Part shown: one piece after another, positions 1 through 64,000 of the stretch | Numbering within the stretch: position 1 is the stretch's first letter | Layout: the number at the start of each line of letters is the position of its first letter | NCBI GenBank assembly: GCA_017508045.1 | Contig: JAFVZT010000030.1 | Coordinates: 30,160-94,159, forward strand | Source of the DNA: Oscillospiraceae bacterium | GTDB lineage: Bacteria > Bacillota > Clostridia > Oscillospirales > Oscillospiraceae | Direction of reading: 5' to 3' | DNA: 64,000 nucleotides | Position numbers and translations under genes: made by a program | Notes under the pieces: generated by a model | The model's input: only the letters and a program-made list of their open reading frames with translations | What the model was told of the DNA's origin: nothing | Database searches by the model: none

Positions 1-1604
1 TGACAGTACTTTTCCCGCAGTGCCGGTTTCTCGATTTTTCCGGTAGGATTTCTGGGAATTCGGTCAAAGATGATTTTTCTGGGACGCTTGTACCGGGGCA
101 GAGCAACGCAGAAAGCGTTGATTTCTTCTTCTGTGCAGGTTTCGCCTTCCTTGATCTCTATAATCGCAGCTGCAATCTCGCCAAGACGGGCATGGGGCAA
201 ACCGATGACAGCCACATCCTTAATCTTTTCAAAGCCACGCAGGAAATCTTCAATCTGAACGGGGTAAAGATTCTCACCGCCGGAAATAACCACATCCTTC
301 TTACGGTCAACCAGATAGATGAAGCCCTCATCATCCATACGGGCCATATCTCCGGTCCAGAGCCAATCACCCTTCAGTACCTCATCGGTAGCCTGGGGAT
401 TTTTGTAGTAACACAGCATCACGCCGGGACCCTGAACAATCAGCTCACCAACATCGCCCTGTGCCACTTCCCGACCGGATTCATCGACAATCTTTGCCTG
501 CCAAAGGTGGCCGGGCTTTCCGATAGCGCCGACCTTGTGGGTATTTTCCACACCCAAATGCACACAGCCGGGTCCGATGGATTCAGAAAGGCCGTAATTG
601 GTATCGTACTGATGGTGGGGAAACTTTTCCATCCAACGGCGGATCAGGCTGGGCGGCACAGGCTGTGCGCCGATATGCATCAGCCGCCACTGGTCCAGAT
701 AATAATGGTTTAAATCGATTTGACCGGCATCAATCGCATCCAAAAGGTCCTGCGCCCACGGCACCAGCAGCCAGACGATGGTGCATTTTTCTTCGGTTAC
801 TGCACGCAAAATCCATTCCGGCTTGACACCCCGCAGCAATACCGCTTTGCTGCCGGAAAGCAAGGAACCAAACCAGTGCATCTTAGCGCCGGTATGATAC
901 AACGGGGGAATGCAAAGAAATACATCCTTGCGGGTCTGACCGTGGTGATTTTGCTCTACCATACAGGCGCAGTTCAAAGCCCTGTGATTATGTAGGATTG
1001 CTTTGGGAAAGCCGGTAGTGCCGGAGGAAAAGTAGATAGCGGCATAATCATCCTCGGTTAGTGCCACGGGAGGGGCGCTGGAAGAACAAAAGCTTACCAG
1101 TCTCATGCAATCTTCTGTATACTCGGGGCAATTTCTGCCCACAAAGAACATCATTTTCAGAAAATCCAGCTTCGCGGCAATGGCATCCATTCGGCTGACA
1201 AATTCAGGTCCGAACACCAGCACCTCTACGTCCGCCAGCTCCAGACAATACTGAATCTCATCGGAGGAATAGCGGAAGTTCATCGGTACGGCAACACAGC
1301 CGGCCTTAAGAATACCAAAGTAAATGGGCAGCCACTCCAGACAGTTCATCAGCAGAATCGCTACCTTCGTGCCTTTTTTCAGACCACGGCTCAGCAGAAG
1401 ATTTGCAAAACGGTTCGCCCGACGGTCAAAATCCTTCCAGCTCATCTCCCGACGGTAAGGCGCGTCAGGATTGGCGTTTTCAATCAGGTTGAAATCACGC
1501 CACGTAACGGCATTGTCACGTTCTTCAGAGGGATTGATTTCCACCAATGCGGACTCAGAACCGTATAATCTGGCATTGCGTTCCAAATAATCCGTAATAA
1601 CCAT
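1..1604 (-). CDS. AMP-forming acyl-CoA synthetase (3' end cut by window edge)
   Basis: Member of the ANL superfamily that adenylates a carboxylic acid and transfers it to CoA; the substrate is not known. Reading leftward from the ATG at 1602-1604 gives about 534 residues with no stop. Seen in order: the AMP-binding loop YFSSGTTGFPKA, the YGLSESIGPG motif, the adenylation motif WTGDMARMDDEG followed by DRKKD, and the C-terminal PTGKIEK containing the lysine used for adenylation. The family is usually 500-560 residues, so only a few residues are missing beyond base 1. The start is supported by AAGGAGA about 7 nt upstream. A T-box leader lies directly upstream, which is unusual for this family. 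Confident family call; substrate unknown (medium- or branched-chain acid possible). Confidence 0.9.
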   Translation of the reverse strand, partial: MVITDYLERNARLYGSESALVEINPSEERDNAVTWRDFNLIENANPDAPYRREMSWKDFDRRANRFANLLLSRGLKKGTKVAILLMNCLEWLPIYFGILKAGCVAVPMNFRYSSDEIQYCLELADVEVLVFGPEFVSRMDAIAAKLDFLKMMFFVGRNCPEYTEDCMRLVSFCSSSAPPVALTEDDYAAIYFSSGTTGFPKAILHNHRALNCACMVEQNHHGQTRKDVFLCIPPLYHTGAKMHWFGSLLSGSKAVLLRGVKPEWILRAVTEEKCTIVWLLVPWAQDLLDAIDAGQIDLNHYYLDQWRLMHIGAQPVPPSLIRRWMEKFPHHQYDTNYGLSESIGPGCVHLGVENTHKVGAIGKPGHLWQAKIVDESGREVAQGDVGELIVQGPGVMLCYYKNPQATDEVLKGDWLWTGDMARMDDEGFIYLVDRKKDVVISGGENLYPVQIEDFLRGFEKIKDVAVIGLPHARLGEIAAAIIEIKEGETCTEEEINAFCVALPRYKRPRKIIFDRIPRNPTGKIEKPALREKYC

Positions 1605-1639
1605 GAATCTTTCTCCTTCAAAATCTCTATAATAAAATG

Positions 1640-1892
1640 GGCATAAAAAAACCCTGCATTACGCAGAGGACGAGTTTTACCCCGTGGTACCACCTCAATT
1701 TACCGCCATATGGCAGCCTCATCCGGTTCCTACAGACCGTAACGCAGTATCGGGCGCACCCGTCTCCGCCTACTACAGGTTCAGCAGAGCCGCTCAGAAA
1801 GGAATTCGGCGCTGTCCTCTGCTGCCTTGCACCGGACGGCAGCTCTCTGAAAAAGGATAGGGCGCTTACTGGTTTTCGTCATCGCGTTTATT
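1640..1892 (-). promoter_or_regulatory. T-box riboswitch leader upstream of the acyl-CoA synthetase
   Basis: Read on the minus strand, the leader begins with the typical Stem I opening (GATGACGAAAACCAGTAA). It continues with the AGAGAG bulge region, a terminal loop with GGTGCAAGGCAG, and the conserved T-box GGTGGTACCACGG (complement of 1683-1694). It ends in a GC-rich hairpin followed by seven T residues (complement of 1645-1669), the expected competing terminator. The synthetase ATG lies about 40 nt downstream. T-boxes bind uncharged tRNA and allow readthrough when one amino acid is scarce. The specifier loop reads CGAATTCC; UUC (Phe), AUU (Ile) or UCC (Ser) are possible, and the choice is not settled here. 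The UGGU bulge implies a tRNA with discriminator base A. Confidence 0.88.
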
Positions 1893-1897
1893 TAATA

Positions 1898-1926
1898 ATT
1901 CTACCACCATTATCTGACAAAGTCAA
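1898..1926 (-). promoter_or_regulatory. Promoter of the T-box/acyl-CoA synthetase transcript
   Basis: On the minus strand, TTGACT (complement of 1921-1926) and TAGAAT (complement of 1898-1903) are separated by 17 bp. Transcription would start just before the T-box Stem I, which fits the leader boundary. Confidence 0.75.
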
Positions 1927-1956
1927 CGAGAAGATACCACCGTATCTCATATAACC

Positions 1957-2001
1957 AAAAAATCCGAACGCACTTCCTATGGTGAAGCAGTTCGGATTTT
2001 T
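1957..2001. terminator. Bidirectional terminator, probably the original tRNA-Val terminator
   Basis: Inverted repeat aaaaaatccgaac / gttcggattttt with a 20-nt loop and T-runs on both strands. On the minus strand it directly follows the CCA end of the tRNA fragment at 2007-2028. It is therefore probably the terminator of tRNA-Val before the island was inserted. Confidence 0.75.
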
Positions 2002-2006
2002 ATATA

Positions 2007-2028
2007 TGGTGGAGACAACAGGACTCGA
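2007..2028 (-). repeat. Left attachment-site repeat (tRNA-Val 3' end)
   Basis: These 22 bp are identical to 11420-11441, which is the 3' end of the intact tRNA-Val(CAC), including CCA, the acceptor strand and part of the T arm. After base 2028 the two copies diverge. This is the direct repeat left by integration into the 3' end of a tRNA gene. Confidence 0.85.
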
Positions 2029-2033
2029 TTCAG

Positions 2034-3611
2034 TCAGGGATCGGCTCCGTCGAGCCGTCGCCGGCGGCGCTCATCCGCGCCGCATTTGATCTGTTCGAGT
2101 CCTGCCGCCTGAATACCTATACCAAAAAGGAAACCCCATCCGATTGGATGGGGTTTCCTTTTTGGTGGAGTCGATGATGTTAAAGACGAACTATTTATCT
2201 CTTTGAGAGAAACCTTTTTAGATTTGTTTTTGTAGTTGAATGTGATGATGAAATAATCATCGTAAAGATATATGGAGTTAACGAAGCTGTCAATCAGTTT
2301 TTGCCGATCTGACTGTACCGACATATCAAGCTTGCGGTAGTTATAGAGGGCAAAAGCAATTTGCTCCTTTGGAATAACAGGGTTCCGAATTTCAAGCTGA
2401 ATCATATCTGCTTCAATGTTCTTTTTCTGAGCTTCTAAATCGTCAAGCATCTGTTTTGTCGTATCAGAGTAAATACCAAGTGCCAACGCTTCGGTAAGAT
2501 TCTTAAGCTTGAACTGAACCTCTGCAAGCTGAGATTTTAACATGACAGATTCTGCACTTTCGAGCTCTTGGAACCGGTACACACGCTCAGCAAGTTCTTC
2601 AATTGCAGAATCATCGGAAAGAAATTCAAAGATTGTATTGATAACGTAATTCTCAATCCATTCTTTGCGCACGGTTTTCTTGTCGCACTTCTTTTTCTTT
2701 GCCTGATTGCATTTGTAATAGCGGTACTTGGTTTCGGTATGGCTTGTACCGATCTCACCGGTCATCATAGCCCCGCATTTGCCGCAGAATAGGTGTGTAG
2801 TCAGAATATAGTCATCTTCGCTCCTGTGCATCGCAGGAGCCTTCTTGTTGCGTTTCATACGTTCTTGCACAGCATTGAACAGCCCATCATCAATCAGCGC
2901 TGGAATGCCTTTAGGAACAACGAAATCTCCGAACTTATATTCACCAATATACTTGCGGTTCGTTAAGATACGGAAGATGGCGTTATAGTTCATAAAGTTA
3001 CCACGATTGGTAACGCCACGGCTTTTCATAATTTCCACGATCTCAGAGATTTTCTTGCCATCGTTATAAAGTGTGAATATGTCCTTTATAATCGGAGCAG
3101 TGTCCTCGTCAATCTGAAAATGCTTGTCGCCATCGATATAGTATCCAATCGGGGCGCGGACACCATTGCAACGCAGTTTGATTGCATTTTCGGTCAAACC
3201 ACGTTTGATCTTTTCTGCAAGCTCTGCGGAGTAGTATTCCGCAAAGCCTTCCAGTATTGCTTCGAGCAAAACACCGTCTGCACCCTCGGAGATGTTTTCA
3301 GTTGCAGACACTACCTTAACATTGTTTTTCTTCAGCGTAGCTTTGTAAAAAGCAGAGTCATAACGGTTACGAGCAAAGCGGTCAAGTTTCCATACAATAA
3401 CTAAATCAAACAAACCCTTGCTGCTGTCATCTATCATTTTCCGAAACTCGGGTCTGTTGTCTGTCTTCGCCGATAGTGCGCGGTCAATATATGTACCGAT
3501 GATCTCAATGCCGTTCTTCTCCGCAAAGGCCTTGTTCTCACGAAGTTGACCTTCGATAGATTCTTCACGCTGATTGTCCGATGAATATCGAGCGTAAATT
3601 ACGGCTTTCAT
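2034..3611 (-). CDS. Large serine recombinase (resolvase/Recombinase/zinc-ribbon)
   Basis: Site-specific DNA recombinase of the large serine family, 525 residues. The N-terminal resolvase domain starts IYARYSSDNQREESIEGQ with the catalytic serine at about residue 10 and continues with VIVWKLDRFARNRYD. A Recombinase domain follows (about 150-270), then a zinc ribbon with CGKCG and a YYKCNQ...C pair (about 270-320), then a coiled-coil region rich in Glu, Lys and Leu (about 345-400). The start is fixed by AGGAGG 7-8 nt upstream. The last 44 or so residues (after SSTPP) read through a perfect hairpin and attachment-site sequence and are probably not native. The gene follows abiH closely, within the same direction. 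Confidence 0.93.
   Translation of the reverse strand: MKAVIYARYSSDNQREESIEGQLRENKAFAEKNGIEIIGTYIDRALSAKTDNRPEFRKMIDDSSKGLFDLVIVWKLDRFARNRYDSAFYKATLKKNNVKVVSATENISEGADGVLLEAILEGFAEYYSAELAEKIKRGLTENAIKLRCNGVRAPIGYYIDGDKHFQIDEDTAPIIKDIFTLYNDGKKISEIVEIMKSRGVTNRGNFMNYNAIFRILTNRKYIGEYKFGDFVVPKGIPALIDDGLFNAVQERMKRNKKAPAMHRSEDDYILTTHLFCGKCGAMMTGEIGTSHTETKYRYYKCNQAKKKKCDKKTVRKEWIENYVINTIFEFLSDDSAIEELAERVYRFQELESAESVMLKSQLAEVQFKLKNLTEALALGIYSDTTKQMLDDLEAQKKNIEADMIQLEIRNPVIPKEQIAFALYNYRKLDMSVQSDRQKLIDSFVNSIYLYDDYFIITFNYKNKSKKVSLKEINSSSLTSSTPPKRKPHPIGWGFLFGIGIQAAGLEQIKCGADERRRRRLDGADP
2126..2163. terminator. Perfect 17-bp hairpin inside the recombinase 3' end
   Basis: aaaaggaaaccccatcc and its exact reverse complement are separated by gatt. 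On the minus strand the arm ends in CCTTTT, so it could act as a terminator. It lies within the last 45 codons of the recombinase reading frame, which supports the idea that this reading frame runs past its original end. Confidence 0.65.
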
Positions 3612-3615
3612 TTAT

Positions 3616-4536
3616 TTACCTCCTTAAATCATAGAATTCTTTTGAGTCTATCAGTTCGAAACGTTTTGGCACAAATCCTTGTTCAATAAGGCTTTTGTGC
3701 ATATATTCTTTCTCGCTTTCTCTATAGTAGTATATTTTCCATTTGCTTTTATGTTGTGTTACATCATCAATTTGCCTGAAATATGGAAGGTCAACTCCTG
3801 CAACGGAATGACCTGCTACTATGATTTCGTCAAACGGATATTTTCAAAGATATGTTAGCTTGTGCTTATAATTATTTATGTTTTTATGCGTTGTACGATA
3901 GTAGTCGTGTAAAACAGCACAAATACTTACCTCTGCTTCGTTTCTGCTTATTTGAGCATGGTTTTTTCGCCCTTTTATATCTTCAATGCGATTTGAGTTT
4001 CCGTGACCAAGAATAGGATCGTCATCTGCGTTGTGTAAAGAACCATGAATATGTAAAACTCTGCCGGAATCAATACCATATACATTTTCTAAAACAGAAG
4101 TATAGTTAAAGGTAATGAACTGGTCATCGGTGCTTTTGAGTATTGATGACACTATTGGCAAGGTATCGCGTATCCTGATGGTTCTAACCCAATGCTTAAG
4201 ATAGCCGGCCAATAAGTCAATATACTTATATTCATTGCGGAAATATTCTCGCAACGTATCTTCAATTCCAACAGGGCCGCTTTCTAACCCCATATCAAGA
4301 GCCAGGGCATTCTCAATAATAACTGATTCATTGATGTTTGCAAGGTTTGTTTCGAAATCGTTCCATAGCAGATTTCTTTTATACTCTTCTGATGCTCCAG
4401 GATAGATTTCATATTTTTGTTCAAAAGATTCTAAAAAGTCTGGATGCGTTTTCTCAAGATAGGTTCTAAAATCCCAATATGCGGTTGGCAAGTCATGTGC
4501 TTGGTCAAATCCGTTACCAATTATGTATAACTTCAT
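3616..4536 (-). pseudogene. abiH: AbiH-family abortive-infection gene with an in-frame TGA
   Basis: The frame from ATG 4534-4536 gives 230 residues beginning KLYIIGNGFDQAHDLPTAYW, the hallmark AbiH N-terminus, and includes FITFNYTSVLE and VLHIHGSLH. It meets TGA at 3844-3846. Reading on in the same frame gives KYPFDEIIVAGHSVAGVDLP and about 70 more residues up to TAA at 3616-3618. The VAGHS..GVDLPYF block is the usual AbiH C-terminal motif, so the whole gene would be 306 codons, a normal length. It overlaps the upstream XRE gene by ATGA, and its 3' end carries the recombinase ribosome-binding site. It may be a nonsense mutant, a split protein or a recoded UGA. AbiH proteins abort phage infection in lactococci; activity here is not established. 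Confidence 0.87.
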
Positions 4537-4892
4537 TTTTTGCTGTCCTCCATTAACTGTATAAGCATCTTTTTCAGCTTGGCGTTGGCAGGTGAAGTGG
4601 GATCAAAGCAGAACTCAATAAAGTCACTGACACTTGCATCAGAGGGCAAGGTCGGCTCGTCCTTTTCGTACAGATGCCCCTTGGGATCATCCGTCCTACC
4701 AAAGAGATAATCAAGAGATACCTCAAAATGTTCTGCGTACCAAAATAACTTATCCAGGGATACATCAACAAGACCTTGTTCATATCTGCCAATGGTTGCC
4801 TGGGTTGAGCCGCAAATCTCTGCGATCTGTGCCTGAGAATAGCGATTCTGCACACGCAGCTTTCTTAATCTTTCACCAATAATTTTCGTCAC
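4533..4892 (-). CDS. XRE-family helix-turn-helix regulator
   Basis: 119-residue cytoplasmic regulator. The N-terminal helix-turn-helix of about 60 residues (GERLRKLRVQNRYSQAQIAE...TIGRYEQG) resembles phage Cro/CI-type repressors; the C-terminal half is acidic and unassigned. The start codon is GTG (complement of 4890-4892) behind AGAGGTG. A 17-bp palindrome attttcgt-c-acgaaaat covers this start codon, suggesting the protein binds it to repress itself and abiH. The stop overlaps the abiH start (ATGA), so the two form one transcription unit. Confidence 0.88.
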   Translation of the reverse strand: MTKIIGERLRKLRVQNRYSQAQIAEICGSTQATIGRYEQGLVDVSLDKLFWYAEHFEVSLDYLFGRTDDPKGHLYEKDEPTLPSDASVSDFIEFCFDPTSPANAKLKKMLIQLMEDSKK

Positions 4893-4898
4893 GAAAAT
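4882..4898. promoter_or_regulatory. Palindromic operator over the XRE start codon
   Basis: attttcgtcacgaaaat is a perfect odd-centred palindrome. A close copy (ttcgtgacgaaaat) lies at 4991-5004, and a one-mismatch copy at 8886-8902. The position over the start codon suggests autoregulation by the XRE protein; this is inference. Confidence 0.6.
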
Positions 4899-4922
4899 AC
4901 ACCTCTCTTTTCATATATAGAC

Positions 4923-4951
4923 ATTATAACACAAAAGAAGATTACAGTCAA
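4923..4951 (-). promoter_or_regulatory. Promoter of the XRE-abiH unit
   Basis: On the minus strand, TTGACT (complement of 4946-4951) and TATAAT (complement of 4923-4928) are spaced 17 bp, with the GTG start about 30 nt downstream. Confidence 0.8.
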
Positions 4952-5038
4952 TACAAATAAGGATTATATACGCAATAGGTGTGTAAACTCTTCGTGACGA
5001 AAATCTGCTAACAAACAGCCCGTGTCACAAGCAGCACG

Positions 5039-5076
5039 GCGGCAGGGAAATTAACACCTCTCTGCCGCTATTTTTT
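5039..5076 (+). terminator. Rho-independent terminator
   Basis: gcggcag...ctgccgc with a 16-nt loop, followed by tattttttg on the plus strand. It lies just upstream of the PadR promoter and would stop transcripts arriving from the left. Confidence 0.6.
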
Positions 5077-5095
5077 GTCAATTTTTCAAAATCTA

Positions 5096-5130
5096 TTGAC
5101 AAACTTAATACTACGTGATATGATGTATTG
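5096..5130 (+). promoter_or_regulatory. PadR operon promoter and likely PadR operator
   Basis: TTGACA at 5096-5101 and TATGAT at 5119-5124 are separated by exactly 17 bp. The -10 region is embedded in an imperfect inverted repeat, aatac...gtatt (5106-5131), resembling operators of PadR regulators that repress their own operons. Binding is inferred. Confidence 0.75.
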
Positions 5131-5148
5131 CACAAAGGGAGGTATCAT

Positions 5149-5469
5149 ATGGACATTCAGTTGAAACGAGGTCTCTTAGATGTCTGCGTTTTGGCAGCGA
5201 TTAAGAGCGAAGATTCATACGGCTATAAGATCATAAAAGATATGAAACCGTATATTGAGCTTTCCGAATCGACCTTATATACCATTTTGAAACGTTTGGA
5301 AACTGCGAATATGCTGACCGTTCGCACCGCAGAACATGGTGGCAGACTTCGGAAGTATTACCATATCACTAACGAAGGATTGAAGCGCATTGAGGATTTC
5401 AAAGTCGAGTGGAAAGAAATCTTATCTATATACCGATTTATAACTAAGGAGGATGATGGCAATGAGTAA
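5149..5469 (+). CDS. PadR-family transcriptional regulator
   Basis: 106-residue winged-helix repressor of the PadR family. Recognisable blocks are LKRGLLDVCVLAAIKSEDSYG, then ELSESTLYTILKRLE, and the wing RTAEHGGRLRKYYHIT. An ATG at 5128 is in frame, but AAAGGGAGG just upstream of 5149 fixes the later start. It heads a four-gene unit with overlapping or nearly touching genes. PadR proteins next to HAAS/DUF1700 and DUF4097 genes are common in Firmicutes and usually respond to envelope stress or small ligands; the ligand here is unknown. Confidence 0.92.
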   Translation: MDIQLKRGLLDVCVLAAIKSEDSYGYKIIKDMKPYIELSESTLYTILKRLETANMLTVRTAEHGGRLRKYYHITNEGLKRIEDFKVEWKEILSIYRFITKEDDGNE

Positions 5470-6061
5470 ACAAGAATTTCTTGCGCAATTGCGTAAAGGT
5501 TTATCCGGATTGCCGCAGGATGATATTGAGGAACGTTTAACATTTTACAGTGAAATGATTGAAGACAGAAAAGAAGAAGGTCTTTCGGAGGAAGAAGCAG
5601 TTTCGGCTGTAGGCTCGGTTAATGAAATCGTTACACAGGTAGTAGCCGAAACTCCTTTTGCGAAAATCGCAAAGGAAAGAATTAAATCTAAAATGCGGTT
5701 AAGCGTAGGCGAAATCGTGCTTTTGGTGCTCGGCTCACCTATATGGATTTCCTTGGGCATTGCCGCATTTGCCGTAATTCTGTCGCTTTACATTTCGTTG
5801 TGGGCTGTAATAATTTCATTGTGGGCAGTCTTTGCTTCATTTGCCGCCTGTTCTATCGGTGGTGTGCTGGCATGTGTCGTTTTTATTGTAGGCGGTAACG
5901 GTGCTTCTGGTTTTGCTATGCTCTCCGCAGGTATTGTATGTGCAGGCCTTGCAATCTTTATGTTTTACGGATGCAAAGCAGCAACAAAGGGTACTTGGAT
6001 ACTTACAAAGAAAATAGCAATATGGACAAAAAACTGCTTTATCAAGAAGGAGGTAGCGTGA
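5462..6061 (+). CDS. HAAS/DUF1700 signalling-domain membrane protein
   Basis: 199 residues. The N-terminal ~70-residue HAAS domain (KQEFLAQLRKGLSGLPQDD, EEGLSEEEAVSAVGS) is the partner module commonly encoded after PadR. Four to five hydrophobic segments follow (about 85-180), so it is an integral membrane protein with a short basic tail. ATG at 5462 is preferred because AAGGAGG lies 9 nt upstream; the ATG at 5453 is too close. It overlaps the end of padR by 8 bases. Its role is probably to relay or anchor a membrane signal to PadR; this is inference from the family. Confidence 0.85.
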   Translation: MSKQEFLAQLRKGLSGLPQDDIEERLTFYSEMIEDRKEEGLSEEEAVSAVGSVNEIVTQVVAETPFAKIAKERIKSKMRLSVGEIVLLVLGSPIWISLGIAAFAVILSLYISLWAVIISLWAVFASFAACSIGGVLACVVFIVGGNGASGFAMLSAGIVCAGLAIFMFYGCKAATKGTWILTKKIAIWTKNCFIKKEVA

Positions 6062-7029
6062 TGAGAACGAGAACAAAAGTATGGCTTATTATAGCGGCAT
6101 CTCTTGTCTTGATTGGTTCTATTGTTTTTGGAGGTGTGATGTCAGTGTTAAAATGGGACTTTACGAAATTATCTACTGTCAAGTACGAAAATAACGATTA
6201 TAAGATACACGAAGATTATCAGCATATATCTATCATAACCGATACCACTGATATTGTTTTTGTTCCTTGCGAAAGCCCAACGACCTCAGTTTCTTGCTAC
6301 GAACAGAAAAACAATATGCATTCGGTTTCAGTGAAGGACGGTACATTAGAAATTGAGATAGTCGATACACGGAAATGGTACGAATATATCGGGATCAATT
6401 TCGGCACGCCGAAAATAACGGTGTTCATTCCGGAAGGCGAATACGGTAAACTCTCGGTCAAAGCAAGCACCGGTGATGTTGAAATACCCGAAGTGTTCAA
6501 ATTCAGAAGTGTTGATATTTCGGTAAGCACCGGTGATGTTAAAAACTATGCTTCTGCTTTGGAAGGTGTAAAAATCAAGACAACTACTGGTAATATTTGC
6601 ATTGAAAACGCATCTGCCGGCTCGCTTGACTTTATAGTTTCCACAGGAAAGGTGACCGTTTCGGGGGTGACTTGCGAGGGCGATATTATAGTTGGTGTAT
6701 CAACGGGAAAAACATATCTGTCCAATATCCAGTGCAAAAACTTTACCTCAAGTGGAAGTACCGGAGATATTTCTTTGAATAATGTTATTGCTACAGAAAA
6801 GCTTTCGATCAAGAGAAGTACTGGTGATATAAAGTTTGACAGTTCTGATGCTGCAGAAATTTACATTGAAACCGATACAGGCGATGTAACAGGCTCTCTA
6901 CTTACTGACAAGGTATTTATCGCACAAACTGATACGGGCAAAATCAATGTTCCCAAAACTGTTAGTGGAGGTAGATGTGAGATCACTACAGACACGGGTA
7001 ATATTAAGATAACTGTTAAGAAAGGATAA
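6061..7029 (+). CDS. DUF4097-family beta-strand repeat protein, membrane anchored
   Basis: 322 residues. A short basic start (MRTRTKVW) and one hydrophobic segment at about 8-30 form a signal anchor. The rest is a beta-helix-like repeat region in which STGDV/TTGNI/STGKV turns recur about every 18-22 residues (about 140-315), typical of DUF4097 proteins. ATG at 6061 overlaps the HAAS stop (TGATG). The bulk should lie outside the membrane. PadR/HAAS/DUF4097 sets are widespread; the biochemical function is not known. Confidence 0.85.
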   Translation: MRTRTKVWLIIAASLVLIGSIVFGGVMSVLKWDFTKLSTVKYENNDYKIHEDYQHISIITDTTDIVFVPCESPTTSVSCYEQKNNMHSVSVKDGTLEIEIVDTRKWYEYIGINFGTPKITVFIPEGEYGKLSVKASTGDVEIPEVFKFRSVDISVSTGDVKNYASALEGVKIKTTTGNICIENASAGSLDFIVSTGKVTVSGVTCEGDIIVGVSTGKTYLSNIQCKNFTSSGSTGDISLNNVIATEKLSIKRSTGDIKFDSSDAAEIYIETDTGDVTGSLLTDKVFIAQTDTGKINVPKTVSGGRCEITTDTGNIKITVKKG

Positions 7030-7033
7030 CCAT

Positions 7034-7429
7034 ATGGAAAAGATATGGACTGAAATGTACGAAGCGACAAAAGCCGTATTAAATGAACGAAGGATATCCG
7101 AGTATGTTACTTGCGGAGAGGTATCTGCCGCAGTGTTATCAAAATCGGGGAAAATATATACAGGTGTTTGTATTGACACCTGCTCTACTTTGGGTATTTG
7201 CGCAGAAAGAAACGCTATCTTTAATATGATTACCAATGGTGAGCAAGAAATAGATAAAGTGTTGTGTATCCTTCCCGATGGTTCCAATGGCGCACCTTGC
7301 GGTGCTTGCCGTGAGCTTATGGTACAACTGATGGCAGGTAAATATCACGACATCGAAATAATGCTCGACTACTCTACGGGACACACTATAAAATTAGGTG
7401 AAATTACCCCCGAATGGTGGATCAAGTAA
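7034..7429 (+). CDS. Cytidine deaminase-family protein
   Basis: 131-residue zinc-dependent deaminase of the CDA superfamily. The zinc and proton-transfer motif is CAERNA (about 57-62) and the second metal motif is PCGACRE (about 88-94), matching HxE/CxE...PCxxC with Cys as first ligand. It could deaminate cytidine, or a related base or nucleoside-like drug as in blasticidin-S deaminase. It starts 4 nt after the DUF4097 gene behind AAAGGATAA, so it belongs to the PadR operon. A deaminase in this context is not usual, and its substrate cannot be read from sequence. Confidence 0.85.
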   Translation: MEKIWTEMYEATKAVLNERRISEYVTCGEVSAAVLSKSGKIYTGVCIDTCSTLGICAERNAIFNMITNGEQEIDKVLCILPDGSNGAPCGACRELMVQLMAGKYHDIEIMLDYSTGHTIKLGEITPEWWIK

Positions 7430-7478
7430 AAATTAAAATGCGAGATAGCAGTAGTATTATTTAACCCACTATAACAAC

Positions 7479-7515
7479 GCACGTCAGATGGTAACGTCTG
7501 ACGTGCATTTTCGTT
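7479..7515 (+). terminator. Terminator of the PadR operon
   Basis: gcacgtcaga / tctgacgtgc with an 8-nt loop, followed by attttcgtt. It closes the four-gene unit. Confidence 0.7.
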
Positions 7516-7559
7516 ATAAAAAGTTTCCATTTCGAAACGAAAAAAGTTGGGGTGTACCC

Positions 7560-7588
7560 CTTGACTTTTTGACCCAAAACTCATATGT
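7560..7588 (+). promoter_or_regulatory. Candidate promoter of the structured RNA
   Basis: TTGACT at 7560-7565 and TATGTT at 7583-7588 are spaced 17 bp, with no credible reading frame downstream. It would start transcription near 7595. Confidence 0.5.
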
Positions 7589-7589
7589 T

Positions 7590-8300
7590 CTAAATAGAGG
7601 GTTAAAGCTCTTTCCTTCGTTTTTGCTCTTCGGACAGGCAAGGAGCTTGTTCGGAGTCAAAATAAATAACTAATGTTTTAATTATGAAGGAGGACATTTA
7701 CGTCAAACACTCTCTAAGCACGGAAAATCTCTGTCCTATGGCTTTACGGACAGACGGAGGAAGGCACATGAAACCTGAATTGTCGGGTAGTGCCACAAAC
7801 CTCTGAAAACGGCAGCATCGAAAGATGAAGATCCTGCAGCCTTGACGCACCAAGGAAAGCCCTACTGCACGGTGACAGCAAAAGCATCTGCACAAGCAAT
7901 GGCAAATGAAAAGATCAGTCCCAACTTCAAGATGAGCACGGGGAAATTGCCAAGACACAAAATTTGCAGACGAAAATTGATCCAAGCCCCTTATGGTCAC
8001 TACAATAGCAAAGTGCGGAACCACTTGTACGGTGTGGACGAAAATCGGATAGCATTACGCTTTCAGGCTTCGGTAGCCTGCTGACCAAAATCCTGTTTTC
8101 GTACAGAAGTACCGAAGTTTATGGAATTTTAATCGTTATGAAAATTCCCACCGAACGGAGCCGTAGTTGGGGGCTTCGTAGCAATCCTTGATTGTTAATC
8201 GGTGAAGTGCGCGAGGTATGTATATGCCTCCACTCTCATTTTGGGAGCATGCACTTCGGAGCGCCGCAAGGTGACTCCATAGTACTCACCCTTATGGGAA
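7590..8300 (+). ncRNA. Candidate large structured non-coding RNA (ornate, ROOL/GOLLD-like class possible)
   Basis: About 700 nt without a plausible protein but with dense, nested pairing. Examples are: 7731-7736/7748-7753; a nested three-helix unit 7755-7760/7800-7805, 7763-7767/7790-7794 and 7773-7778/7783-7788; CATC-GAAA-GATG at 7816-7827 (GNRA loop); 7840-7844/7851-7855; 7913-7917/7978-7982; 8064-8069/8075-8080; an 8-bp perfect arm 8123-8130/8141-8148; 8204-8210/8251-8257 enclosing 8213-8219/8224-8230 and 8233-8237/8243-8247; and a bulged hairpin 8258-8278 with a GCAA tetraloop. A promoter-like sequence precedes it. Size, GNRA loops, mobile-element location and tRNA proximity resemble the ROOL and GOLLD classes of large bacterial RNAs, but I cannot match a consensus, so the class assignment is a guess. 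Confidence 0.6.
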
Positions 8301-8334
8301 AATTGAATATGATTTTCGTTTTGATATGATATAT

Positions 8335-8396
8335 GACGAGTTCCGCGTGGTGGTTGTCTGACCTACAACGACAGCAGCAGAAAGCGGAACGACTCG
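8335..8396. other. Hairpin 1 of the repeat-bounded array
   Basis: GAG-TTCCGC (8338-8346) pairs with GCGGAA-c-GACTC (8384-8395), enclosing 37 nt. Repeat copies lie immediately before it and about 25 nt after it. Confidence 0.6.
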
Positions 8397-8454
8397 TTTC
8401 GAAATGACAGAATGACTGTCTTTTCGATATGATATATGACTATCCTTTCGATAG

Positions 8455-8499
8455 GGCAACAGTTTCTTTAAGACCGCAGGTCATAAAGAAACTGTTGCC
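8455..8499. other. Hairpin 2 of the array, nearly perfect 45-nt palindrome
   Basis: A 16-bp arm (8455-8470) pairs perfectly with 8484-8499. The loop itself folds as GACC-GCA-GGTC, so almost the whole segment is one stem. There is no T-run after it, so it is not an obvious terminator. Confidence 0.75.
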
Positions 8500-8518
8500 G
8501 GGCGAAGCCATAAAAGTG

Positions 8519-8620
8519 GCTTACGTCAAGGCATATTGGACGATTTGCATAGACCTCAAGTACAAAACAAGACTAAACCAATTGTAGATGTCAATGGGGA
8601 TACTATGCCTTGACGTAAGC
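8519..8620. other. Hairpin 3 of the array, 17-bp arms with a 68-nt loop
   Basis: GCTTACGTCAAGGCATA (8519-8535) and its exact complement (8604-8620) enclose 68 nt with no reading frame. Perfect long arms around an unrelated loop suggest a selected structure, such as a small mobile unit, recombination site or RNA stem. Confidence 0.7.
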
Positions 8621-8935
8621 TCCTTTCAAAATGACCTATGATATTCTATAATTTCAATATGATAAAAGATGATTCTCATTTCGAAATGAAGTCCTATAGA
8701 TTAATCATAGATAGGCGTTTTTTTGCCTGCGGCGTTCCGGCTGCCCGCCGCTTGATACGAGATCAAGCACCGTACAGTCGGCTAAAATAATCCTATAAAG
8801 ATATGACTATCTTTTCGAAATGGAGCGACAGCGACCACTATCATTTCGATATGATATATGACTGTCGTTTCGAAATCCGCGAAAAATTTTCGTCACGAGA
8901 ATTATTTTCGTCAATAAAATAGATTTTGGTCATGA

Positions 8936-8982
8936 GACCGCAGAGATGGAAGATGCACTTCCGTCCCTGCGGTCTTTTTATT
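8936..8982 (+). terminator. Strong terminator
   Basis: gaccgcag (8936-8943) / ctgcggtc (8967-8974), with an inner ggaag/cttcc pairing, followed by tttttatttt on the plus strand. It may end the transcript that crosses the structured RNA and hairpin region. Confidence 0.75.
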
Positions 8983-9000
8983 TTCGTCAGCAAACGAAAA

Positions 9001-9200
9001 AGTAACTTTTCTTGAAACTCGTACCGAAATTCCGTAAATTGTATATGACCGATCCCCAAAGAAAAAAGTAAGTTTTCTTGAAGATTAAAAAATTTCGCCT
9101 ATGTTATAGACGAAAACAAACCCATATTTTCGTTCTCAGACCACCGAAAAACAAGAAATTTTCAAAAAAAGCCCAAAATCCGTCAAGTTTTCTTGAAACT
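9001..9200. repeat. Three direct repeats AASTTTTCTTGAA upstream of the integrase
   Basis: aacttttcttgaaact at 9004-9019, aagttttcttgaagat at 9070-9085 and aagttttcttgaaact at 9185-9200. Spaced direct repeats beside an integrase gene are typical of arm-type integrase or excisionase binding sites; binding here is inference. The rest of 8983-9286 has no gene but includes the palindrome TTTTCGT-cagcaa-ACGAAAA at 8981-9000. Confidence 0.6.
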
Positions 9201-9292
9201 CAACCATAATCTCTCATATCTTTTTAAATAGAACGAGCGAAAATATCCGGAGTTTTTGCAAATTCAATCTATCGGAAAGGAGGTTAATGTCG

Positions 9293-10240
9293 ATGGGAAA
9301 GACAATGACAGGTGAAGAACGGTTGATTCAAGATTTTCGCAGAATGATGAAAGGTATCAACGAGAATGGCTACAAAACCCGTGCAGCCTACGGAAACCAC
9401 GTAGAGCAATTCTTAAAATTCTACTGGCGAAAGTTTCACGGTCAGAAGCTTGCAAATGTGCGCGGCGATCATATCCGAGCCTATGTGAAAGAGATGCAGG
9501 AAAAAGGATTGTCACCGTCCACGATCAAATCCCGTCTGTCCGCAATCCGCTTTGCACACGAAAAAGCCGGTGGTAAGAGACGTCTGCCGGACAATAAGGA
9601 ATTAGGATTGGAAAAGCGCAAGGTAGGTAAAGAGGACAGAGCATGGACAGCCGATGAAGTCAGGGGCGGCTTGACCGTAGCGAAGAACATGGGTCGTATA
9701 GATGCCTACAACGCAATCTATATCGGTTATGCGTTTGGTCTTAGAATTGAAGAGGTTTGTCGCATAAGGAAAGAGGATGTTGAAAAAGCATTGAAGTATG
9801 ACGGATTGACCATCAAAGGCAAGGGCGGTCAGGTCAGAACATATCCCGTGCAATTTGAAGTTCAGAAAAAGGCTTTGCAATATTTCTACGACTACGCAAG
9901 AAAGAACAATCTGATGCCCCGCGATTATGTAATTAGTCCCCAAGGCAAAGGCGGTGTGGAAAGACAGATCAATTCTCTTGAAAATTGGATGTACGCCAAT
10001 CGGAACAAGTTCGCTATGAAGAATCGCAAGGATGACATGAGAGACGGAAAGAAGCCGAGAAGCGAAAATATCACTTGGCACGGCTTGCGCCACGCAAGAG
10101 CGCAGATACAGTACGCCAAGTATAAAGACGAAGGGCGCAAAGACCCCAAAAGAATGACCAGCGAAACCTTGGGACATCACAGACCCGACATCACCAACGT
10201 GTATTTGGCAGAATTGCCGCAGAGAAAGAAAAACAAATAA
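9293..10240 (+). CDS. Tyrosine recombinase (phage integrase family)
   Basis: 315 residues from the ATG at 9293, chosen because AAGGAGG is 9 nt upstream; the ATG at 9287 is only 3 nt from it. The N-terminal SAM-like core-binding domain (about 10-95) includes SPSTIKSRLSAIRFAHEKAG. The catalytic domain has the first arginine in AFGLRIEEVCR, then HGLRHARAQ (HxxR), then LGHHRPDITNVYLAEL with the nucleophilic tyrosine near the C-terminus. It cuts and joins attachment sites as a covalent 3'-phosphotyrosine enzyme. As the only tyrosine integrase in an island ending in a tRNA 3' end, it is the best candidate for its mobility. A small gene follows at once. Confidence 0.92.
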   Translation: MGKTMTGEERLIQDFRRMMKGINENGYKTRAAYGNHVEQFLKFYWRKFHGQKLANVRGDHIRAYVKEMQEKGLSPSTIKSRLSAIRFAHEKAGGKRRLPDNKELGLEKRKVGKEDRAWTADEVRGGLTVAKNMGRIDAYNAIYIGYAFGLRIEEVCRIRKEDVEKALKYDGLTIKGKGGQVRTYPVQFEVQKKALQYFYDYARKNNLMPRDYVISPQGKGGVERQINSLENWMYANRNKFAMKNRKDDMRDGKKPRSENITWHGLRHARAQIQYAKYKDEGRKDPKRMTSETLGHHRPDITNVYLAELPQRKKNK

Positions 10241-10259
10241 AAAGAAAGGATACTCAATC

Positions 10260-10454
10260 ATGCCGAGAAAAAAGAAAATTCCTCGTAATGATTTAGGTAT
10301 CCCCGAATATGAAATGGAATCTTTAGCAAGAATGCTTTTACCGATCCTCAAAAAGTATCTTGATTCAGAAGAAGGAAAGCGGGATTGGCAGGAATGGCAA
10401 GCCCGAAGAAAACAGAGTGCCGAGAGCACCGATAGCAAGGAAATTACCGAGTGA
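10260..10454 (+). CDS. Small basic hypothetical protein downstream of the integrase
   Basis: 64 residues, unrecognised. It starts 19 nt after the integrase stop behind AAAGAAAGGAT, so it is probably co-transcribed. The N-terminus is very basic (MPRKKKIPRN), the centre is a predicted helix (YEMESLARMLLPILKKYLDS) and the tail is polar. Size and position would suit an excisionase or recombination accessory factor, but no family motif is visible. Confidence 0.6.
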   Translation: MPRKKKIPRNDLGIPEYEMESLARMLLPILKKYLDSEEGKRDWQEWQARRKQSAESTDSKEITE

Positions 10455-10495
10455 ATTGACGTTAACGATATAAAACCAAGGGATACCCAAAATCA

Positions 10496-10529
10496 CAACG
10501 CCACAGGCGGGAAACCGTCTGTGGCGTTG
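10496..10529. terminator. Hairpin after the integrase unit
   Basis: caacgccacag / ctgtggcgttg with a 12-nt loop lies between the convergent integrase unit and the gene at 10543. T-runs are weak, but its position suggests a shared terminator. Confidence 0.55.
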
Positions 10530-10542
10530 CTGATATTTCAAA

Positions 10543-11232
10543 TCATGATAGAATTTCAACAAACTTCCTTCCGAAATCTGTAATTTCGTATACCTTTTCT
10601 TTATTATTGACACGATCAAAAGAATCTCCGAAAATAGAAATTCCACCCCTACCATCACTTTCAAAAGGCGAGTTATTCTGAAAACCATTCATAAAACCTA
10701 CAGCAGACAGTCGTAACAATTCTGGAGGAACGATGTTATTCTGAGTAATAACCTTCGGGTTTGAAATTAAGTAACTAAGATCGTTCAAAAGTAGTTTGTC
10801 AATAATCTCTGAATATGTGCAAAACTCATCCCAAGATATCTTGTTATCTAAATATGCCAGATAAATTTTTGCAAGGACATCAGGCTTTTTGAAATCCAAA
10901 TAACGGTCAATCAGGATGGTTATATATGCTAATTCAGAATCTCTGTTTTTGCTAAGTATTTTAGCCTTTCGTTGCTCAACTTCTTCTTGCGTTGCTAAGT
11001 TGGAGTTGAAACTAACAATAAACTCTCGCAACTTACGAATGAAATATCGTCCCTTAAGGTCGTCAATTATTTTGTATGCAGACACCGCATATTTTACAAT
11101 CGGAATTTCTTTTAATATTCCGTCATCCATAAAACTATCAAGTACGACTTCTGCTGTATCCACACTCAAGTCTAATGCTTTAGAAGATATACTTTGTTCA
11201 AAAGATTTCGTAATAGAAAGATTAGTATCCAT
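10543..11232 (-). CDS. Hypothetical protein at the island edge
   Basis: 229 residues from the ATG at 11230-11232, preceded by GGAG about 8 nt upstream; an in-frame codon at 11250 has no ribosome-binding site. I do not recognise the family. Visible features are an N-terminal helical region, a short hydrophobic stretch (IPIVKYAVSAYKII, about 43-56), a charged central helix region and a Gly-rich C-terminal part followed by EKVYEITDFGRKFVEIL, resembling a winged-helix end. The base composition is AT-rich like the island. It sits alone, between terminators next to the tRNA, as accessory cargo often does; a defence or toxin-like role is speculation. Confidence 0.7.
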   Translation of the reverse strand: MDTNLSITKSFEQSISSKALDLSVDTAEVVLDSFMDDGILKEIPIVKYAVSAYKIIDDLKGRYFIRKLREFIVSFNSNLATQEEVEQRKAKILSKNRDSELAYITILIDRYLDFKKPDVLAKIYLAYLDNKISWDEFCTYSEIIDKLLLNDLSYLISNPKVITQNNIVPPELLRLSAVGFMNGFQNNSPFESDGRGGISIFGDSFDRVNNKEKVYEITDFGRKFVEILS

Positions 11233-11310
11233 ATTAGTTCTCCTACTCACATATTACTTTTTATATTGTACCATAAAATGGGGTTATTTTCAATATTAAA
11301 GCAAGTAGAC

Positions 11311-11342
11311 AAAGGCACAGATGATTTCTCATCTGTGCCTTT
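11311..11342. terminator. Terminator-like hairpin
   Basis: aaaggcacagatga / tcatctgtgccttt with a 4-nt loop. Its A- and T-runs make it bidirectional. It lies between the orphan gene and the tRNA. Confidence 0.7.
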
Positions 11343-11371
11343 GCGCGTATGTATGCTTAGAAATAAACGAT

Positions 11372-11411
11372 AAAGGCGAATCCATCTCCCAAGGGAAATG
11401 GGTTCGCCTTT
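11372..11411 (-). terminator. Island-borne terminator behind tRNA-Val
   Basis: aaaggcgaa-cc / gg-ttcgccttt hairpin. On the minus strand it follows the tRNA 3' end by about 9 nt, replacing the original terminator now at 1957-2001. Confidence 0.7.
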
Positions 11412-11419
11412 AACTTGTT

Positions 11420-11441
11420 TGGTGGAGACAACAGGACTCGA
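11420..11441 (-). repeat. Right attachment-site repeat (tRNA-Val 3' end)
   Basis: Identical to 2007-2028; it forms the last 22 bases of the intact tRNA-Val gene. Integration here keeps the tRNA functional. Confidence 0.85.
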
Positions 11442-11496
11442 ACCTGTGACCTCATGCGTGTGAAGCATGCGCTCTAACCAGCTGAGCTATGCCTCC
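11420..11496 (-). tRNA. tRNA-Val (anticodon CAC)
   Basis: Read on the minus strand it folds into a standard cloverleaf: acceptor GGAGGCA/TGTCTCC with one G-T pair, D arm GCTC...GAGC, anticodon arm CATGC-TTCACAC-GCATG with anticodon CAC, T arm ACAGG-TTCGAGT-CCTGT, discriminator A and encoded CCA. CAC reads the valine codon GUG. Its last 22 bases are the right copy of the island attachment repeat. Confidence 0.95.
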
Positions 11497-11512
11497 ATAT
11501 GGAGCGTATAGA

Positions 11513-11540
11513 ATTATACCACACCTATGGCAAATGTCAA
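11513..11540 (-). promoter_or_regulatory. tRNA-Val promoter
   Basis: On the minus strand, TTGACA (complement of 11535-11540) and TATAAT (complement of 11513-11518) are spaced 16 bp. Confidence 0.8.
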
Positions 11541-11664
11541 GTCTTTTCTGTGTAGATGAGAAGATGGAATAACATACATATTCTTTACGAAAGGGACTGT
11601 AAATAACGGGCATACATCCATAAATGCGGTGGGAGCAAGCCCAATGTCATTAAGTAAGAACCTG

Positions 11665-11788
11665 TGTCATTCTGAGCGAAGCCGCCGACAGGCGGCGAAG
11701 TCGAAGAATCCGTTCTCTTCAGTAGGCTCTCAAAGGAAGCGGATCCTTCGACTCCCCTTCGACAAGCTCAGGGTCGCTCAGGATGACA
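11665..11788. repeat. Intergenic palindromic repeat (TGTCATTCTGAGCGA type)
   Basis: Begins tgtcattctgagcgaagc and ends with the complementary gctcaggatgaca; internal parts (gaagtcgaagaatcc, ggatccttcgac) also pair, so the unit is one long imperfect hairpin. A shorter relative is at 13643-13692. Such units are dispersed in many genomes. The remainder of 11541-11870 holds no gene. Confidence 0.7.
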
Positions 11789-11816
11789 TACTAACTTGAT
11801 GACATTAGAGCAAGCC

Positions 11817-11848
11817 CCCGCCCTACGATATCTCATTAGGAGGGCGGG
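11817..11848 (-). terminator. Hairpin downstream of argS
   Basis: cccgccct / agggcggg stem about 20 nt after the argS stop on the minus strand. It lacks a strong T-run, so terminator activity is uncertain. Confidence 0.5.
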
Positions 11849-11870
11849 AGCTGCTGCCACATTTTATAAA

Positions 11871-13622
11871 TTACATCTTTTCCGGGGCGGAGAAGCCAAG
11901 CAAATCAATGCAGGTTTCCAAAATGTTCTTTGCCAGTGCAATCAAAGCGATATACCCTTGCTGCAAAGCGGCATTTTCCTCGGAGAGGATTCTGGTTTCG
12001 TGGTAGAACTTATTGACGCAGCCTGCCAGCTCATAGATATACGCGCAAATCACATTGGGAGAGGAGGTGCGCAGCGCCGTTTCCAGATTGGGGGCAAGCT
12101 TGGTAATGGCCAGCATTAAATCCTTGGCATATTCATTGGCTGCCGGCTGGATGGGCAAATGCTCCCAAGAGCCGTACTTTGCCAGAATGGACTTAATCCG
12201 CACAACGGTATACAGGATATACGGGCCGGTATTGCCCTCAAAAGCCGCAAAGCGGTCCATATCAAAGACATAGTCCTTGGTGGGTTGGTTGGAAAGGTCG
12301 CCGTACTTCAGTGCCGCCATGGCAATTTTCTTGGTGGTTTCCTCCACCTCGTCCGCCGCAACAATCTGATTTTCCACCACCTTGGTGCGGACAAAGTCCG
12401 TCATATCGGAAATCAGCTGCTCCAAACGCATCACGCCGCCGTCACGGGTTTTAAAGGGCTTTCCGTCTGCGCCGTTCATCGTACCGAAGCCTAAATGCTC
12501 CAAAGTCGTTTCTGCCGGAACAATGCCGCTTTTCTTCGCTGCCCGGAATACCTGCTCAAAGTGCAGGCTCTGGCGCTTATCTGTGATGTAGAGCATCTTA
12601 TCCGGGCGGAAATCCTCCATTCTCTGAACCATGGTGGCCAAATCTGTGGTGGCGTAAATGGCAGAGCCGTCACTTTTTACCAGAATACAGGGAGGGATTT
12701 CTTTTTTATCCGTCTCCTCGGCTACGGGAATAACCCACGCGCCCTCGGACTGCACCGCCAGCCCCCGGTCTTTCAAATCCGCAACCATAGCAGGAATATA
12801 GGGATCAGCATCGCTTTCACCCAGCCAGGATTCAAAGCCGACATTTAAGTTGTTGTAGTTTTTCTTCAAATCGGACACGGACACATTCATAATGTGCTGC
12901 CAGATTGCCCGGTAGCCACGGCGCCCGTTTTGCAGCTCAAAGGTGGCGGTGTGCGCCTTTTCCGCAAAAGCCTCGTCCTCTTTCTTCTTGGCGGCCGCGG
13001 CAGGATAAATCTCCTCCAGCTGGGAAATGGTAAAAGGCGGCTCAACAGGATACTCCCCGGTATAATCCGGGTCAAAATAGCAAAGCTCCGGCTGACGCTG
13101 CTGCAGCTCGGCAATAATCAAGCCCATTTGCAAGCCCCAGTCGCCTAAGTGAATATCGCCGATGGTGTTGTAGCCGAAGAATTTATACAGCCGCTTTAAG
13201 CTCTCTCCGATAATGGCAGAGCGTAAATGACCGATGTGCAGGGGCTTTGCCACGTTGGGTCCGCCGTAGTCCACAATTGCAGTCTGTCCTGCGCCTAGCT
13301 TTTCCACACCGAAATCCGGTGCAGTGCGCATAGCTTCCAGATATTCCTGAAGAAAGCTGTCAGAGAGGTTTAAGTTCAAAAAGCCGGGCATAACCGCTTC
13401 AATTTTGGAAAAATCCCTGGCATCCAGCTTTTCCGCCACAGCATTGGCAATCTGGATGGGAGCGCATTTATACTGCTTGGCAGCCGCCAGCGCACCGTTA
13501 CACTGATACTGGCACAGGTCGGGGCGATTGGAAACCGTTACCCTGCCGAAGCTGGCATCATAGCCGGCAGCAGCAAAGGCTTCGGCCATCTTTGCGGAAA
13601 TCATATCTAAAATCTTTTCCAT
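11871..13622 (-). CDS. argS: Arginyl-tRNA synthetase
   Basis: 583 residues, the usual ArgRS length. It charges tRNA-Arg with arginine using ATP in the cytoplasm. Domains: N-terminal Add1 domain (about 1-100), class Ia Rossmann catalytic core with the HIGH motif in AKPLHIGHLRSAIIGESL (about 125), GFGTMNGADGKPFKTRDGG near the KMSKS position, and the C-terminal DALR anticodon-binding domain (about 450-583, including the NTGPYILYTVVRIKSIL region). The start at 13622 has a weak AGGAG-like site (TAGGAGAATT). It is transcribed alone, with a repeat element between it and the ABC-F gene upstream. Confidence 0.97.
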   Translation of the reverse strand: MEKILDMISAKMAEAFAAAGYDASFGRVTVSNRPDLCQYQCNGALAAAKQYKCAPIQIANAVAEKLDARDFSKIEAVMPGFLNLNLSDSFLQEYLEAMRTAPDFGVEKLGAGQTAIVDYGGPNVAKPLHIGHLRSAIIGESLKRLYKFFGYNTIGDIHLGDWGLQMGLIIAELQQRQPELCYFDPDYTGEYPVEPPFTISQLEEIYPAAAAKKKEDEAFAEKAHTATFELQNGRRGYRAIWQHIMNVSVSDLKKNYNNLNVGFESWLGESDADPYIPAMVADLKDRGLAVQSEGAWVIPVAEETDKKEIPPCILVKSDGSAIYATTDLATMVQRMEDFRPDKMLYITDKRQSLHFEQVFRAAKKSGIVPAETTLEHLGFGTMNGADGKPFKTRDGGVMRLEQLISDMTDFVRTKVVENQIVAADEVEETTKKIAMAALKYGDLSNQPTKDYVFDMDRFAAFEGNTGPYILYTVVRIKSILAKYGSWEHLPIQPAANEYAKDLMLAITKLAPNLETALRTSSPNVICAYIYELAGCVNKFYHETRILSEENAALQQGYIALIALAKNILETCIDLLGFSAPEKM

Positions 13623-13642
13623 TTCAATTCTCCTAAAACGTA

Positions 13643-13692
13643 TGTCATTCTGAGCGACCCCGAGGGTAGTCGAGGGGGAGTCGAAGGATGAC
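13643..13692. repeat. Second copy of the TGTCATTCTGAGCGA repeat
   Basis: tgtcattctgagcgaccc...gagtcgaaggatgac, a shorter relative of 11665-11788 inserted between argS and the ABC-F gene. Confidence 0.65.
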
Positions 13693-13700
13693 GGCAGAGA

Positions 13701-15305
13701 TTACTGCTGCTTCTGCTCTGCCATCCAGGCAAGGTAATCGTCATAGGTTCCGTAACGGTCTATGATGGTGCCGTCGGGCTGGAAGGCAATTACGCGGTTA
13801 CAGGTGGAGGTCAGCAGCTCGTGGTCGTGGGATGCAAGTAATACCACGCCGGTAAAGGCCTCCAGACCCTTATTCACCGCCTGAATGGATTCCATATCCA
13901 AATGGTTGGTGGGCTGGTCCAACAGCACCACATTGGCGCCGGAGAGCATCATTTTAGAAAGCATACAGCGGACCTTTTCACCGCCGGAAAGCACATTGAC
14001 AGGCTTAAATACATCGTCATTGCCAAAGAGCATACGGCCTAAGAAGCCCCGCAGATAAACATCGTCCTTTTTCACGGAGTACTGCCGCAGCCAGTCCACC
14101 AGCTCCATGGTGTTGCCCTCAAAATACTCGGTATTATCCTTGGGCAGATAGCTGCGGGAGGTGGAAATGCCCCATTTAACAGAGCCTGCATCCGGCTCAA
14201 GCTCTCCCATCAGTATCTGGAACAATGCGGTCTGTGCCTTTTCATTTTCGCCAACAAAGGCAATTTTATCATTTTTACCTACAGAGAAATACACCTTGTC
14301 CAGCAGCTTTTCGCCGTCTACGGTCACGGAAACATCGTTGACAGTCAAAATGTCCTTGCCCAGCTCCCGTTCCGGCATAAAGCCTACAAAGGGATACCGG
14401 CGGGTAGAACAGGGCATCTCCTCAACCGTCAGCTTATCCAGCAGCTTCCGGCGGGCAGTCGCCTGCTTTGCCTTGGACTTGTTGGCAGAAAACCGCTGAA
14501 TAAACAGCTGCAGCTCTTCAATCTTCTCTTGGTTTTTCTTGTTCTTGTTGCGAATCATCGCCTGCACCATCTGGGAGGACTCGTACCAGAAGTCGTAGTT
14601 GCCTACATACATCTTAATCTTGCCGTAGTCAATATCCACGGTATGGGTGCAAACCGTATTTAAGAAGTGGCGGTCGTGGGAAACGGCAATCACCATGCCG
14701 GGGAAATCCAGCAAGAAGTCCTCCAGCCAGTTAATCGCTTCAATGTCTAAGTTGTTGGTAGGCTCGTCCAGCATAATGATGTCGGGATTGCCGAACAGTG
14801 CCGCAGCCAGCAAGACCTTAACCTTTAAACGGGGGTCGACATTGGCCATGAGATCATAGTGCAGCTCCGTACCGATACCCAGACCCTGCAGCAGACGGGA
14901 AGCATCCGACTCCGCCTCCCAGCCACCCAGCTCTGCAAACTCCACCTCCAGCTCCGAGGCGCGGATGCCGTCCTCATCGGTAAAGTCCGGCTTTTCATAT
15001 ATGGCATCTTTTTCCTTCATAATGTCATACAGGTGCTGATTGCCCATAATGACGGTATCCATAACGGTGTATTCATCGTAGGCATTCTGGTTCTGCTTCA
15101 AAACCGATACCCGCTTTTCCGGGTCAACGTAAATATCGCCGGCGGTAGACTCCAGCTCTCCGGTAAGCAGGCGCAAAAAGGTAGACTTGCCTGCGCCGTT
15201 TGCGCCGATAATGCCGTAACAGTTACCGGGCAAAAACTGCAAATCCACATGCTGAAACAGCCACTGTCCGCCAAACTGCATTCCTAAATTGCTAACTGTA
15301 ATCAT
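13701..15305 (-). CDS. ABC-F family ATPase (YbiT-like)
   Basis: 534 residues with two ABC cassettes and no membrane domain, so a soluble ABC-F protein that acts on ribosomes rather than in transport. Cassette 1: Walker A GANGAGKST (about 34-42), Walker B with LDEPTNNLD. A charged linker follows (about 240-300, RNKNKKNQEKIEELQ). Cassette 2: signature LSGGEKVRCML and LLDQPTNHLD. Its Walker A reads VGENEKAQTALF, so the usual lysine is a glutamine. The start MITVSN at 15303-15305 follows AGAGGAGT; an upstream in-frame ATG has no such site. Family members tune translation or protect ribosomes from antibiotics; the exact role is unassigned. Confidence 0.92.
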   Translation of the reverse strand: MITVSNLGMQFGGQWLFQHVDLQFLPGNCYGIIGANGAGKSTFLRLLTGELESTAGDIYVDPEKRVSVLKQNQNAYDEYTVMDTVIMGNQHLYDIMKEKDAIYEKPDFTDEDGIRASELEVEFAELGGWEAESDASRLLQGLGIGTELHYDLMANVDPRLKVKVLLAAALFGNPDIIMLDEPTNNLDIEAINWLEDFLLDFPGMVIAVSHDRHFLNTVCTHTVDIDYGKIKMYVGNYDFWYESSQMVQAMIRNKNKKNQEKIEELQLFIQRFSANKSKAKQATARRKLLDKLTVEEMPCSTRRYPFVGFMPERELGKDILTVNDVSVTVDGEKLLDKVYFSVGKNDKIAFVGENEKAQTALFQILMGELEPDAGSVKWGISTSRSYLPKDNTEYFEGNTMELVDWLRQYSVKKDDVYLRGFLGRMLFGNDDVFKPVNVLSGGEKVRCMLSKMMLSGANVVLLDQPTNHLDMESIQAVNKGLEAFTGVVLLASHDHELLTSTCNRVIAFQPDGTIIDRYGTYDDYLAWMAEQKQQ

Positions 15306-15342
15306 AATTTTACTCCTCTTAGGCACATAATCTTTCATTTTA

Positions 15343-15370
15343 AGTATAGCACAAAAGCAAGAATAATCAA
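15343..15370 (-). promoter_or_regulatory. Promoter of the ABC-F gene
   Basis: On the minus strand, TTGATT (complement of 15365-15370) and TATACT (complement of 15343-15348) are spaced 16 bp. Confidence 0.6.
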
Positions 15371-15435
15371 GGATAATATTGGCAGCCGCTTGCCTTTGCC
15401 CTTTTTGAACTTTTTAAAAAGTTTTTAATAAGGGG

Positions 15436-15463
15436 TTGCTTTTTTGAGAATATGCGATATAAT
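15436..15463 (+). promoter_or_regulatory. htpG promoter
   Basis: TTGCTT at 15436-15441 and TATAAT at 15458-15463 are spaced 16 bp, immediately upstream of the CIRCE element. Confidence 0.65.
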
Positions 15464-15464
15464 A

Positions 15465-15491
15465 TTAGCACTCACACATTTAGAGTGCTAA
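15465..15491. promoter_or_regulatory. CIRCE element (HrcA operator)
   Basis: Perfect ttagcactc-N9-gagtgctaa between the promoter and htpG. This is the established operator of the heat-shock repressor HrcA, so htpG here should belong to the HrcA regulon. In Bacillus subtilis htpG is not HrcA-controlled. Confidence 0.95.
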
Positions 15492-15505
15492 AAAGGAGAT
15501 TTGTT

Positions 15506-17386
15506 ATGCGCAAAAAGCAGTTTAAGGCTGAGTCCAAGCGTCTTTTGGACTTAATGATCAATTCTATTTACACCCATCAGGAGATTTTCCTCCGGGAAAT
15601 TATCTCCAACGCCTCCGACGCGATGGACAAGCTAGCCTACACCGCCCTCACCGACGATAAGGTTGGTATCAACCGGGAGGATTTTGCCATTACCCTCACC
15701 CGGGGCGACGGTGTGCTTACGGTTTCCGACAACGGCATCGGTATGTCCAGGGAGGAAATGGAAGAGAACTTAGGCACCATCGCCAAGTCCGGCTCTCTGG
15801 GCTTTAAGCAGGCCATGGACAAAACAGAAGACATTGACATTATCGGTCAGTTCGGTGTTGGCTTTTATGCCGCCTTTATGGTTGCCGGCTCCGTGACGGT
15901 CATCTCCAGAAAATACGGAGAGGACACTGCCTGGAAGTGGGTCTCCGACGGTGCAGACGGCTATACCATCGAGGAAGCAGAAAGAGCCTATCCCGGCACT
16001 GATATAATTATGACATTAAAGCCGGATACCGAGGAGGAGAAATTCTCCCGTTTCCTGGAAGAATATGAAATCCGCAATTTGGTAAAAAAATACTCCGACT
16101 ACATCCGCTACCCAATCCGCATGCTGGTTACCAAATCCCGTATGAAGGAAGGCACGCAGGATAAGCCGGAGTACGAGGAATATTTTGAAATAGAAACCCT
16201 CAACTCCATGGTGCCCCTCTGGCACAGGAACAAAAAGGATGTTACCGAAGAGGAATATGTTCGCTTTTATCAGGAGAAATTCTTCGACTTTGCCAAGCCT
16301 CTGGGTACCATCCATTTCAGCACCGAGGGTACGGTTTCTTATAAGGCACTGCTGTATATCCCCGGCAAAGCACCCTATGATTTCTACACCAAGGACTATA
16401 AGCCCGGTTTGCAGCTGTATTCCTCCGGCGTGATGATTATGGAAAATTGCGAGGATTTGCTGCCTGAGCAGTTCCGGTTTGTCCGGGGCGTGGTAGACAG
16501 TCAGGATTTGTCCTTGAACATCAGCCGGGAAATGCTTCAGCACAACCGCCAGTTAACGGTAATTGCCAAGAATATCGAAAAGAAAATCAAAGCCTATCTT
16601 AAGTCCATGCTCACTGATGAACGGGAGAAATACGAGCAGTTTTATGCCGCCTTCTCCCGTCAGCTAAAGTATGGCACAGTTGCCGATTACGGCGCCCACA
16701 AGGAAAGCACCCAGGATTTGCTTTTATTCCGCAGCCACAAAGAAAATAAGCTGATTACCTTCCAGGAATATGTGGACAATATGGCCCAGGGGCAGGAGAA
16801 AATATACTATGTACCCGGCGAAAATGCCGAGCGTGCCGGCAAGCTGCCCCAGGTGCAGACATTAACCCAAAAGGGTTATGATGTGCTTCTGTTTACCGAC
16901 GAGGTGGACGAGTTTGTACCCCAGACGCTGATGACCTATGCGGAAAAGTCCTTCTGCAATGCCTCCTCCGAGGATTTGGGTCTGCAAACCGAGGAGGAAA
17001 AGAAGCTTTTAGAAGAGCAATCTGAAAAGCTCAAGGGCCTTCTGGACTTTATGAAAGAAACGCTGGGCGCAGGCATTAAGGAGGTCAGGCTGGGGGCAAA
17101 CTTAGGCGCTGCCCCTGTATGCATGACACCGGCTTCCGGAATGAGCTTTGAAATGGAGAAATACTTTAAGCGTATGAACCCGGATATGCCCATTCCCTCG
17201 GAGCGGATTTTGGAATTAAATCCGGAGCACGATGCCATAAAGGCTCTGCAGATTGCCACCGCACAGGATCCGGAAAAGGCCAAGGATTACGCAAAGATTT
17301 TGTGCTGTCAGGCACAGCTTTTGGCAGATCTGCCCCTGGATGACCCGGCAGAATACACCGCACTTGTGTGCAAGCTGATGAAATAA
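15506..17386 (+). CDS. htpG: Hsp90-family molecular chaperone HtpG
   Basis: 626 residues, normal for bacterial Hsp90. It is an ATP-dependent cytoplasmic chaperone working as a dimer. Seen: ATP-binding GHKL domain with FLREIISNASDAMDKL, VSDNGIGMSREE and IGQFGVGFYAAFMVA (about 20-140), then the middle domain with LNISREMLQHN (about 335), then the C-terminal dimerisation domain with LGANLGAAPVCM and SFEMEKYFKRMN. ATG at 15506 has AAAAGGAG 8 nt upstream; an earlier in-frame ATG lies in the promoter region. The CIRCE operator indicates heat-shock control. A terminator follows the gene. Confidence 0.97.
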   Translation: MRKKQFKAESKRLLDLMINSIYTHQEIFLREIISNASDAMDKLAYTALTDDKVGINREDFAITLTRGDGVLTVSDNGIGMSREEMEENLGTIAKSGSLGFKQAMDKTEDIDIIGQFGVGFYAAFMVAGSVTVISRKYGEDTAWKWVSDGADGYTIEEAERAYPGTDIIMTLKPDTEEEKFSRFLEEYEIRNLVKKYSDYIRYPIRMLVTKSRMKEGTQDKPEYEEYFEIETLNSMVPLWHRNKKDVTEEEYVRFYQEKFFDFAKPLGTIHFSTEGTVSYKALLYIPGKAPYDFYTKDYKPGLQLYSSGVMIMENCEDLLPEQFRFVRGVVDSQDLSLNISREMLQHNRQLTVIAKNIEKKIKAYLKSMLTDEREKYEQFYAAFSRQLKYGTVADYGAHKESTQDLLLFRSHKENKLITFQEYVDNMAQGQEKIYYVPGENAERAGKLPQVQTLTQKGYDVLLFTDEVDEFVPQTLMTYAEKSFCNASSEDLGLQTEEEKKLLEEQSEKLKGLLDFMKETLGAGIKEVRLGANLGAAPVCMTPASGMSFEMEKYFKRMNPDMPIPSERILELNPEHDAIKALQIATAQDPEKAKDYAKILCCQAQLLADLPLDDPAEYTALVCKLMK

Positions 17387-17396
17387 GCAAATTGCC

Positions 17397-17430
17397 CCCC
17401 GTTTCCGCAGAAACGGGGGTATTCGCTTTT
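17397..17430 (+). terminator. htpG terminator
   Basis: cccccgttt / aaacggggg with a 6-nt loop, followed by tattcgctttt. Confidence 0.75.
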
Positions 17431-17450
17431 GCGTGCAAATATCTAACCTA

Positions 17451-17475
17451 TGCATAATATACTGAATATTATGCA
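17451..17475. promoter_or_regulatory. ARG-box-like palindrome 1
   Basis: tgcataatat-actga-atattatgca is a perfect 10-bp inverted repeat containing the ARG-box pattern TGAATATTATGCA. The stretch 17476-17627 has only an aaaatgcctg/caggcatttt inverted repeat and no gene. Confidence 0.65.
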
Positions 17476-17627
17476 TTAAATTATAAAATGTCCGCCCCGG
17501 TCAACACCGGAAACCGGAAAATGCCTGCTCTTCGCAAGCATTAATTTCCTTCCACAAACATCATAAACAGGCATTTTATCCAAAACCGACCCCTTTTGCA
17601 GTCATTGTGTGTATAAATCCTACAAAC

Positions 17628-17645
17628 AATGAATATTTATGCATT
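17628..17645. promoter_or_regulatory. ARG box 2 at the arginine operon promoter
   Basis: aatgaatatttatgcatt closely fits the ARG-box consensus (TGAATWWWWATKCA) and lies 5 bp upstream of the -35 hexamer. ArgR/AhrC bound here with arginine should control the operon; the argR gene itself is not in this window. Confidence 0.75.
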
Positions 17646-17650
17646 TGACC

Positions 17651-17679
17651 TTGACATATTTGGAATGCAGGTGTATAAT
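17651..17679 (+). promoter_or_regulatory. Arginine operon promoter
   Basis: Consensus TTGACA (17651-17656) and TATAAT (17674-17679) with a 17-bp spacer, about 40 nt before argG. Confidence 0.88.
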
Positions 17680-17718
17680 TCATGGCATATTAAAGAATAT
17701 TTTTCGGAGGGATACATC

Positions 17719-18933
17719 ATGAATAAAGAAAACATCAAAAAAGTTGTCCTTGCCTATTCCGGTGGCCTGGACACCTCGATTATTATTCCCTGGCTGAAGG
17801 AAAATTACAACAATTGTGAAGTCATCGCCGTTGCCGGCAATGTGGGACAGGCAGATGAGCTGGATGGGCTGGAGGAAAAGGCTCTGAAGACCGGCGCTTC
17901 CAAGCTGTATGTCCTGGATTTGACCGAGGAATACGTGGACGACTTTATTATGCCCTGCGTGAAGGCAGGCGCGGTTTATGAGGAGTACCTGCTGGGTACC
18001 AGCCACGCCCGCCCCGTGATTGCCAAGGGCTTGGTGGAGGTCGCCCTGAAGGAGGGCGCAGACGCCATTGCCCACGGCTGTACCGGCAAGGGCAACGACC
18101 AGGTTCGGTTTGAACTGGCAGTCAAGCACTTTGCCCCCAATATGCCCATCATCGCCCCCTGGCGTGAGTGGAGCATCAAGTCCCGGGAAGAGGAAATCGA
18201 GTATGCCGAGGCACACAACATTCCTTTGAAAATCAACCGGGAAACCAACTACTCCAAGGATAAGAACCTGTGGCATTTAAGCCATGAAGGTCTGGACCTG
18301 GAGGACACCGGCAACGAGCCTCAGTACGAAAAGCCCGGCTTTTTGGAAATGGGCGTTTCTCCCCTGCAGGCGCCCGACGTACCTACCTACATAACCCTTG
18401 ATTTTGAAAAGGGCATCCCCGTTGCCTACAACGGCAAGAAGATGAGCGCCAAGGACATTATCCTGGAACTGAACAAGGTTGGCGGCGCCAACGGTATCGG
18501 CATTTTGGATATTGTGGAAAACCGGCTTGTGGGCATGAAATGCCGTGGCGTATACGAAACCCCCGGCGGCACCATTTTGTACAAGGCTCACAGCGTTCTG
18601 GAGCAGATTTGCTTAGACAAGCTGACCATGCACGAAAAGCAGAAGCTTTCTGTAACCTATGCAGAGCTGGTGTATAACGGCCAGTGGTTTACCCCCTTAC
18701 GGGAAGCTCTCGCCGCCTTTGTGGATAAGACACAGGAACGGGTTACCGGTACAGTTAAGCTGAAGCTTTACAAGGGTAATATGATTAACGCCGGTGTATG
18801 GAGTCCCTATACTCTCTACTCTGAGGAAATCGCAACCTTTGGCGAAAGTGACTACAATCAAGCCGACGCTACCGGCTTTATCAACCTCTTTGGTCTGCCG
18901 ATTCAGGTACAGGCAATGGTTGATGGTAAATAA
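17719..18933 (+). CDS. argG: Argininosuccinate synthase
   Basis: 404 residues. It joins citrulline and aspartate with ATP to give argininosuccinate. The N-terminal PP-loop [19 protein letters not shown] (about 6-24) is diagnostic, followed by [14 protein letters not shown] (about 114-127), [16 protein letters not shown] and [19 protein letters not shown] at 17719 has GGAGG 8 nt upstream; a longer in-frame start at 17629 lies inside the promoter. It heads a seven-gene arginine operon on the plus strand. Confidence 0.97.
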
Positions 18934-19005
18934 GCCCACGTGGGGCGGACAGACTGGTCCGCCCCACGCAGGTCGTTATCCTACTAGATTTAAGGAGACA
19001 AAATT

Positions 19006-20379
19006 ATGGCAAAGCTTTGGGCCGGGCGGACTGACGGCCAGATTGAACAAATTGCAGACGACTTTAACTCCTCCATTTCCTTTGACTGCCGGATGTACAG
19101 TCAGGATATCAAAGGCTCTATGGCCCACGCCGCTATGCTCGCTGCCCAAAATATCATCTCCCAAGCCGATGCCGACGCTTTAATTGCAGGTCTTGAGGGA
19201 ATTTTGACGGATATTGAAAGCGGCGCGCTTCCCATTGACCAAACTGCCGAGGATATCCATATGTTTGTGGAGCAGGTGCTGACCCAGAGAATTGGGGATG
19301 TGGGTAAAAAGCTCCATACCGCCCGTTCCCGGAACGACCAGGTGGCACTGGACATCCGGCTGTACCTAAAAGATGAGATTACGGAAATCTCCCAGCTTAT
19401 CAAGGCTTTGATTACTGCGGTAACGGACAAGGCAGAAGCCTATGCCGATGCCATTATGCCCGGCTACACCCACCTGCAGCGGGCCCAGCCCATTACCTTT
19501 GGACATCACTTAATGGCCTATGCCATGATGCTTCTGCGGGACTTAGACCGGCTGGCAGACTGTAAAAAGCGGATGAATATGTCCCCCATCGGCTGCTGCG
19601 CCCTCGCCGGTACCACCTACCCCACCGACCGGAATTTTGAAGCGGAAAAGCTGGGCTTTGACGGCATCTGCCAAAACTCCCTTGACGGCGTGTCCGACCG
19701 GGATTTCTGCGCCGAGCTAATGAGTGCTTTGTCTATTTTGATGGTACATCTTTCCCGTTTCTCCGAGGAGCTTATCCTCTGGTCCAGCTGGGAGTTTAAA
19801 TTTATTGAGCTTTCCGATGCCTATACCACAGGCTCGTCCATTATGCCCCAGAAGAAAAACCCGGATATGGCAGAGCTGGTCCGGGGTAAAACCGGCAGAG
19901 TGTTCGGCGATTTAATGGGGCTACTCACCACCTTAAAGGGTCTGCCCCTTGCTTATAACAAGGATATGCAGGAGGATAAAGAAAGCGTATTTGACGCGGT
20001 GGATACCGTAAAAATGTGCCTGAAGGTCTTTGCCCCTATGATTGCCACCTTAACCGCCAACACCCAAAATATGAAGCGTGCCGCCCAAACCGGCTTTATT
20101 AACGCCACGGATTTGGCGGACTACTTAGTGAAAAAGGGCATGCCCTTCCGCAGTGCCTATAAGATTTCCGGCAGCCTGGTTGCCCTGTGCATTCAGTCCG
20201 GCAAGGTCCTGGAGGAGCTGCCTCTGGAAACCTATAAAGCCTACTCGGAGCTGTTTGACGCGGATTTGTACCAAGACATCGACCTGGTAACCTGCGTGGA
20301 AAAGCGCATCAGCGAGGGCGGCACCTCCACCGCCTCGGTGAAAAAACAAATTGCTTATGTAAGGCAGGTTCTGAAATGA
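19006..20379 (+). CDS. argH: Argininosuccinate lyase
   Basis: 457 residues. It splits argininosuccinate into arginine and fumarate, the last step of the pathway. It belongs to the fumarase/aspartase superfamily; the signature GSSIMPQKKNPDMAELVRGK (about 280-300) and the HTARSRNDQVALD motif (about 105) are present. AAGGAG lies about 8 nt before the ATG. Its stop overlaps the argC start (ATGA), indicating translational coupling. Confidence 0.97.
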   Translation: MAKLWAGRTDGQIEQIADDFNSSISFDCRMYSQDIKGSMAHAAMLAAQNIISQADADALIAGLEGILTDIESGALPIDQTAEDIHMFVEQVLTQRIGDVGKKLHTARSRNDQVALDIRLYLKDEITEISQLIKALITAVTDKAEAYADAIMPGYTHLQRAQPITFGHHLMAYAMMLLRDLDRLADCKKRMNMSPIGCCALAGTTYPTDRNFEAEKLGFDGICQNSLDGVSDRDFCAELMSALSILMVHLSRFSEELILWSSWEFKFIELSDAYTTGSSIMPQKKNPDMAELVRGKTGRVFGDLMGLLTTLKGLPLAYNKDMQEDKESVFDAVDTVKMCLKVFAPMIATLTANTQNMKRAAQTGFINATDLADYLVKKGMPFRSAYKISGSLVALCIQSGKVLEELPLETYKAYSELFDADLYQDIDLVTCVEKRISEGGTSTASVKKQIAYVRQVLK

Positions 20380-21299
20380 CCAAGGTATTTATTGACGGCA
20401 GCGCCGGAACTACCGGCCTGCGGATTGTAGACCGGCTCTCCCAGAGAGAGGATTTGGAGCTTGTACTCCTGCCGGAAGAGCTTCGGAAAGACCCGGCCGC
20501 CCGGGCAGATGCCCTATCATCTTCGGAAGTCGCCTTTTTATGTCTGCCGGATGATGCGGCAAAGGAATCCGCTCAGCTTGCCCAGGGGATGCCTGTTAAA
20601 ATCATCGATACCTCCACAGCCCATCGGACTGACCCCCAATGGGTATACGGCATGCCGGAGCTTGCCGGCTACCGGGAGCGTATTTTGAAGTCTTCCCGCA
20701 TTGCCAACCCCGGCTGCCACGCCAGCGGCTTTATCGCCCTGGTTGCCCCCCTGGTTCAGCAGGGACTTTTGAAAAAGGATGCTTACTTAAGCTGCTTTTC
20801 CCTCACCGGCTACTCCGGCGGCGGCAAGAAAATGATTGCCCAGTATGAAGACGAAAACCGCCCTGCCCTTTACGGCGCGCCCCGGCAATACGCCCTGGGG
20901 CAAAGCCACAAGCATCTAAAGGAAATGGGCGTTGTTTGCGGTCTGGAAAATGCGCCGGTTTTTTGTCCCATTGTGGCGGATTTTTACAGCGGCATGGAGG
21001 TAACCGTTCCCCTGTTTGCCAAGGACATTACCGGCACTTTTGAGGATATTTGTCAGCTGTACAAGACCTACTATACCGGCGGTCTTATTCATTTCGACGT
21101 AACTGCCGACCCGGACAGTATGCTGTCTGCTGCCGCCTATTCCGGAAAGGACGATATGGGCGTCAGCGTATTTGGAAACGAGGACAGAATTATTTTGACA
21201 GCACGGTTTGACAATCTGGGAAAGGGCGCTTCCGGCGCGGCAATTCAGAATATGAACCTGCTTTTAGGACTTCCGGAGGATACCGGATTAACCGTTTGA
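20376..21299 (+). CDS. argC: N-acetyl-gamma-glutamyl-phosphate reductase (type 2)
   Basis: 307 residues, the shorter type 2 form; type 1 enzymes are about 345. It reduces N-acetylglutamyl phosphate with NADPH to the semialdehyde. The Rossmann start is TKVFIDGSAGTTGLRI, and the active-site cysteine lies in SSRIANPGCHASGFIAL (about 115). Type 2 ArgC is better known from proteobacteria but also occurs in Clostridia. It overlaps argH by 4 bases. Confidence 0.94.
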   Translation: MTKVFIDGSAGTTGLRIVDRLSQREDLELVLLPEELRKDPAARADALSSSEVAFLCLPDDAAKESAQLAQGMPVKIIDTSTAHRTDPQWVYGMPELAGYRERILKSSRIANPGCHASGFIALVAPLVQQGLLKKDAYLSCFSLTGYSGGGKKMIAQYEDENRPALYGAPRQYALGQSHKHLKEMGVVCGLENAPVFCPIVADFYSGMEVTVPLFAKDITGTFEDICQLYKTYYTGGLIHFDVTADPDSMLSAAAYSGKDDMGVSVFGNEDRIILTARFDNLGKGASGAAIQNMNLLLGLPEDTGLTV

Positions 21300-21315
21300 G
21301 AAGGAGAAAGAAACT

Positions 21316-22530
21316 ATGGAAATGATTAAAGGCGGTGTCTGCGCCGCAAAGGGTTTTCGGGCCAACGGCGTACATTGCGGTATTCGCCACAATCGGACAA
21401 AGCGTGACCTTGCGCTGATTGTCAGCGATGTGCCTGCCTCGGCAGCTGCGGTTTATACCCAAAATCTGGTAAAGGGCGCACCCCTGATTGTAACCAAGCA
21501 AAATATTTCCGACGGCAAGGCACAGGCCATTATCTGCAACAGCGGCAATGCCAACACCTGCAACGCAAACGGCATCGAAATTGCCCAGGGCATGTGCGAC
21601 TTAATCGCCCAGCAGCTGGACATTCGCGCCTGCGATGTGGTGGTTGCCTCCACCGGTGTCATTGGACAGCCTTTGGATCTTTCCCCCATTCGCAGCGGTA
21701 TACCTGCTTTATGCGCCGGCCTTTCCGCTGACGGTGGCAAATACGCCGCAGAGGGCATTATGACCACAGATACTACTGTTAAGGAGCTGGCGGTTTCCTT
21801 TACACTGGGGGGCAAAACCTGCCATATGGGCGGCATTGCCAAGGGCAGCGGTATGATTCATCCCAATATGGCCACTATGCTGGTGTTTATCACCACCGAT
21901 GCCGCCATTTCCCCCAATATGCTGCAAAAGGCGCTTTCTCAGGATATTCAAAGCACCTTCAATATGCTCTCCATAGACGGAGATACCTCCACCAACGATA
22001 TGGTAACGGTCCTTGCCAACGGCATGGCAGGCAACCCGGAAATTACTGCCGAGGGTAAGGATTTTGCCGCATTTATGCAGGCGCTTAACACCATAACCGT
22101 CCAGCTTTGCCGGATGATTGCCGGTGACGGCGAGGGCGCAACCAAGCTTTTGGAGTGCATTGCCACCGGCGCAGACACCTTGGAGGCTGCCAAAATCAGC
22201 GCCAAGAGCGTAATTTGTTCCAGCCTTTTAAAGGCTGCTATGTTCGGCGCGGATGCCAACTGGGGTCGTGTGCTGTGTGCCATCGGCTACAGCGGTGCTG
22301 ATGTGGATGTGTCTAAAATCGGCGTTTCCTTCCGCAGTGCTAAGGGTACAGTTACGGTGTGCAAAGATGGCAGCGGCATTTTGTTCAGTGAGGAGCTGGC
22401 AAAGGAAATTCTTCTGGAAAAGGAAATCGAAATTCTTATCTCCCTCGGCGACGGACCGTATTCCGCTACCGCCTGGGGCTGCGATTTGACCTACGACTAT
22501 GTAAAAATCAACGGTGACTACCGGACATAA
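21316..22530 (+). CDS. argJ: Bifunctional glutamate N-acetyltransferase/amino-acid acetyltransferase (ArgJ)
   Basis: 404 residues. It transfers the acetyl group from N-acetylornithine to glutamate, giving ornithine and recycling acetyl; many Firmicutes forms also use acetyl-CoA. The self-cleavage site is visible as HPNMATMLVFITTDAA (cleavage before the Thr of ATML), giving alpha and beta chains. GDTSTNDMV and the C-terminal substrate-binding part are also present. AGGAGAAAG precedes the ATG. Its presence makes a separate argE or argA unnecessary. Confidence 0.96.
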   Translation: MEMIKGGVCAAKGFRANGVHCGIRHNRTKRDLALIVSDVPASAAAVYTQNLVKGAPLIVTKQNISDGKAQAIICNSGNANTCNANGIEIAQGMCDLIAQQLDIRACDVVVASTGVIGQPLDLSPIRSGIPALCAGLSADGGKYAAEGIMTTDTTVKELAVSFTLGGKTCHMGGIAKGSGMIHPNMATMLVFITTDAAISPNMLQKALSQDIQSTFNMLSIDGDTSTNDMVTVLANGMAGNPEITAEGKDFAAFMQALNTITVQLCRMIAGDGEGATKLLECIATGADTLEAAKISAKSVICSSLLKAAMFGADANWGRVLCAIGYSGADVDVSKIGVSFRSAKGTVTVCKDGSGILFSEELAKEILLEKEIEILISLGDGPYSATAWGCDLTYDYVKINGDYRT

Positions 22531-22543
22531 AGGAGAAAGCGCT

Positions 22544-23407
22544 ATGGAAACCAGCTTTACTAATGCCCAGCGGGCGGAGGTTTTAACCGCTGCCCTGCCC
22601 TACATCAAAAGCTACAGCGGTAAGATTGTTGTAATCAAATACGGCGGCAACGCTATGGTCAACGAACAGCTGAAGCAGCAGGTCATGGAGGACATTGCCC
22701 TTTTGTGGCTCATCGGCGTAAAGGTTGTGCTGGTCCACGGCGGCGGTCCGGAAATCAGCGACACCATGAAGCGCTTGGGCAAGGAGGCTGTGTTTATTGA
22801 CGGCCTGCGGGTTACCGATAAGGAAACCGTGGACATTGTGCAAATGGTGCTTGCCGGCAAGGTAAATAAGGACCTTGTAAATCTTCTGCAAACCAAAGGC
22901 GGTCACGCCGTAGGTCTTTCCGGCATTGACGGCGGCATTTTGGAAGCCGCCGTAAAAAGTGAAAAGCTGGGCTTCGTAGGCGAGATTACCAAGGTGCGCA
23001 CCCAGCCCATCACCGACCTTTTGGAAAAAAATTACATACCGGTTATCTCCACCGTGGCCAGCGACCGGCAGGGCAATGTGTATAACATCAACGGCGATAC
23101 CGCCGCCGCCTACATTGCCGGCGCGCTGGAAGCCGAGCGTATGATTATGATGACGGATATTGCCGGTATTCTCCGGGACAAGGATGACCCCAGCACCTTA
23201 ATCCCCCACATCACCGTTGAGGAGGCAAAAAAGCTCTACGATCAGGGCATCATTTGCGGCGGTATGATTCCTAAGGTGGACTGCTGCATTGAAGCAATTT
23301 CCCACGGTGTAAAAAATGTGGTTATTATGGACGGACGTATCCCCCACTCCATTTTGATGGAGCTTTTAACCGACGAAGGCGCCGGCACTATGGTTACGAA
23401 AGGTTAG
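22544..23407 (+). CDS. argB: N-acetylglutamate kinase
   Basis: 287 residues. It phosphorylates N-acetylglutamate with ATP and is often the arginine-feedback target. Amino-acid kinase family motifs are KIVVIKYGGNAMVN (about 27-40), LVHGGGPEISD (about 63-73), and the nucleotide-binding region MTDIAGILRDKDDPSTLIP (about 205). ATG at 22544 follows AAAGGAGAAAG; an earlier in-frame ATG at 22514 overlaps argJ and lacks a site. Confidence 0.96.
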   Translation: METSFTNAQRAEVLTAALPYIKSYSGKIVVIKYGGNAMVNEQLKQQVMEDIALLWLIGVKVVLVHGGGPEISDTMKRLGKEAVFIDGLRVTDKETVDIVQMVLAGKVNKDLVNLLQTKGGHAVGLSGIDGGILEAAVKSEKLGFVGEITKVRTQPITDLLEKNYIPVISTVASDRQGNVYNINGDTAAAYIAGALEAERMIMMTDIAGILRDKDDPSTLIPHITVEEAKKLYDQGIICGGMIPKVDCCIEAISHGVKNVVIMDGRIPHSILMELLTDEGAGTMVTKG

Positions 23408-23412
23408 TGTAT

Positions 23413-24573
23413 ATGGACATCATTTCTCTGGATAAAGAATATGTGGCAGCTACCTACGGGCGCTTTCCTTTGGAGCTGGTCAGCGGCAAAGGGTGCCTGC
23501 TAAAGGGTGCTGACGGCAAAAGCTATATCGACCTGACCTCCGGCATCGGTGTTACCGCCTTTGGCATTGCCGATGACGCCTGGGTCGCCGCAGTAACCGC
23601 CCAGCTGAGCAAGCTGCAGCACGCCTCCAACCTGTACTACACCCAGCCCTGCGCCCAGCTTGCCAAGCTGCTTTGCGATAAAACCGGAATGAAGAAGGTG
23701 TTCTTCTGTAACTCCGGTGCAGAAGCCAACGAATGTGCCATTAAATATGCCCGAAAGTACTCTCAGGAGAAAAAGGGGCAGCAATACAGCACCATTATCA
23801 CCCTGAAAAACAGCTTCCACGGCAGAACCCTTGCCACACTGTCCGCCACCGGTCAGGATCATTTTCATCAGCATTTTCAGCCCCTGCCTGCAGGCTTTGC
23901 CTATGTGGATGCCGAGGATCTGGAGGGCTTGAAGGCTATGGTTGCCCAAATCCCCACCGCCGGTATTCTGCTGGAATGTGTACAGGGAGAGGGCGGTGTT
24001 GTCCCTCTGAGTAAAGAATTTGTCACCGGTGTGGCAGAGCTTTGCCGTCGGGAGGATATTCCTTTCATGATTGACGAGGTGCAAACCGGCAACGGACGCA
24101 CCGGCGCGCTGTATGCTTATATGCATTTCGGCATCACCCCGGACATCGTTTCCACCGCCAAGGGCTTAGGTGGCGGTTTGCCCATCGGCGCTGCCTTGCT
24201 GGGAGAAAAGGTTTGTAGTGCATTAAACCCCGGCGACCACGGCTCTACCTACGGCGGCAATCCGGTGTGCTGTGCCGGCGCTTTGAGCGTTATTGAACGG
24301 TTGGATGAGGCTTTTTTGGCGCAAGTCCGGGAAAAAAGCGAATATATTTTCTCTGCCCTTTCCGGCGCAGAGGGCATTACCGATGTCACCGGCATGGGAC
24401 TGATGATTGGCATTAAAACCGTAAAAAGCAACAAAGACGTGGTTGCCGCGTGTATGCAGCAGGGTGTTTTGTGTCTGACTGCCAAGGATAAGGTGCGGCT
24501 GCTGCCGGCCTTGAACATCCCCATGGAGCAGCTGCAAAAGGCAGTTTCCGTTCTTTTGGATGCCTGCAAATAA
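23413..24573 (+). CDS. argD: Acetylornithine aminotransferase
   Basis: 386 residues. PLP enzyme converting N-acetylglutamate semialdehyde to N-acetylornithine with glutamate as donor. Class III aminotransferase motifs: CNSGAEANECAIKYARKY (about 97), the SFHGRTLATLSATGQ block (about 134), MIDEVQTGNGRTGALYAY (about 218), and the lysine in DIVSTAKGLGGGLPIGA (about 249). ATG at 23413 is preferred over GTG at 23407, which is too close to the ribosome-binding site and overlaps the argB stop. Confidence 0.95.
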   Translation: MDIISLDKEYVAATYGRFPLELVSGKGCLLKGADGKSYIDLTSGIGVTAFGIADDAWVAAVTAQLSKLQHASNLYYTQPCAQLAKLLCDKTGMKKVFFCNSGAEANECAIKYARKYSQEKKGQQYSTIITLKNSFHGRTLATLSATGQDHFHQHFQPLPAGFAYVDAEDLEGLKAMVAQIPTAGILLECVQGEGGVVPLSKEFVTGVAELCRREDIPFMIDEVQTGNGRTGALYAYMHFGITPDIVSTAKGLGGGLPIGAALLGEKVCSALNPGDHGSTYGGNPVCCAGALSVIERLDEAFLAQVREKSEYIFSALSGAEGITDVTGMGLMIGIKTVKSNKDVVAACMQQGVLCLTAKDKVRLLPALNIPMEQLQKAVSVLLDACK

Positions 24574-24585
24574 AGGAGGACGACT

Positions 24586-25575
24586 ATGAAAACCTTTACA
24601 GGAAAAAGCTTTTTAAAGCTTTTGGATTTTACTCCTGAGGAAATCAAGCAGCTGTTAGACCTTGCCAAGGAGTTAAAGGCAAAGAAAAAAGCCGGTATTC
24701 CCCACCGCCTGTGCGAGGGCAAATCCATTGCCCTGGTGTTTGAAAAAACCAGTACCCGTACCCGGTGCGCCTTTGAGGTAGCTGCCGCGGATTTGGGTAT
24801 GCATCCGGTGTATTTAGACCCCAGCGGCTCTCAAATCGGCAAAAAGGAATCCATTGCCGACACTGCCCGGGTGTTAGGTCGGATGTTTGACGGCATTGAA
24901 TACCGGGGCTTTGGCCAGGAGCTTGTGGAAACTCTGGCTGAGTTTGCCGGTGTTCCCGTTTGGAACGGCTTAACCAATGAATATCATCCCACTCAGATTT
25001 TGGCGGATTTTCTTACCATTTCCGAGCATTTTGGGGATTTAAAAGGGAAAAAACTGGTTTATATGGGGGACGCCCGGTATAATATGGGTAACTCCTTAAT
25101 GGTTGGCTGCGCCAAAATGGGTATGCATTTTGTGGCCTGCGCCCCTCAAAGCTACTTCCCCAATCCGGAGCTGATTGCTGTCTGTCAGGAAATTGCCAAG
25201 CAAACCGGCGCAACGCTGGAATTTATCACCGACCCGGCTGTGGCGGTGAAGAACGCCCATGTGATTTACACCGATGTATGGGTTTCCATGGGCGAGCCGG
25301 ACAGTGTCTGGCAGGAGCGAATCAACGCCCTCAGTCCCTACCGGGTGACCAAACAGCTTATGGAGCTTGCCGGAGCGCAGTGCCGGTTTATGCACTGTCT
25401 GCCCGCCTTCCACGACCTGAACACCACTGTAGGCAAGCAGATTTTTGAAAAATTCGGAATCAATTGCATGGAAGTCACCGATGAGGTTTTTGAAAGCCAA
25501 CAGTCCATCGTTTTTGACGAAGCCGAAAACCGGATGCACACCATTAAGGCAGTTATGGCCGCCACTTTGGTATAA
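24586..25575 (+). CDS. argF: Ornithine carbamoyltransferase
   Basis: 329 residues. It makes citrulline from ornithine and carbamoyl phosphate. Motifs: the carbamoyl-phosphate loop [15 protein letters not shown] (about 53-67), [17 protein letters not shown] (about 127) and the ornithine-binding HCLPAFHD (about 266). AAAGGAGGAC precedes the ATG. Last gene of the arginine operon, followed closely by a terminator. Confidence 0.97.
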
Positions 25576-25612
25576 AAACGTCCCACAGGCAAGCACCTGT
25601 GGGCGTTTTTTC
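25574..25612 (+). terminator. Arginine operon terminator
   Basis: aaaaacgtcccacagg / cctgtgggcgttttttc hairpin immediately after the argF stop. Confidence 0.85.
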
Positions 25613-25700
25613 ATAATTTGGGTGTTGCGGAAACTTTTCTCTTTCCTATTTTCCTTTCTTTTGGTATAATAGATGAAAATACCGAAAAGAAGGGATTAAA

Positions 25701-26393
25701 ATGTACAATATTTTACTGTGTGATGACCAGCCGGATATTGTAAACGCGTTAAAAATATACTTAGCGCCGGAGGGCTATGTATTTTATGAGGCCTTCAACG
25801 GATTACAGGCGGTGGAAGCTGTTCGAAAGCAGGACATCCACTTGGTGTTGCTGGATGTGATGATGCCAAAAATGGACGGCATTACGGCGCTGAAGCAAAT
25901 TCGCCAGTTTTCCAATGTACCCATTATTCTGCTCACCGCAAAGTCCGAAACTGAGGATATGGTTCTTGGCTTAAATGCTGGTGCCGATGATTACATCACA
26001 AAGCCCTTTGTGCCGGCGGAGGTTCTTGCCCGGGTGCGCAGCCAGCTGCGCCGCTATGACAGCTTGGGCAGCCGGGTCAACACTCCCAACGAGCTGCAGG
26101 TTGGCAACATTACTCTGAACGACACCACCAAAACCGCCTGCGTTGACGGTACTCCCGTAACCTTGACCCCCATTGAATACAACATTTTAAAGCTTTTAAT
26201 GAGCAATCCGGGAAAGGTTTACTCCACAAAGGCGCTGTATGAGGCAGTCTGGCAGGAGGAAGCCATCGGAAGTGAGGGCGCGGTTGCGGTACATATCCGT
26301 CACCTCCGGGAAAAAATTGAAATTGACCCATCCAATCCCCGGTATTTAAAGGTGGTTTGGGGACAAGGCTATAAAATCGAAGGAGGCAGGTAA
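25701..26393 (+). CDS. OmpR/PhoB-family response regulator
   Basis: 230 residues. The receiver domain (1-120) has the acidic pair DD at 8-9, the phosphorylated Asp52 in LVLLDVMMPKMDG, the LLTAKSE switch and KPFVPAE with the conserved Lys. The C-terminal winged helix (about 130-228) ends RYLKVVWGQGYKIEG, typical of OmpR-type DNA binding. ATG follows AGAAGGGATT. The next gene starts directly after its stop and encodes the partner kinase. Confidence 0.94.
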   Translation: MYNILLCDDQPDIVNALKIYLAPEGYVFYEAFNGLQAVEAVRKQDIHLVLLDVMMPKMDGITALKQIRQFSNVPIILLTAKSETEDMVLGLNAGADDYITKPFVPAEVLARVRSQLRRYDSLGSRVNTPNELQVGNITLNDTTKTACVDGTPVTLTPIEYNILKLLMSNPGKVYSTKALYEAVWQEEAIGSEGAVAVHIRHLREKIEIDPSNPRYLKVVWGQGYKIEGGR

Positions 26394-28424
26394 ATGCGCT
26401 ACTCCATGCCCCAAAAATTTATTGCAATCGTTTTGACCGCCATAGCTATGGTTACTGCCTTTGGCGGCATTCTGGGAATTTGGCAGGTGGCGGAGCTGGG
26501 TCTGTATACCGACGGACTTGACGGCTGGATAGAAAATCGGCTGGTGTGGCAGGCAGACAGCCTTGCCAGAAAGCTTACCGACCGCTACGCAGTACGCAGC
26601 CTGACCAACTGTCCCGACGATGTTCTGCAGGAGCTGGGCTACTGGTATATGTTTGAGAATTCTGTCCACTGGACCAATCTGGAGCAAAGCAGCTACAGCT
26701 ATAAAATCTCCGACTCAGAGGGCAAAACCCTTACCGGCGAATCGAACTTGGTGCAAACAGAGGATGTATTTGACTATCAAACCCTATGCTCCATCCAATT
26801 TCCGGTAATGGTCACGGACGAAAATCGAATTGATATGCTTTATGGTAAGGATTATCTTCACCAAAAAATCATTTACCCCGATACCATAGCCGGAAAACCC
26901 AACACCAAGGCTGTAAGCATCCGGTATTATGAAAGTCCTGAATATTTGGTGTCTGTTACGATAAATCCCCATACGGTCATTGCCCGTTCCGGCACATCCT
27001 TGGAGCTGGTGCGGATGATTTATGCGCTTCGGTATGAGCTGATGCTGATGCTGGCCATTTCACTGGTGGTTTTTGGCGCTGGAATAGCTTATCTGTGCTG
27101 TGCCGCCGGAAAGACGGATTCTCGTTCCGCAGTGCGTCCAAGTGGCTTAAACAGGCTTCCTTTGGATGTTTACGCCATAGCTGGCGGTGTAATCGGATAC
27201 TATCTGGCAACCCTGGCTGTTCGGATGATGAACTACTGGATTTTTACCATGGACAATCTAAATGCAGGCACCTTGGTGTTGGTTGGTCTTGTGCTTTTAT
27301 GTATTGCCCTGTTGGTCGTTGGTTTTGTGTACGCTCTATGTGCCCAAATCAAAGCAAAAAAGCTGTTCTGGTGGCGGCAAAGCCTGATCGGGCGGCTGTG
27401 GAAACGGGTGCTTTCCTGGACAAGCGCACTGGTTGCTATGCTGCCTATGCTTTGGCAGTATCTGCTCATTGGCTGCATACTGGTGATAGGAATGCTCCTG
27501 TCAGCTGTCCCTGCCCTGCAAGGCAATTTTCTGCCCCTGATTTGTGTTGGTGCAGTTTCCTTGTTGGTAGTGGGTTATGCCGTCTACGCCTACGGTGCGC
27601 TTTTGCAGGGGGCGGAAAAAATGGCAGGCGGCAAGCTAAACAGTAAAATCAATACCCGTTTCTTGATAGGCCCCTATGCCAAGTGCGCCAACTATTTAAA
27701 CGATCTGGCAGACGTTGCCATCCTGGCTGCCAAAAATCAGGTGAAAGCCGAACGGATGAAATCGGAGCTGATTACCAATGTGTCCCACGACATCAAAACG
27801 CCGCTGACCTCCATTATCAATTATGTGGACATTTTGCAGTCTGACCCGGACACACAGGCAGCCCGGCAGTATCTTGAGGTACTGGGGCGGCAGTCTCAGC
27901 GGCTGAAAAAGCTTGTTGAGGACTTGATGGAAATGAGCAAAGCCAGCTCCGGAAATTTGCCTGTGGACATCATTGCCTTAGACCCTGTGGAGGCTGTCAA
28001 TCAAGCCCTGGGTGAGTTTTCGGATAGGCTGGCAGAAAAGGATTTGACTGTGGTATTTCACCAACCGGAAAAGTCCGTTTCCATCCTTGCCGACGGACGG
28101 CTGACCTGGCGGGTACTAAGCAATCTTTTAAGCAACATTACAAAATACGCCCTGCCCGGTACACGGGTGTATGCAGATATACAATGCGCAGATGAACAGG
28201 TGCTTATCAGTTTAAAAAATATCTCCTGTGAGCAGCTGAATGTATCTGCAGAGGAACTGACGGAACGTTTTGTACGGGGCGATGCATCCCGTACAACAGA
28301 AGGTAGCGGACTGGGCTTGAATATCGCCAAAACCCTGATGGAGCTGCAAAAGGGTCAACTGCAGCTTTTGGTAGACGGAGATTTGTTTAAAGCAACCTTG
28401 GTGTTTCCCGCAAAAAAGCCTTAA
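26394..28424 (+). CDS. Sensor histidine kinase, multi-membrane-spanning
   Basis: 676 residues. A first membrane segment (about 8-30) is followed by an extracellular region of about 170 residues, then several hydrophobic segments (about 205-235, 255-280, 295-320, 345-400), an unusually membrane-rich sensor for a two-component pair. The cytoplasmic kinase core has His465 in NVSHDIKTPLTSIINYVDIL, the N box NLLSNITKYA and the G box GSGLGLNIAKTL. It starts at the base after the regulator stop, so the two are cotranslated. The signal is unknown; similar kinases sense cell-envelope conditions or antibiotics. A terminator follows. Confidence 0.92.
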   Translation: MRYSMPQKFIAIVLTAIAMVTAFGGILGIWQVAELGLYTDGLDGWIENRLVWQADSLARKLTDRYAVRSLTNCPDDVLQELGYWYMFENSVHWTNLEQSSYSYKISDSEGKTLTGESNLVQTEDVFDYQTLCSIQFPVMVTDENRIDMLYGKDYLHQKIIYPDTIAGKPNTKAVSIRYYESPEYLVSVTINPHTVIARSGTSLELVRMIYALRYELMLMLAISLVVFGAGIAYLCCAAGKTDSRSAVRPSGLNRLPLDVYAIAGGVIGYYLATLAVRMMNYWIFTMDNLNAGTLVLVGLVLLCIALLVVGFVYALCAQIKAKKLFWWRQSLIGRLWKRVLSWTSALVAMLPMLWQYLLIGCILVIGMLLSAVPALQGNFLPLICVGAVSLLVVGYAVYAYGALLQGAEKMAGGKLNSKINTRFLIGPYAKCANYLNDLADVAILAAKNQVKAERMKSELITNVSHDIKTPLTSIINYVDILQSDPDTQAARQYLEVLGRQSQRLKKLVEDLMEMSKASSGNLPVDIIALDPVEAVNQALGEFSDRLAEKDLTVVFHQPEKSVSILADGRLTWRVLSNLLSNITKYALPGTRVYADIQCADEQVLISLKNISCEQLNVSAEELTERFVRGDASRTTEGSGLGLNIAKTLMELQKGQLQLLVDGDLFKATLVFPAKKP

Positions 28425-28440
28425 CCCTGCCACGAAATAA

Positions 28441-28480
28441 ACGGTGCTGTTGCAATATGCTGCAACAGCACCGTTTTTCT
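28441..28480. terminator. Terminator after the two-component system
   Basis: acggtgctgttgca / tgcaacagcaccgt hairpin with trailing Ts, placed between convergent genes. A similar stem (ctgttgca...tgcaacag) is at 60660-60699. Confidence 0.8.
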
Positions 28481-28495
28481 TATAAACACAGTGTC

Positions 28496-28699
28496 TTATT
28501 TCTTTCCGGAGGGCTTTACATTCTTCGCCGGACGAATTACGCCCTCAATCTTTCCCTGAGCCCGTTCAAAAGCATCAATATTTTGACGAATCAACACCAA
28601 AATGTGACTATTGATGCTTCGTCCTTCAAAATCAGCAACATAGGCAAGCTGCTCCAGCATTTCCTCTTCAATTCGGATAGACACACTTTTAACAGCCAT
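28496..28699 (-). CDS. Ribbon-helix-helix (CopG/Arc-like) small protein
   Basis: 67 residues from the ATG at 28697-28699, behind GAGGTG. AVKSVSIRIEEEMLEQLAYV followed by ADFEGRSINSHILVLIRQNI is a ribbon-helix-helix fold pattern: short strand with alternating residues, helix, GRS turn, helix. The basic C-terminal tail (RPAKNVKPSGKK) could contact DNA. Such proteins are regulators, often antitoxins; the divergent small gene at 28803 could be a partner, but no toxin family is recognised. Confidence 0.75.
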   Translation of the reverse strand: MAVKSVSIRIEEEMLEQLAYVADFEGRSINSHILVLIRQNIDAFERAQGKIEGVIRPAKNVKPSGKK

Positions 28700-28802
28700 A
28701 AAAAACACCTCAAAGATATATTATGTGTTTATTTTATAGCTAAAGTATGTTAGAATGTGTCATATGGATACACTATATATCTACAATTTGGAGGATTTTA
28801 AT

Positions 28803-28943
28803 ATGTCTCACTCTGTATGGAGCTATCTGCAACAACTACCCACCGAAAAGCTGAAACAGCTACTTAATGAAAACAGTAATACCTTACTTCCGGAAATCGT
28901 CGCCTATGTCCGTTTCCTTTTGGTACAACGACAACAATCCTAA
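28803..28943 (+). CDS. Small hypothetical protein (46 residues)
   Basis: ATG at 28803 follows TTGGAGGATTT at good spacing. The sequence (SHSVWSYLQQLPTEKLKQLL...) is helical and amphipathic with a polar end; no family is recognised. It diverges from the ribbon-helix-helix gene across about 100 bp that must hold both promoters. The strong ribosome-binding site argues that it is translated. Confidence 0.55.
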   Translation: MSHSVWSYLQQLPTEKLKQLLNENSNTLLPEIVAYVRFLLVQRQQS

Positions 28944-29197
28944 GCTATAAAATTATAACCGTTGTAAAATTACTTGTATATGTGTTCATAAGAAGCGGCA
29001 GGGGTTTACTCCCGCCGAAATGCATTTTGCGATAATCCTTACTACGAGTGCATAAAGGAAGGCTCCCCTCGCAGGGGAGGCTTTCCGCTGGGTTGGGACT
29101 GGGCATAGCGAAAGCTTTCTGGAATCACCGGCACACAGCCGGTGATTTTCTTGATACAAAAAGACGGACTGTGAAATTCTCACAGTCCGTCTTTGAA
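28944..29197. other. Intergenic stretch with three hairpins, no gene
   Basis: Contains aggctcccctcgcaggggaggct near 29060, the stem aatcaccgg/ccggtgatt at 29123-29147 with trailing Ts on the plus strand, and the terminator at 29158-29194. No credible reading frame. Confidence 0.6.
29158..29194 (-). terminator. Terminator of the CofE-like gene
   Basis: aaagacggactgtga / tcacagtccgtcttt hairpin directly after the stop at 29198 on the minus strand. Confidence 0.85.
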
Positions 29198-30394
29198 TTA
29201 GTCGTTGGTATAGTTGTCGAAATAGCCTTGGATATAGACGATGGGCGTACCCTTGTCACCGGAGCCGGAGGTCAGATCGCACAAAGAGCCAATCAAGTCG
29301 GTCAACCGACGAGGTGTTGTACCTTGGGCCGCCATATTGCCCACCAGAGAAGAGCCGTCCTTGTCCTGAATTTTATTCCGGATTGCATCCCGCAGCGCCT
29401 CACCGGAGAGGTCGGCAAAGTCATTGTCTGCCAGGTACTTCAGCTTCAGCTCATTGGGCGTGCCCTCCAGACCGGCAGTATACGCAGGAGATACCACCGG
29501 GTCGGCCAGCTCCCAAATCTTGCCCAGGGGGTCTTTAAAAGCGCCGTCGCCGTAAACCATGACCTCCACATGCTTGCCTGTAGCCTGAATAAGCTTGTCC
29601 TGAATTTCCTCCACCAGCTTCTGGCAATCCCGGGGGAACAGCTTAACCGTATCCTCGGTTGCCTTGTTAGAGCCCAGCAGACCGTATTTTTCATTACAGC
29701 CGCTGCCGTCAACCGGTGCGGTCATAATCTCATCCAGACCGAACACCCGCTCACCGCCGGCAGCCTTCAAAAGGCGCTTGGTACGCACACGGGTGTGAAT
29801 ATCGCAATGCAGAACATTTTTGGTATAGCTAAGAATTGCCCGGGGGTCGTTGGCAAAAATTACCTCCACCTCTGCACCGGACTCACGGATGAGATTGGAA
29901 TAGTACTCCACATAATCCACACCGGTGAAGGGATGCTTCACATAGCCGAACATCTTGCGATAGGCTTCCTCGGTGAGGACATCCTTATAGGGGTCTACAC
30001 CGTTTTCGTCCATCATATCCCAGTCAATTAAGTGGTTGCCCACCTCATCGGAGGGGTAGCTCAGCATTAAAACAACCTTTTTGCAGCCCTTGGCAATACC
30101 CCGCAGACAAATGGCGAAACGGTTACGGCTTAAAATAGGGAAAATAACACCCACAGTTTCGCCGCCCAGCTTGGCGCGCACGTCGGCAGCAATGTGGTCA
30201 ACGCCCACATAGTTACCCTGAGCCCGGGCAACAATTGCCTCGGTCATAGCCACAACATCCCGGTCGCGAGGGGTAATTTCTCCGCTCTGAACAGCCTGTA
30301 AAACAGAGTCGGTAACAATATCCGCCAGGTTGTCACCTTGACGGATGATGGGCGCGCGGACACCCATTGAAACAGTACCTAACATCCGACCCAT
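29198..30394 (-). CDS. CofE-like (F420-0:gamma-glutamyl ligase family) protein
   Basis: 398 residues. It shows the family blocks GDNLADIVTDSVLQAVQSGE, DRDVVAMTEAIVARAQGNYV and LSRNRFAICLRGIAKG, plus an extended C-terminal half (DEIMTAPVDGSGCNEKYGLL, VMVYGDGAFKDPLGKIWEL). CofE adds glutamate to coenzyme F420 using GTP. Clostridia like this one are not expected to make F420, so the real substrate is probably another carboxylate; the family is common and uncharacterised in gut Firmicutes. It stands alone between its own promoter and terminator. Confidence 0.82.
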   Translation of the reverse strand: MGRMLGTVSMGVRAPIIRQGDNLADIVTDSVLQAVQSGEITPRDRDVVAMTEAIVARAQGNYVGVDHIAADVRAKLGGETVGVIFPILSRNRFAICLRGIAKGCKKVVLMLSYPSDEVGNHLIDWDMMDENGVDPYKDVLTEEAYRKMFGYVKHPFTGVDYVEYYSNLIRESGAEVEVIFANDPRAILSYTKNVLHCDIHTRVRTKRLLKAAGGERVFGLDEIMTAPVDGSGCNEKYGLLGSNKATEDTVKLFPRDCQKLVEEIQDKLIQATGKHVEVMVYGDGAFKDPLGKIWELADPVVSPAYTAGLEGTPNELKLKYLADNDFADLSGEALRDAIRNKIQDKDGSSLVGNMAAQGTTPRRLTDLIGSLCDLTSGSGDKGTPIVYIQGYFDNYTND

Positions 30395-30453
30395 AAATCA
30401 ACACTCCTAATTTGTTTAGATTGCCGATGTCGCTTTCCACATCGCCATCTAGC

Positions 30454-30482
30454 ATTATAATACAAAAGAGCCGCTTTGTAAA
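30454..30482 (-). promoter_or_regulatory. Promoter of the CofE-like gene
   Basis: On the minus strand, TTTACA (complement of 30477-30482) and TATAAT (complement of 30454-30459) with a 17-bp spacer. Confidence 0.7.
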
Positions 30483-30522
30483 ATAAAAAATTCGTAAATT
30501 TTCGGTTTTTCGTAAATCTTTC

Positions 30523-31326
30523 TTATTTCCCCAGCTCCAGTGTCCGTTCATAGGCACGGGTCACCGCATCCATGGTGCTTGCCCGGAAGCCTCCCTGCTC
30601 CAGAGCCTCCACACCGGCAATGGTCGTGCCGCCGGGAGAACACACCGCATCCTTTATCTGTCCGGGATGTCTTCCCGTCTCCTGCAAAAGCTTTGCCGTT
30701 CCCATCAGGGTTTGGCTTGCATAGCGCATTGCCTTATCCCGGGGCAGTCCGCAGGCAACTGCGCCGTCTGCCAAGGCCTCAGCAAACAGGCACACAAAGG
30801 CAGGTCCGCAGCCGGACAAAGCGCTGCCGGCATCAATGAGCTTTTCCGGCAAATGATCCAGAAGACCGGCAACGGAAAGAGACTTTGTAAAGGCTTCTAC
30901 CGCATCTTCAGATATATTATTGGTATAATCATACAAAATCATACCGCCGCCTACGCTGACAGGCATATTGGGCATAATGCGAATAATTGGATACTCTGCC
31001 CCAACCATGCGGCGAATCTCTGCCATAGAAACACCGGCTGCCATGGAAATCAGCACCGGAGTATTTTTACGAGCTGCCAAAACCGGGGCAATTTCCGAAA
31101 GCACACTGGCCATAACCTGAGGCTTCACCCCAAGCCAGACAAAGTCCGCTTTTTCTGCCACCTCCTTGACACTTGCTGCGCAGCAGCCTAATTCCTTTGC
31201 CAGTGCCTCTGCTACCGGCGCATAGGAATCGGAAAGGAATATGCAATCCGGGGATACTGCCTTTGCGGTGGCTCTTGCCAACGCGCCGCCCATATTCCCC
31301 GTTCCGATAAAGCCAAAGGTTTTCAT
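30523..31326 (-). CDS. proC: Pyrroline-5-carboxylate reductase
   Basis: 267 residues. NAD(P)H-dependent last step of proline synthesis. The Rossmann start is FGFIGTGNMGGALARA; then WLGVKPQVMASVL, RIMPNMPVSVGGGM and the C-terminal signature SGCGPAFVCLFAEALADG...SPGGTTIAGVEALE. Third gene of the minus-strand proB-proA-proC operon, 26 nt after proA. Confidence 0.96.
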   Translation of the reverse strand: MKTFGFIGTGNMGGALARATAKAVSPDCIFLSDSYAPVAEALAKELGCCAASVKEVAEKADFVWLGVKPQVMASVLSEIAPVLAARKNTPVLISMAAGVSMAEIRRMVGAEYPIIRIMPNMPVSVGGGMILYDYTNNISEDAVEAFTKSLSVAGLLDHLPEKLIDAGSALSGCGPAFVCLFAEALADGAVACGLPRDKAMRYASQTLMGTAKLLQETGRHPGQIKDAVCSPGGTTIAGVEALEQGGFRASTMDAVTRAYERTLELGK

Positions 31327-31352
31327 ACTGTTTCCTCCTTGCTAAGGATAGG

Positions 31353-32600
31353 CTAACGGATTTGTCCGTCACCGTGGATAATATATTTATAGGTGCAAAG
31401 CTCCTCCAAGCCCATAGGACCACGGGCATGGAGCTTCTGTGTGGAAATTCCGATTTCACAGCCTAAGCCGAACTCGCCGCCGTCGGTAAATCGGGTAGAG
31501 CAGTTCACATAAACCGCCGCGCTGTCAATCACCCGGGTAAAGCGCTCTGCCACGGCTTCATCTTTGGTAACAATGCATTCACTGTGTCCGGTGGAGTGAA
31601 GGGCAATATGCGCCATTGCCTGCTGGGCATCCTCTGCAACGGAAACCGCCAGAATGTAATCCAGAAATTCCGTATCGAAATCCTGTTCGGTGGCAGGTGT
31701 TCCGGGGATGATTGCCTGCGCCTTTTTATCCAGGCGCAGCTCAACGGGATTTTCCTGCCGGTTTGTTACCAAACGGTTATACAGCTTCGGCAAAAATTCC
31801 TGGGCAATATCCCGGTGGACAATGCAGCTCTCCGCCGCATTGCACACAGAAGGACGGCTGGTTTTAGCGTTTTCGATAATATTCAGCGCCATTTCCTGGT
31901 CGGCGGTTTTATCCACATAGATGTGGCAGATACCGGTGCCGGTCTGGATGCAGGGCACCTTTGCCCCTTGGGTGCAGGCCTTAATCAGTCCTGCGCCGCC
32001 ACGGGGTATAAGCAAATCCACATAGCCCACCGCCCCCATCAGGTCCGTAACGCTTTGCCGGGAAGTGTCCTGCACCAGCTGAACAAGGGTTTTGGGCAGT
32101 CCCGCCGATGTAAGGCCCTCCTGCATTGCTTTTACAATGGCATTGGCAGAGCCGAAGGCCTCCTTACCGCTGCGCAAAACGCAGGCAGAGCCGGCCTTCA
32201 CCGCCAGCGCCGCCGCATCAGAGGTGACATTGGGGCGGCTTTCGTAAATGATTGCCACCACGCCCATGGCTACACCCACCCGGTCAATAACAATCCCGTT
32301 GGGGCGTTCCACCCGACTGCGCACCTGACCCACCGGGTCGGGAAGCGCCACCACCTGACGGATGCCCTCCGCCATAGCGTGGATGCGGTCAGGGCTTAAT
32401 GCCAGACGGTCCAGCATAGACTGGGAAAGGCTCAATTTTGCCTTTTCCATATCCATAGCATTTGCTGTTAAGATTTTTTCCGCGTTTTGTTCCAAGGCAT
32501 CCGCCATAGCAAGCAAAGCGCTGTTCTTTTGTTCGGTATCTACCGTGGCAAGGCTGGGGGCCGCCTGCTTTGCCGCCTGTAAAATTTCCTGTGTGGTCAT
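31353..32600 (-). CDS. proA: Glutamate-5-semialdehyde dehydrogenase (gamma-glutamyl phosphate reductase)
   Basis: 415 residues. It reduces gamma-glutamyl phosphate to the semialdehyde with NADPH. Typical blocks: YESRPNVTSDAAALAVKAG (about 115), the catalytic cysteine region KTSRPSVCNAAESCIVH (about 247) and TRFTDGGEFGLGCEIGIS (about 370). ATG at 32598-32600 follows GGAAGGAAC and comes 1 nt after the proB stop; an in-frame upstream start would overlap proB. Confidence 0.96.
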   Translation of the reverse strand: MTTQEILQAAKQAAPSLATVDTEQKNSALLAMADALEQNAEKILTANAMDMEKAKLSLSQSMLDRLALSPDRIHAMAEGIRQVVALPDPVGQVRSRVERPNGIVIDRVGVAMGVVAIIYESRPNVTSDAAALAVKAGSACVLRSGKEAFGSANAIVKAMQEGLTSAGLPKTLVQLVQDTSRQSVTDLMGAVGYVDLLIPRGGAGLIKACTQGAKVPCIQTGTGICHIYVDKTADQEMALNIIENAKTSRPSVCNAAESCIVHRDIAQEFLPKLYNRLVTNRQENPVELRLDKKAQAIIPGTPATEQDFDTEFLDYILAVSVAEDAQQAMAHIALHSTGHSECIVTKDEAVAERFTRVIDSAAVYVNCSTRFTDGGEFGLGCEIGISTQKLHARGPMGLEELCTYKYIIHGDGQIR

Positions 32601-32601
32601 A

Positions 32602-33384
32602 TTATTTGTTCCTTCCCACAAAGCGTGTGCCAAAATTATTGCCCTCTAAAAAGCCGTACAAAAGCTCCGGGTCTTGTCCATTGGCAATAATCATATCGAT
32701 GCCCGCTTCGGTGGCAATTTGGGCGGCCTTAAGCTTAGTGGCCATACCTCCGGAGCCAAGGGACGAGCCTGTGCCGCCGGCAAGCTGCAAAATTTCGTCG
32801 GTAATCTCCTGTACCACAGGAATTAAGGTGGCATCGGGATTCTTCCGGGGGTCCTCAGTATAAAGACCGTTAATATCCGACAAAAGCAAAAGCACATCCG
32901 CTTTTATCAGCCGCGCCACAATGGCAGACAGGGTATCATTTTCTCCAATGGTGGTGTGGATACCGATTTCATCAATGGAAACCGCGTCGTTTTCGTTGAT
33001 AATGGGCAGTACCTTCCAGGAAAGCAGCTGCTCTAAGCTGTCGTGAACATGGGTGCTGCGGCGAGGGTCGTGGACATCGTCCGCCGTGAGCAAAATCTGG
33101 GCAACGGTGTGGTTGTACTCAGAAAACAGCTTATCATATGTATACATCAGTTCGCACTGACCAACCGCAGCAGCGGCCTGCTTGCCGGGCATATCCTTGG
33201 GTCTGCCGGTCAGTCCCAGCTTGCCCACGCCCATACCGATTGCGCCGGAGGACACCAATACGACCTCACAGCCGGCATTCTTCAAATCGCTGAGTACCTT
33301 ACACAAAAGCTCCACACGACGGATGTTCAGCCGCCCGTTGGCGTGAGCCAGGGTAGAAGTGCCAACCTTAACGACAATACGCAT
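32602..33384 (-). CDS. proB: Glutamate 5-kinase without PUA domain
   Basis: 260 residues. It phosphorylates glutamate with ATP, the first proline-specific step. Only the amino-acid kinase domain is present: VVKVGTSTLAH, VLVSSGAIGMGVGKLG, INENDAVSIDEI, FGENDTLSAIVA-type block (here IGENDTLSAIVA), and GTGSSLGSGGMATKLKAA. The C-terminal PUA domain of the 367-residue E. coli enzyme is missing, as in some Firmicutes. First gene of the proline operon. Confidence 0.95.
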   Translation of the reverse strand: MRIVVKVGTSTLAHANGRLNIRRVELLCKVLSDLKNAGCEVVLVSSGAIGMGVGKLGLTGRPKDMPGKQAAAAVGQCELMYTYDKLFSEYNHTVAQILLTADDVHDPRRSTHVHDSLEQLLSWKVLPIINENDAVSIDEIGIHTTIGENDTLSAIVARLIKADVLLLLSDINGLYTEDPRKNPDATLIPVVQEITDEILQLAGGTGSSLGSGGMATKLKAAQIATEAGIDMIIANGQDPELLYGFLEGNNFGTRFVGRNK

Positions 33385-33418
33385 AACCTATCTTCCTTTT
33401 CTATACAAACATACTGTA

Positions 33419-33447
33419 ATTATACAACACCCCATACGCAGAATCAA
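33419..33447 (-). promoter_or_regulatory. Proline operon promoter
   Basis: On the minus strand, TTGATT (complement of 33442-33447) and TATAAT (complement of 33419-33424) with a 17-bp spacer, about 35 nt before proB. Confidence 0.75.
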
Positions 33448-33498
33448 TACGAAAGTACCCATTCTGTGTTTTTTTGATAAAATCCGTCGTTATCTGAA

Positions 33499-33532
33499 CA
33501 AAAAACCACGGGCAGGTTGCCCGTGGTTTTTT
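33499..33532. terminator. Terminator copy A
   Basis: aaaaccacgggca-ggt-tgcccgtggtttt hairpin, identical over 34 nt to 33767-33800. The two copies flank a repeat element. Confidence 0.8.
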
Positions 33533-33766
33533 CAGCGTGTCAAAAAAGTACGATTTCTACCTTGGCCCCCTCTGATGAGGGGGCTGTCAGCCGGACAGGC
33601 TGACTGGGGGGAGAGAAAGACAAATCGTTCAGAAAAATCTGTAAAATATAGGTAATTCCCCTACTTTTTCTCTCCCTCAGTCTAATTGCCTAATATCGGC
33701 AATTAGACAGCTCCCTCATCAGAGGGAGCCTTATTCACGTATGTATTGGGGTTCTTTGACAGACTG
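33533..33766. mobile_element. MITE-like repeat element between duplicated terminators
   Basis: About 234 bp. The left arm contains ccccctctgatgagggggctgtc...gactggggggagagaaa; the right arm is the imperfect complement (gctccctctgatgagggagctgtc...gactgagggagagaaaa). It encodes no protein and is flanked by identical 34-nt terminator copies. The pattern fits a non-autonomous inverted-repeat element; the mover is unknown. Confidence 0.65.
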
Positions 33767-33800
33767 CAAAAAACCACGGGCAGGTTGCCCGTGGTTTTTT
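33767..33800 (-). terminator. Terminator copy B, end of the polysaccharide locus
   Basis: Same 34-nt hairpin as 33499-33532; its edge overlaps the stop codon of the gene ending at 33799. Confidence 0.8.
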
Positions 33801-34959
33801 ATATCAGTCCGATATCTTTCAAAAATGCCTTCATTTCATCGGCATCCTCTTGGGAAACACTTTGGTTGTAGGAAAGCTCTTTGACAATTCGGTTGGTGTG
33901 ACCGCAGAAAATCAGTTTAAACCAACGCCTTACCTGCATAACCGGCATAAGCCATGGGTGCTTCTTCAAAATAGGGTAATGACTTTTCAGCTTTTCCAAA
34001 GGAAGGAAGATTTTATACAGCGCGTACCCAAGTGGGCCGCCCTTTCGTTGCAGCCGCAGCGCTACACGGTTGGAATTTTTCCCGTATACGCCGCCGTGGA
34101 GAATATACGCCTGCATCTGCATAGTAACCGGGGTGTGGGGCTGCCCCTCCAGCCACACATTGTAAAGGTTTTTAAGGCTTTCGTAGAAGGTTGCCAATTT
34201 GACCTCCTGCAACAAGCCGGTCAATTCTTTTTCATCCGGCGTCAGGTTTTTCTCCAACAACCACAAATCAATCAAGGGTCGGACACCGCAGCCGCCATTG
34301 ATAAAGTGATAGGCCGCGTGGGTAATAATATGGAACAGAAAATACGCATCGGTTAATTTATATTGGAAGCTGTCCGGACTGCTTGGAGCCGCATAGTCCC
34401 AAACTCTATCCAATACGGCATCCAACTGCTCCTCATCTTCTTTAATGCTAAAATGCAACTCCAAATGCACGCCGCTGGGAGCGAACATATTTACATCGTG
34501 GTACTGGCGTTTTTCGTCCCACTTGTAGCCCAAATCCGTCTGCAATGCCAAAATTGCCCGATCCAAATCCGCTTCCTGCACCAAAATGTCAATATCACAG
34601 CTGGTACGCATCCAGGGTTGGGGGTAAAAATTACGAATAATTGCGCCTTTTAAGGGTATAAACGGGATTCTTGCCTTTTCCAGAGTCTCATAAATTCTAT
34701 TTTGCTCATATTGCAAGCCCTCATGGCGAAACACCGCCATCATGGACTTTTTCTGAAAGTCCGTAGAAACCTGATTGTTCCACCGCTTGCCCAGCTTGGA
34801 TAAGGCAGACCCCACCACATGAGCCAAATCGTGAGCATCGGCAAGACGGTACAGCTCGCAAAGCTGCTCCTCGTCCAGAGTATTCAGTTCTTCCGCTTCA
34901 ACAGGTGCGCCCTGCAATTCAAAGCGGATTAATTCCAGCAGCAGCTGCGCCGTATCCAT
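33799..34959 (-). CDS. Nucleotidyltransferase-family protein (NTP_transf_5-like)
   Basis: 386 residues. The signature is IPFIPLKGAIIRNFYPQP followed by RTSCDIDILV, a DxD metal site in a polymerase-beta-like fold (about 95-140), with HLELHFS downstream. Family members cluster with polysaccharide and secondary-metabolite genes, but their substrates are unknown. It is the last gene of the minus-strand glycan locus, 18 nt after the epimerase gene. Role in the glycan (for example transfer of a nucleotide or phospho group) is inference. Confidence 0.8.
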   Translation of the reverse strand: MDTAQLLLELIRFELQGAPVEAEELNTLDEEQLCELYRLADAHDLAHVVGSALSKLGKRWNNQVSTDFQKKSMMAVFRHEGLQYEQNRIYETLEKARIPFIPLKGAIIRNFYPQPWMRTSCDIDILVQEADLDRAILALQTDLGYKWDEKRQYHDVNMFAPSGVHLELHFSIKEDEEQLDAVLDRVWDYAAPSSPDSFQYKLTDAYFLFHIITHAAYHFINGGCGVRPLIDLWLLEKNLTPDEKELTGLLQEVKLATFYESLKNLYNVWLEGQPHTPVTMQMQAYILHGGVYGKNSNRVALRLQRKGGPLGYALYKIFLPLEKLKSHYPILKKHPWLMPVMQVRRWFKLIFCGHTNRIVKELSYNQSVSQEDADEMKAFLKDIGLI

Positions 34960-34977
34960 GCCGTATCCTCCTAAAAA

Positions 34978-36156
34978 TCAGAATTTTCTCCAAACCATTT
35001 TGTCCACAATTCCTGTGTAGGACTGAATGATTTTTACCACCTTCGTGGACACATTCTCCTCCACATAATCCGGAACGGGAATTCCGTAATCACCGCTTTT
35101 GTTCATTTCCACTGCCGTGCTCACCGCCTGAAGCAGGCTCTTTTCGTCAATGCCGGCAATAAAGAAGCAGGCCTTGTCCAGCGCTTCCGGACGCTCAGTG
35201 GAGGTGCGGATGCAAACAGCCGGGAAGGGATGTCCCACGCTGGTAAAGAAGCTGGATTCCTCAGGCAGTGTGCCGCTGTCGGACACCACCGCAAAGGCAT
35301 TCATCTGCAGGCAGTTGTAATCGTGGAAGCCCAGAGGCTCGTTGCGCATAACCCGCTTGTCCAGCACAAAGCCACTTTGCTCCAAGCGCTTTCTGGAACG
35401 GGGATGGCAAGAGTACAAAATGGGCATATCGTAGGTTTCTGCCAGCTTGTTAATGGCATTGAACAGAGAAAGGAAATTCTTTTCCGTATCAATATTTTCC
35501 TCTCTGTGGGCAGAAAGGAGAATATACTTACCCTTCTCTAAACCCAGACGGCTATGAACATCCGAGGCCTCGATTTCCGCTAAATTATTGTGCAGCACCT
35601 CTGCCATAGGAGAACCCGTAACATAGGTACGCTCTTTAGGCAAGCCGCAGTCTGCAAGGTAGCGGCGGGCATGCTCGGAATATGCCAAATTCACATCGGA
35701 AATGATGTCCACAAGGCGGCGGTTGGTCTCCTCCGGCAGGCACTCGTCCTTGCACCGGTTGCCCGCTTCCATATGGAAAATAGGAATGTGCAGCCGCTTT
35801 GCAGGAATCGCCGACAGGCAGGAGTTGGTATCGCCCAAAATCAGTAGGGCATCCGGCTTGATTTGGTTCATCAGCTTGTAAGAGCAGTTGATAATATTGC
35901 CCACCGTTGCGCCAAGGTCGTCGCCTACCGCATCCATATACACCTCCGGGTCCGCAAGCTTCAAATCCTTGAAGAACACCCCATTGAGGTTATAGTCATA
36001 GTTCTGCCCGGTATGGGCAAGGATACAGTCAAAATACTGCCGGCACTTATTGATTACGGCAGCCAGACGGATAATTTCAGGGCGCGTACCCACGATAATC
36101 AGCAGCTTCAGCTTGCCGTTATTTTTAAATTCTATATCACTATAATCCAGCCTCAC
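34978..36156 (-). CDS. capG: UDP-GlcNAc 2-epimerase-family enzyme, likely UDP-L-FucNAc synthase
   Basis: 392 residues of the WecB family: LLIIVGTRPEIIRLAAVI at the N-terminus, HTGQNYDYNL, LLILGDTNSCLSA, HMEAGNRCKDECLPEETNRR and SDSGTLPEESSFF. The NYDYNLN and GNRC...EETNRR variants match CapG/FnlC/WbjD rather than housekeeping WecB. With capE and capF nearby it should catalyse the C2 epimerisation giving UDP-N-acetyl-L-fucosamine. An acyltransferase gene is inserted between it and capF, unlike the Staphylococcus aureus order. Confidence 0.88.
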   Translation of the reverse strand: MRLDYSDIEFKNNGKLKLLIIVGTRPEIIRLAAVINKCRQYFDCILAHTGQNYDYNLNGVFFKDLKLADPEVYMDAVGDDLGATVGNIINCSYKLMNQIKPDALLILGDTNSCLSAIPAKRLHIPIFHMEAGNRCKDECLPEETNRRLVDIISDVNLAYSEHARRYLADCGLPKERTYVTGSPMAEVLHNNLAEIEASDVHSRLGLEKGKYILLSAHREENIDTEKNFLSLFNAINKLAETYDMPILYSCHPRSRKRLEQSGFVLDKRVMRNEPLGFHDYNCLQMNAFAVVSDSGTLPEESSFFTSVGHPFPAVCIRTSTERPEALDKACFFIAGIDEKSLLQAVSTAVEMNKSGDYGIPVPDYVEENVSTKVVKIIQSYTGIVDKMVWRKF

Positions 36157-36176
36157 ACACTTACCCCACTTTCCTA

Positions 36177-37175
36177 TTATAAAAGTATCTTTTTGTCGCT
36201 GTCTGCTTTTTTGAAATGCTTCAGCTTATTTATACATAAGATTAGCACTATTTCTACCAGCATTGCCAGTATAAACACAATAAAGTAATATGGATATGAC
36301 GAAGCATTCATATTCACAAAAGGAAGTCTGTTTACAACTCCCATAATACAGCGCAAGACAAAAGCCTGCGTTACATATATGTAAATAGAATTTTTGCCGA
36401 AGAACTCCAGCGCCTGATTTTTATTGATGGTTTTCGCAATAACAAATGTTGCGGCTATCCCTAAAAAAGATGTGGTTAGGAAAACAATTTTGTTTCCATA
36501 CTGGTTCATATACATACCAACAGGAAGATTAAAAGAAGAAAGAATCGCCAGAGCAGGGATTAAAAACAATCCGCAACAGCTATACTTTATAATGTTAGAA
36601 GCTTTATCGCTGAGCAAAAATGATTTGATTGCTATTCCAACTAACCCGAAAAATGTGGCGCACAGTACCTGCTGAACATATTGAATGCCGTTGTATGATG
36701 TTAAAATGAATGCCACACAAAACACCAAAATCGCTGCCGGCAGAACAAATCTTCCTTTTTCAGATAATTTTAAAATACCATAGCACACAATTTCCATAAA
36801 GAAAAGCGTAGGTAAAAACCAACTCTGAAAAATTACAAGATAATTAACCTCCCACAGGGAAAATCGGTGAAACAGAAAAACATCAAATATAATTGACTCA
36901 ACAATCATTAGCACACTCAAAATGACATGGGGAATAAGTATGCCGATGGCTCTTTTTTTAAGAAAAGCTTTAAAGCTATTCTTTGTTGAAAGAAGCATTC
37001 CCGATATGAAAAAGAACAACGGCATATGAAATGATAGAATAAAAATATTTAGATTCTCGCTCATAAATCCGATTGAATGTCCCAAAACAACAAGAATTAT
37101 GCCGATGCCCCTCATTATATCCACAAATTCGTGGCGCTTGTTCACTGCCGGCTGTGTGCTTAAGCCTTCGCACAT
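36177..37175 (-). CDS. Acyltransferase family 3 membrane protein
   Basis: 332 residues with about ten hydrophobic segments. The N-terminal RHEFVDIMRGIGIILVVLGHS motif (catalytic His in VLGHS, about 36) and the HMPLFFFISGML block are the hallmarks of this family, which moves acetyl or other acyl groups onto surface sugars across the membrane. It abuts capF (1 nt between) and lies between capF and capG, so it probably modifies the FucNAc-containing glycan. The C-terminal tail is basic. Confidence 0.9.
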   Translation of the reverse strand: MCEGLSTQPAVNKRHEFVDIMRGIGIILVVLGHSIGFMSENLNIFILSFHMPLFFFISGMLLSTKNSFKAFLKKRAIGILIPHVILSVLMIVESIIFDVFLFHRFSLWEVNYLVIFQSWFLPTLFFMEIVCYGILKLSEKGRFVLPAAILVFCVAFILTSYNGIQYVQQVLCATFFGLVGIAIKSFLLSDKASNIIKYSCCGLFLIPALAILSSFNLPVGMYMNQYGNKIVFLTTSFLGIAATFVIAKTINKNQALEFFGKNSIYIYVTQAFVLRCIMGVVNRLPFVNMNASSYPYYFIVFILAMLVEIVLILCINKLKHFKKADSDKKILL

Positions 37176-37176
37176 T

Positions 37177-38376
37177 TTATTCTACCTCCAAAAAGAAAGT
37201 ATCGGGACGATTGGGGTTGAATTGTTCGTTTGCCCACATAACCGTCACCAAATCCTGTGTATCGGACAAATTGATGATGTTGTGGGTATAACCGGGAAGC
37301 ATATGGATTGCTTCTATCTTTTCGCCACTTACTTCAAAATTCAGCACCTCGTCCGTATCGATTTTCCGCATTTGGATAAGGCCCTTGCCGGAAACCACAA
37401 TGAAGAACTCCCATTTGGTATGATGCCAATGCTGACCCTTGGTAACCCCGGGTCTTGAGATATTTACGCTGAACTGCCCGCATTTCTCGGTTTTAAGAAG
37501 CTCCGTAAAGCTGCCCTTTTCATCTGCATGCATATTTAATGGAAACGATACCTTTTCTTTGGGAAGGTAGCTAAGATATGTGCTGTATAATTTCTTTGAA
37601 AAAGAATTTTCAGGAATTTCCGGCACAACAAGCGTGCTTGTCTGCTCTTTAAATTTATTAAGAAGATCCACTATTTCTCCAAGCGTCACTCTGTGCGTAG
37701 TCGGTGCTGCACAATATTTTCCGTCATCACAGGCAACAGCATTGATGCCGTCAAAAACGCAATGGTGTTCTTTACCTTCAAGAGCATCCAGCATTTCCAC
37801 CAAAAGATCATCAATATACACCAACTCAAGCTGTGTATTCCTGTCATTTACCGTAATCGGCAGGTCGTTGGCAATATTATTGCAAAACGTAGCAACGACA
37901 CTGTTATAATTAGGTCTGCACCACTTGCCGAACAGGTTGGGGAAACGGTATACCAATACCTTTGCCCCTGTTTCTTCCCCATAGAAAAAAATCAAGTCCT
38001 CTCCTGCCTTCTTGCTTCTGCCGTAATCGTTGTCATAGCGACCGATGCAGGTGGCCTGTATGGACGACGAGATCATCACGGGGCAGGTGTTGTTATGCTT
38101 TTTCAGGGTGTCAAGGAGTGTGCTTGCAAAGCCAAAGTTACCCTGCATAAATTCCTCCGCGTTTTGGGGACGGTTTACGCCGGCAAGGTTGAATACAAAA
38201 TCGGCATCTTTGCAATATCCGTCCAACAATTCCGGATTTGTGTCGATGTCATATTCAAAAACCTCTTCAATAAGAAGATTGGGACGGGTTCTGTCTTTGC
38301 CGTCACGAACGTTTCTCAGAACTGCGCAAAGATTTTTACCCACAAAGCCTTTTGCTCCGGTTACAAGTATGTTCAT
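37177..38376 (-). CDS. capF: CapF-like bifunctional epimerase/reductase for UDP-L-FucNAc
   Basis: 399 residues. The N-terminal SDR domain starts MNILVTGAKGFVGKNLCAVL and has the YDNDYGRSKKAGE catalytic YxxxK region. The C-terminal cupin domain (about 275-399) has QHWHHTKWEFFIVVSGKG with metal-binding His residues. This SDR-cupin fusion is specific to CapF/WbjC, which epimerises and reduces the CapE product to UDP-6-deoxy-L-TalNAc. It lies 15 nt after capE. Confidence 0.93.
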   Translation of the reverse strand: MNILVTGAKGFVGKNLCAVLRNVRDGKDRTRPNLLIEEVFEYDIDTNPELLDGYCKDADFVFNLAGVNRPQNAEEFMQGNFGFASTLLDTLKKHNNTCPVMISSSIQATCIGRYDNDYGRSKKAGEDLIFFYGEETGAKVLVYRFPNLFGKWCRPNYNSVVATFCNNIANDLPITVNDRNTQLELVYIDDLLVEMLDALEGKEHHCVFDGINAVACDDGKYCAAPTTHRVTLGEIVDLLNKFKEQTSTLVVPEIPENSFSKKLYSTYLSYLPKEKVSFPLNMHADEKGSFTELLKTEKCGQFSVNISRPGVTKGQHWHHTKWEFFIVVSGKGLIQMRKIDTDEVLNFEVSGEKIEAIHMLPGYTHNIINLSDTQDLVTVMWANEQFNPNRPDTFFLEVE

Positions 38377-38391
38377 AGATTTATCCTCTGA

Positions 38392-39438
38392 TTATTTTTC
38401 AGCAAGCCGTTCCTGAATATAAGAAAGGGCCGCGATTTTCTTTTCAACTGCTTCCACACTTAAAAGCTCGGTGTTGTTGGAATTAAACTCGGTGAGGGGG
38501 TTACGGTCTGCATTGCCGTCTTTAAAATATTTATCGTAGTTCAGGCCACGCTTGTCCGCGGGAACACGGTAGAAATTGCCCATATCAATGGCGTTGGCGC
38601 ACTCCTCGTTGGTAAGGAGGGTTTCGTACATCTTTTCGCCATGGCGGATGCCGATTACCTTAATGTCATTTTCGTCGCCGCCAAACATGCGTATGACAGC
38701 CTTTGCCTGGGTTTCGATGGTGCAGGCAGGCGCTTTTTGAACAAGAATATCACCGTTTTCACCGTTTTCAAAGGCAAACAGAACCAGATCCACAGCCTCG
38801 TCCAAAGACATAATAAATCTTGTCATAGTGGGATCGGTAATGGTGATGGGCTTGCCGGCGCGGATTTGGTCAATCCACAAAGGAATAACAGAGCCGCGAG
38901 AGCACATAACATTTCCGTAACGGGTGCAGCAAATCTTGGTCTTGGCAGGGTCGACCATTCTGGATTTTGCCACAGCCACGCGCTCTTCCAGAGCCTTCGT
39001 GATGCCCATGGCATTGACAGGATAGGCTGCCTTGTCAGTAGAAAGGCAGATGATGGATTTCACACCTGCATCAATGGCAGCGGTCAGCACGTTATCCGTA
39101 CCGATAACATTGGTACGCACCGCCTCCATAGGGAAGAATTCACAGGAGGGTACCTGCTTTAGAGCAGCTGCGTGGAATATGTAGTCAACACCAACCATGG
39201 CAGGACGGATGGAATCGATGTTTCTTACATCACCAATGTAAAACTTGATTTTTTCCGCATATTCGGGATACTTAGCCTGATATTCGTGGCGCATATCATC
39301 CTGCTTCTTCTCATCACGGGAGAAAACCCGGATTTCGCCAATATCAGTTGTCAGAAAGCGGTTCAGTACCGCATTGCCAAACGAGCCGGTACCGCCGGTT
39401 ATCATCAGTACCTTATTTTCAAAAATTGTCTTTCCCAT
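38392..39438 (-). CDS. capE: CapE/FnlA-like UDP-GlcNAc 4,6-dehydratase/5-epimerase
   Basis: 348 residues, SDR fold. ITGGTGSFGNAVLNRFL binds NAD; FSRDEKKQDDMR, FHAAALKQVPSCEFFPMEAV and TRYGNVMCSRGS are typical of the short CapE/WbjB/FnlA type. It starts the route from UDP-GlcNAc to UDP-L-FucNAc; capF and capG complete it. It is soluble, unlike membrane-bound PglF/CapD. The about 90-nt gap upstream shows no clear promoter. Confidence 0.94.
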   Translation of the reverse strand: MGKTIFENKVLMITGGTGSFGNAVLNRFLTTDIGEIRVFSRDEKKQDDMRHEYQAKYPEYAEKIKFYIGDVRNIDSIRPAMVGVDYIFHAAALKQVPSCEFFPMEAVRTNVIGTDNVLTAAIDAGVKSIICLSTDKAAYPVNAMGITKALEERVAVAKSRMVDPAKTKICCTRYGNVMCSRGSVIPLWIDQIRAGKPITITDPTMTRFIMSLDEAVDLVLFAFENGENGDILVQKAPACTIETQAKAVIRMFGGDENDIKVIGIRHGEKMYETLLTNEECANAIDMGNFYRVPADKRGLNYDKYFKDGNADRNPLTEFNSNNTELLSVEAVEKKIAALSYIQERLAEK

Positions 39439-39531
39439 AGTTCCAGAACTCCATTCTTTAAATATACTATTAATTCAATTCTCAATTATCAGCTATATCG
39501 ATTAAATGGTTTTCGCATTTTTGAATATACT

Positions 39532-40818
39532 TCATTTCCCTTGCATTTTCCAGGCATCCAACGCAGCATAATCAAACTGGGAATACAGCATATTATTACC
39601 ATTTGTATCCAGTATCTGAACTGTGTCAAAAATATAGTTAATGGCAGCTTTTAGTTCCTCAAAATCTTCACCAACCAGGTGGAATCTTGTAAAGGTCTGT
39701 AGGAGTGTTCCAATATACTCCGGACGAATCACACTGCCAACAGAAAAAGACGGTGCATTCATTGCGACAACGTTTTTATGCTCCATCACCTTTTCCACTC
39801 CGGAAATGCTTCCAATTTCACCTTCGCCAAGCATCAGCACCAAATTTGCCCCATACATTCCGTGGAAAGACGGATCACTCCACTGTGCGGCAATTTTCTC
39901 GCCCATAGAGCCGGTTACAGCATATTCAATCATCATTTCAAGATAATTGATACCGTTAATCCGTTCAATGATGGGGAAATCGTAGTTGCCCGAAATTCTC
40001 AGGCAGCACTCATACGCATAAAATTCCTCATTCTCTGTAAATATCTGGAAAGAAACAGCGCCGTTTTTTAAGCCGATTCCCTTTATCATGTCGCAGATCT
40101 TTTTATCCATTTTTTGCAGATATGCCTCCAACAGATGGGAAGGATACAGCGAAACAGATGTAATCGTTGGAATGCCATCGCGGTTGTTGTATCGGAAAAT
40201 ATCCACAATATGAGATAAAGACGGAACACCATCTTGAACCGTGTAGAACGCTGCGATATCCTTGCAATTCATAAACCGCTCGATAATTACTTCCTTGCAA
40301 ACAGAGTATTCCTTCGCATAAGCGATCGCCTGAGGAAGGTCTTCCGCTTTCTTCACCAGCGTTACTCCTTTTGAACTGCAGCCGTCTGTGGGTTTTACAA
40401 TCACAGGATAAACAATATCTGCAGGGTCTGTATCCTGCGGGTATTCCGGAACAACGGGAATACCATATTTTTTACAGGTATCTTTATAGTTGCGCTTGTC
40501 CTGCATCAAAGCCCATTGGTCTTCGTTACAGTAGCAAGGAAGACCTGCCATATGTGCAACCTTGATCACGTTCTGGATGTTAAACTCACTGGCACCGGTA
40601 AACACACCGTCAATATTCTTTTCTTTAATGAGCGCCACCAGTGCCTCATGGTCTGTGGTACTAATGCAATATGCCTCATCCGCCAAATCTTTCGTAATTC
40701 CACCTTGTTCTTGACCAACGCAAATGACATATAAGCCCATTTTTTTTGCGCATTCAACAACACCATATGTCGAATTACCGTCGCCAAGAATCAGCAGGCG
40801 CTTTCCTGTTAAGTTCAT
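39532..40818 (-). CDS. ATP-grasp ligase A in the glycan locus
   Basis: 428 residues. The N-terminal Rossmann-like preATP-grasp part is GKRLLILGDGNSTYGVVECA. The ATP-grasp fold follows, with DKRNYKDTCKKYGIPVVPEY, YPVIVKPTDGCSSKGVTLVK (P-loop and Lys) and NCKDIAAFY. Carboxylate-amine ligases of this type activate a carboxyl as acyl phosphate and attach it to an amine. In a polysaccharide locus the likely job is linking an amino acid to a sugar amine or uronic acid; the substrate is unknown. Neighbour of a second, different ATP-grasp gene. Confidence 0.87.
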   Translation of the reverse strand: MNLTGKRLLILGDGNSTYGVVECAKKMGLYVICVGQEQGGITKDLADEAYCISTTDHEALVALIKEKNIDGVFTGASEFNIQNVIKVAHMAGLPCYCNEDQWALMQDKRNYKDTCKKYGIPVVPEYPQDTDPADIVYPVIVKPTDGCSSKGVTLVKKAEDLPQAIAYAKEYSVCKEVIIERFMNCKDIAAFYTVQDGVPSLSHIVDIFRYNNRDGIPTITSVSLYPSHLLEAYLQKMDKKICDMIKGIGLKNGAVSFQIFTENEEFYAYECCLRISGNYDFPIIERINGINYLEMMIEYAVTGSMGEKIAAQWSDPSFHGMYGANLVLMLGEGEIGSISGVEKVMEHKNVVAMNAPSFSVGSVIRPEYIGTLLQTFTRFHLVGEDFEELKAAINYIFDTVQILDTNGNNMLYSQFDYAALDAWKMQGK

Positions 40819-40875
40819 ATTATCCTCCTATGCTTACCCATTTCATATTGTGGTTTATCCATTATGGGCAGCAAC

Positions 40876-42069
40876 TCATTCAACTACAATATTTACCGTC
40901 AGCAGCACCTTTTCACAAACTTCTACCGCTTTTTCTGCGGTGTCCGCCTGAGCAACCACAAAGCCGGCTCTGTCGCCGCTGCTGCCGATTTCACCCACGG
41001 TATCGCCAACATTTTTAGTAAGGGTAATTTCCCGGACACCCGGTATGCTTTTTGCAGCCTCCAACCCTTCAATACGCGCAATTACACCATGCTCTGGGCT
41101 GAAAAAGCGAATTGCGCTGCCCTTTTCCTGCTTCTGCCGAATATCCGGCACGCCTCCCAACGCTGTTTCGATAGTGGCTTTTACCATATCCACACCGGTG
41201 GACAGGGGTACAAGATGGGTTGTGATGCAGTCGCCGCCCATCCGGGCGCCCAGCTCTATCATTTTCGGGCCTTGCTCCGTCAGCATAATCTCTACATGGG
41301 CAGGTCCGTTTTGTATTCCTATAGCCTTTACCGCTTTTTCAGCCAGAGCCTTGATTGCATTGACATTGTCTTCCCCCAACCGACTGGGCTGAGAATGTCC
41401 CATTTCCACAAAATGGGGCGCACCGGTTGTCAGCTTGTCCGTTACCTGCAGGATATGTACATCTCCGGCGATAACCATAACCTCAACACTAACCTCACTG
41501 CCCCGGAGGTACTCTTCAATAATCACGCCGCCTTTGCGGCCGTTTGCTGAGCTGTAATTAACAGCTTCTTCCAGCTCGTTTTGATTGTTAATGAGCATAA
41601 CGCCGCGGCTGCCGGCATTGTCCACAGGCTTGCTGATACACGGATAGGTTACCTGATCCGCAACTCCGGCCAGCATATCCGGGGATGTTAAGGTGAAATA
41701 CCAGGGATGGGCAACCCCCGCCTTTTCAAAGGCTTTTATCATCTCGCCCTTGTCTGTGGCTTTGATTGCCGTATCGTAGGAAATGCCTGTCAAGCCCAGC
41801 TTTTCACAGGTGTAGGCAACTGCGCGCATGGGCATATCTGTAGCAAGGGTCATAACGCCGTCTGCCTTAAATTGTTTTGCTGCTTCACAGATTCCTTTTT
41901 CGTCAATGGTGCTGACATTGAAAAATTCATCTGCATAGGCAATTCCCACGGCATTTGGATTATAGTCCGCCACAGCTACATAAAGGCCCATTTCCTTTGC
42001 CTTTAAAATGGCAGGAAGCTGTAAAACGGAAGCACCGATGATGAGTAATTTTTTAGAGAAATTTTGCAT
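40876..42069 (-). CDS. ATP-grasp ligase B in the glycan locus
   Basis: 397 residues. N-terminal KKLLIIGASVLQLPAILKAK, central ATP-grasp domain with DKGEMIKAFEKAGVAHPWY, TYPCISKPVDNAGSRGVMLI, EEYLRGSEVSVEVMV and ELGARMGGDCITTHL (metal/ATP residues), and a C-terminal small domain (about 310-397) as in BacD/PurK-like ligases. It differs from ligase A in the P-loop and C-terminus, so the pair may act in sequence or on different amino acids. The function is inferred only to the reaction-type level. Confidence 0.88.
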   Translation of the reverse strand: MQNFSKKLLIIGASVLQLPAILKAKEMGLYVAVADYNPNAVGIAYADEFFNVSTIDEKGICEAAKQFKADGVMTLATDMPMRAVAYTCEKLGLTGISYDTAIKATDKGEMIKAFEKAGVAHPWYFTLTSPDMLAGVADQVTYPCISKPVDNAGSRGVMLINNQNELEEAVNYSSANGRKGGVIIEEYLRGSEVSVEVMVIAGDVHILQVTDKLTTGAPHFVEMGHSQPSRLGEDNVNAIKALAEKAVKAIGIQNGPAHVEIMLTEQGPKMIELGARMGGDCITTHLVPLSTGVDMVKATIETALGGVPDIRQKQEKGSAIRFFSPEHGVIARIEGLEAAKSIPGVREITLTKNVGDTVGEIGSSGDRAGFVVAQADTAEKAVEVCEKVLLTVNIVVE

Positions 42070-42106
42070 TTACAACAGCTTCCTTTCTTAGAATAATAGC
42101 CTGTGC

Positions 42107-43174
42107 TTATTTATCAGACCATCTTCGGCTGATAAAACTATCAATTTTGCACAGCTTAAACAATTTTAATCTTACCCACTCAATGCCTACTCCTGCAAAA
42201 TAGATTGCTGCAGCAAGCAGTGGGAGAACAAACAAAGTAAACCATAGTTTCTCACAATAAATAGAGTGAACCATCGGTTTAAGTAGGTTGACCCAAATTA
42301 GTGTGTTGGCATGGAAAAGATAGACACCAAAGAATAACATCCCGAGCTTGTTGACAACCTTACCCCACGCTTTTCCCGTATAGTAGTTTCTGAAGAGGAA
42401 GAAAAGACATACTGCCTGTACCAAAACAAGCACATTGCAATAATAAAGCAACGCCCCTCCTCCTTTAGGCGCACCAAACAACCGCACTGTAACCAGTTCA
42501 ATAATGACCCTGTATCCCAATTGCATCAGCACAGATGCTCCAAAGAGTATTGCAAAAACCTTGCGGGAAATATTCCGAAACGGATCATATTTTTTGAAGT
42601 ATGCTCCCAAAGAATAAAGATAGATAAACCAAATCAGACCGCCGCCAACATTTAGGCCAAAGATTGTTCCGCTTGATAAAATACTGCCTACAGAAAACAG
42701 CGCGCCGAAAACAACCATGCTTCTTTTAAGTTGCTTTTCCGGTAATGTTTCAATCAAATGGTCCAAAAGCGGCATGGCAAACAACAGCGCAAAATAGACC
42801 GTATAAAACCAATATGCCTCTGATGTCACCGGGAGAAGGCTTTTTAGGATAATTTTCCCCGATATAACGCCCGGCTTTAAGACTAAAAATACAAGCAACG
42901 AAGCAACAGCATAAAATAACACCTGAAGCCAGGATAAAAGGATTTTGGATTTTCTGTGCTTCCTGCCAAATCCCACATATCCGGAAATCAAAACAAAACA
43001 ATTTACTGCGCTATAGCAGAGAAACTCCAATCCCCATGCCCCAATATAGTTGACAGACATTCCCTTGGTCAGTGCTCCAGTGGCATCCAGTATATGGAGC
43101 ATCAAAACCATCACCATACAAACAATTCGCAGTGCGTCTATTCCAACATCTCTACTTGTGCTAACAGTATTCAT
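42107..43174 (-). CDS. Acyltransferase family 3 membrane protein (second)
   Basis: 355 residues with about ten hydrophobic segments. The N-terminal GIDALRIVCMVMVLMLHILD has the catalytic histidine, and CYSAVNCFVLISGYVGFGRK is the second family block. Probable O-acetylation of the polysaccharide on the membrane. It overlaps the end of the flippase gene (ATGA), indicating translational coupling. Distinct in sequence from the acyltransferase at 36177. Confidence 0.9.
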   Translation of the reverse strand: MNTVSTSRDVGIDALRIVCMVMVLMLHILDATGALTKGMSVNYIGAWGLEFLCYSAVNCFVLISGYVGFGRKHRKSKILLSWLQVLFYAVASLLVFLVLKPGVISGKIILKSLLPVTSEAYWFYTVYFALLFAMPLLDHLIETLPEKQLKRSMVVFGALFSVGSILSSGTIFGLNVGGGLIWFIYLYSLGAYFKKYDPFRNISRKVFAILFGASVLMQLGYRVIIELVTVRLFGAPKGGGALLYYCNVLVLVQAVCLFFLFRNYYTGKAWGKVVNKLGMLFFGVYLFHANTLIWVNLLKPMVHSIYCEKLWFTLFVLPLLAAAIYFAGVGIEWVRLKLFKLCKIDSFISRRWSDK

Positions 43175-44631
43175 TTTGAAGCATCCTTTCTGCCGAGCTT
43201 AGTCTTAACTAATTTCTTCAAATCATTAAGTATATTTACTTTAAATAGTAAAGACAAAACAATATAAATTAACACACCTGCGCCAATCTGAAGAAACAAT
43301 TCAAGCCATACATTCAAAGAAAGTCTTGTCATAGCATTGACAGTTATAAACATCACCAACGACATAATCATGGGTAAGGCGACATCCCGAAGCTGTTCGA
43401 AAAGCGTATAGCCTACCAGCTTGCGGTTGGGTATTGCATTGATTAGCAGTTCGACAGGAGCAAAGGCTGCCACACCAATGGCAATTGCCATAGGTGTTTG
43501 AAAGCAAAACGCTGTTAAAAGGATTATTCCGATACCGATGCCCTTTTTTATGAGGGTAAGGGCAAGGAAGATGTCACTTCTGCCGATTGCTTTAATCGCC
43601 TGAAGATTGCAGGAGTTTATGGGTCGGATTGCATAAGTAACACAGGCCAGCTGCAAATAAGGCACGCATAAAAGCCATTTATCTGTCAAAATGATGGTAA
43701 CAAAATTCTCCGCCACACCCGCAAAGCCGGCCATAACCGGAAACAGCAAAAACGCGCTTAAAGAAACGGATTTCTTCATAATTGCCTTTACGGCATCCCG
43801 ATTGTCCTGCTCCGCAGACAGCACCGGCAGCATAACCGATTGCACCGCGGTATTCAGGCTTGTCATAATCGTTTTGGGATAGGTCTCTCCCCGGTTGTAG
43901 TATGCCAAATCTGTATCGGTATACTTTTTGCCGATAATCAAAGCCTGCAAATCCACATATACTGTTTCCGTAATAGAGGAAACCAGCAGCTTCCAGCCGT
44001 AGGAAAAATGCTCCTTTAACCGCCGGACGGAAAACAGCTTTTTCGGTTTCCACGGAATTTGTACAAACAGCACCAGCACAGAAAGGACGCCGTTTGTCAG
44101 GTGCTGGGCAATCAGAGCCCACACGCCCATTCCCCATAGTGCCATTACAATGCCCACCGTTCCGGAGGCCACGCTGGCTATAACCGTACTGATTAAAAGC
44201 TTTTTAAACAGCATATTGCGGTACACATAGCCAAGCTGTGTGGCATTAAAGGGCGTGGTAAACAGCAGTAAGCCGATTACCCGAAGATAGGCGGTAAGCT
44301 GCGGCATCTCATATACGTCCGCGATGATCGGTGCGGCAGCAAACAATGCTCCATATAAAAACACCGCAAGGGCAACGGAGGTGTAGAACACCGTAGAATA
44401 GTCGGTATCGTCCACATCCTGCTTTTGAATCAAGGATGTACTCAAGCCGCCCTCAATAATGGCATTGCACAGGCTGGTAAATACCGTCAGAATTGCCACC
44501 ACGCCAAAGGTGTCAACATCCAGCAAGCGGGCAAGGACAACGCCGATAACCAAGGATGTTCCCTTGGTAAGAAGCTGCTCAATGAATTTATAGGACAGGG
44601 ATTTTATAACAACATTACTTTTATACTTCAT
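43171..44631 (-). CDS. Wzx/WzxC-like polysaccharide flippase
   Basis: 486 residues with about 12-14 membrane segments. The start SLSYKFIEQLLTKGTSLVIG and the block VRRLKEHFSYGWKLLVSSIT...YTDTDLAYYNRGETYP are typical of the lipopolysaccharide/teichuronic-acid exporter group (MOP superfamily). It should flip undecaprenyl-linked repeat units to the outer face for polymerisation by the Wzy-like protein at 51208. The start overlaps the end of the aminotransferase-GNAT gene by 4 nt. Confidence 0.92.
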   Translation of the reverse strand: MKYKSNVVIKSLSYKFIEQLLTKGTSLVIGVVLARLLDVDTFGVVAILTVFTSLCNAIIEGGLSTSLIQKQDVDDTDYSTVFYTSVALAVFLYGALFAAAPIIADVYEMPQLTAYLRVIGLLLFTTPFNATQLGYVYRNMLFKKLLISTVIASVASGTVGIVMALWGMGVWALIAQHLTNGVLSVLVLFVQIPWKPKKLFSVRRLKEHFSYGWKLLVSSITETVYVDLQALIIGKKYTDTDLAYYNRGETYPKTIMTSLNTAVQSVMLPVLSAEQDNRDAVKAIMKKSVSLSAFLLFPVMAGFAGVAENFVTIILTDKWLLCVPYLQLACVTYAIRPINSCNLQAIKAIGRSDIFLALTLIKKGIGIGIILLTAFCFQTPMAIAIGVAAFAPVELLINAIPNRKLVGYTLFEQLRDVALPMIMSLVMFITVNAMTRLSLNVWLELFLQIGAGVLIYIVLSLLFKVNILNDLKKLVKTKLGRKDASK

Positions 44632-46343
44632 CCGTCTATACTCATTTCCATACAGTCAACAATGAAATGCTTGGTGGAGCGCTGGTATATCTTCCGGAAT
44701 CCGCGGTTTTCCAGGAACTTAACCGACTTATCGCTCTTGGTATAAACGGTGGTTCTCAGCTTGGTTTTTCCCCGCTTAAGGGCTTCCTGCTTGATGTAAT
44801 CCATGCAGAATGTTCCAATGCCTCTGTTCCACATTTCCGGAGTCGTGGCAAACTTTCCGATGATTACCGCAGAGGAGTCCGGTTCAAAGTACTGGCTGTT
44901 GCCCACTCTCATGGAGAAAAATGCCACGCACTTACCGGCGCTTTGCACCACATAGGTCTCGTTCTTGATGCACGTCTCTTTTATGTGAGACAGGGGAAGG
45001 GCATCTGCCCAGTGAAGGAGGCCGTCTTCTAGGAACATTTTTTCACCGCATTCTTTATAAATCCGGGCAATTTCATTCATATTTCCTGTGTCCTTGTCCC
45101 AAACACGGACCACAGACAAAGCTTCCTTCTCACCTAAGTAATCGCCGTTTTGCAGAATACTTTTCAGGGTTTTCGCCACATAGACCGCTTCCTCATCCGT
45201 CAGCAGGGTGTGCATGGGAAGGGTAATCTCATTGGCATACTGGGCGTAGGCGTTGGGATAGTCCTCGATGGAAAAGCCCAGGTTTTTATAGGCAGTCATC
45301 ATGGGAAGGGGCTTAAAGTGGACATTGCAGGCAATGCCGGCCTCTGCCATTTTGGCAATAATCTCACCGCGCTGTGCCTCGTCAATACCATTGACACGGA
45401 GCAGATACAGATGGCAGTTGCCCCAGGTATCCTCAGATATATGGTGCTCCAAATGCACACAGTCAAGGTCTTTTAGCTCTGCGTTATAAATATCGTAGAT
45501 TTGATTTCTTCTTGCCAGCAGGCCGTCAAATCTCTGAAGCTGCGCCAGACCGAAGGCTGCGGTCAGGTCGGTCATGTTACACTTATAGCCGGTGTAAACC
45601 ACATCGTATTCCCAAGACCCCAGCTTCATTTTGTTCAGGGCATCCTTGCTTTGTCCGTGAAGGGACCACAGCATCATCTCTTTATAAAGCGCATCGTTAT
45701 CCACGCCCTCATGGTCCTTCCATGTGACCGCGCCGCCCTCGGCTGTGGTCAGGTTTTTCACCGCGTGGAAGCTGAAGCTGGTAAAATCCGCAATAGCGCC
45801 AGCCCGTTTGCCCTTTTGCACAGAGCCCATAGAGTGGGCAGCATCGGAGGAAATAATCACTCTGCCATAGGCCTTTTGGATGTCGTTGCTGGGCCGGAAC
45901 AGATGCTTCTTTTCTTCCACAATTTGATAAATTCTTTCGTAGTCGCAGATTACGCCGCCGATATCCACCGGCACAATTACCTTTGTTTTTTCTGTAATCG
46001 CCGCGGCAAGCTTATCGTAATCCATTTCATAGGAATCCTTTGCCGTATCCACAAAAACGATTTTCGCACCCACATGGTCAATGACAGATGCAGAGGCGGT
46101 GTAGGTGTAGGCAGATGTAATAACCTCATCTCCCGGACCGACACCAAGGACACGCAAAACCATTTCCAGCGCCGCCGTGGCAGAGTTCAGGCACACAGCC
46201 CGGCTTGTCCCGCAATACTCGGCGATTTTCTGCTCAAAAAGCTTTGTTTTCGGGCCGGTGGTAATCCAGCCGGAACGAAAAGCCTTTACGACCTCCTCAA
46301 TTTCCAAATCGGTAACATCCGGAGGAGAAAATTGAATGTTCAT
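44628..46343 (-). CDS. DegT/DnrJ-type sugar aminotransferase fused to a GNAT acetyltransferase
   Basis: 571 residues, two enzymes in one chain. Residues 1-390: PLP aminotransferase with SGWITTGPKTKLFEQKIAEY, SDAAHSMGS and the PLP lysine K196 in FHAVKNLTTAEGG. This part installs an amino group on a 3- or 4-keto nucleotide sugar. Residues about 400-571: GNAT domain with VIIGKFATTPEMWNRGIGTF (acetyl-CoA loop region) and SVKFLENRGFRKI. The order suggests amination followed at once by N-acetylation. The 4,6-dehydratase supplying the keto sugar could be capE or lie elsewhere. A frameshift join is unlikely because the frame is continuous. Confidence 0.9.
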   Translation of the reverse strand: MNIQFSPPDVTDLEIEEVVKAFRSGWITTGPKTKLFEQKIAEYCGTSRAVCLNSATAALEMVLRVLGVGPGDEVITSAYTYTASASVIDHVGAKIVFVDTAKDSYEMDYDKLAAAITEKTKVIVPVDIGGVICDYERIYQIVEEKKHLFRPSNDIQKAYGRVIISSDAAHSMGSVQKGKRAGAIADFTSFSFHAVKNLTTAEGGAVTWKDHEGVDNDALYKEMMLWSLHGQSKDALNKMKLGSWEYDVVYTGYKCNMTDLTAAFGLAQLQRFDGLLARRNQIYDIYNAELKDLDCVHLEHHISEDTWGNCHLYLLRVNGIDEAQRGEIIAKMAEAGIACNVHFKPLPMMTAYKNLGFSIEDYPNAYAQYANEITLPMHTLLTDEEAVYVAKTLKSILQNGDYLGEKEALSVVRVWDKDTGNMNEIARIYKECGEKMFLEDGLLHWADALPLSHIKETCIKNETYVVQSAGKCVAFFSMRVGNSQYFEPDSSAVIIGKFATTPEMWNRGIGTFCMDYIKQEALKRGKTKLRTTVYTKSDKSVKFLENRGFRKIYQRSTKHFIVDCMEMSIDG

Positions 46344-46344
46344 A

Positions 46345-47580
46345 TTACTGTCCTTTCTTATCGTCCATTACTTTTTGGCATATTTCAGCCACAAAGGCCG
46401 CGTGTACACCGTTGGTAGCCTCAACACTGAATCTTTGCTTTGCGTATTCGTGGCAGGCCTTTATAGAGGCTTCCGTCTTTCTGGGTAGGTTGCGGATCGC
46501 CTCCGCCATTTTCTGCACATCAAAGGGTTCTATAAATGTACCGAATTCCTTTGGTGCAACATAGGGAACGCCGGATATGTTAAAGCCAACAATCGGCGTG
46601 CCGCAGCCCATTGCCTCCAGGCAGGCATTCGGCTGTGCATCGGAAACACTGGTACACACATACACATCCGCCATTGAATAATACTCTGCCAGCAGTTCCG
46701 GGGAGCTTACATAGGAGATGGGAATAAAATTGGAGGGAAGTGTCTCTTTATTGCCGTTGAATGCCACCTGAACAAACACAATGTCATCGTGTTCACACAA
46801 CCGGGCACATTCTTCAAAATACTGTGCACCTTTATGGGCATCGGTAGACCGTGCGCAAAGCAGCGCCACCTTCTTGTTCTCCGGGATGCCCAGCTCTTGT
46901 CTAAGCTTTTCCGAATTCCGGGGATGGTAGATGTTGGTAATGTCTACACTGGAGTCCGTTTCTGCAAATTGCTTGTCCTTTAAAAGATAAGAGCCTTTTG
47001 CTTTATTGACAACATAGGGTGCAGAACGAAATACCACCTTGTCCCAGCCCCGATAGGCTTTCTTTTTCAGATTAAATATCAGCTTTGAATTGTCAAATAT
47101 GAAGCTTTGGGGATAGTGCTTTAAATAGGGACAGTGGTGGCAGCCTGTCTTGTATTTCTCACAATCAAAGGAGCTGCAGCATTTGCCCAAAAAAGCAAAC
47201 TCATCTACCATACCGTATACTGTCCGGATGTCGTTTTTCTTTAAGAATTTTATCAAACGATACCAGTTTACATAATACCCGTGAAGTCCGGAAAGCCACA
47301 CCACATCCGGCTGGTATCTTTTGAGATGACGCAATAGCTTCGTGGTTGATATGTTGGACAGCAATCCGTCTAAACCCAGATACTTACTGCACAGCATATG
47401 GAAATAATTAAAATACCGGTTTCCGATAAAAACCGCATCGGAATTGCCATCGTCCTGTTTCTGCGCGCCGTAAAATACTTTTACTTCATGGCCGTAGCTT
47501 TTCAGTCGGTCGTAATTCCTCTTTATTCCCTTTCCGGTGCTTCCGTGCTTGTAATACACATTAACCAATGCAAATTTCAT
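46345..47580 (-). CDS. Family 4-type glycosyltransferase
   Basis: 411 residues, GT-B fold. The C-terminal half has KVALLCARSTDAHKGAQYFE, SYVSSPELLAEYYSMADVYV and SDAQPNACLEAMGCGTPIVG, the retaining GT4 donor-binding pattern with the EX7E-like glutamates. A cysteine-rich insert (CCSSFDCEKYKTGCHHCPYL, about 132-151) resembles a zinc-binding loop seen in some family members. It lies directly upstream of the aminotransferase-GNAT gene (1 nt gap). Acceptor and donor unknown. Confidence 0.88.
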   Translation of the reverse strand: MKFALVNVYYKHGSTGKGIKRNYDRLKSYGHEVKVFYGAQKQDDGNSDAVFIGNRYFNYFHMLCSKYLGLDGLLSNISTTKLLRHLKRYQPDVVWLSGLHGYYVNWYRLIKFLKKNDIRTVYGMVDEFAFLGKCCSSFDCEKYKTGCHHCPYLKHYPQSFIFDNSKLIFNLKKKAYRGWDKVVFRSAPYVVNKAKGSYLLKDKQFAETDSSVDITNIYHPRNSEKLRQELGIPENKKVALLCARSTDAHKGAQYFEECARLCEHDDIVFVQVAFNGNKETLPSNFIPISYVSSPELLAEYYSMADVYVCTSVSDAQPNACLEAMGCGTPIVGFNISGVPYVAPKEFGTFIEPFDVQKMAEAIRNLPRKTEASIKACHEYAKQRFSVEATNGVHAAFVAEICQKVMDDKKGQ

Positions 47581-47631
47581 AGTAACCTCGTTGTATTTTG
47601 ACGAAACTTCGGGTGTATGCTCCGGCTGCTT

Positions 47632-48687
47632 TTATTCTTTATTCAAAGCGCTGTTTAAATAATCCTTTGCGCTTTCAATGTTTGGCAGATAGCTTTCCAG
47701 CGCTTCATAATCCGCCTGTGCATCCAGCGCTGTGGTCAAATCGCTTTTTTCGGTGATAACGTGGTCCGACAGTCCCCGAATTGCCAAAATATCTGTAATT
47801 CTCTCGTTTGTATGTTCATCCGGCAAAATCGTAAAGAACTGCTTCCTGAATATCATAGAAAACGCCGTTGCATGAAACGAAGAGGAAAGCACAATTTCTG
47901 CATTTTTGATATAGCTGAGAACCTCATCCGGACCTAAATCCTTCAAATGCTCATCGCAAGCACATTTTTTCCGGAAGCCGGAGCAGAGAATGACTTTCAA
48001 GTTATGCTTTTTAGACAAATACGCAATGCAATCGTCCAGCAGCTTGGAGGGAGAAACCAAATACACCAGCAAATACTTGGGCTGATTTACCGGCTTCAAA
48101 AACGTTTCGTAATGAGAAGGCTCCAGCAAAAATACAGGGTCAACACAGTGGGTTGCCTGAATCCCTGCTTGTGCCAGTAACGGAACAGAGCTGGACTCCC
48201 GGACAGCAATTGCGGAAAAATCCCGAACCTTCTCTGCCAATTCTTGGATCTGCCAATCGGCAAAATCCGTCTGTCCCAGACTTGTGCCGTAAGAAATCTT
48301 CTTTCCCGAAACCCATGTCAGCTTATAGGCATCGTCCTGTCCGCAGGCATAATAAACATTCCAAAGCTGGTCGCCTCCTGCAATATATACGTCGGCTTCT
48401 ATCCCGGCGTTTTTCAATTCTTCTACATTGCAGTAGCTCTTATGGGTAAGGGGAATGTTCTTTTCGATAAAGGAACGGAACTTTTTTGTTCTTCGTCTGT
48501 AGCTTCCAAAATTCAGGCATTGTCCCAGTTTCGCACGCAGGGAGGACACCTGGAAATATTTCGGATTATAGTCGATGACCTGTACATCCTCAAAGCCTTG
48601 CTTTTTCAGATGTTCACACAACGCGTAGCACTGAAAAACCGAGCCGAAATTGGGGATTGCATGTATGGTAATAATTTTAATTTTCAT
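47632..48687 (-). CDS. Polysaccharide pyruvyl transferase-family protein
   Basis: 351 residues. IITIHAIPNFGSVFQCYALC, AGGDQLWN, YGTSLGQTDFADWQ and SSSFHATAFSMIFRKQFFTI are hallmark blocks of the PS_pyruv_trans family, which uses phosphoenolpyruvate to add ketal pyruvate to sugars in exopolysaccharides. The gene stops 3 nt after the upstream F420-hydrogenase-beta-like gene, a pairing seen in many bacterial glycan loci. Confidence 0.9.
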   Translation of the reverse strand: MKIKIITIHAIPNFGSVFQCYALCEHLKKQGFEDVQVIDYNPKYFQVSSLRAKLGQCLNFGSYRRRTKKFRSFIEKNIPLTHKSYCNVEELKNAGIEADVYIAGGDQLWNVYYACGQDDAYKLTWVSGKKISYGTSLGQTDFADWQIQELAEKVRDFSAIAVRESSSVPLLAQAGIQATHCVDPVFLLEPSHYETFLKPVNQPKYLLVYLVSPSKLLDDCIAYLSKKHNLKVILCSGFRKKCACDEHLKDLGPDEVLSYIKNAEIVLSSSFHATAFSMIFRKQFFTILPDEHTNERITDILAIRGLSDHVITEKSDLTTALDAQADYEALESYLPNIESAKDYLNSALNKE

Positions 48688-48690
48688 GAA

Positions 48691-49863
48691 TTACCCCTTC
48701 CTGACTCTTTTAAGAGCCTTCTTCAGTGATTTCGGAATATGCCTGCGGATAAAGGGAACGACATACTGAAAATGACACTCCTCTTTTGCAATTGCATCAT
48801 AGCCCTTTTGTTGGATTCTTGCGTAAATCTCATTTCGCTTCTTGGGCATTTGGCAAGGTTCTACCAGGTTGCCATTATTTTGAGCAACTGTTTCAAGCTC
48901 CACCTCTGTCAGCAACAGGTTCTGTTTCAGCTCATTAAGTACAGTTAGTCCCTTATCCGTATTTGCCAAAACAGCGGACACGCCTTTTTCTACATTCAAC
49001 TCCGGCAACACATCCTGGGCTCCCCAAAAATCGCCGACGGTAATATCTCCCACCCGGCTAACAGAAGAATACTTACATTCATAACAGCATTTTCTGCTAA
49101 TGCTGTTTTGCAAATAATAATAGTAATAGCTGTTGTTAAAGCGACTGATTGATTTTACCTTGTTGCCGTAACCGATGCTTCCTTGGGCGCCCCAACCGTT
49201 TCTTTTTTTATTCCGGAAGGACAGCTGTGTAATCGGACCTTTCTTCGCCCTCACAGTATCCAAATAAGTCGACAGCATATAAGGACTTGGCACACCGTGG
49301 CAAATTAAATCCATCGTAATGAGATTCTGATAATCTTTTCTTAAATACCGCTTCAGTCCGTCAACCTGACAAGGCGTTCCGGAAAACAGAACAAGCTTGT
49401 TTTCGTCCAACAGTGCTTTTATCTGCGCGTAAGTATCTTTGGTATCACTTTGCACATACTTGGAGCCGCGCATTTTCTCTACCGTCTTTTTCTCATTTGT
49501 AACCATATGCACCGCCACAAAGTCCTCGTCGAACAGGCAACCTGCCACATATCCGTCGTTGGCTAAAACATAGTCAGCAACCGCAGAGAAAATACCTCCT
49601 GAAGAGCTGCCAAGCAGTGCTTCTTCCTCCAGATACTGTCCTGCAAACACATCAACCGGTTTTTCAGGAGCTTCCATTGGATTGTCATGAGGACAAATTT
49701 TTGCGCAAAGCCCACATTTTACACACTTGTCCGCGTCCAGAACAGGATAAGCAAAACCCTCTTTATTAGGCTTCATAGTAATTGCATTTTTCGGACATAT
49801 CTGCTCACAGGCTCTGCAGCCATAGCAGGTATTATCCTTTCCGCTTACTAAATAATTCGTCAT
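48691..49863 (-). CDS. Coenzyme F420 hydrogenase beta-subunit-like iron-sulfur protein
   Basis: 390 residues from the ATG at 49861-49863 behind AAGGAG. Two 4Fe-4S ferredoxin motifs, CYGCRACEQICP (about 11) and CVKCGLCAKICP (about 43), are followed by the FrhB_FdhB N and C domains with GSSSGGIFSAVADYVL, FSGTPCQVDGLKRYL and DLICHGVPSP. Despite the name, these locus members probably act in sugar redox chemistry rather than with F420. Paired with the pyruvyl transferase gene downstream. Confidence 0.9.
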   Translation of the reverse strand: MTNYLVSGKDNTCYGCRACEQICPKNAITMKPNKEGFAYPVLDADKCVKCGLCAKICPHDNPMEAPEKPVDVFAGQYLEEEALLGSSSGGIFSAVADYVLANDGYVAGCLFDEDFVAVHMVTNEKKTVEKMRGSKYVQSDTKDTYAQIKALLDENKLVLFSGTPCQVDGLKRYLRKDYQNLITMDLICHGVPSPYMLSTYLDTVRAKKGPITQLSFRNKKRNGWGAQGSIGYGNKVKSISRFNNSYYYYYLQNSISRKCCYECKYSSVSRVGDITVGDFWGAQDVLPELNVEKGVSAVLANTDKGLTVLNELKQNLLLTEVELETVAQNNGNLVEPCQMPKKRNEIYARIQQKGYDAIAKEECHFQYVVPFIRRHIPKSLKKALKRVRKG

Positions 49864-51133
49864 GGACTTCTCCTTGTTGTGTAAATTCATTGAGCAAATC
49901 TACAAATGCCCTTGGCGTGTTGGTATAGAAAACCGTGCTGCAATCAATATTGGAATTTGCCATTTCTTCTTGCGTTAAAAACTTTATAAGCGCACGGGCT
50001 GTCGCCTCGAAAGGCTTTCTTTCGTCCGCAAAAAATGCATTCTGATATTTTTTCAGGTATTCTATTGACGGCTCATCGTCTATGCAGAAGGTAGAAATAA
50101 TTGGTTTATTAAATCTTATATACTCGAAGATTTTACCGGGGATTGTATAGGGATTTTCACTGCCTATGTTTATCAGGTAATCCGCCTGACCTTCCAGATC
50201 AGTCACTTTATCGTGACTTAATTGCCCCAAAACTTTGATTCTTCCGCCTGTGGCATTGATATATGGGGAAAAAATCGCAGTATTGTTGCAAGCGCCGGCA
50301 AAAACCAATTCCATATCCAATTCATTGCATACGGTTTTAAATATCTCCAGCAATGGGATTGGGTTTCTGCGGGGATAAGAGAGGTTGCCTGCAAACAGCG
50401 CGACCTTTCTTTTTCCCTTTTCTGTTTTTTCTGCTTTATAAGCTGGAAGCAGCATCGGAACATCTAAGTATTTTCTGTTAAAGCTCTCAGTGGGATATGT
50501 CCACCGGGTCTCGTGATAATGCTTGGATGAATTCATGGAAACAATCAAATCTGCATTGCTGTTAAATTGATATTCCCATTTTTGTGTTGCCCTGCTGGTC
50601 CTTTTTTCGCTCCAGCTGTTTGGTCCCCAGCCACCGGCAAGGGCATCCAAATAATACGGAACAAACAGCAAATCAGGATAATCTTTTTTTAATTTATGGG
50701 CTGCAAGCAAAGCATCAAACGGCTTATATACGCCCACAACAATATCGAATTTTTCCTTTTCATGGAGTTGTTTTGCTTTCTTATAAAAATTCCGGGTATA
50801 GCCCGGTGAAATCAAGGGCCATTGTGATGACATAACAAACAGCTGCGCTTTGTTTATTATGCTTGCAATCAGAGAAACCATTTTGCTTCCCATCGGATGG
50901 CTTGCTTTATTGGCTAAAACCCAATCCTGCAGCCGTAAAAACAGCCTTTGCTTTATGCGGTAAACTTTCACTCCGTTGGGTTCTACCGAAAAATCCTGCA
51001 CATCGGCATACCTGTTGCATAATACGGTTATATCATACCCTGCTTGAGCCAACGCCTGTATTACATTGTCTGAACATATGCCATTGGCCGAAGCATTGGG
51101 CTTATAAGCCCCGAGAATATATAACAGCTTCAT
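49832..51133 (-). CDS. Glycosyltransferase (GT4-like)
   Basis: 433 residues from MKLLYILGAYKPNASANGIC (ATG at 51131-51133 behind AAAGGTG); a longer start would overlap the polymerase gene. GT-B fold with KRKVALFAGNLSYPRRNPIP, the acceptor/donor cleft and ENPYTIPGKIFEYIRFNKPI, where the E of the FEY block matches the family. Its 3' end overlaps the next gene by 32 nt, showing tight packing. Donor and acceptor are unknown. Confidence 0.87.
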   Translation of the reverse strand: MKLLYILGAYKPNASANGICSDNVIQALAQAGYDITVLCNRYADVQDFSVEPNGVKVYRIKQRLFLRLQDWVLANKASHPMGSKMVSLIASIINKAQLFVMSSQWPLISPGYTRNFYKKAKQLHEKEKFDIVVGVYKPFDALLAAHKLKKDYPDLLFVPYYLDALAGGWGPNSWSEKRTSRATQKWEYQFNSNADLIVSMNSSKHYHETRWTYPTESFNRKYLDVPMLLPAYKAEKTEKGKRKVALFAGNLSYPRRNPIPLLEIFKTVCNELDMELVFAGACNNTAIFSPYINATGGRIKVLGQLSHDKVTDLEGQADYLINIGSENPYTIPGKIFEYIRFNKPIISTFCIDDEPSIEYLKKYQNAFFADERKPFEATARALIKFLTQEEMANSNIDCSTVFYTNTPRAFVDLLNEFTQQGEVHDELFSKRKG

Positions 51134-51207
51134 GTTGTTCACCTTTCGATTGGATAATCCATAACAGCAGTTTCTGATGCCCTGTGTTAATATGCGCCAA
51201 GTATGTG

Positions 51208-52419
51208 TCATCGCAGATGTTCGGTAATTTTAAATTGTTGCCTTTTTTCTGACAGCCCTACAATTGCAGAGAAAAACCAAAACAGCATATAGTTGCAGAA
51301 CAAGGATGTGCCAAAGAGCATAGTAAAGAAAAGAATACAAACTATTTTCGATTCCTTACAGTCTGCTTTTTTATAGGATTTATAAAACATATATAATGTC
51401 AACACAAAGCCGATGATGCCGCAGCCATACAAAATATACGTTGCACTTGTTGCGTAAACATTATTGAGAATAACACCATATCCATGCCCTATCAGCTTGT
51501 CCGTAAAATCACTCTGTAAAAAAAGATCAATCGAGCCTAATCTGGCATCCGAAGCGCCATCATTAAACAAGAGTCTATCCAGCGCAAGCTTTGCTCCCGG
51601 AACAAAAATATACGCCGCAAGTGCTATCAAAAAAGCAGAGAACACTATAAATATGGACCGCATATTAAAACCCAGTGTTTGTATCATATAAAGAGCAAAG
51701 ACAACAACCAAGTAAATAATACCTTGCGCCGCCGTTGTCATCAGGATGCCGGCAGTAATAATGACGGTGCAAACAGCTTTTGTTCTGGATTTGAAAATGT
51801 TTTTTGAAAACAGCAGAAACGCCAATCCCACAACCATATACTGGGACGCCATTGCCGGTTCAAGAAAGAAGGACGTGGGACGGAAGTAATACGTGCCAAA
51901 CACAAGATCATAGTCAATCTGCCCGTACTCCTCCAAATAAAGGGGCAGGAAGGAAATTCGGCCCAGAATGATCTGTCCAAATCCATAGTAAAAAATATAT
52001 TGCAGATATATAAACAGAGCTGCTAAGGTTGAAATTAATACAACACCCTTTTCTAAAATCGATCTGGATATGTATTTAGGGCTTATGGTAACTGCCGCAG
52101 ACAAATAAAATATAAATTTAAATACTCTAAAAAATACGGTTGTTGCGGTAAGTCCTGATATATCACCGATTAATAAATTACGGATAAGAAACAACACCAC
52201 CACATACGCCATAAGCGGCGCAACAGCAAACAGCTTCTTGCTGATGGTTATTGTTTTTGAAAAGAATATATAACACAGCAAGGCACAAATCAGAATAACG
52301 TCACCAATGGTAAAGCTTGCAAACGCCTTGTACAAACACAAAACAGGATACAATGCTAAAAAAATCGAAAAATAGGTTTGCGATTTTGGTCTCTTCCTAT
52401 TGTTTATCGCATAGCCCAT
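51208..52419 (-). CDS. Wzy-like O-antigen/capsule polymerase
   Basis: 403 residues with about 11 hydrophobic segments and one long outside loop containing GQIDYDLVFGTYYFRPTSFF and FLEPAMASQYM, the pattern of O-antigen polymerases. It would join lipid-linked repeat units outside the membrane, together with the Wzx-like flippase. The sequence is AT-rich relative to the arginine operon, as is common for glycan loci. Polymerases are poorly conserved, so the call rests on topology, the loop motif and context. Confidence 0.8.
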   Translation of the reverse strand: MGYAINNRKRPKSQTYFSIFLALYPVLCLYKAFASFTIGDVILICALLCYIFFSKTITISKKLFAVAPLMAYVVVLFLIRNLLIGDISGLTATTVFFRVFKFIFYLSAAVTISPKYISRSILEKGVVLISTLAALFIYLQYIFYYGFGQIILGRISFLPLYLEEYGQIDYDLVFGTYYFRPTSFFLEPAMASQYMVVGLAFLLFSKNIFKSRTKAVCTVIITAGILMTTAAQGIIYLVVVFALYMIQTLGFNMRSIFIVFSAFLIALAAYIFVPGAKLALDRLLFNDGASDARLGSIDLFLQSDFTDKLIGHGYGVILNNVYATSATYILYGCGIIGFVLTLYMFYKSYKKADCKESKIVCILFFTMLFGTSLFCNYMLFWFFSAIVGLSEKRQQFKITEHLR

Positions 52420-52439
52420 AGCTATCCCCCTATCACTTT

Positions 52440-53537
52440 TTACTGCATATTCACGGATTGTTTTATCACTGCAATGCCGTCACGATATTCCTGCAGCACA
52501 CGCTCAAGCGCAACATCACAATTATTGTTTAACTCCGGAACAGCAATATTTGCGTATTTCTCATAAATATCATCTGCAAACGTATCGCTTGCAGGGTCGA
52601 CCGAAAAGCCCACTCCCGCGCCCTCGGCGCATTCACCCATAAACGAACCGGGCATACAAATCTGTGGGATTCTGAAAACAATCCCGTCGTAATACTTATT
52701 CCCCATAGCAAGCATGGTATTGGCATCTTTGTAGACATTATGTATAATGTCCGTTTGCCGGACAAAGGTATACCTGTCCTCGGGCTTGTACTCACCGTGA
52801 AAAAAAATATTGGTGGCATTGAGCTCTTTTGCATAAGCCTTGAGGTTCATAGCTACCTGCTGCTCTCTTCCGTAATAGTGCAGCTCAAAGCGTTCGTCCT
52901 GAGAAAGCTTTTTAATTATTTCTCTGTTGATTTCTTCGTGGCGGATAAAGCCCCAGAAGGCAACCCGGATTTTCTCAGACGGGATTCCGTTCTTTTCCTT
53001 TTCATCCCGGTGGTTCAAAGAATCCAGCAGAAGGTTATGGGAGGTGTAAATTCTTTCTTGACAGTCCTCCGGCAAAAATTTTCTAAATGCATCGCTGCTT
53101 ACAAAGGTGGCATAAGCGTTTCTGGTGATATCCCCAACAATCTTTTTATATGGCACAAAGCCTTCATAGGTAGAATCCCGATAATCGAAAATGTATTTTC
53201 CTGCATATCTTTTTTTCAGCACGTCCGCAACCAGCACGCCGGTTAACGTGTGCAGTACAAACACAAAATCAAACTTTTCCGATGTGAGGACACTTTTTGC
53301 AAACTTCCTGTATTTTGCAAACGAGCTGATTTTGGAAAGCTTGGACACATCGTCCTCCTGATAACACCGGAATTCGTGGAGAGTACAATCTGAATATTTT
53401 GTTAAATCTTCTTCCTGTAAATCCCTGTTCCAGTATGACAAGTGAACCTCATGTCTGGTTTTATCAATATTGTCCAGATAAAAATTCATATAGGGCATAT
53501 ATTTAATTTTGGCAAAACCCATTATTAATATTTTCAT
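52440..53537 (-). CDS. Probable glycosyltransferase (GT-B fold)
   Basis: 365 residues. A Rossmann-like start (MKILIMGFAKIKYMPYM), a second Rossmann half from about 190 (IRVAFWGFIRHEEINREII), then YTFVRQTDIIHNVY and NKYYDGIVFRIPQICMPGS, which resemble donor-site blocks of glycosyltransferases. No strict EX7E pair is obvious, so the subfamily is uncertain. It lies between the polymerase and a WbuB-like transferase. Confidence 0.75.
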   Translation of the reverse strand: MKILIMGFAKIKYMPYMNFYLDNIDKTRHEVHLSYWNRDLQEEDLTKYSDCTLHEFRCYQEDDVSKLSKISSFAKYRKFAKSVLTSEKFDFVFVLHTLTGVLVADVLKKRYAGKYIFDYRDSTYEGFVPYKKIVGDITRNAYATFVSSDAFRKFLPEDCQERIYTSHNLLLDSLNHRDEKEKNGIPSEKIRVAFWGFIRHEEINREIIKKLSQDERFELHYYGREQQVAMNLKAYAKELNATNIFFHGEYKPEDRYTFVRQTDIIHNVYKDANTMLAMGNKYYDGIVFRIPQICMPGSFMGECAEGAGVGFSVDPASDTFADDIYEKYANIAVPELNNNCDVALERVLQEYRDGIAVIKQSVNMQ

Positions 53538-53558
53538 AACCTTCCCCCTACAAACTTA

Positions 53559-54755
53559 TCACAGATAACAAGACATTTGATCCATAAGCTTCTTTTTGTT
53601 GAATTGACGTTCAAAGTAATTACGCGCACACGCGCCCATTGATCGTAAAGCTGCGTCATTTGCCATTTGGCAAATATTATTTGCCAATTCAGCTGCATCT
53701 CCGATAGGTGCGCACAAGCCGCACCCTGCCTCCCGGATTATTCGCTCCGTTTCGCCACCGGCTGAGGCTATTATCGAACATCCGCATGCCATATAGGATT
53801 GCAGCTTAGCAGGAATGGTCATTTCGTATAGCGGATTATTTGCAAAAGACAAAAACGCCACATCACTTGAAGCTAGAATACTTGGTATCTCAGTAGCCGG
53901 TCGTTGCCCAATCAAATTGAAATATTCTTCAACATCCTCAGCTTTAATCTGCGCTATCAGATTATTCTTATTTCTGCCATCGCCAACAATATTAAACCGA
54001 ACCTTTACGGAACGTTCTTTTAAAAGTTTCGCTGTTTTGGGTAATATTTCTAGGCCTTGCGCTGTGCCGATGTTGCCTGTAAAGGTAACATTCAGCACAC
54101 CGTCCTGAGGAATAAGTTCTGATTTAACATCCGTTGGTTGGTAAAAATCCTCAGCATATTGGGGCCAGTACTCCACTTTTTCCTCCTCCCCCGGCGTGCG
54201 TTTTTGTATTTGCTTTACAAAGCTCGGGGAGGTTGCAAATATTTTGTCGCAGTTTTTATATATATAGTTGACCATTTTGCTGATAGGTCCGATTATCGCC
54301 TTGTTTCGTATGCCCGTGATTATTTCAACATTTTCCGGCCAAAGATCCTGGACATATAAATAGTTCGGTATTTTGTGTTTTTTTGCATACCACACGCCAA
54401 TAAGCGCTTGTGTCATCGGGGAAACCTCGAAGGTAAAAACGACATCAGCCTTAACTTTGGTAAAGCTTTTCCAAAAGAAACCTGAAACCACAAAGGATAA
54501 ATAATTCAAAACCATACCGATTGCATTACTTCCGCGGGCAATCAGCGGTATTCGAATTACATCTACCCCGTTCCAATTTTCTTTTCTTTTTTTAAACCAT
54601 CCGTATCCGGCATAAAATTTCCCCTGAGGATAATTAGGGATGCCTGTTAATACAGTTACTTTGTGTCCGCGCTTCACCCATTCAGACGCAATATCATTAA
54701 TGCGGAATTGTTCGGGATAAAAATATTGAGATACAACTAAAATATGTTTTTTCAT
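53559..54755 (-). CDS. WbuB-like glycosyltransferase (probable FucNAc transferase)
   Basis: 398 residues from MKKHILVVSQYFYPEQFRIN (ATG at 54753-54755). KVTVLTGIPNYPQGKFYAGY, YLYVQDLWPENVEIITGI and VTFTGNIGTAQGLEILPKTA are characteristic of the WbuB/CapJ-type GT4 family. WbuB in E. coli O26 is proposed to add L-FucNAc, which agrees with capE/F/G in this locus. The start overlaps the epimerase stop (ATGA). The specific donor is inferred from family and context. Confidence 0.88.
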   Translation of the reverse strand: MKKHILVVSQYFYPEQFRINDIASEWVKRGHKVTVLTGIPNYPQGKFYAGYGWFKKRKENWNGVDVIRIPLIARGSNAIGMVLNYLSFVVSGFFWKSFTKVKADVVFTFEVSPMTQALIGVWYAKKHKIPNYLYVQDLWPENVEIITGIRNKAIIGPISKMVNYIYKNCDKIFATSPSFVKQIQKRTPGEEEKVEYWPQYAEDFYQPTDVKSELIPQDGVLNVTFTGNIGTAQGLEILPKTAKLLKERSVKVRFNIVGDGRNKNNLIAQIKAEDVEEYFNLIGQRPATEIPSILASSDVAFLSFANNPLYEMTIPAKLQSYMACGCSIIASAGGETERIIREAGCGLCAPIGDAAELANNICQMANDAALRSMGACARNYFERQFNKKKLMDQMSCYL

Positions 54756-55636
54756 TGGTGGACACATTCCGTTCTTGATATTGATTCTTCCAGATTGCAC
54801 ACATTATAGGCAAGCTCTGCTTCATTCGTTTGAAGATCGTAGCTCAGGCTGCCAAAGGCTTTATTGACAAGCCCTGTAAACAGGCTCATGAATTTCAGCG
54901 CCCAGCCAAAGCCCTTAACAAGGAACATTTTCTTTCCGTGCGCCTGCGCTATCATTTTCACAAGCTCGCTGGTATTGCTGTATTCTAAGTTTTGCGGCCA
55001 AAAAGTGCCAGTAGCTTCGTTTGCAATCATAAGGCGAACAAACTCGCAGAGATTTTCAATATACAGCATAGACCGCTGATTTTTTACATAAGGGAAAACC
55101 GGCATCTTCAATGCAATTTTAGCAAGCAACGGGTAGTTGCCCTTACTCCCTTTTCCGTAAATCATTGGGGGGCGAAGAATTACTACTTTAAAATTGTCAT
55201 CACCAAGGGGTCTTATTCCGTTTTCAGCCTGGACCTTGCTATCGCCATAGCAATTTGCAGGACTAACGGGTGTTTCTCTGGTAATAACTTTTGATTTGCC
55301 AATCGGCGCGCTATCGCCGTAAACAATGACGCTGCTCATAAAGATGAACTGCTTTGCGCCGTCTGCTTTTGCTTTCTTTGCTGTTTCTACAGTAAGATCG
55401 GTATTAACAGAATAATAAAGCTTCGCCTTTTCCTTGCTAATCTTTCCGCTATCAGAGTGGGCAATTCCCGCTACATGAAACACACTGTCATATTGAGAAA
55501 AATCCTTTTCCCGCCAGGTGCCGTCTATCATATCAACGGTATCGACTGTGTAGACATCCGGATAATTAGCTTTTATATAGTTCTCAAAAGAGGTGCCAAT
55601 GTAGCTGTTTGCTCCTGTAATTAATACCTTTTTCAT
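54752..55636 (-). CDS. NAD-dependent epimerase/dehydratase, CapN/WbpV-like 4-ketoreductase
   Basis: 294 residues. KKVLITGANSYIGTSFENYI binds NAD; the catalytic FIFMSSVIVYG and NCYGDSKVQAE (YxxxK replaced by YGDSK) and VILRPPMIYGKGSKGNYPLL fit the extended SDR group that reduces UDP-4-keto-6-deoxy-GlcNAc to UDP-D-QuiNAc or FucNAc. Position next to the initiating transferase suggests it makes the first sugar of the repeat unit. Exact stereochemistry is not readable. Confidence 0.82.
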   Translation of the reverse strand: MKKVLITGANSYIGTSFENYIKANYPDVYTVDTVDMIDGTWREKDFSQYDSVFHVAGIAHSDSGKISKEKAKLYYSVNTDLTVETAKKAKADGAKQFIFMSSVIVYGDSAPIGKSKVITRETPVSPANCYGDSKVQAENGIRPLGDDNFKVVILRPPMIYGKGSKGNYPLLAKIALKMPVFPYVKNQRSMLYIENLCEFVRLMIANEATGTFWPQNLEYSNTSELVKMIAQAHGKKMFLVKGFGWALKFMSLFTGLVNKAFGSLSYDLQTNEAELAYNVCNLEESISRTECVHQ

Positions 55637-55861
55637 CCTGACAATTTTTCCTTTTCTTCCTGCTTTTTCATTTCGCCGGTGCCGCCTTCCACAACACCGT
55701 CCAATTTAAAAACCGAGATGATTGTCCCAATATCTGCAGCGACTCATCAAGGCTGTGCGCCCGAATACACTTGCGTGTCTTTTGATATACTACTGTGGAT
55801 TCTCAAGTATATGAGTCGGTCTTTCATACGGAGCAGACATTCTCATCCTGTAGAGCATATA
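55637..55861. other. Spacer with only short broken frames
   Basis: 225 bp between the formyltransferase and epimerase genes in an otherwise tightly packed operon. On the minus strand there are short interrupted frames (one reads DIGTIISVFKLDGVVEGG and runs to the epimerase region) but no start with a ribosome-binding site. It may be the remnant of a lost gene. Confidence 0.4.
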
Positions 55862-56653
55862 TCAGCAAAGTTTCTTTCCTTTTTTTCTAAAATCCTTAGC
55901 CTGTTCGACTGTAGGCCAAGAAAAATAGCTACCGTTTTCTGTATCATTTTTTCTGGATTCCAAGGTTCCGTTTGCTACACGCTCAATGGCTTCAACCATT
56001 GCTTCGCCTCCAACAAGCTTTGTCTTACCCATCAGCTGAAACATATTCTTACAATCTGAAATGTCAACTGACTTCTGCACGCAGATATCACCATCGTCAA
56101 TTGCCGCACTCATATAATGAACAGTTGCTCCGCCAAGTTTCTCATCGTTATACAGATACCAGAACGAAGGTAAGCATCCGCGATAGTCCGGAAGCAAAGC
56201 ACCGTGAACATTCAACACTCCGTGCTTAGGGACGGCAAGAAGCTTTGGCTTTATAACCTGTGGGGCAGAATAGGAAATGATAAGATCCGGATTTATCTTT
56301 TCAACATGAGCAATATATTCCTCACAATTTACATTTTCCACCACTTTGTACTCAGCGCCGATTTTCTTGGCAGCGGATTTAATTGAGCAGGTACCGCCAT
56401 ACATAGTAAGTCCAGATGCATTATCAATGGCATTTTGAAGCTTTCTCCAGAAAGTCTTGAAACCCATTTTTGCGCACTGAAAAAATCCAAACCACTTAAC
56501 CATATCAGAAATTTTATTATCTAATGAGCTTTTGGCTCTATTATCTACCACCTCTACTATTTCACACACCTTAGACGCTTTTATAATGTTCGTGGGAATA
56601 AAAAAGCCGTCCTGCTGTGTCAATACGATAACCTTAAGTTTTCCATTACTCAT
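55862..56653 (-). CDS. Sugar N-formyltransferase-family protein
   Basis: 263 residues from the ATG at 56651-56653 behind AGGAG. The formyltransferase core has LIISYSAPQVIKPKLL, the catalytic block GVLNVHGALLPDYRGCLPSF (Asn and His) and the Asp-bearing GGATVHYMSAAIDDGDICVQ. It should use N10-formyltetrahydrofolate to formylate an amino sugar, as in Qui4NFo or similar glycans, rather than methionyl-tRNA. Lies between the initiating transferase and the epimerase. Confidence 0.88.
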   Translation of the reverse strand: MSNGKLKVIVLTQQDGFFIPTNIIKASKVCEIVEVVDNRAKSSLDNKISDMVKWFGFFQCAKMGFKTFWRKLQNAIDNASGLTMYGGTCSIKSAAKKIGAEYKVVENVNCEEYIAHVEKINPDLIISYSAPQVIKPKLLAVPKHGVLNVHGALLPDYRGCLPSFWYLYNDEKLGGATVHYMSAAIDDGDICVQKSVDISDCKNMFQLMGKTKLVGGEAMVEAIERVANGTLESRKNDTENGSYFSWPTVEQAKDFRKKGKKLC

Positions 56654-56776
56654 TTTGGTTCTCCTCACATATCACTTTGATCGGCAAATATTTACTGTCC
56701 GCATCTCGAAATACACCGCTTTTACATAAGTACAGCGAATAATGCACCTAAAAGCCGGTAGCTTAAGTTTTATGAC

Positions 56777-57478
56777 TTAGGTCAATACCCCAACGACCTC
56801 TTCAAGGGCACGTTTATCTCCGTCAACTGCTTCTATCAGTTCTTTCAAAATTTTCACCTGAGGACGATGAAATACCGTTCCGAAAATGCAAAGAACCGTG
56901 TACCAAATCAGCTTAATATCATAGCCGGTTTTTTGCATTCCCACATAATAACGGTCAAGAGCAAGACGAGTAGGGGCTACTTTTTCCATATACTCAGCTT
57001 CATCTTCTATTGTGTCACCATATAAGTAATCATAAAGAGCTGACGGGCTGGTCAGTCCCGCCTTCAATTGTGCCACAATTGCATTTTCGCCGCCTCTCGT
57101 AATCGGTATTTGATCTATTGCAGCCGGTCTCGGACCAACAACAGTCATATCACCGAGAAAGACATTCAAAAGCTGGGGCAATTCGTCAAGCTTTGTTGCT
57201 CTAATAAAGCGTCCAAAAGGAAAAATTCTATCCTGATCCGGACGCAAGCTTTTTTCATTCGCGTTTCTGTCAACACGCATGGAACGGAACTTATACATTT
57301 TGAATACGCGATTGTCTTTTGTTACGCGTTTTGCATAGTAAAATACCGGTCCCGGATCGGATACTTCAATCCCAATTATCACAATCAGCCATACCGGAAA
57401 TAAAACAATGAGAGCGAGTCCAGAAGCACAGATATCAAAAAACCGTTTTAAAAAGCGATAACCAATGCTGGGTTTCAT
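56777..57478 (-). CDS. Undecaprenyl-phosphate sugar-phosphate transferase (initiating enzyme)
   Basis: 233 residues. One membrane anchor (about 10-35, CASGLALIVLFPVWLIVIIG), then the bacterial sugar transferase domain with KMYKFRSMRVDRNANE, RATKLDELPQLLNVFLGDM, VGPRPA and GLTSPSALYDYLYGD. It moves a sugar-1-phosphate from a UDP-sugar to undecaprenyl phosphate, starting each repeat unit. Small PglC-type enzyme without the polytopic WbaP part. ATG at 57476-57478 has GGGAGAA upstream. Confidence 0.92.
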   Translation of the reverse strand: MKPSIGYRFLKRFFDICASGLALIVLFPVWLIVIIGIEVSDPGPVFYYAKRVTKDNRVFKMYKFRSMRVDRNANEKSLRPDQDRIFPFGRFIRATKLDELPQLLNVFLGDMTVVGPRPAAIDQIPITRGGENAIVAQLKAGLTSPSALYDYLYGDTIEDEAEYMEKVAPTRLALDRYYVGMQKTGYDIKLIWYTVLCIFGTVFHRPQVKILKELIEAVDGDKRALEEVVGVLT

Positions 57479-57490
57479 CACAATTCTCCC

Positions 57491-58162
57491 TTATGTTTTA
57501 TAAAATACAGATTCAAAAGCCTCTGCATAGTTGCAGCCGGACTGAACACCACGATAAGCTGCTAAACCTTCAATTGCCTCAACACTTCTCGGATGAGGAT
57601 ACGGTCTCATAACACCCCGGTAAGCTTCCAATGCCCTCAATTTTACTTCAATACCGCTTTTCCCGATTTCCACAAACATATTCGGTGTGAACCGATTGGC
57701 CGAGGAATCGAAAGACCATTCTGTAGAGCTTGGAACTTCCATATAGATGAACTGCTTCAGAGGTGAAATTCCCTCTTTACGTTGAAACAGACGAGAGGCT
57801 GCCTGAGCCGCATAGCTCGTCATTACATGATCGTTATTTGTATCAGACGGATGATGGGTATAAATGCTGTCAGCATTCCAATCCTCAATGCAAGATTCAA
57901 TAAACTGAACTAGCTTTAAATGAGGCACAGTGTTCATCTGAATATTTGGAAAATCTGCACTGTATGCTTTATGAATGCCCATGATAGAAAAAGCTTTCTT
58001 TTGATCGGCGCTCAGTGTGTCAGATAGATTCGCTCTTGCCGCTGCATGGTTGACAAGCGTTGCCACAGCTACCTTATGACCTTCGTTTATAAGCTTATGT
58101 ATCGTTGCGCCAGCTCCAAGCACTTCGTCGTCCGGATGTGCTACAACAAATAGTATGTTCAT
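57491..58162 (-). CDS. PIG-L family de-N-acetylase
   Basis: 223 residues. The AHPDDEVLGAGATIHKL start (zinc ligands in HPDDE, about 9-13) and HHPSDTNNDHVMTS (about 118) define PIG-L/LmbE zinc deacetylases, which remove acetyl from N-acetyl sugars. As first gene of the glycan operon, it may free an amine that is then formylated or aminoacylated by later gene products; this is inference. Confidence 0.92.
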   Translation of the reverse strand: MNILFVVAHPDDEVLGAGATIHKLINEGHKVAVATLVNHAAARANLSDTLSADQKKAFSIMGIHKAYSADFPNIQMNTVPHLKLVQFIESCIEDWNADSIYTHHPSDTNNDHVMTSYAAQAASRLFQRKEGISPLKQFIYMEVPSSTEWSFDSSANRFTPNMFVEIGKSGIEVKLRALEAYRGVMRPYPHPRSVEAIEGLAAYRGVQSGCNYAEAFESVFYKT

Positions 58163-58263
58163 TCCGTATTTCCTTCTCCAGTTTTTAATGATTATAATTA
58201 GTATGCCAACAACTCATATGCTTCTGCGGAATTTATTAGTTTATAATCACAACAAAATATGCG

Positions 58264-58290
58264 GTTTTGCACGCATCAAATGCAAAACTA
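58264..58290 (-). other. Hairpin in the 5' leader of the glycan operon
   Basis: ttttgca / tgcaaaa with a 9-nt loop, between the promoter and the first gene (leader of about 145 nt). It could affect readthrough or RNA stability; no known riboswitch is recognised. Confidence 0.4.
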
Positions 58291-58314
58291 TAAATTGACA
58301 TAATTACCTAGTGA

Positions 58315-58343
58315 ATTATACCACAATTCAGCCCAACAGTCAA
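58315..58343 (-). promoter_or_regulatory. Promoter of the polysaccharide operon
   Basis: On the minus strand, TTGACT (complement of 58338-58343) and TATAAT (complement of 58315-58320) with exactly 17 bp. All 20 downstream genes run the same way. Confidence 0.85.
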
Positions 58344-58415
58344 TGTTTTTAAACAAACCGGCTATACTATTGTGTCGGTAATCCTGCAAAAAAATCTGGA
58401 ATAAATTCCAGTTCT

Positions 58416-59108
58416 CTACTCCGGTTTTAGCAGCCAGAAAATCAGCTGCAGAACGCCTAAGTGGGCGGGATAATAAAGGTAGAATATATACTTTAAATTC
58501 ATTTTCCCCCGCTGTCCGTTATAGGTCAGCAAAATCGGCAGGGTCAGCAAGGCCAGCCACTGAATACCGCCGTAAACGCACCCCAGACCCACCAGAATAA
58601 GTCCCCCGGCGGCCAGGCTGCCCCAGGGCTTTTTCCCTAAATAAAATGCCACCGGCAGCAGCACGCCAAAAAATCCGTAATCCACGCCAAAGCCCGTCCC
58701 GGATAAAATTGGGGGCAAAATTTCCGTTACAAAATACGCCCCGGCAACGCCTGTGCAAGCCAATATTCTTGCGCCCCAGGTGTTCTTTTTCACGCTGTTT
58801 TGTATCAGCCAAATCAGTCCGATGGACATGCTGAAGGTCACCAGAATACACTGATACAAGGATTGGGATGCAACCAGATATATGATTTGGCACACCCCCG
58901 CCAGCGCCGCCACCTTTGTAAGATACCCCTTCATGCTGCGGGTATGCCGGCAGCCCTCGGCAATTAAAAATGCATAAATCGGCAAGGAAAGCCGTCCGAT
59001 GATCCGTAATATGGCGCATTGGGGCAGAAAAAGCACCCCGATATGGTCAACGGTCATAGCAATCAGCGCCAGCAGCTTCAGCTGATTCGCGTTTAAGCCT
59101 TTTTTCAT
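58416..59108 (-). CDS. TraX-family membrane protein
   Basis: 230 residues with about eight hydrophobic segments. NANQLKLLALIAMTVDHIGV and GRLSLPIYAFLIAEGCRHTR are TraX signatures. TraX acetylates F pilin in plasmids, but chromosomal copies in Clostridia are common and probably acetylate surface polymers. It lies between the glycan locus and a divergent ligase-like gene. The sequence is GC-richer than the glycan locus, so it is probably not part of it. Confidence 0.88.
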   Translation of the reverse strand: MKKGLNANQLKLLALIAMTVDHIGVLFLPQCAILRIIGRLSLPIYAFLIAEGCRHTRSMKGYLTKVAALAGVCQIIYLVASQSLYQCILVTFSMSIGLIWLIQNSVKKNTWGARILACTGVAGAYFVTEILPPILSGTGFGVDYGFFGVLLPVAFYLGKKPWGSLAAGGLILVGLGCVYGGIQWLALLTLPILLTYNGQRGKMNLKYIFYLYYPAHLGVLQLIFWLLKPE

Positions 59109-59187
59109 CTTGCTTCTCCTCTGTCTTTTTCGGAAGTCCTGACTTTTGTATTTATTCTAAAGAATTTATTAAATTTCGTCAATTGCT

Positions 59188-59216
59188 TTGAATTTTCTTC
59201 GCTTTCGCGGTACAAT
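59188..59216 (+). promoter_or_regulatory. Promoter of the O-antigen-ligase-like gene
   Basis: TTGAAT at 59188-59193 and TACAAT at 59211-59216, 17-bp spacer, 36 nt before the ATG at 59253. Confidence 0.65.
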
Positions 59217-59252
59217 GGGGACATCTTTCGTCCAAAGGAATCGATTGTACCT

Positions 59253-60659
59253 ATGAATTATATCAGTGATGTGAAGCAGCAATCCGGCATTCAGGTAATA
59301 AACCGGTTTTTGGCTTCGCCTTTATATGTTGTTTTGATTATGGCACTGTCCGCTGTGGCAAATATTTTTCAGGCAGAGCTTTTTGTTTACACCCTCTATA
59401 CCGCAGTTATCGTATATACCTGCCTGTTTGGGGTGGATTTATCTCCCCTAATGCCCATCACCCTTGCCTGCTACATCGCTCCCTCTGCCGCCAACAATCC
59501 GGGAAACAACGCAAATTCCGTATTCTCCGGCGCAAGCGGCATCTACATTGCCCTGCTGGGTGCATGTATCGCGGGCAGCATTTTATACCGGATTATCCGC
59601 CAAAAGCAGGGCATCTGTGCGGGAAAACCCAAGCTCCTTTTTGGCTTGCTTTTGCTGGGTGGCGCGTATATGCTCAGCGGTATCGGAAGCGCCGCCTATC
59701 CGGATTTTCTTATGAAAAATCTTCTGTTTGCCCTGATTCAAAGCCTTTCTTTACTCTTCCCTTACTGGCTGTTTTCCCGATATGTAGATTGGAAATCTAT
59801 CCGCAAGGATTACATGGCATGGATCGGCGTTAGCCTGGGCATAGCTATGGCAGCCCAGATTTTGGGAATCTGCCTGTTTCAGGATGTTTTTATCTTTGGC
59901 GTTATTTGGCGCGTTAACTTCTACACCGGCTGGGGTATGGCGAATAATATTGCCTTTATGCAAATTCTGGCGATCCCCTCTGCCTTTTACATTGCCCTGC
60001 GCTATCGCCGGGCATGGGCAGGACCGGTGCTGGGTGCCGTGTTTATGGCTGCCGCCTGTATGACCTATTCCCGAAATGCCATTTTGTTCGGCACGCTTAT
60101 TTACATTGTCTGCGCTCTGCTGACGCTCCGCTATGCGCCACGGCAAAAAAGCTACAAGTTCGTCCTGTTTGGCATTGCTCTTTTGGTGGTAGCAGTCTTT
60201 CTGGTGTTTCACAAACAGCTTGCCCGTGTATTCAGCGTGCTGCTGTTTAAGGGGCTGGACCTTTCCCACAGAGATGAATTTTTCAAAGAGGGTATGAAGC
60301 TGTTTTACCGGTGGCCCATATTCGGCAGCTCCTTCTTCTCCCCCGGCTTTCAGCCCTGGGACTGGGCAACCTTGGACAGCTTTTCAAGCTTCTTCCCGCC
60401 CCGCTGGCACAGCACGGTTATCCAGCTTTTTGCAAGCTGCGGTCTGGTAGGCGTAGCTGCCTACGGATTTCACCGGGTGCAAACCATCGTGGTATTTTGG
60501 AAAAAGCGCAGCAAGGAAAATGTTTTCTTACACTGCACCATTTTTATCATACTTGCCTGCAGCCTGTTGGACAGTCACTTCTTCAACGTAGGGCCTACAT
60601 TGTTTTACTCCATGCTCCTTGCCTTTAACGAGCATTGTCCGGAAGATAATGCCATATAG
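59253..60659 (+). CDS. O-antigen-ligase-like membrane protein
   Basis: 468 residues with about 11-12 hydrophobic segments. The region CMTYSRNAILFGTLIYIVCA and the later large loop with HRDEFFKEGMKLFYRWPIFG and HSTVIQLFASCGLVGVAAYG match the O-antigen ligase/polymerase superfamily (Wzy_C type). It could polymerise or attach a surface glycan, possibly a second polymer separate from the locus at 33-58 kb. ATG at 59253 has AAAGGAA upstream at a slightly long spacing. A terminator follows. Confidence 0.82.
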   Translation: MNYISDVKQQSGIQVINRFLASPLYVVLIMALSAVANIFQAELFVYTLYTAVIVYTCLFGVDLSPLMPITLACYIAPSAANNPGNNANSVFSGASGIYIALLGACIAGSILYRIIRQKQGICAGKPKLLFGLLLLGGAYMLSGIGSAAYPDFLMKNLLFALIQSLSLLFPYWLFSRYVDWKSIRKDYMAWIGVSLGIAMAAQILGICLFQDVFIFGVIWRVNFYTGWGMANNIAFMQILAIPSAFYIALRYRRAWAGPVLGAVFMAAACMTYSRNAILFGTLIYIVCALLTLRYAPRQKSYKFVLFGIALLVVAVFLVFHKQLARVFSVLLFKGLDLSHRDEFFKEGMKLFYRWPIFGSSFFSPGFQPWDWATLDSFSSFFPPRWHSTVIQLFASCGLVGVAAYGFHRVQTIVVFWKKRSKENVFLHCTIFIILACSLLDSHFFNVGPTLFYSMLLAFNEHCPEDNAI

Positions 60660-60699
60660 CAAACGGCTCTGTTGCAAAAAATGCAACAGAGCCGTTTCG
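60660..60699. terminator. Bidirectional terminator
   Basis: aaacggctctgttgca / tgcaacagagccgttt hairpin between convergent genes. Confidence 0.8.
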
Positions 60700-60706
60700 G
60701 TTTCGA

Positions 60707-61120
60707 TTATTTAAAATGCTTCTCCACAAAGGTATCCACAGCCTTGACCGGCAGGCCCTTCTGCATCAGTGCCAGCACAGCAATGACCAGCAGCGCGGCC
60801 TTTTCGGCGATATACAAAATGCTGTTAACGAAAGAGCAAAGGCTATCGACAAACGGAACGTCTACGTACACATCAAAGAACGACAGGAAGCGGGGAATCA
60901 GATTTACAACATCGGGAATAAGCTCAAACACATAACCTACCAGGTTATACGCCAGGACCGCCAGAAGCACCTTTGCGGTAGTTTGGCGCAGTGCCAAATC
61001 CTCCTCACAGAAAAATACATAGCCCACTGTAAGAAGAAGCGCAACCAGATTGTTGGACAGGCCAACACAGGCTGCCAGCACAGCAAGCACCGTTGTGGAA
61101 AGACCCAATTTCAGTTTCAT
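60707..61120 (-). CDS. Small membrane protein of unknown function
   Basis: 137 residues, unrecognised. Three to four hydrophobic segments (about 8-37, 48-68 and 100-122) with an acidic patch FFCEEDLALRQT between the first two; the C-terminus is polar. AGGGTAGTT lies before the ATG. The arrangement resembles small stress-associated membrane proteins, but no family can be named. Confidence 0.6.
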   Translation of the reverse strand: MKLKLGLSTTVLAVLAACVGLSNNLVALLLTVGYVFFCEEDLALRQTTAKVLLAVLAYNLVGYVFELIPDVVNLIPRFLSFFDVYVDVPFVDSLCSFVNSILYIAEKAALLVIAVLALMQKGLPVKAVDTFVEKHFK

Positions 61121-61227
61121 AACTACCCTCCAAAACTTTAAATATACCCCTATTTAGGTTATTTCTTAATTATTTTACAAAAATTATCCCACATTGTCAA
61201 GAACAGCAAATTGGGGAAAATAACGGA

Positions 61228-61256
61228 TTGCAAACCGACAAAAAACAAGGTATGAT
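61228..61256 (+). promoter_or_regulatory. Promoter of the ParB-like/BMP fusion unit
   Basis: TTGCAA at 61228-61233 and TATGAT at 61251-61256, 17-bp spacer, 30 nt before the ATG. Confidence 0.65.
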
Positions 61257-61285
61257 AAAGACAGCCTACATAAGGAGCTTCTGCT

Positions 61286-63229
61286 ATGAATGTTGCTGAT
61301 GCATTGGAAGAATATGTCCACGCCCTGAAAATGGGTCAAAAAGAATACCGCGAGCTGCTTCAAAAAGGAAAAAGTCCCTATCCGGCGGTTTTAGACCAAC
61401 TTTCCCGGGATATTTCCGCAGAGCCCGTGGTAGAGATTGGTCTTGTGGAAATTCCTGCGGAGCGTATTGTGGGTACCCGATCCGCCGGTCGGATATCCGC
61501 CTTTACCCCCAGCTTTTTACCCCTTTTGGGTCCGGACAGCGAATTTGCCCACAAGTGGGTCAGCCTGTGCGCCGCCCACCTGTCGGATGAGGGCATCCGA
61601 GACCCTATCGTTGCCTACGAATATCTGGGTAAATTCTATGTCCAGGAGGGCAACAAGCGGGTAAGCGTTTTACGGTATTTCGATGCCGCAAAAATCCCCG
61701 GAATTGTCCATCGGATACTGCCCGCACGCACCGGCCAGCCTGAAATTGAGGCCTATTATGAATTTTTAAAATTCTACGAAAGCGCCCGGATTTACGATGT
61801 GCAGTTTCGCAGGCCGGGAGATTATGCCAAGCTGCTGGCCTTTCTGGGCAAGGAGCTGGGACAAGCCTGGACCGAACGGGAGCAAAAAACCTTCCGTGCC
61901 TATTTCCAGTACTTCCGGGAGGTCTTTGCCGCCTGCCGGGGAGAGGATCTGGATTTGCTGCCTGAAGAAGCACTTTTGCTGTGGCTGCGGGTGTATCCTT
62001 TCCAGGATTTGGGCAAGCTCCCCTCCTGGGAGCTGAAAAAAGCCATGCAGACACTGTGGGAAAATATGGTTTCCATTTCTCAAGATGACCCTGTCCAGGT
62101 GGAAACCGCGCCGGATACCCAAACCAAGGGCGGACTGCTCAGCAAGCTCCTTCCCACTGCGCCGGAGCATCTGAATGTGGCCTTTATCCACCAGCTGGAC
62201 CCCCAGATAAGCAGCTGGGCAAAGGGTCACCAGGAGGGCGCTTTGCACCTGCAAACCGTTCTGCAGGACAAGGTCACCGTTCGCAGCTACTACCACGCTG
62301 ACTCCCCGGAGCAGACCGAACAGCTTTTACAGCAGGCTGTTGCCGAGGGCGCCCAGGTGGTGTTTACTACAGCCCCCAAGCTTAGCCGGGCAACGCTGAA
62401 AGCCGCGGTGGAGCATCCCAGGGTAAAATTCTTAAACTGCTCTGTAAATGCCCCCTACTCCAGCGTCCGTACCTATTACAGCCGGATTTTTGAGGGAAAA
62501 TTCATCACCGGTGCCATTGCCGGGGCTATGTCGGAAAACGACAGCATCGGCTATATCGGCTCTTATCCCATTTTTGGCGTGCCTGCCTCCATCAATGCCT
62601 TTGCCTTAGGCGCGCAGCTGACCAATCCCCGGGCGAAAATTGAGCTGCGGTGGTCCTGTCAGCCGGGCAACCACGCGGAGGATTTCTTTAACCGGGGTAT
62701 TCGGGTGGTCTCCAACCGGGACATCCCCACTCCGGATAAGGTACACGGCAACTACGGCACGTATCTTTTGGAGGAGGACGGTTCTTTGCGTCCCCTCGGC
62801 TCTCCCTGCTGGATGTGGGGAAATTTCTATGAACACGTCATACGCTCTGTTTTAAACGGTAGCTGGAGCAAGGACACCCAACAGGCGGTAAATTACTGGT
62901 GGGGTATGGACAGCGGCGTCATTGACGTGGAATTGGCAGACAATCTTCCTGAGGGTCTTGTGCTGCTTGCCAAGCTCCTGCGTAAGGGTCTGCGAAACCG
63001 CACGCTGGACCCCTTCTGCCGTAAAATCATTGCCCAGGACGGCTCGGTTAAAAACCCGGGCAACTATACCTTTTCCCCGGACGAGCTTCTGCATATGGAC
63101 TGGCTGTGTGAAAATGTTGCGGGTACAATCCCAAAATTCCACGAGATTTTGCCCTTTGCCCAGGACACTGTTCGGGAGCTGGGTATTTATCGGGACGAAA
63201 TCCCCACACAAAAGGAGGGCTCCCTATGA
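61286..63229 (+). CDS. ParB-like domain fused to a BMP-type ligand-binding domain
   Basis: 647 residues, no signal peptide. The N-terminal ~150 residues contain DEGIRDPIVAYEYLGKFYVQ followed by EGNKRVSVLRYF, the ParB/sulfiredoxin-like nucleotide-binding pattern. A helical linker (about 160-280) leads to a C-terminal basic membrane protein/PnrA-type binding domain (about 295-570) with LNVAFIHQLDPQISSWAKGH, YYSRIFEGKFITGAIAGAMS and SIGYIGSYPIFGVPASINAF. BMP proteins are normally secreted lipoproteins binding nucleosides; a cytoplasmic version with a ParB-like domain suggests a ligand-sensing NTPase or DNA-related regulator. The metallophosphoesterase gene overlaps its stop (ATGA). Confidence 0.85.
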   Translation: MNVADALEEYVHALKMGQKEYRELLQKGKSPYPAVLDQLSRDISAEPVVEIGLVEIPAERIVGTRSAGRISAFTPSFLPLLGPDSEFAHKWVSLCAAHLSDEGIRDPIVAYEYLGKFYVQEGNKRVSVLRYFDAAKIPGIVHRILPARTGQPEIEAYYEFLKFYESARIYDVQFRRPGDYAKLLAFLGKELGQAWTEREQKTFRAYFQYFREVFAACRGEDLDLLPEEALLLWLRVYPFQDLGKLPSWELKKAMQTLWENMVSISQDDPVQVETAPDTQTKGGLLSKLLPTAPEHLNVAFIHQLDPQISSWAKGHQEGALHLQTVLQDKVTVRSYYHADSPEQTEQLLQQAVAEGAQVVFTTAPKLSRATLKAAVEHPRVKFLNCSVNAPYSSVRTYYSRIFEGKFITGAIAGAMSENDSIGYIGSYPIFGVPASINAFALGAQLTNPRAKIELRWSCQPGNHAEDFFNRGIRVVSNRDIPTPDKVHGNYGTYLLEEDGSLRPLGSPCWMWGNFYEHVIRSVLNGSWSKDTQQAVNYWWGMDSGVIDVELADNLPEGLVLLAKLLRKGLRNRTLDPFCRKIIAQDGSVKNPGNYTFSPDELLHMDWLCENVAGTIPKFHEILPFAQDTVRELGIYRDEIPTQKEGSL

Positions 63230-63840
63230 AAATTCTGGCACTTTCCGACGAAGAATGTCCCGCCCTGTGGGATTACTATGTTCCCGGACGGCTGAAGGAC
63301 TACGACCTGATTATCTCCTGCGGTGATTTAAAGGCAAGCTACCTCTCCTTTATCGTTACCATGGCAAAAGCGCCGGTTTTGTATGTCCACGGCAACCACG
63401 ATACCGATTACAGCCGCAGACCCCCGGAGGGGTGTGACTGTATTGACGGGGATTTGGTGGTGGTAAACGGACTGCGGATTTTAGGCCTGGGTGGCTGTCT
63501 GCGATACCGTCCCGGCGACCATCAGTATTCAGAAAAGGAAATGCGCAAACGCATCCGCAAGCTGCGGTGGAAGCTGTGGCGGCATAAGGGTGTGGATATT
63601 GTGGTTACCCACGCGCCCCCGAAGGGCTTGGGGGATGCCGAGGATGTAGCCCACCGGGGCTTTGAGGCATTTTTAAAGCTGATGGACAAGTATCAGCCAA
63701 AATACCTCCTCCACGGTCATGTCCATACATGCTACGGCGACGATCCCGTTCGGGTGCATCAATATGGCAATACGCAGGTTATCAATGTCTGTGAACGGTT
63801 TGTTCTGGATGTGGAAAATGCAGATGCCACTGTAAAATAA
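63226..63840 (+). CDS. Metallophosphoesterase
   Basis: 204 residues. Calcineurin-like metal motifs: LALSDEE (Asp where DxH is usual), SCGDLKASY, YVHGNHD (GNHD), VTHAPPKG and LLHGHVHT (GHxH). The first motif reads SDE rather than DxH, a variation seen in some families. It may hydrolyse a phosphodiester or phosphomonoester; the substrate is unknown. It overlaps the fusion gene by 4 nt, so the two proteins are probably made together and act in one process. Confidence 0.9.
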   Translation: MKILALSDEECPALWDYYVPGRLKDYDLIISCGDLKASYLSFIVTMAKAPVLYVHGNHDTDYSRRPPEGCDCIDGDLVVVNGLRILGLGGCLRYRPGDHQYSEKEMRKRIRKLRWKLWRHKGVDIVVTHAPPKGLGDAEDVAHRGFEAFLKLMDKYQPKYLLHGHVHTCYGDDPVRVHQYGNTQVINVCERFVLDVENADATVK

Positions 63841-63859
63841 AAAACCGCCCTCTGTGCAG

Positions 63860-64000
63860 TGACCTGCCCCAGTTTGTACGGACAGCACAAAAAGACCCCT
63901 ATGTAGGAAATATTTAGTTTATGCGGAGTGGCGCAGCGTTAGCGGTGCCACTCCCGTTTTATTCTGGATGCGCTCGTGGTTATAGAAATAAATGTATCTG
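63860..64000 (-). mobile_element. IS3-family insertion sequence, right part only
   Basis: The element end is tgacctgccccagtttgtac at 63860-63879, resembling IS3-family terminal repeats, followed inward by the transposase 3' end. The rest lies beyond the window. It starts about 20 nt after the metallophosphoesterase stop, inside what looks like the left arm of a terminator (aaaaaaccgccctctg). Confidence 0.7.
63919..64000 (-). CDS. IS3-family transposase orfB, C-terminal end
   Basis: Twenty-six codons before TAA at 63919-63921 read RYIYFYNHERIQNKTGVAPL and end LRHSA. YI.FYN.ERIQ..TG..P is the conserved C-terminus of IS3/IS150-type DDE transposases. The gene enters from beyond the right edge, so completeness is unknown. 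Confidence 0.85.
   Translation of the reverse strand, partial: RYIYFYNHERIQNKTGVAPLTLRHSA

Follow-up and report, generated by a model that had tools for sequence, protein, structure and literature searches.

A candidate family of large structured RNAs upstream of a tyrosine recombinase gene in mobile islands of gut Clostridia

HEARO, the omega RNA of IscB, is a structured RNA whose gene adjoins that of a mobile-element enzyme, of IscB type. The available part of one source describes ROOL as an ornate RNA of about 600 nt that mobile elements carry, frequently close to tRNA genes, and that occurs in prophages and phages, with no protein partner identified, and GOLLD as a very large RNA of mobile elements, again often near tRNA genes (PMC12286853).

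We analyzed a region within a 64,000-nt stretch of DNA (the window) from an incomplete Oscillospiraceae genome (1.46 Mb, 76% complete). The initial annotation had suggested here a large ornate non-coding RNA in a tRNA-Val island, belonging either to a family such as ROOL or GOLLD or to a new class. Comparison with relatives supports the large structured RNA, showing a predicted plus-strand fold of about 0.7 kb (0.5–1.0 kb in relatives), conserved and covarying, upstream of a tyrosine recombinase gene, int1, within mobile islands of Clostridia from the gut (Table 1).

The Rfam 15 scan at gathering cut-offs, which did find a T-box and a tRNA in the window, gave no match in the RNA region or in loci L030, L029, L069, L036 and L040, and the sub-threshold matches included no ROOL, GOLLD, OLE or HEARO. 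Because no Rfam 15 family matches, the RNA is not a member of these four families as Rfam models them; comparison with relatives favors the new class instead. A group I or II intron was rejected, as there was no match to an intron family and the region sits between complete reading frames. The accessible part of the open literature (PMC) yielded no account of an RNA like this one, although it is possibly listed as an unnamed motif in subscription papers or in the supplements of large motif surveys (e.g. PMC8040213).

Table 1. Features of the RNA region and of the surrounding island, in window coordinates.
Feature	Position	Strand	Remarks
22-bp direct repeat, left copy (island end)	2007..2028	.	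same sequence as tRNA-Val 3' end (11420-11441)
CcrB-like serine recombinase	2034..3611	-	5 bases from left repeat; below CcrB cut-off
Terminator-like hairpin 3' of upstream gene	7479..7506	+	scan; L079 counterpart with changed paired letters (by eye)
Putative RNA promoter	7561..7589	+	TTGACT-N17-TATGTT, 9/12 positions
Core of the large structured RNA (predicted non-coding)	7590..8290	+	fold z -6.05; 82% relative; window + L079 alignment fold z -5.7 and -5.1
5' leader hairpin	7621..7662	+	12-bp stem 7628-7639/7645-7656; read in sequence and in window/L079 fold
GNRA-capped stem	7816..7827	+	GAAA in window, GCAA in L079
Two GACGAAAA motifs (7969, 8037)	7968..8044	+	recur in relatives
Conserved 3' domain	8123..8256	+	P1 8123-8130/8141-8148, P2 8149-8154/8199-8204, P3 8205-8210/8251-8256, with inner hairpins
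Short degenerate repeats around TTTCGA(A/T)ATGATATATGACT	8315..8878	+	genome search with up to 3 mismatches: 3 matches, all in island
Hairpin CTATC-GATAG and hairpin beta	8440..8499	+	fold z -10.6
Hairpin gamma, long stem and large loop	8513..8626	+	sequence and fold
Intrinsic terminator	8934..8976	+	folding energy -30.3 kcal/mol (z -8.0); L079 and L078 have counterparts
int1, XerC/D-like tyrosine recombinase	9287..10240	+	Pfam Phage_integrase; NCBIfam XerC/XerD far below cut-offs
64-aa protein	10260..10454	+	also adjoins int1 in L075, L076; present in module-less L108
22-bp direct repeat, right copy	11420..11441	.	inside tRNA-Val(cac) 11420-11496 (-)

Relatives and the conserved 3' domain

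BLASTN against 199 relative genomes gave matches in four: the one that holds the window, G097 (75% over the first 135 bases) and two whose matches, L003 and L004, were judged on reading to be chance. Another match, L100 (twin L095), was likewise put down to chance once L100 had been read. With int1 as the bait, 17 of 297 genomes gave a homologue (E at most 1e-20), and a scan of genome contigs yielded 41 int1 loci, with titles naming mostly Oscillospiraceae, Clostridia or Lachnospiraceae MAGs and, in 22 cases, ruminant cecum, colon or rectum. For 20 of the 41 int1 matches the contig ends less than 1.5 kb upstream of the start of the match, which suggests assembly breaks in the repeat/RNA region.

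One locus, L079, is a full relative, 82% identical over 630 nt and lying upstream of an int1 homologue. Two distant groups carry a region of 0.7–1.0 kb in the same place, upstream of int1, which BLASTN of the 199 genomes did not report: the first comprises L046, L047, L048, L049, L050, L069 and L090 (the L046 group), and the second L056, L057, L059, L061 and L065. A further distant member, L078 (on the contig of L002 and L040), has about 0.5 kb of the RNA.

Covariation in homologues, whose absence had been named as refuting the initial proposal, is present in the 3' domain. The alignment of 14 sequences comprises P1, P2 with two hairpins and P3 with two hairpins. Its covariation is 0.206 versus 0.138 ± 0.010 in shuffled alignments, a value reached by none of 500 shuffles and by no slid version of the structure (at most 0.129), and 16 of 38 pairs show two-sided change. 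Without the window and L079 (12 sequences) covariation is 0.169 versus 0.114 (0/500 shuffles), with two-sided change in 7 of 31 pairs; in this test one slid version equals the unslid structure in the number of two-sided cells (13). The count of further pair types is unremarkable, being reached by 70 of 500 shuffles with 14 sequences and by 27 of 500 with 12. Among the elements noticed initially in the window, the perfect 8-bp arm is P1, with two-sided changes in two of seven counted pairs, and the multi-helix 3' unit is conserved as P2, P3 and P3b, its inner hairpin P3a being variable (65% of cells paired). The two inner hairpins of P2 align poorly, with pairing in 43% and 63% of cells of the 14-sequence alignment.

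The strongest single result is the match of a covariance model to the window, a joint and independent test of structure and sequence. This model (R2), built from the 12 distant sequences only, with the window and L079 left out, finds window positions 8123–8254 at E 5.3e-9 when 115 kb are searched and at E 6.7e-8 in the whole genome of origin; it also finds L079 at 9.7e-6 and L078 at 0.003.

The 3' domain lies upstream of int1 in 13 of the 21 loci that have at least 1.5 kb of upstream sequence. The others are five loci with enough upstream sequence in which the models find no RNA (L052, L055, L067, L071 and L073), two int1 fragments (L082 and L084), and L074, whose record title names Lapin and which looks like a divergent member by eye, found by neither model. 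Among the 297 relatives the 3' domain was matched in eight genomes, of which seven were left after G127 had been judged false on reading L120, the one read of L120 and L123. In a sample of 391 Clostridia-class genomes, with stricter filters, the model found the genome of origin only, once a match in G870, which reads as coding sequence by eye, had been judged false. BLASTN gave no match for window positions 7430–9290 in plasmids and phages, for L079 in plasmids or for L030 in plasmids and phages, and two int1 scans and two exact RNA patterns found no relative in viral contigs. The beta-hairpin pattern occurred in 14 viral contigs and was taken as chance; none of the 14 contained the 3' domain (model R1).

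Extent, strand and coding potential

The segment 7590–8300, for which nested helices had been claimed, folds at -216.1 kcal/mol, far beyond the -191.3 ± 4.1 kcal/mol of 20 dinucleotide shuffles (z -6.05). The stretch with the 5' leader hairpin (7621–7662) matches L002 at 75%. Both GNRA-capped stems proposed in this segment are present, the first with GAAA at 7820 and with GCAA on the same stem in L079; the second, GCAA at 8266, is not conserved, since it is absent from L079 and the distant groups have another hairpin (by eye).

The proposed limits proved too narrow, as conserved hairpins also lie at 8440–8626. Aligned with L079, the tail folds with z -9.1 (8300–8650) and -5.1 (8650–8985), the hairpin at 8330–8400 being weak (z -2.3). 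Hairpin beta, collected with a regular expression from 17 loci, is paired in 254 of 272 cells and has two-sided changes at 8 of 16 positions; the 17 loci hold just four distinct arm forms, and beta was selected by its inner letters, so that only the outer pairs are informative.

Upstream, the promoter-like sequence noticed initially is present: TTGACT, together with the letters after it, is shared by L079, L078 and L107 (a module-less locus), the -10 letters are less well kept, and the promoter scan alone says little because it gives 15 such sites in the region versus 3.7 in shuffles. Downstream, the strong terminator was recovered by folding, a simple terminator scan not having listed it, and is likely the 3' end of the transcript. 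Because a promoter-like box on the 5' side and a terminator on the 3' side both have counterparts in relatives, the transcript probably extends from 7590 to about 8980; we infer transcription from about 7590 with an end near 8976, that is, about 1.4 kb including the hairpin/repeat tail.

To determine the strand, consensus folds of three groups were compared with column-shuffled alignments (15 shuffles each). On the plus strand z was -5.1 for the window with L079 and -12.7 and -8.1 for the two larger groups; on the minus strand it was -3.3, -8.1 and -5.7, respectively, above chance in all three groups. Two-sided pairs on the plus strand numbered 22 and 20 in the larger groups versus shuffle maxima of 13 and 11, and 11 for the window with L079 alone, which is within shuffles (mean 6.8, maximum 13). 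On the minus strand they numbered 11, 16 and 17 versus maxima of 11, 12 and 10, the larger groups again exceeding shuffles. In P1, P2 and P3b one-sided changes keep a G-U pair on the plus strand in 16 cells versus three unpaired cells. The plus strand was taken as the sense strand because it folds better in all three groups and because G-U pairs are kept on it.

The longest stop-to-stop stretch in 7590–8290, 118 aa on the minus strand, compares with a mean of 93 and a maximum of 136 in shuffles (n = 30). In nine of ten cores (the window and nine relatives) the open stretches are within the range of their own shuffles, the exception being L048 with 153 aa on the minus strand versus a maximum of 140. 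Minus-strand open stretches of 124–189 aa recur in the L046 group; they were read as chance and not as coding because their ends shift between loci and differences are even across codon positions in all five pairs (e.g. 16, 16, 12), with 10–17 gap columns. Given these open stretches and the lack of codon-position bias, a coding region was rejected for either strand. The initial reading that there is no credible gene agrees with this, no conserved reading frame having been found in the window and relatives. The region thus combines conserved covarying structure with the lack of a conserved ORF, the general criterion for a large structured bacterial non-coding RNA.

The island and the recombinase module

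The RNA region is part of an island of about 9.4 kb between two 22-bp repeats of the tRNA-Val(cac) 3' end. The island contains the CcrB-like serine recombinase, which is likely its integrase, the RNA region, int1, the 64-aa protein and an unknown 235-aa protein, as well as AbiH, HTH regulator, PadR, HAAS, DUF4097 and cytidine deaminase genes. The AbiH-like abortive infection gene is at 3844–4536 (minus strand), and a T-box leader is found at 1663–1891 (minus strand), just beyond the left island end.

The integration systems near int1 differ between loci: an HTH gene with a serine recombinase; an excisionase with a Tn916-like integrase; or an excisionase with a different tyrosine integrase that shares about 25% identity with the Tn916-like one ("excisionase" and "Tn916-like" being labels that we presume to fit these neighbors). 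Pairs of int1 that are 87–95% identical differ in the neighboring integration enzymes; L046 and L048 share 94% identity in int1 and 51% in the second integrase. Because such closely similar int1 genes adjoin different integration systems, the RNA, the repeats and int1 together behave like a transferable module that, to judge from these sequences, seems to travel as one, separately from the integration genes. For the same reason int1 is probably not the enzyme integrating the island, and we rejected it as such also in view of the serine recombinase next to the left repeat.

Several other arrangements were observed around these loci. In L107/L108 (G638; about L107 1505–2080) the same promoter and a short leader are accompanied by an excisionase-like gene and the 64-aa gene, but the RNA, the repeats and int1 are missing. 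The L046 group has a small XRE-type regulator and another tiny ORF 5' of the RNA (L036 1751–1987 and counterparts); no such regulator was found in the window. Many relatives, as seen by eye, have a second conserved, structured-looking leader 3' of int1, before the integration genes (L046 6030–6330, L058 1818–2030, L083 375–500 and others). Its parts are GTCCC..GGGACTGATATATA and two hairpins, GGCGGTGRC and GCCTCCGGCRGAAANGGAGGC, the latter in a reading frame that varies between loci; by eye the window is without it.

Possible roles and comparison with known RNAs

We propose, with moderate confidence, that these loci represent a previously undescribed family of large non-coding RNAs with conserved structure, which act in trans as a scaffold controlling the recombinase module; a trans-acting scaffold or regulator of this module appears to be the most likely function. 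The RNA would be transcribed as a discrete molecule from about 7590, would end at the terminator near 8976 and would act in trans as a scaffold, either alone or with int1 or a regulator of the element, and so control the module. A role in trans is suggested by the putative promoter of its own, the terminator that, in the window's group, separates the RNA from int1, and the constant neighbor int1.

Alternatively, the RNA could be a very long 5' untranslated region that resembles an attenuator or riboswitch and controls transcription or translation of int1 in cis, from the same transcript. In the loci examined the RNA is on the strand of int1 and upstream of it; in the L046 group it opens with a Shine-Dalgarno sequence, an ATG and a tiny variable ORF, as in leader-peptide attenuators, and by eye no clear, strong terminator is seen between the RNA and int1. 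However, the window's group has both a strong terminator and a promoter-like stretch of its own (AAGTTTTCTTGAAACTC, about 9185–9222) between the RNA and int1, and neither the window nor L079 has an ATG for the tiny ORF, so that its translation is not general. The size and complexity of this RNA are, to our knowledge, beyond those of known attenuators. Control in cis seems rather doubtful.

It is unlikely that the region functions at the DNA level, with its hairpins and repeats serving as sites of recombination or transfer (attC-like single strands in folded form, arm sites of int1 or an origin) and the fold of the RNA sense being secondary. Repeat arrays and the long Watson-Crick hairpins beta and gamma beside a tyrosine recombinase would fit such sites, and beta, all of whose pairs are Watson-Crick, would suit folded DNA too. 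GACGAAAA occurs one to three times in each of 14 modules and its complement zero to three times per module (none in L046 and L056), shuffle means being at most 0.15; the motifs in the RNA and the complement near int1 may be protein sites or long-range contacts. On the other hand, the 3' domain keeps G-U pairs on the plus strand, which folds better in all three groups, a GNRA loop is exchanged (GAAA/GCAA), a promoter and a terminator are predicted, and the region is about 2.4 kb or more away from either island end.

An RNA-only assembly, that is, a homo-oligomer like ROOL and GOLLD, is quite improbable: size, complexity, mobile setting and the nearby tRNA gene are as described for these RNAs, but neither model matches, and the available part of the source does not mention a tie to one recombinase family (PMC12286853).

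The RNA, the repeat/hairpin array and int1 could form a self-contained, transferable control module acquired by different integrative elements, in which a tyrosine recombinase would work with a dedicated giant RNA whose structure directs or licenses site-specific recombination; we offer this only tentatively and hold it to be rather improbable. Few bacterial RNAs of such size and complexity are known, and the functions of most are open; here the recurrent protein neighbor int1 provides a testable handle. A recombinase module common to islands with different integration enzymes is also a level of mobile-element organization worth testing.

In summary, the RNA shares features with each of the four described families, while having no Rfam match to any of them. 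Like HEARO, it lies beside a gene for a mobile-element enzyme, but the partner here is a tyrosine recombinase. Like OLE, as far as the available part of its description goes, it is an ornate RNA of Bacillota on the scale of about 600 nt, but its setting is mobile. It differs from ROOL in its link to a tyrosine recombinase and repeats and, within the viral contigs and phage records searched, in having no relative there, ROOL being described from prophages and phages; in size, ornate fold, mobile-element setting and nearby tRNA gene the two are alike, as far as the available part of the source describes ROOL (PMC12286853). Finally, no tRNA gene was found within this RNA, in which it is unlike GOLLD, and it resembles GOLLD, as described in the same part of that source, in being a very large RNA in a mobile element near a tRNA gene (PMC12286853).
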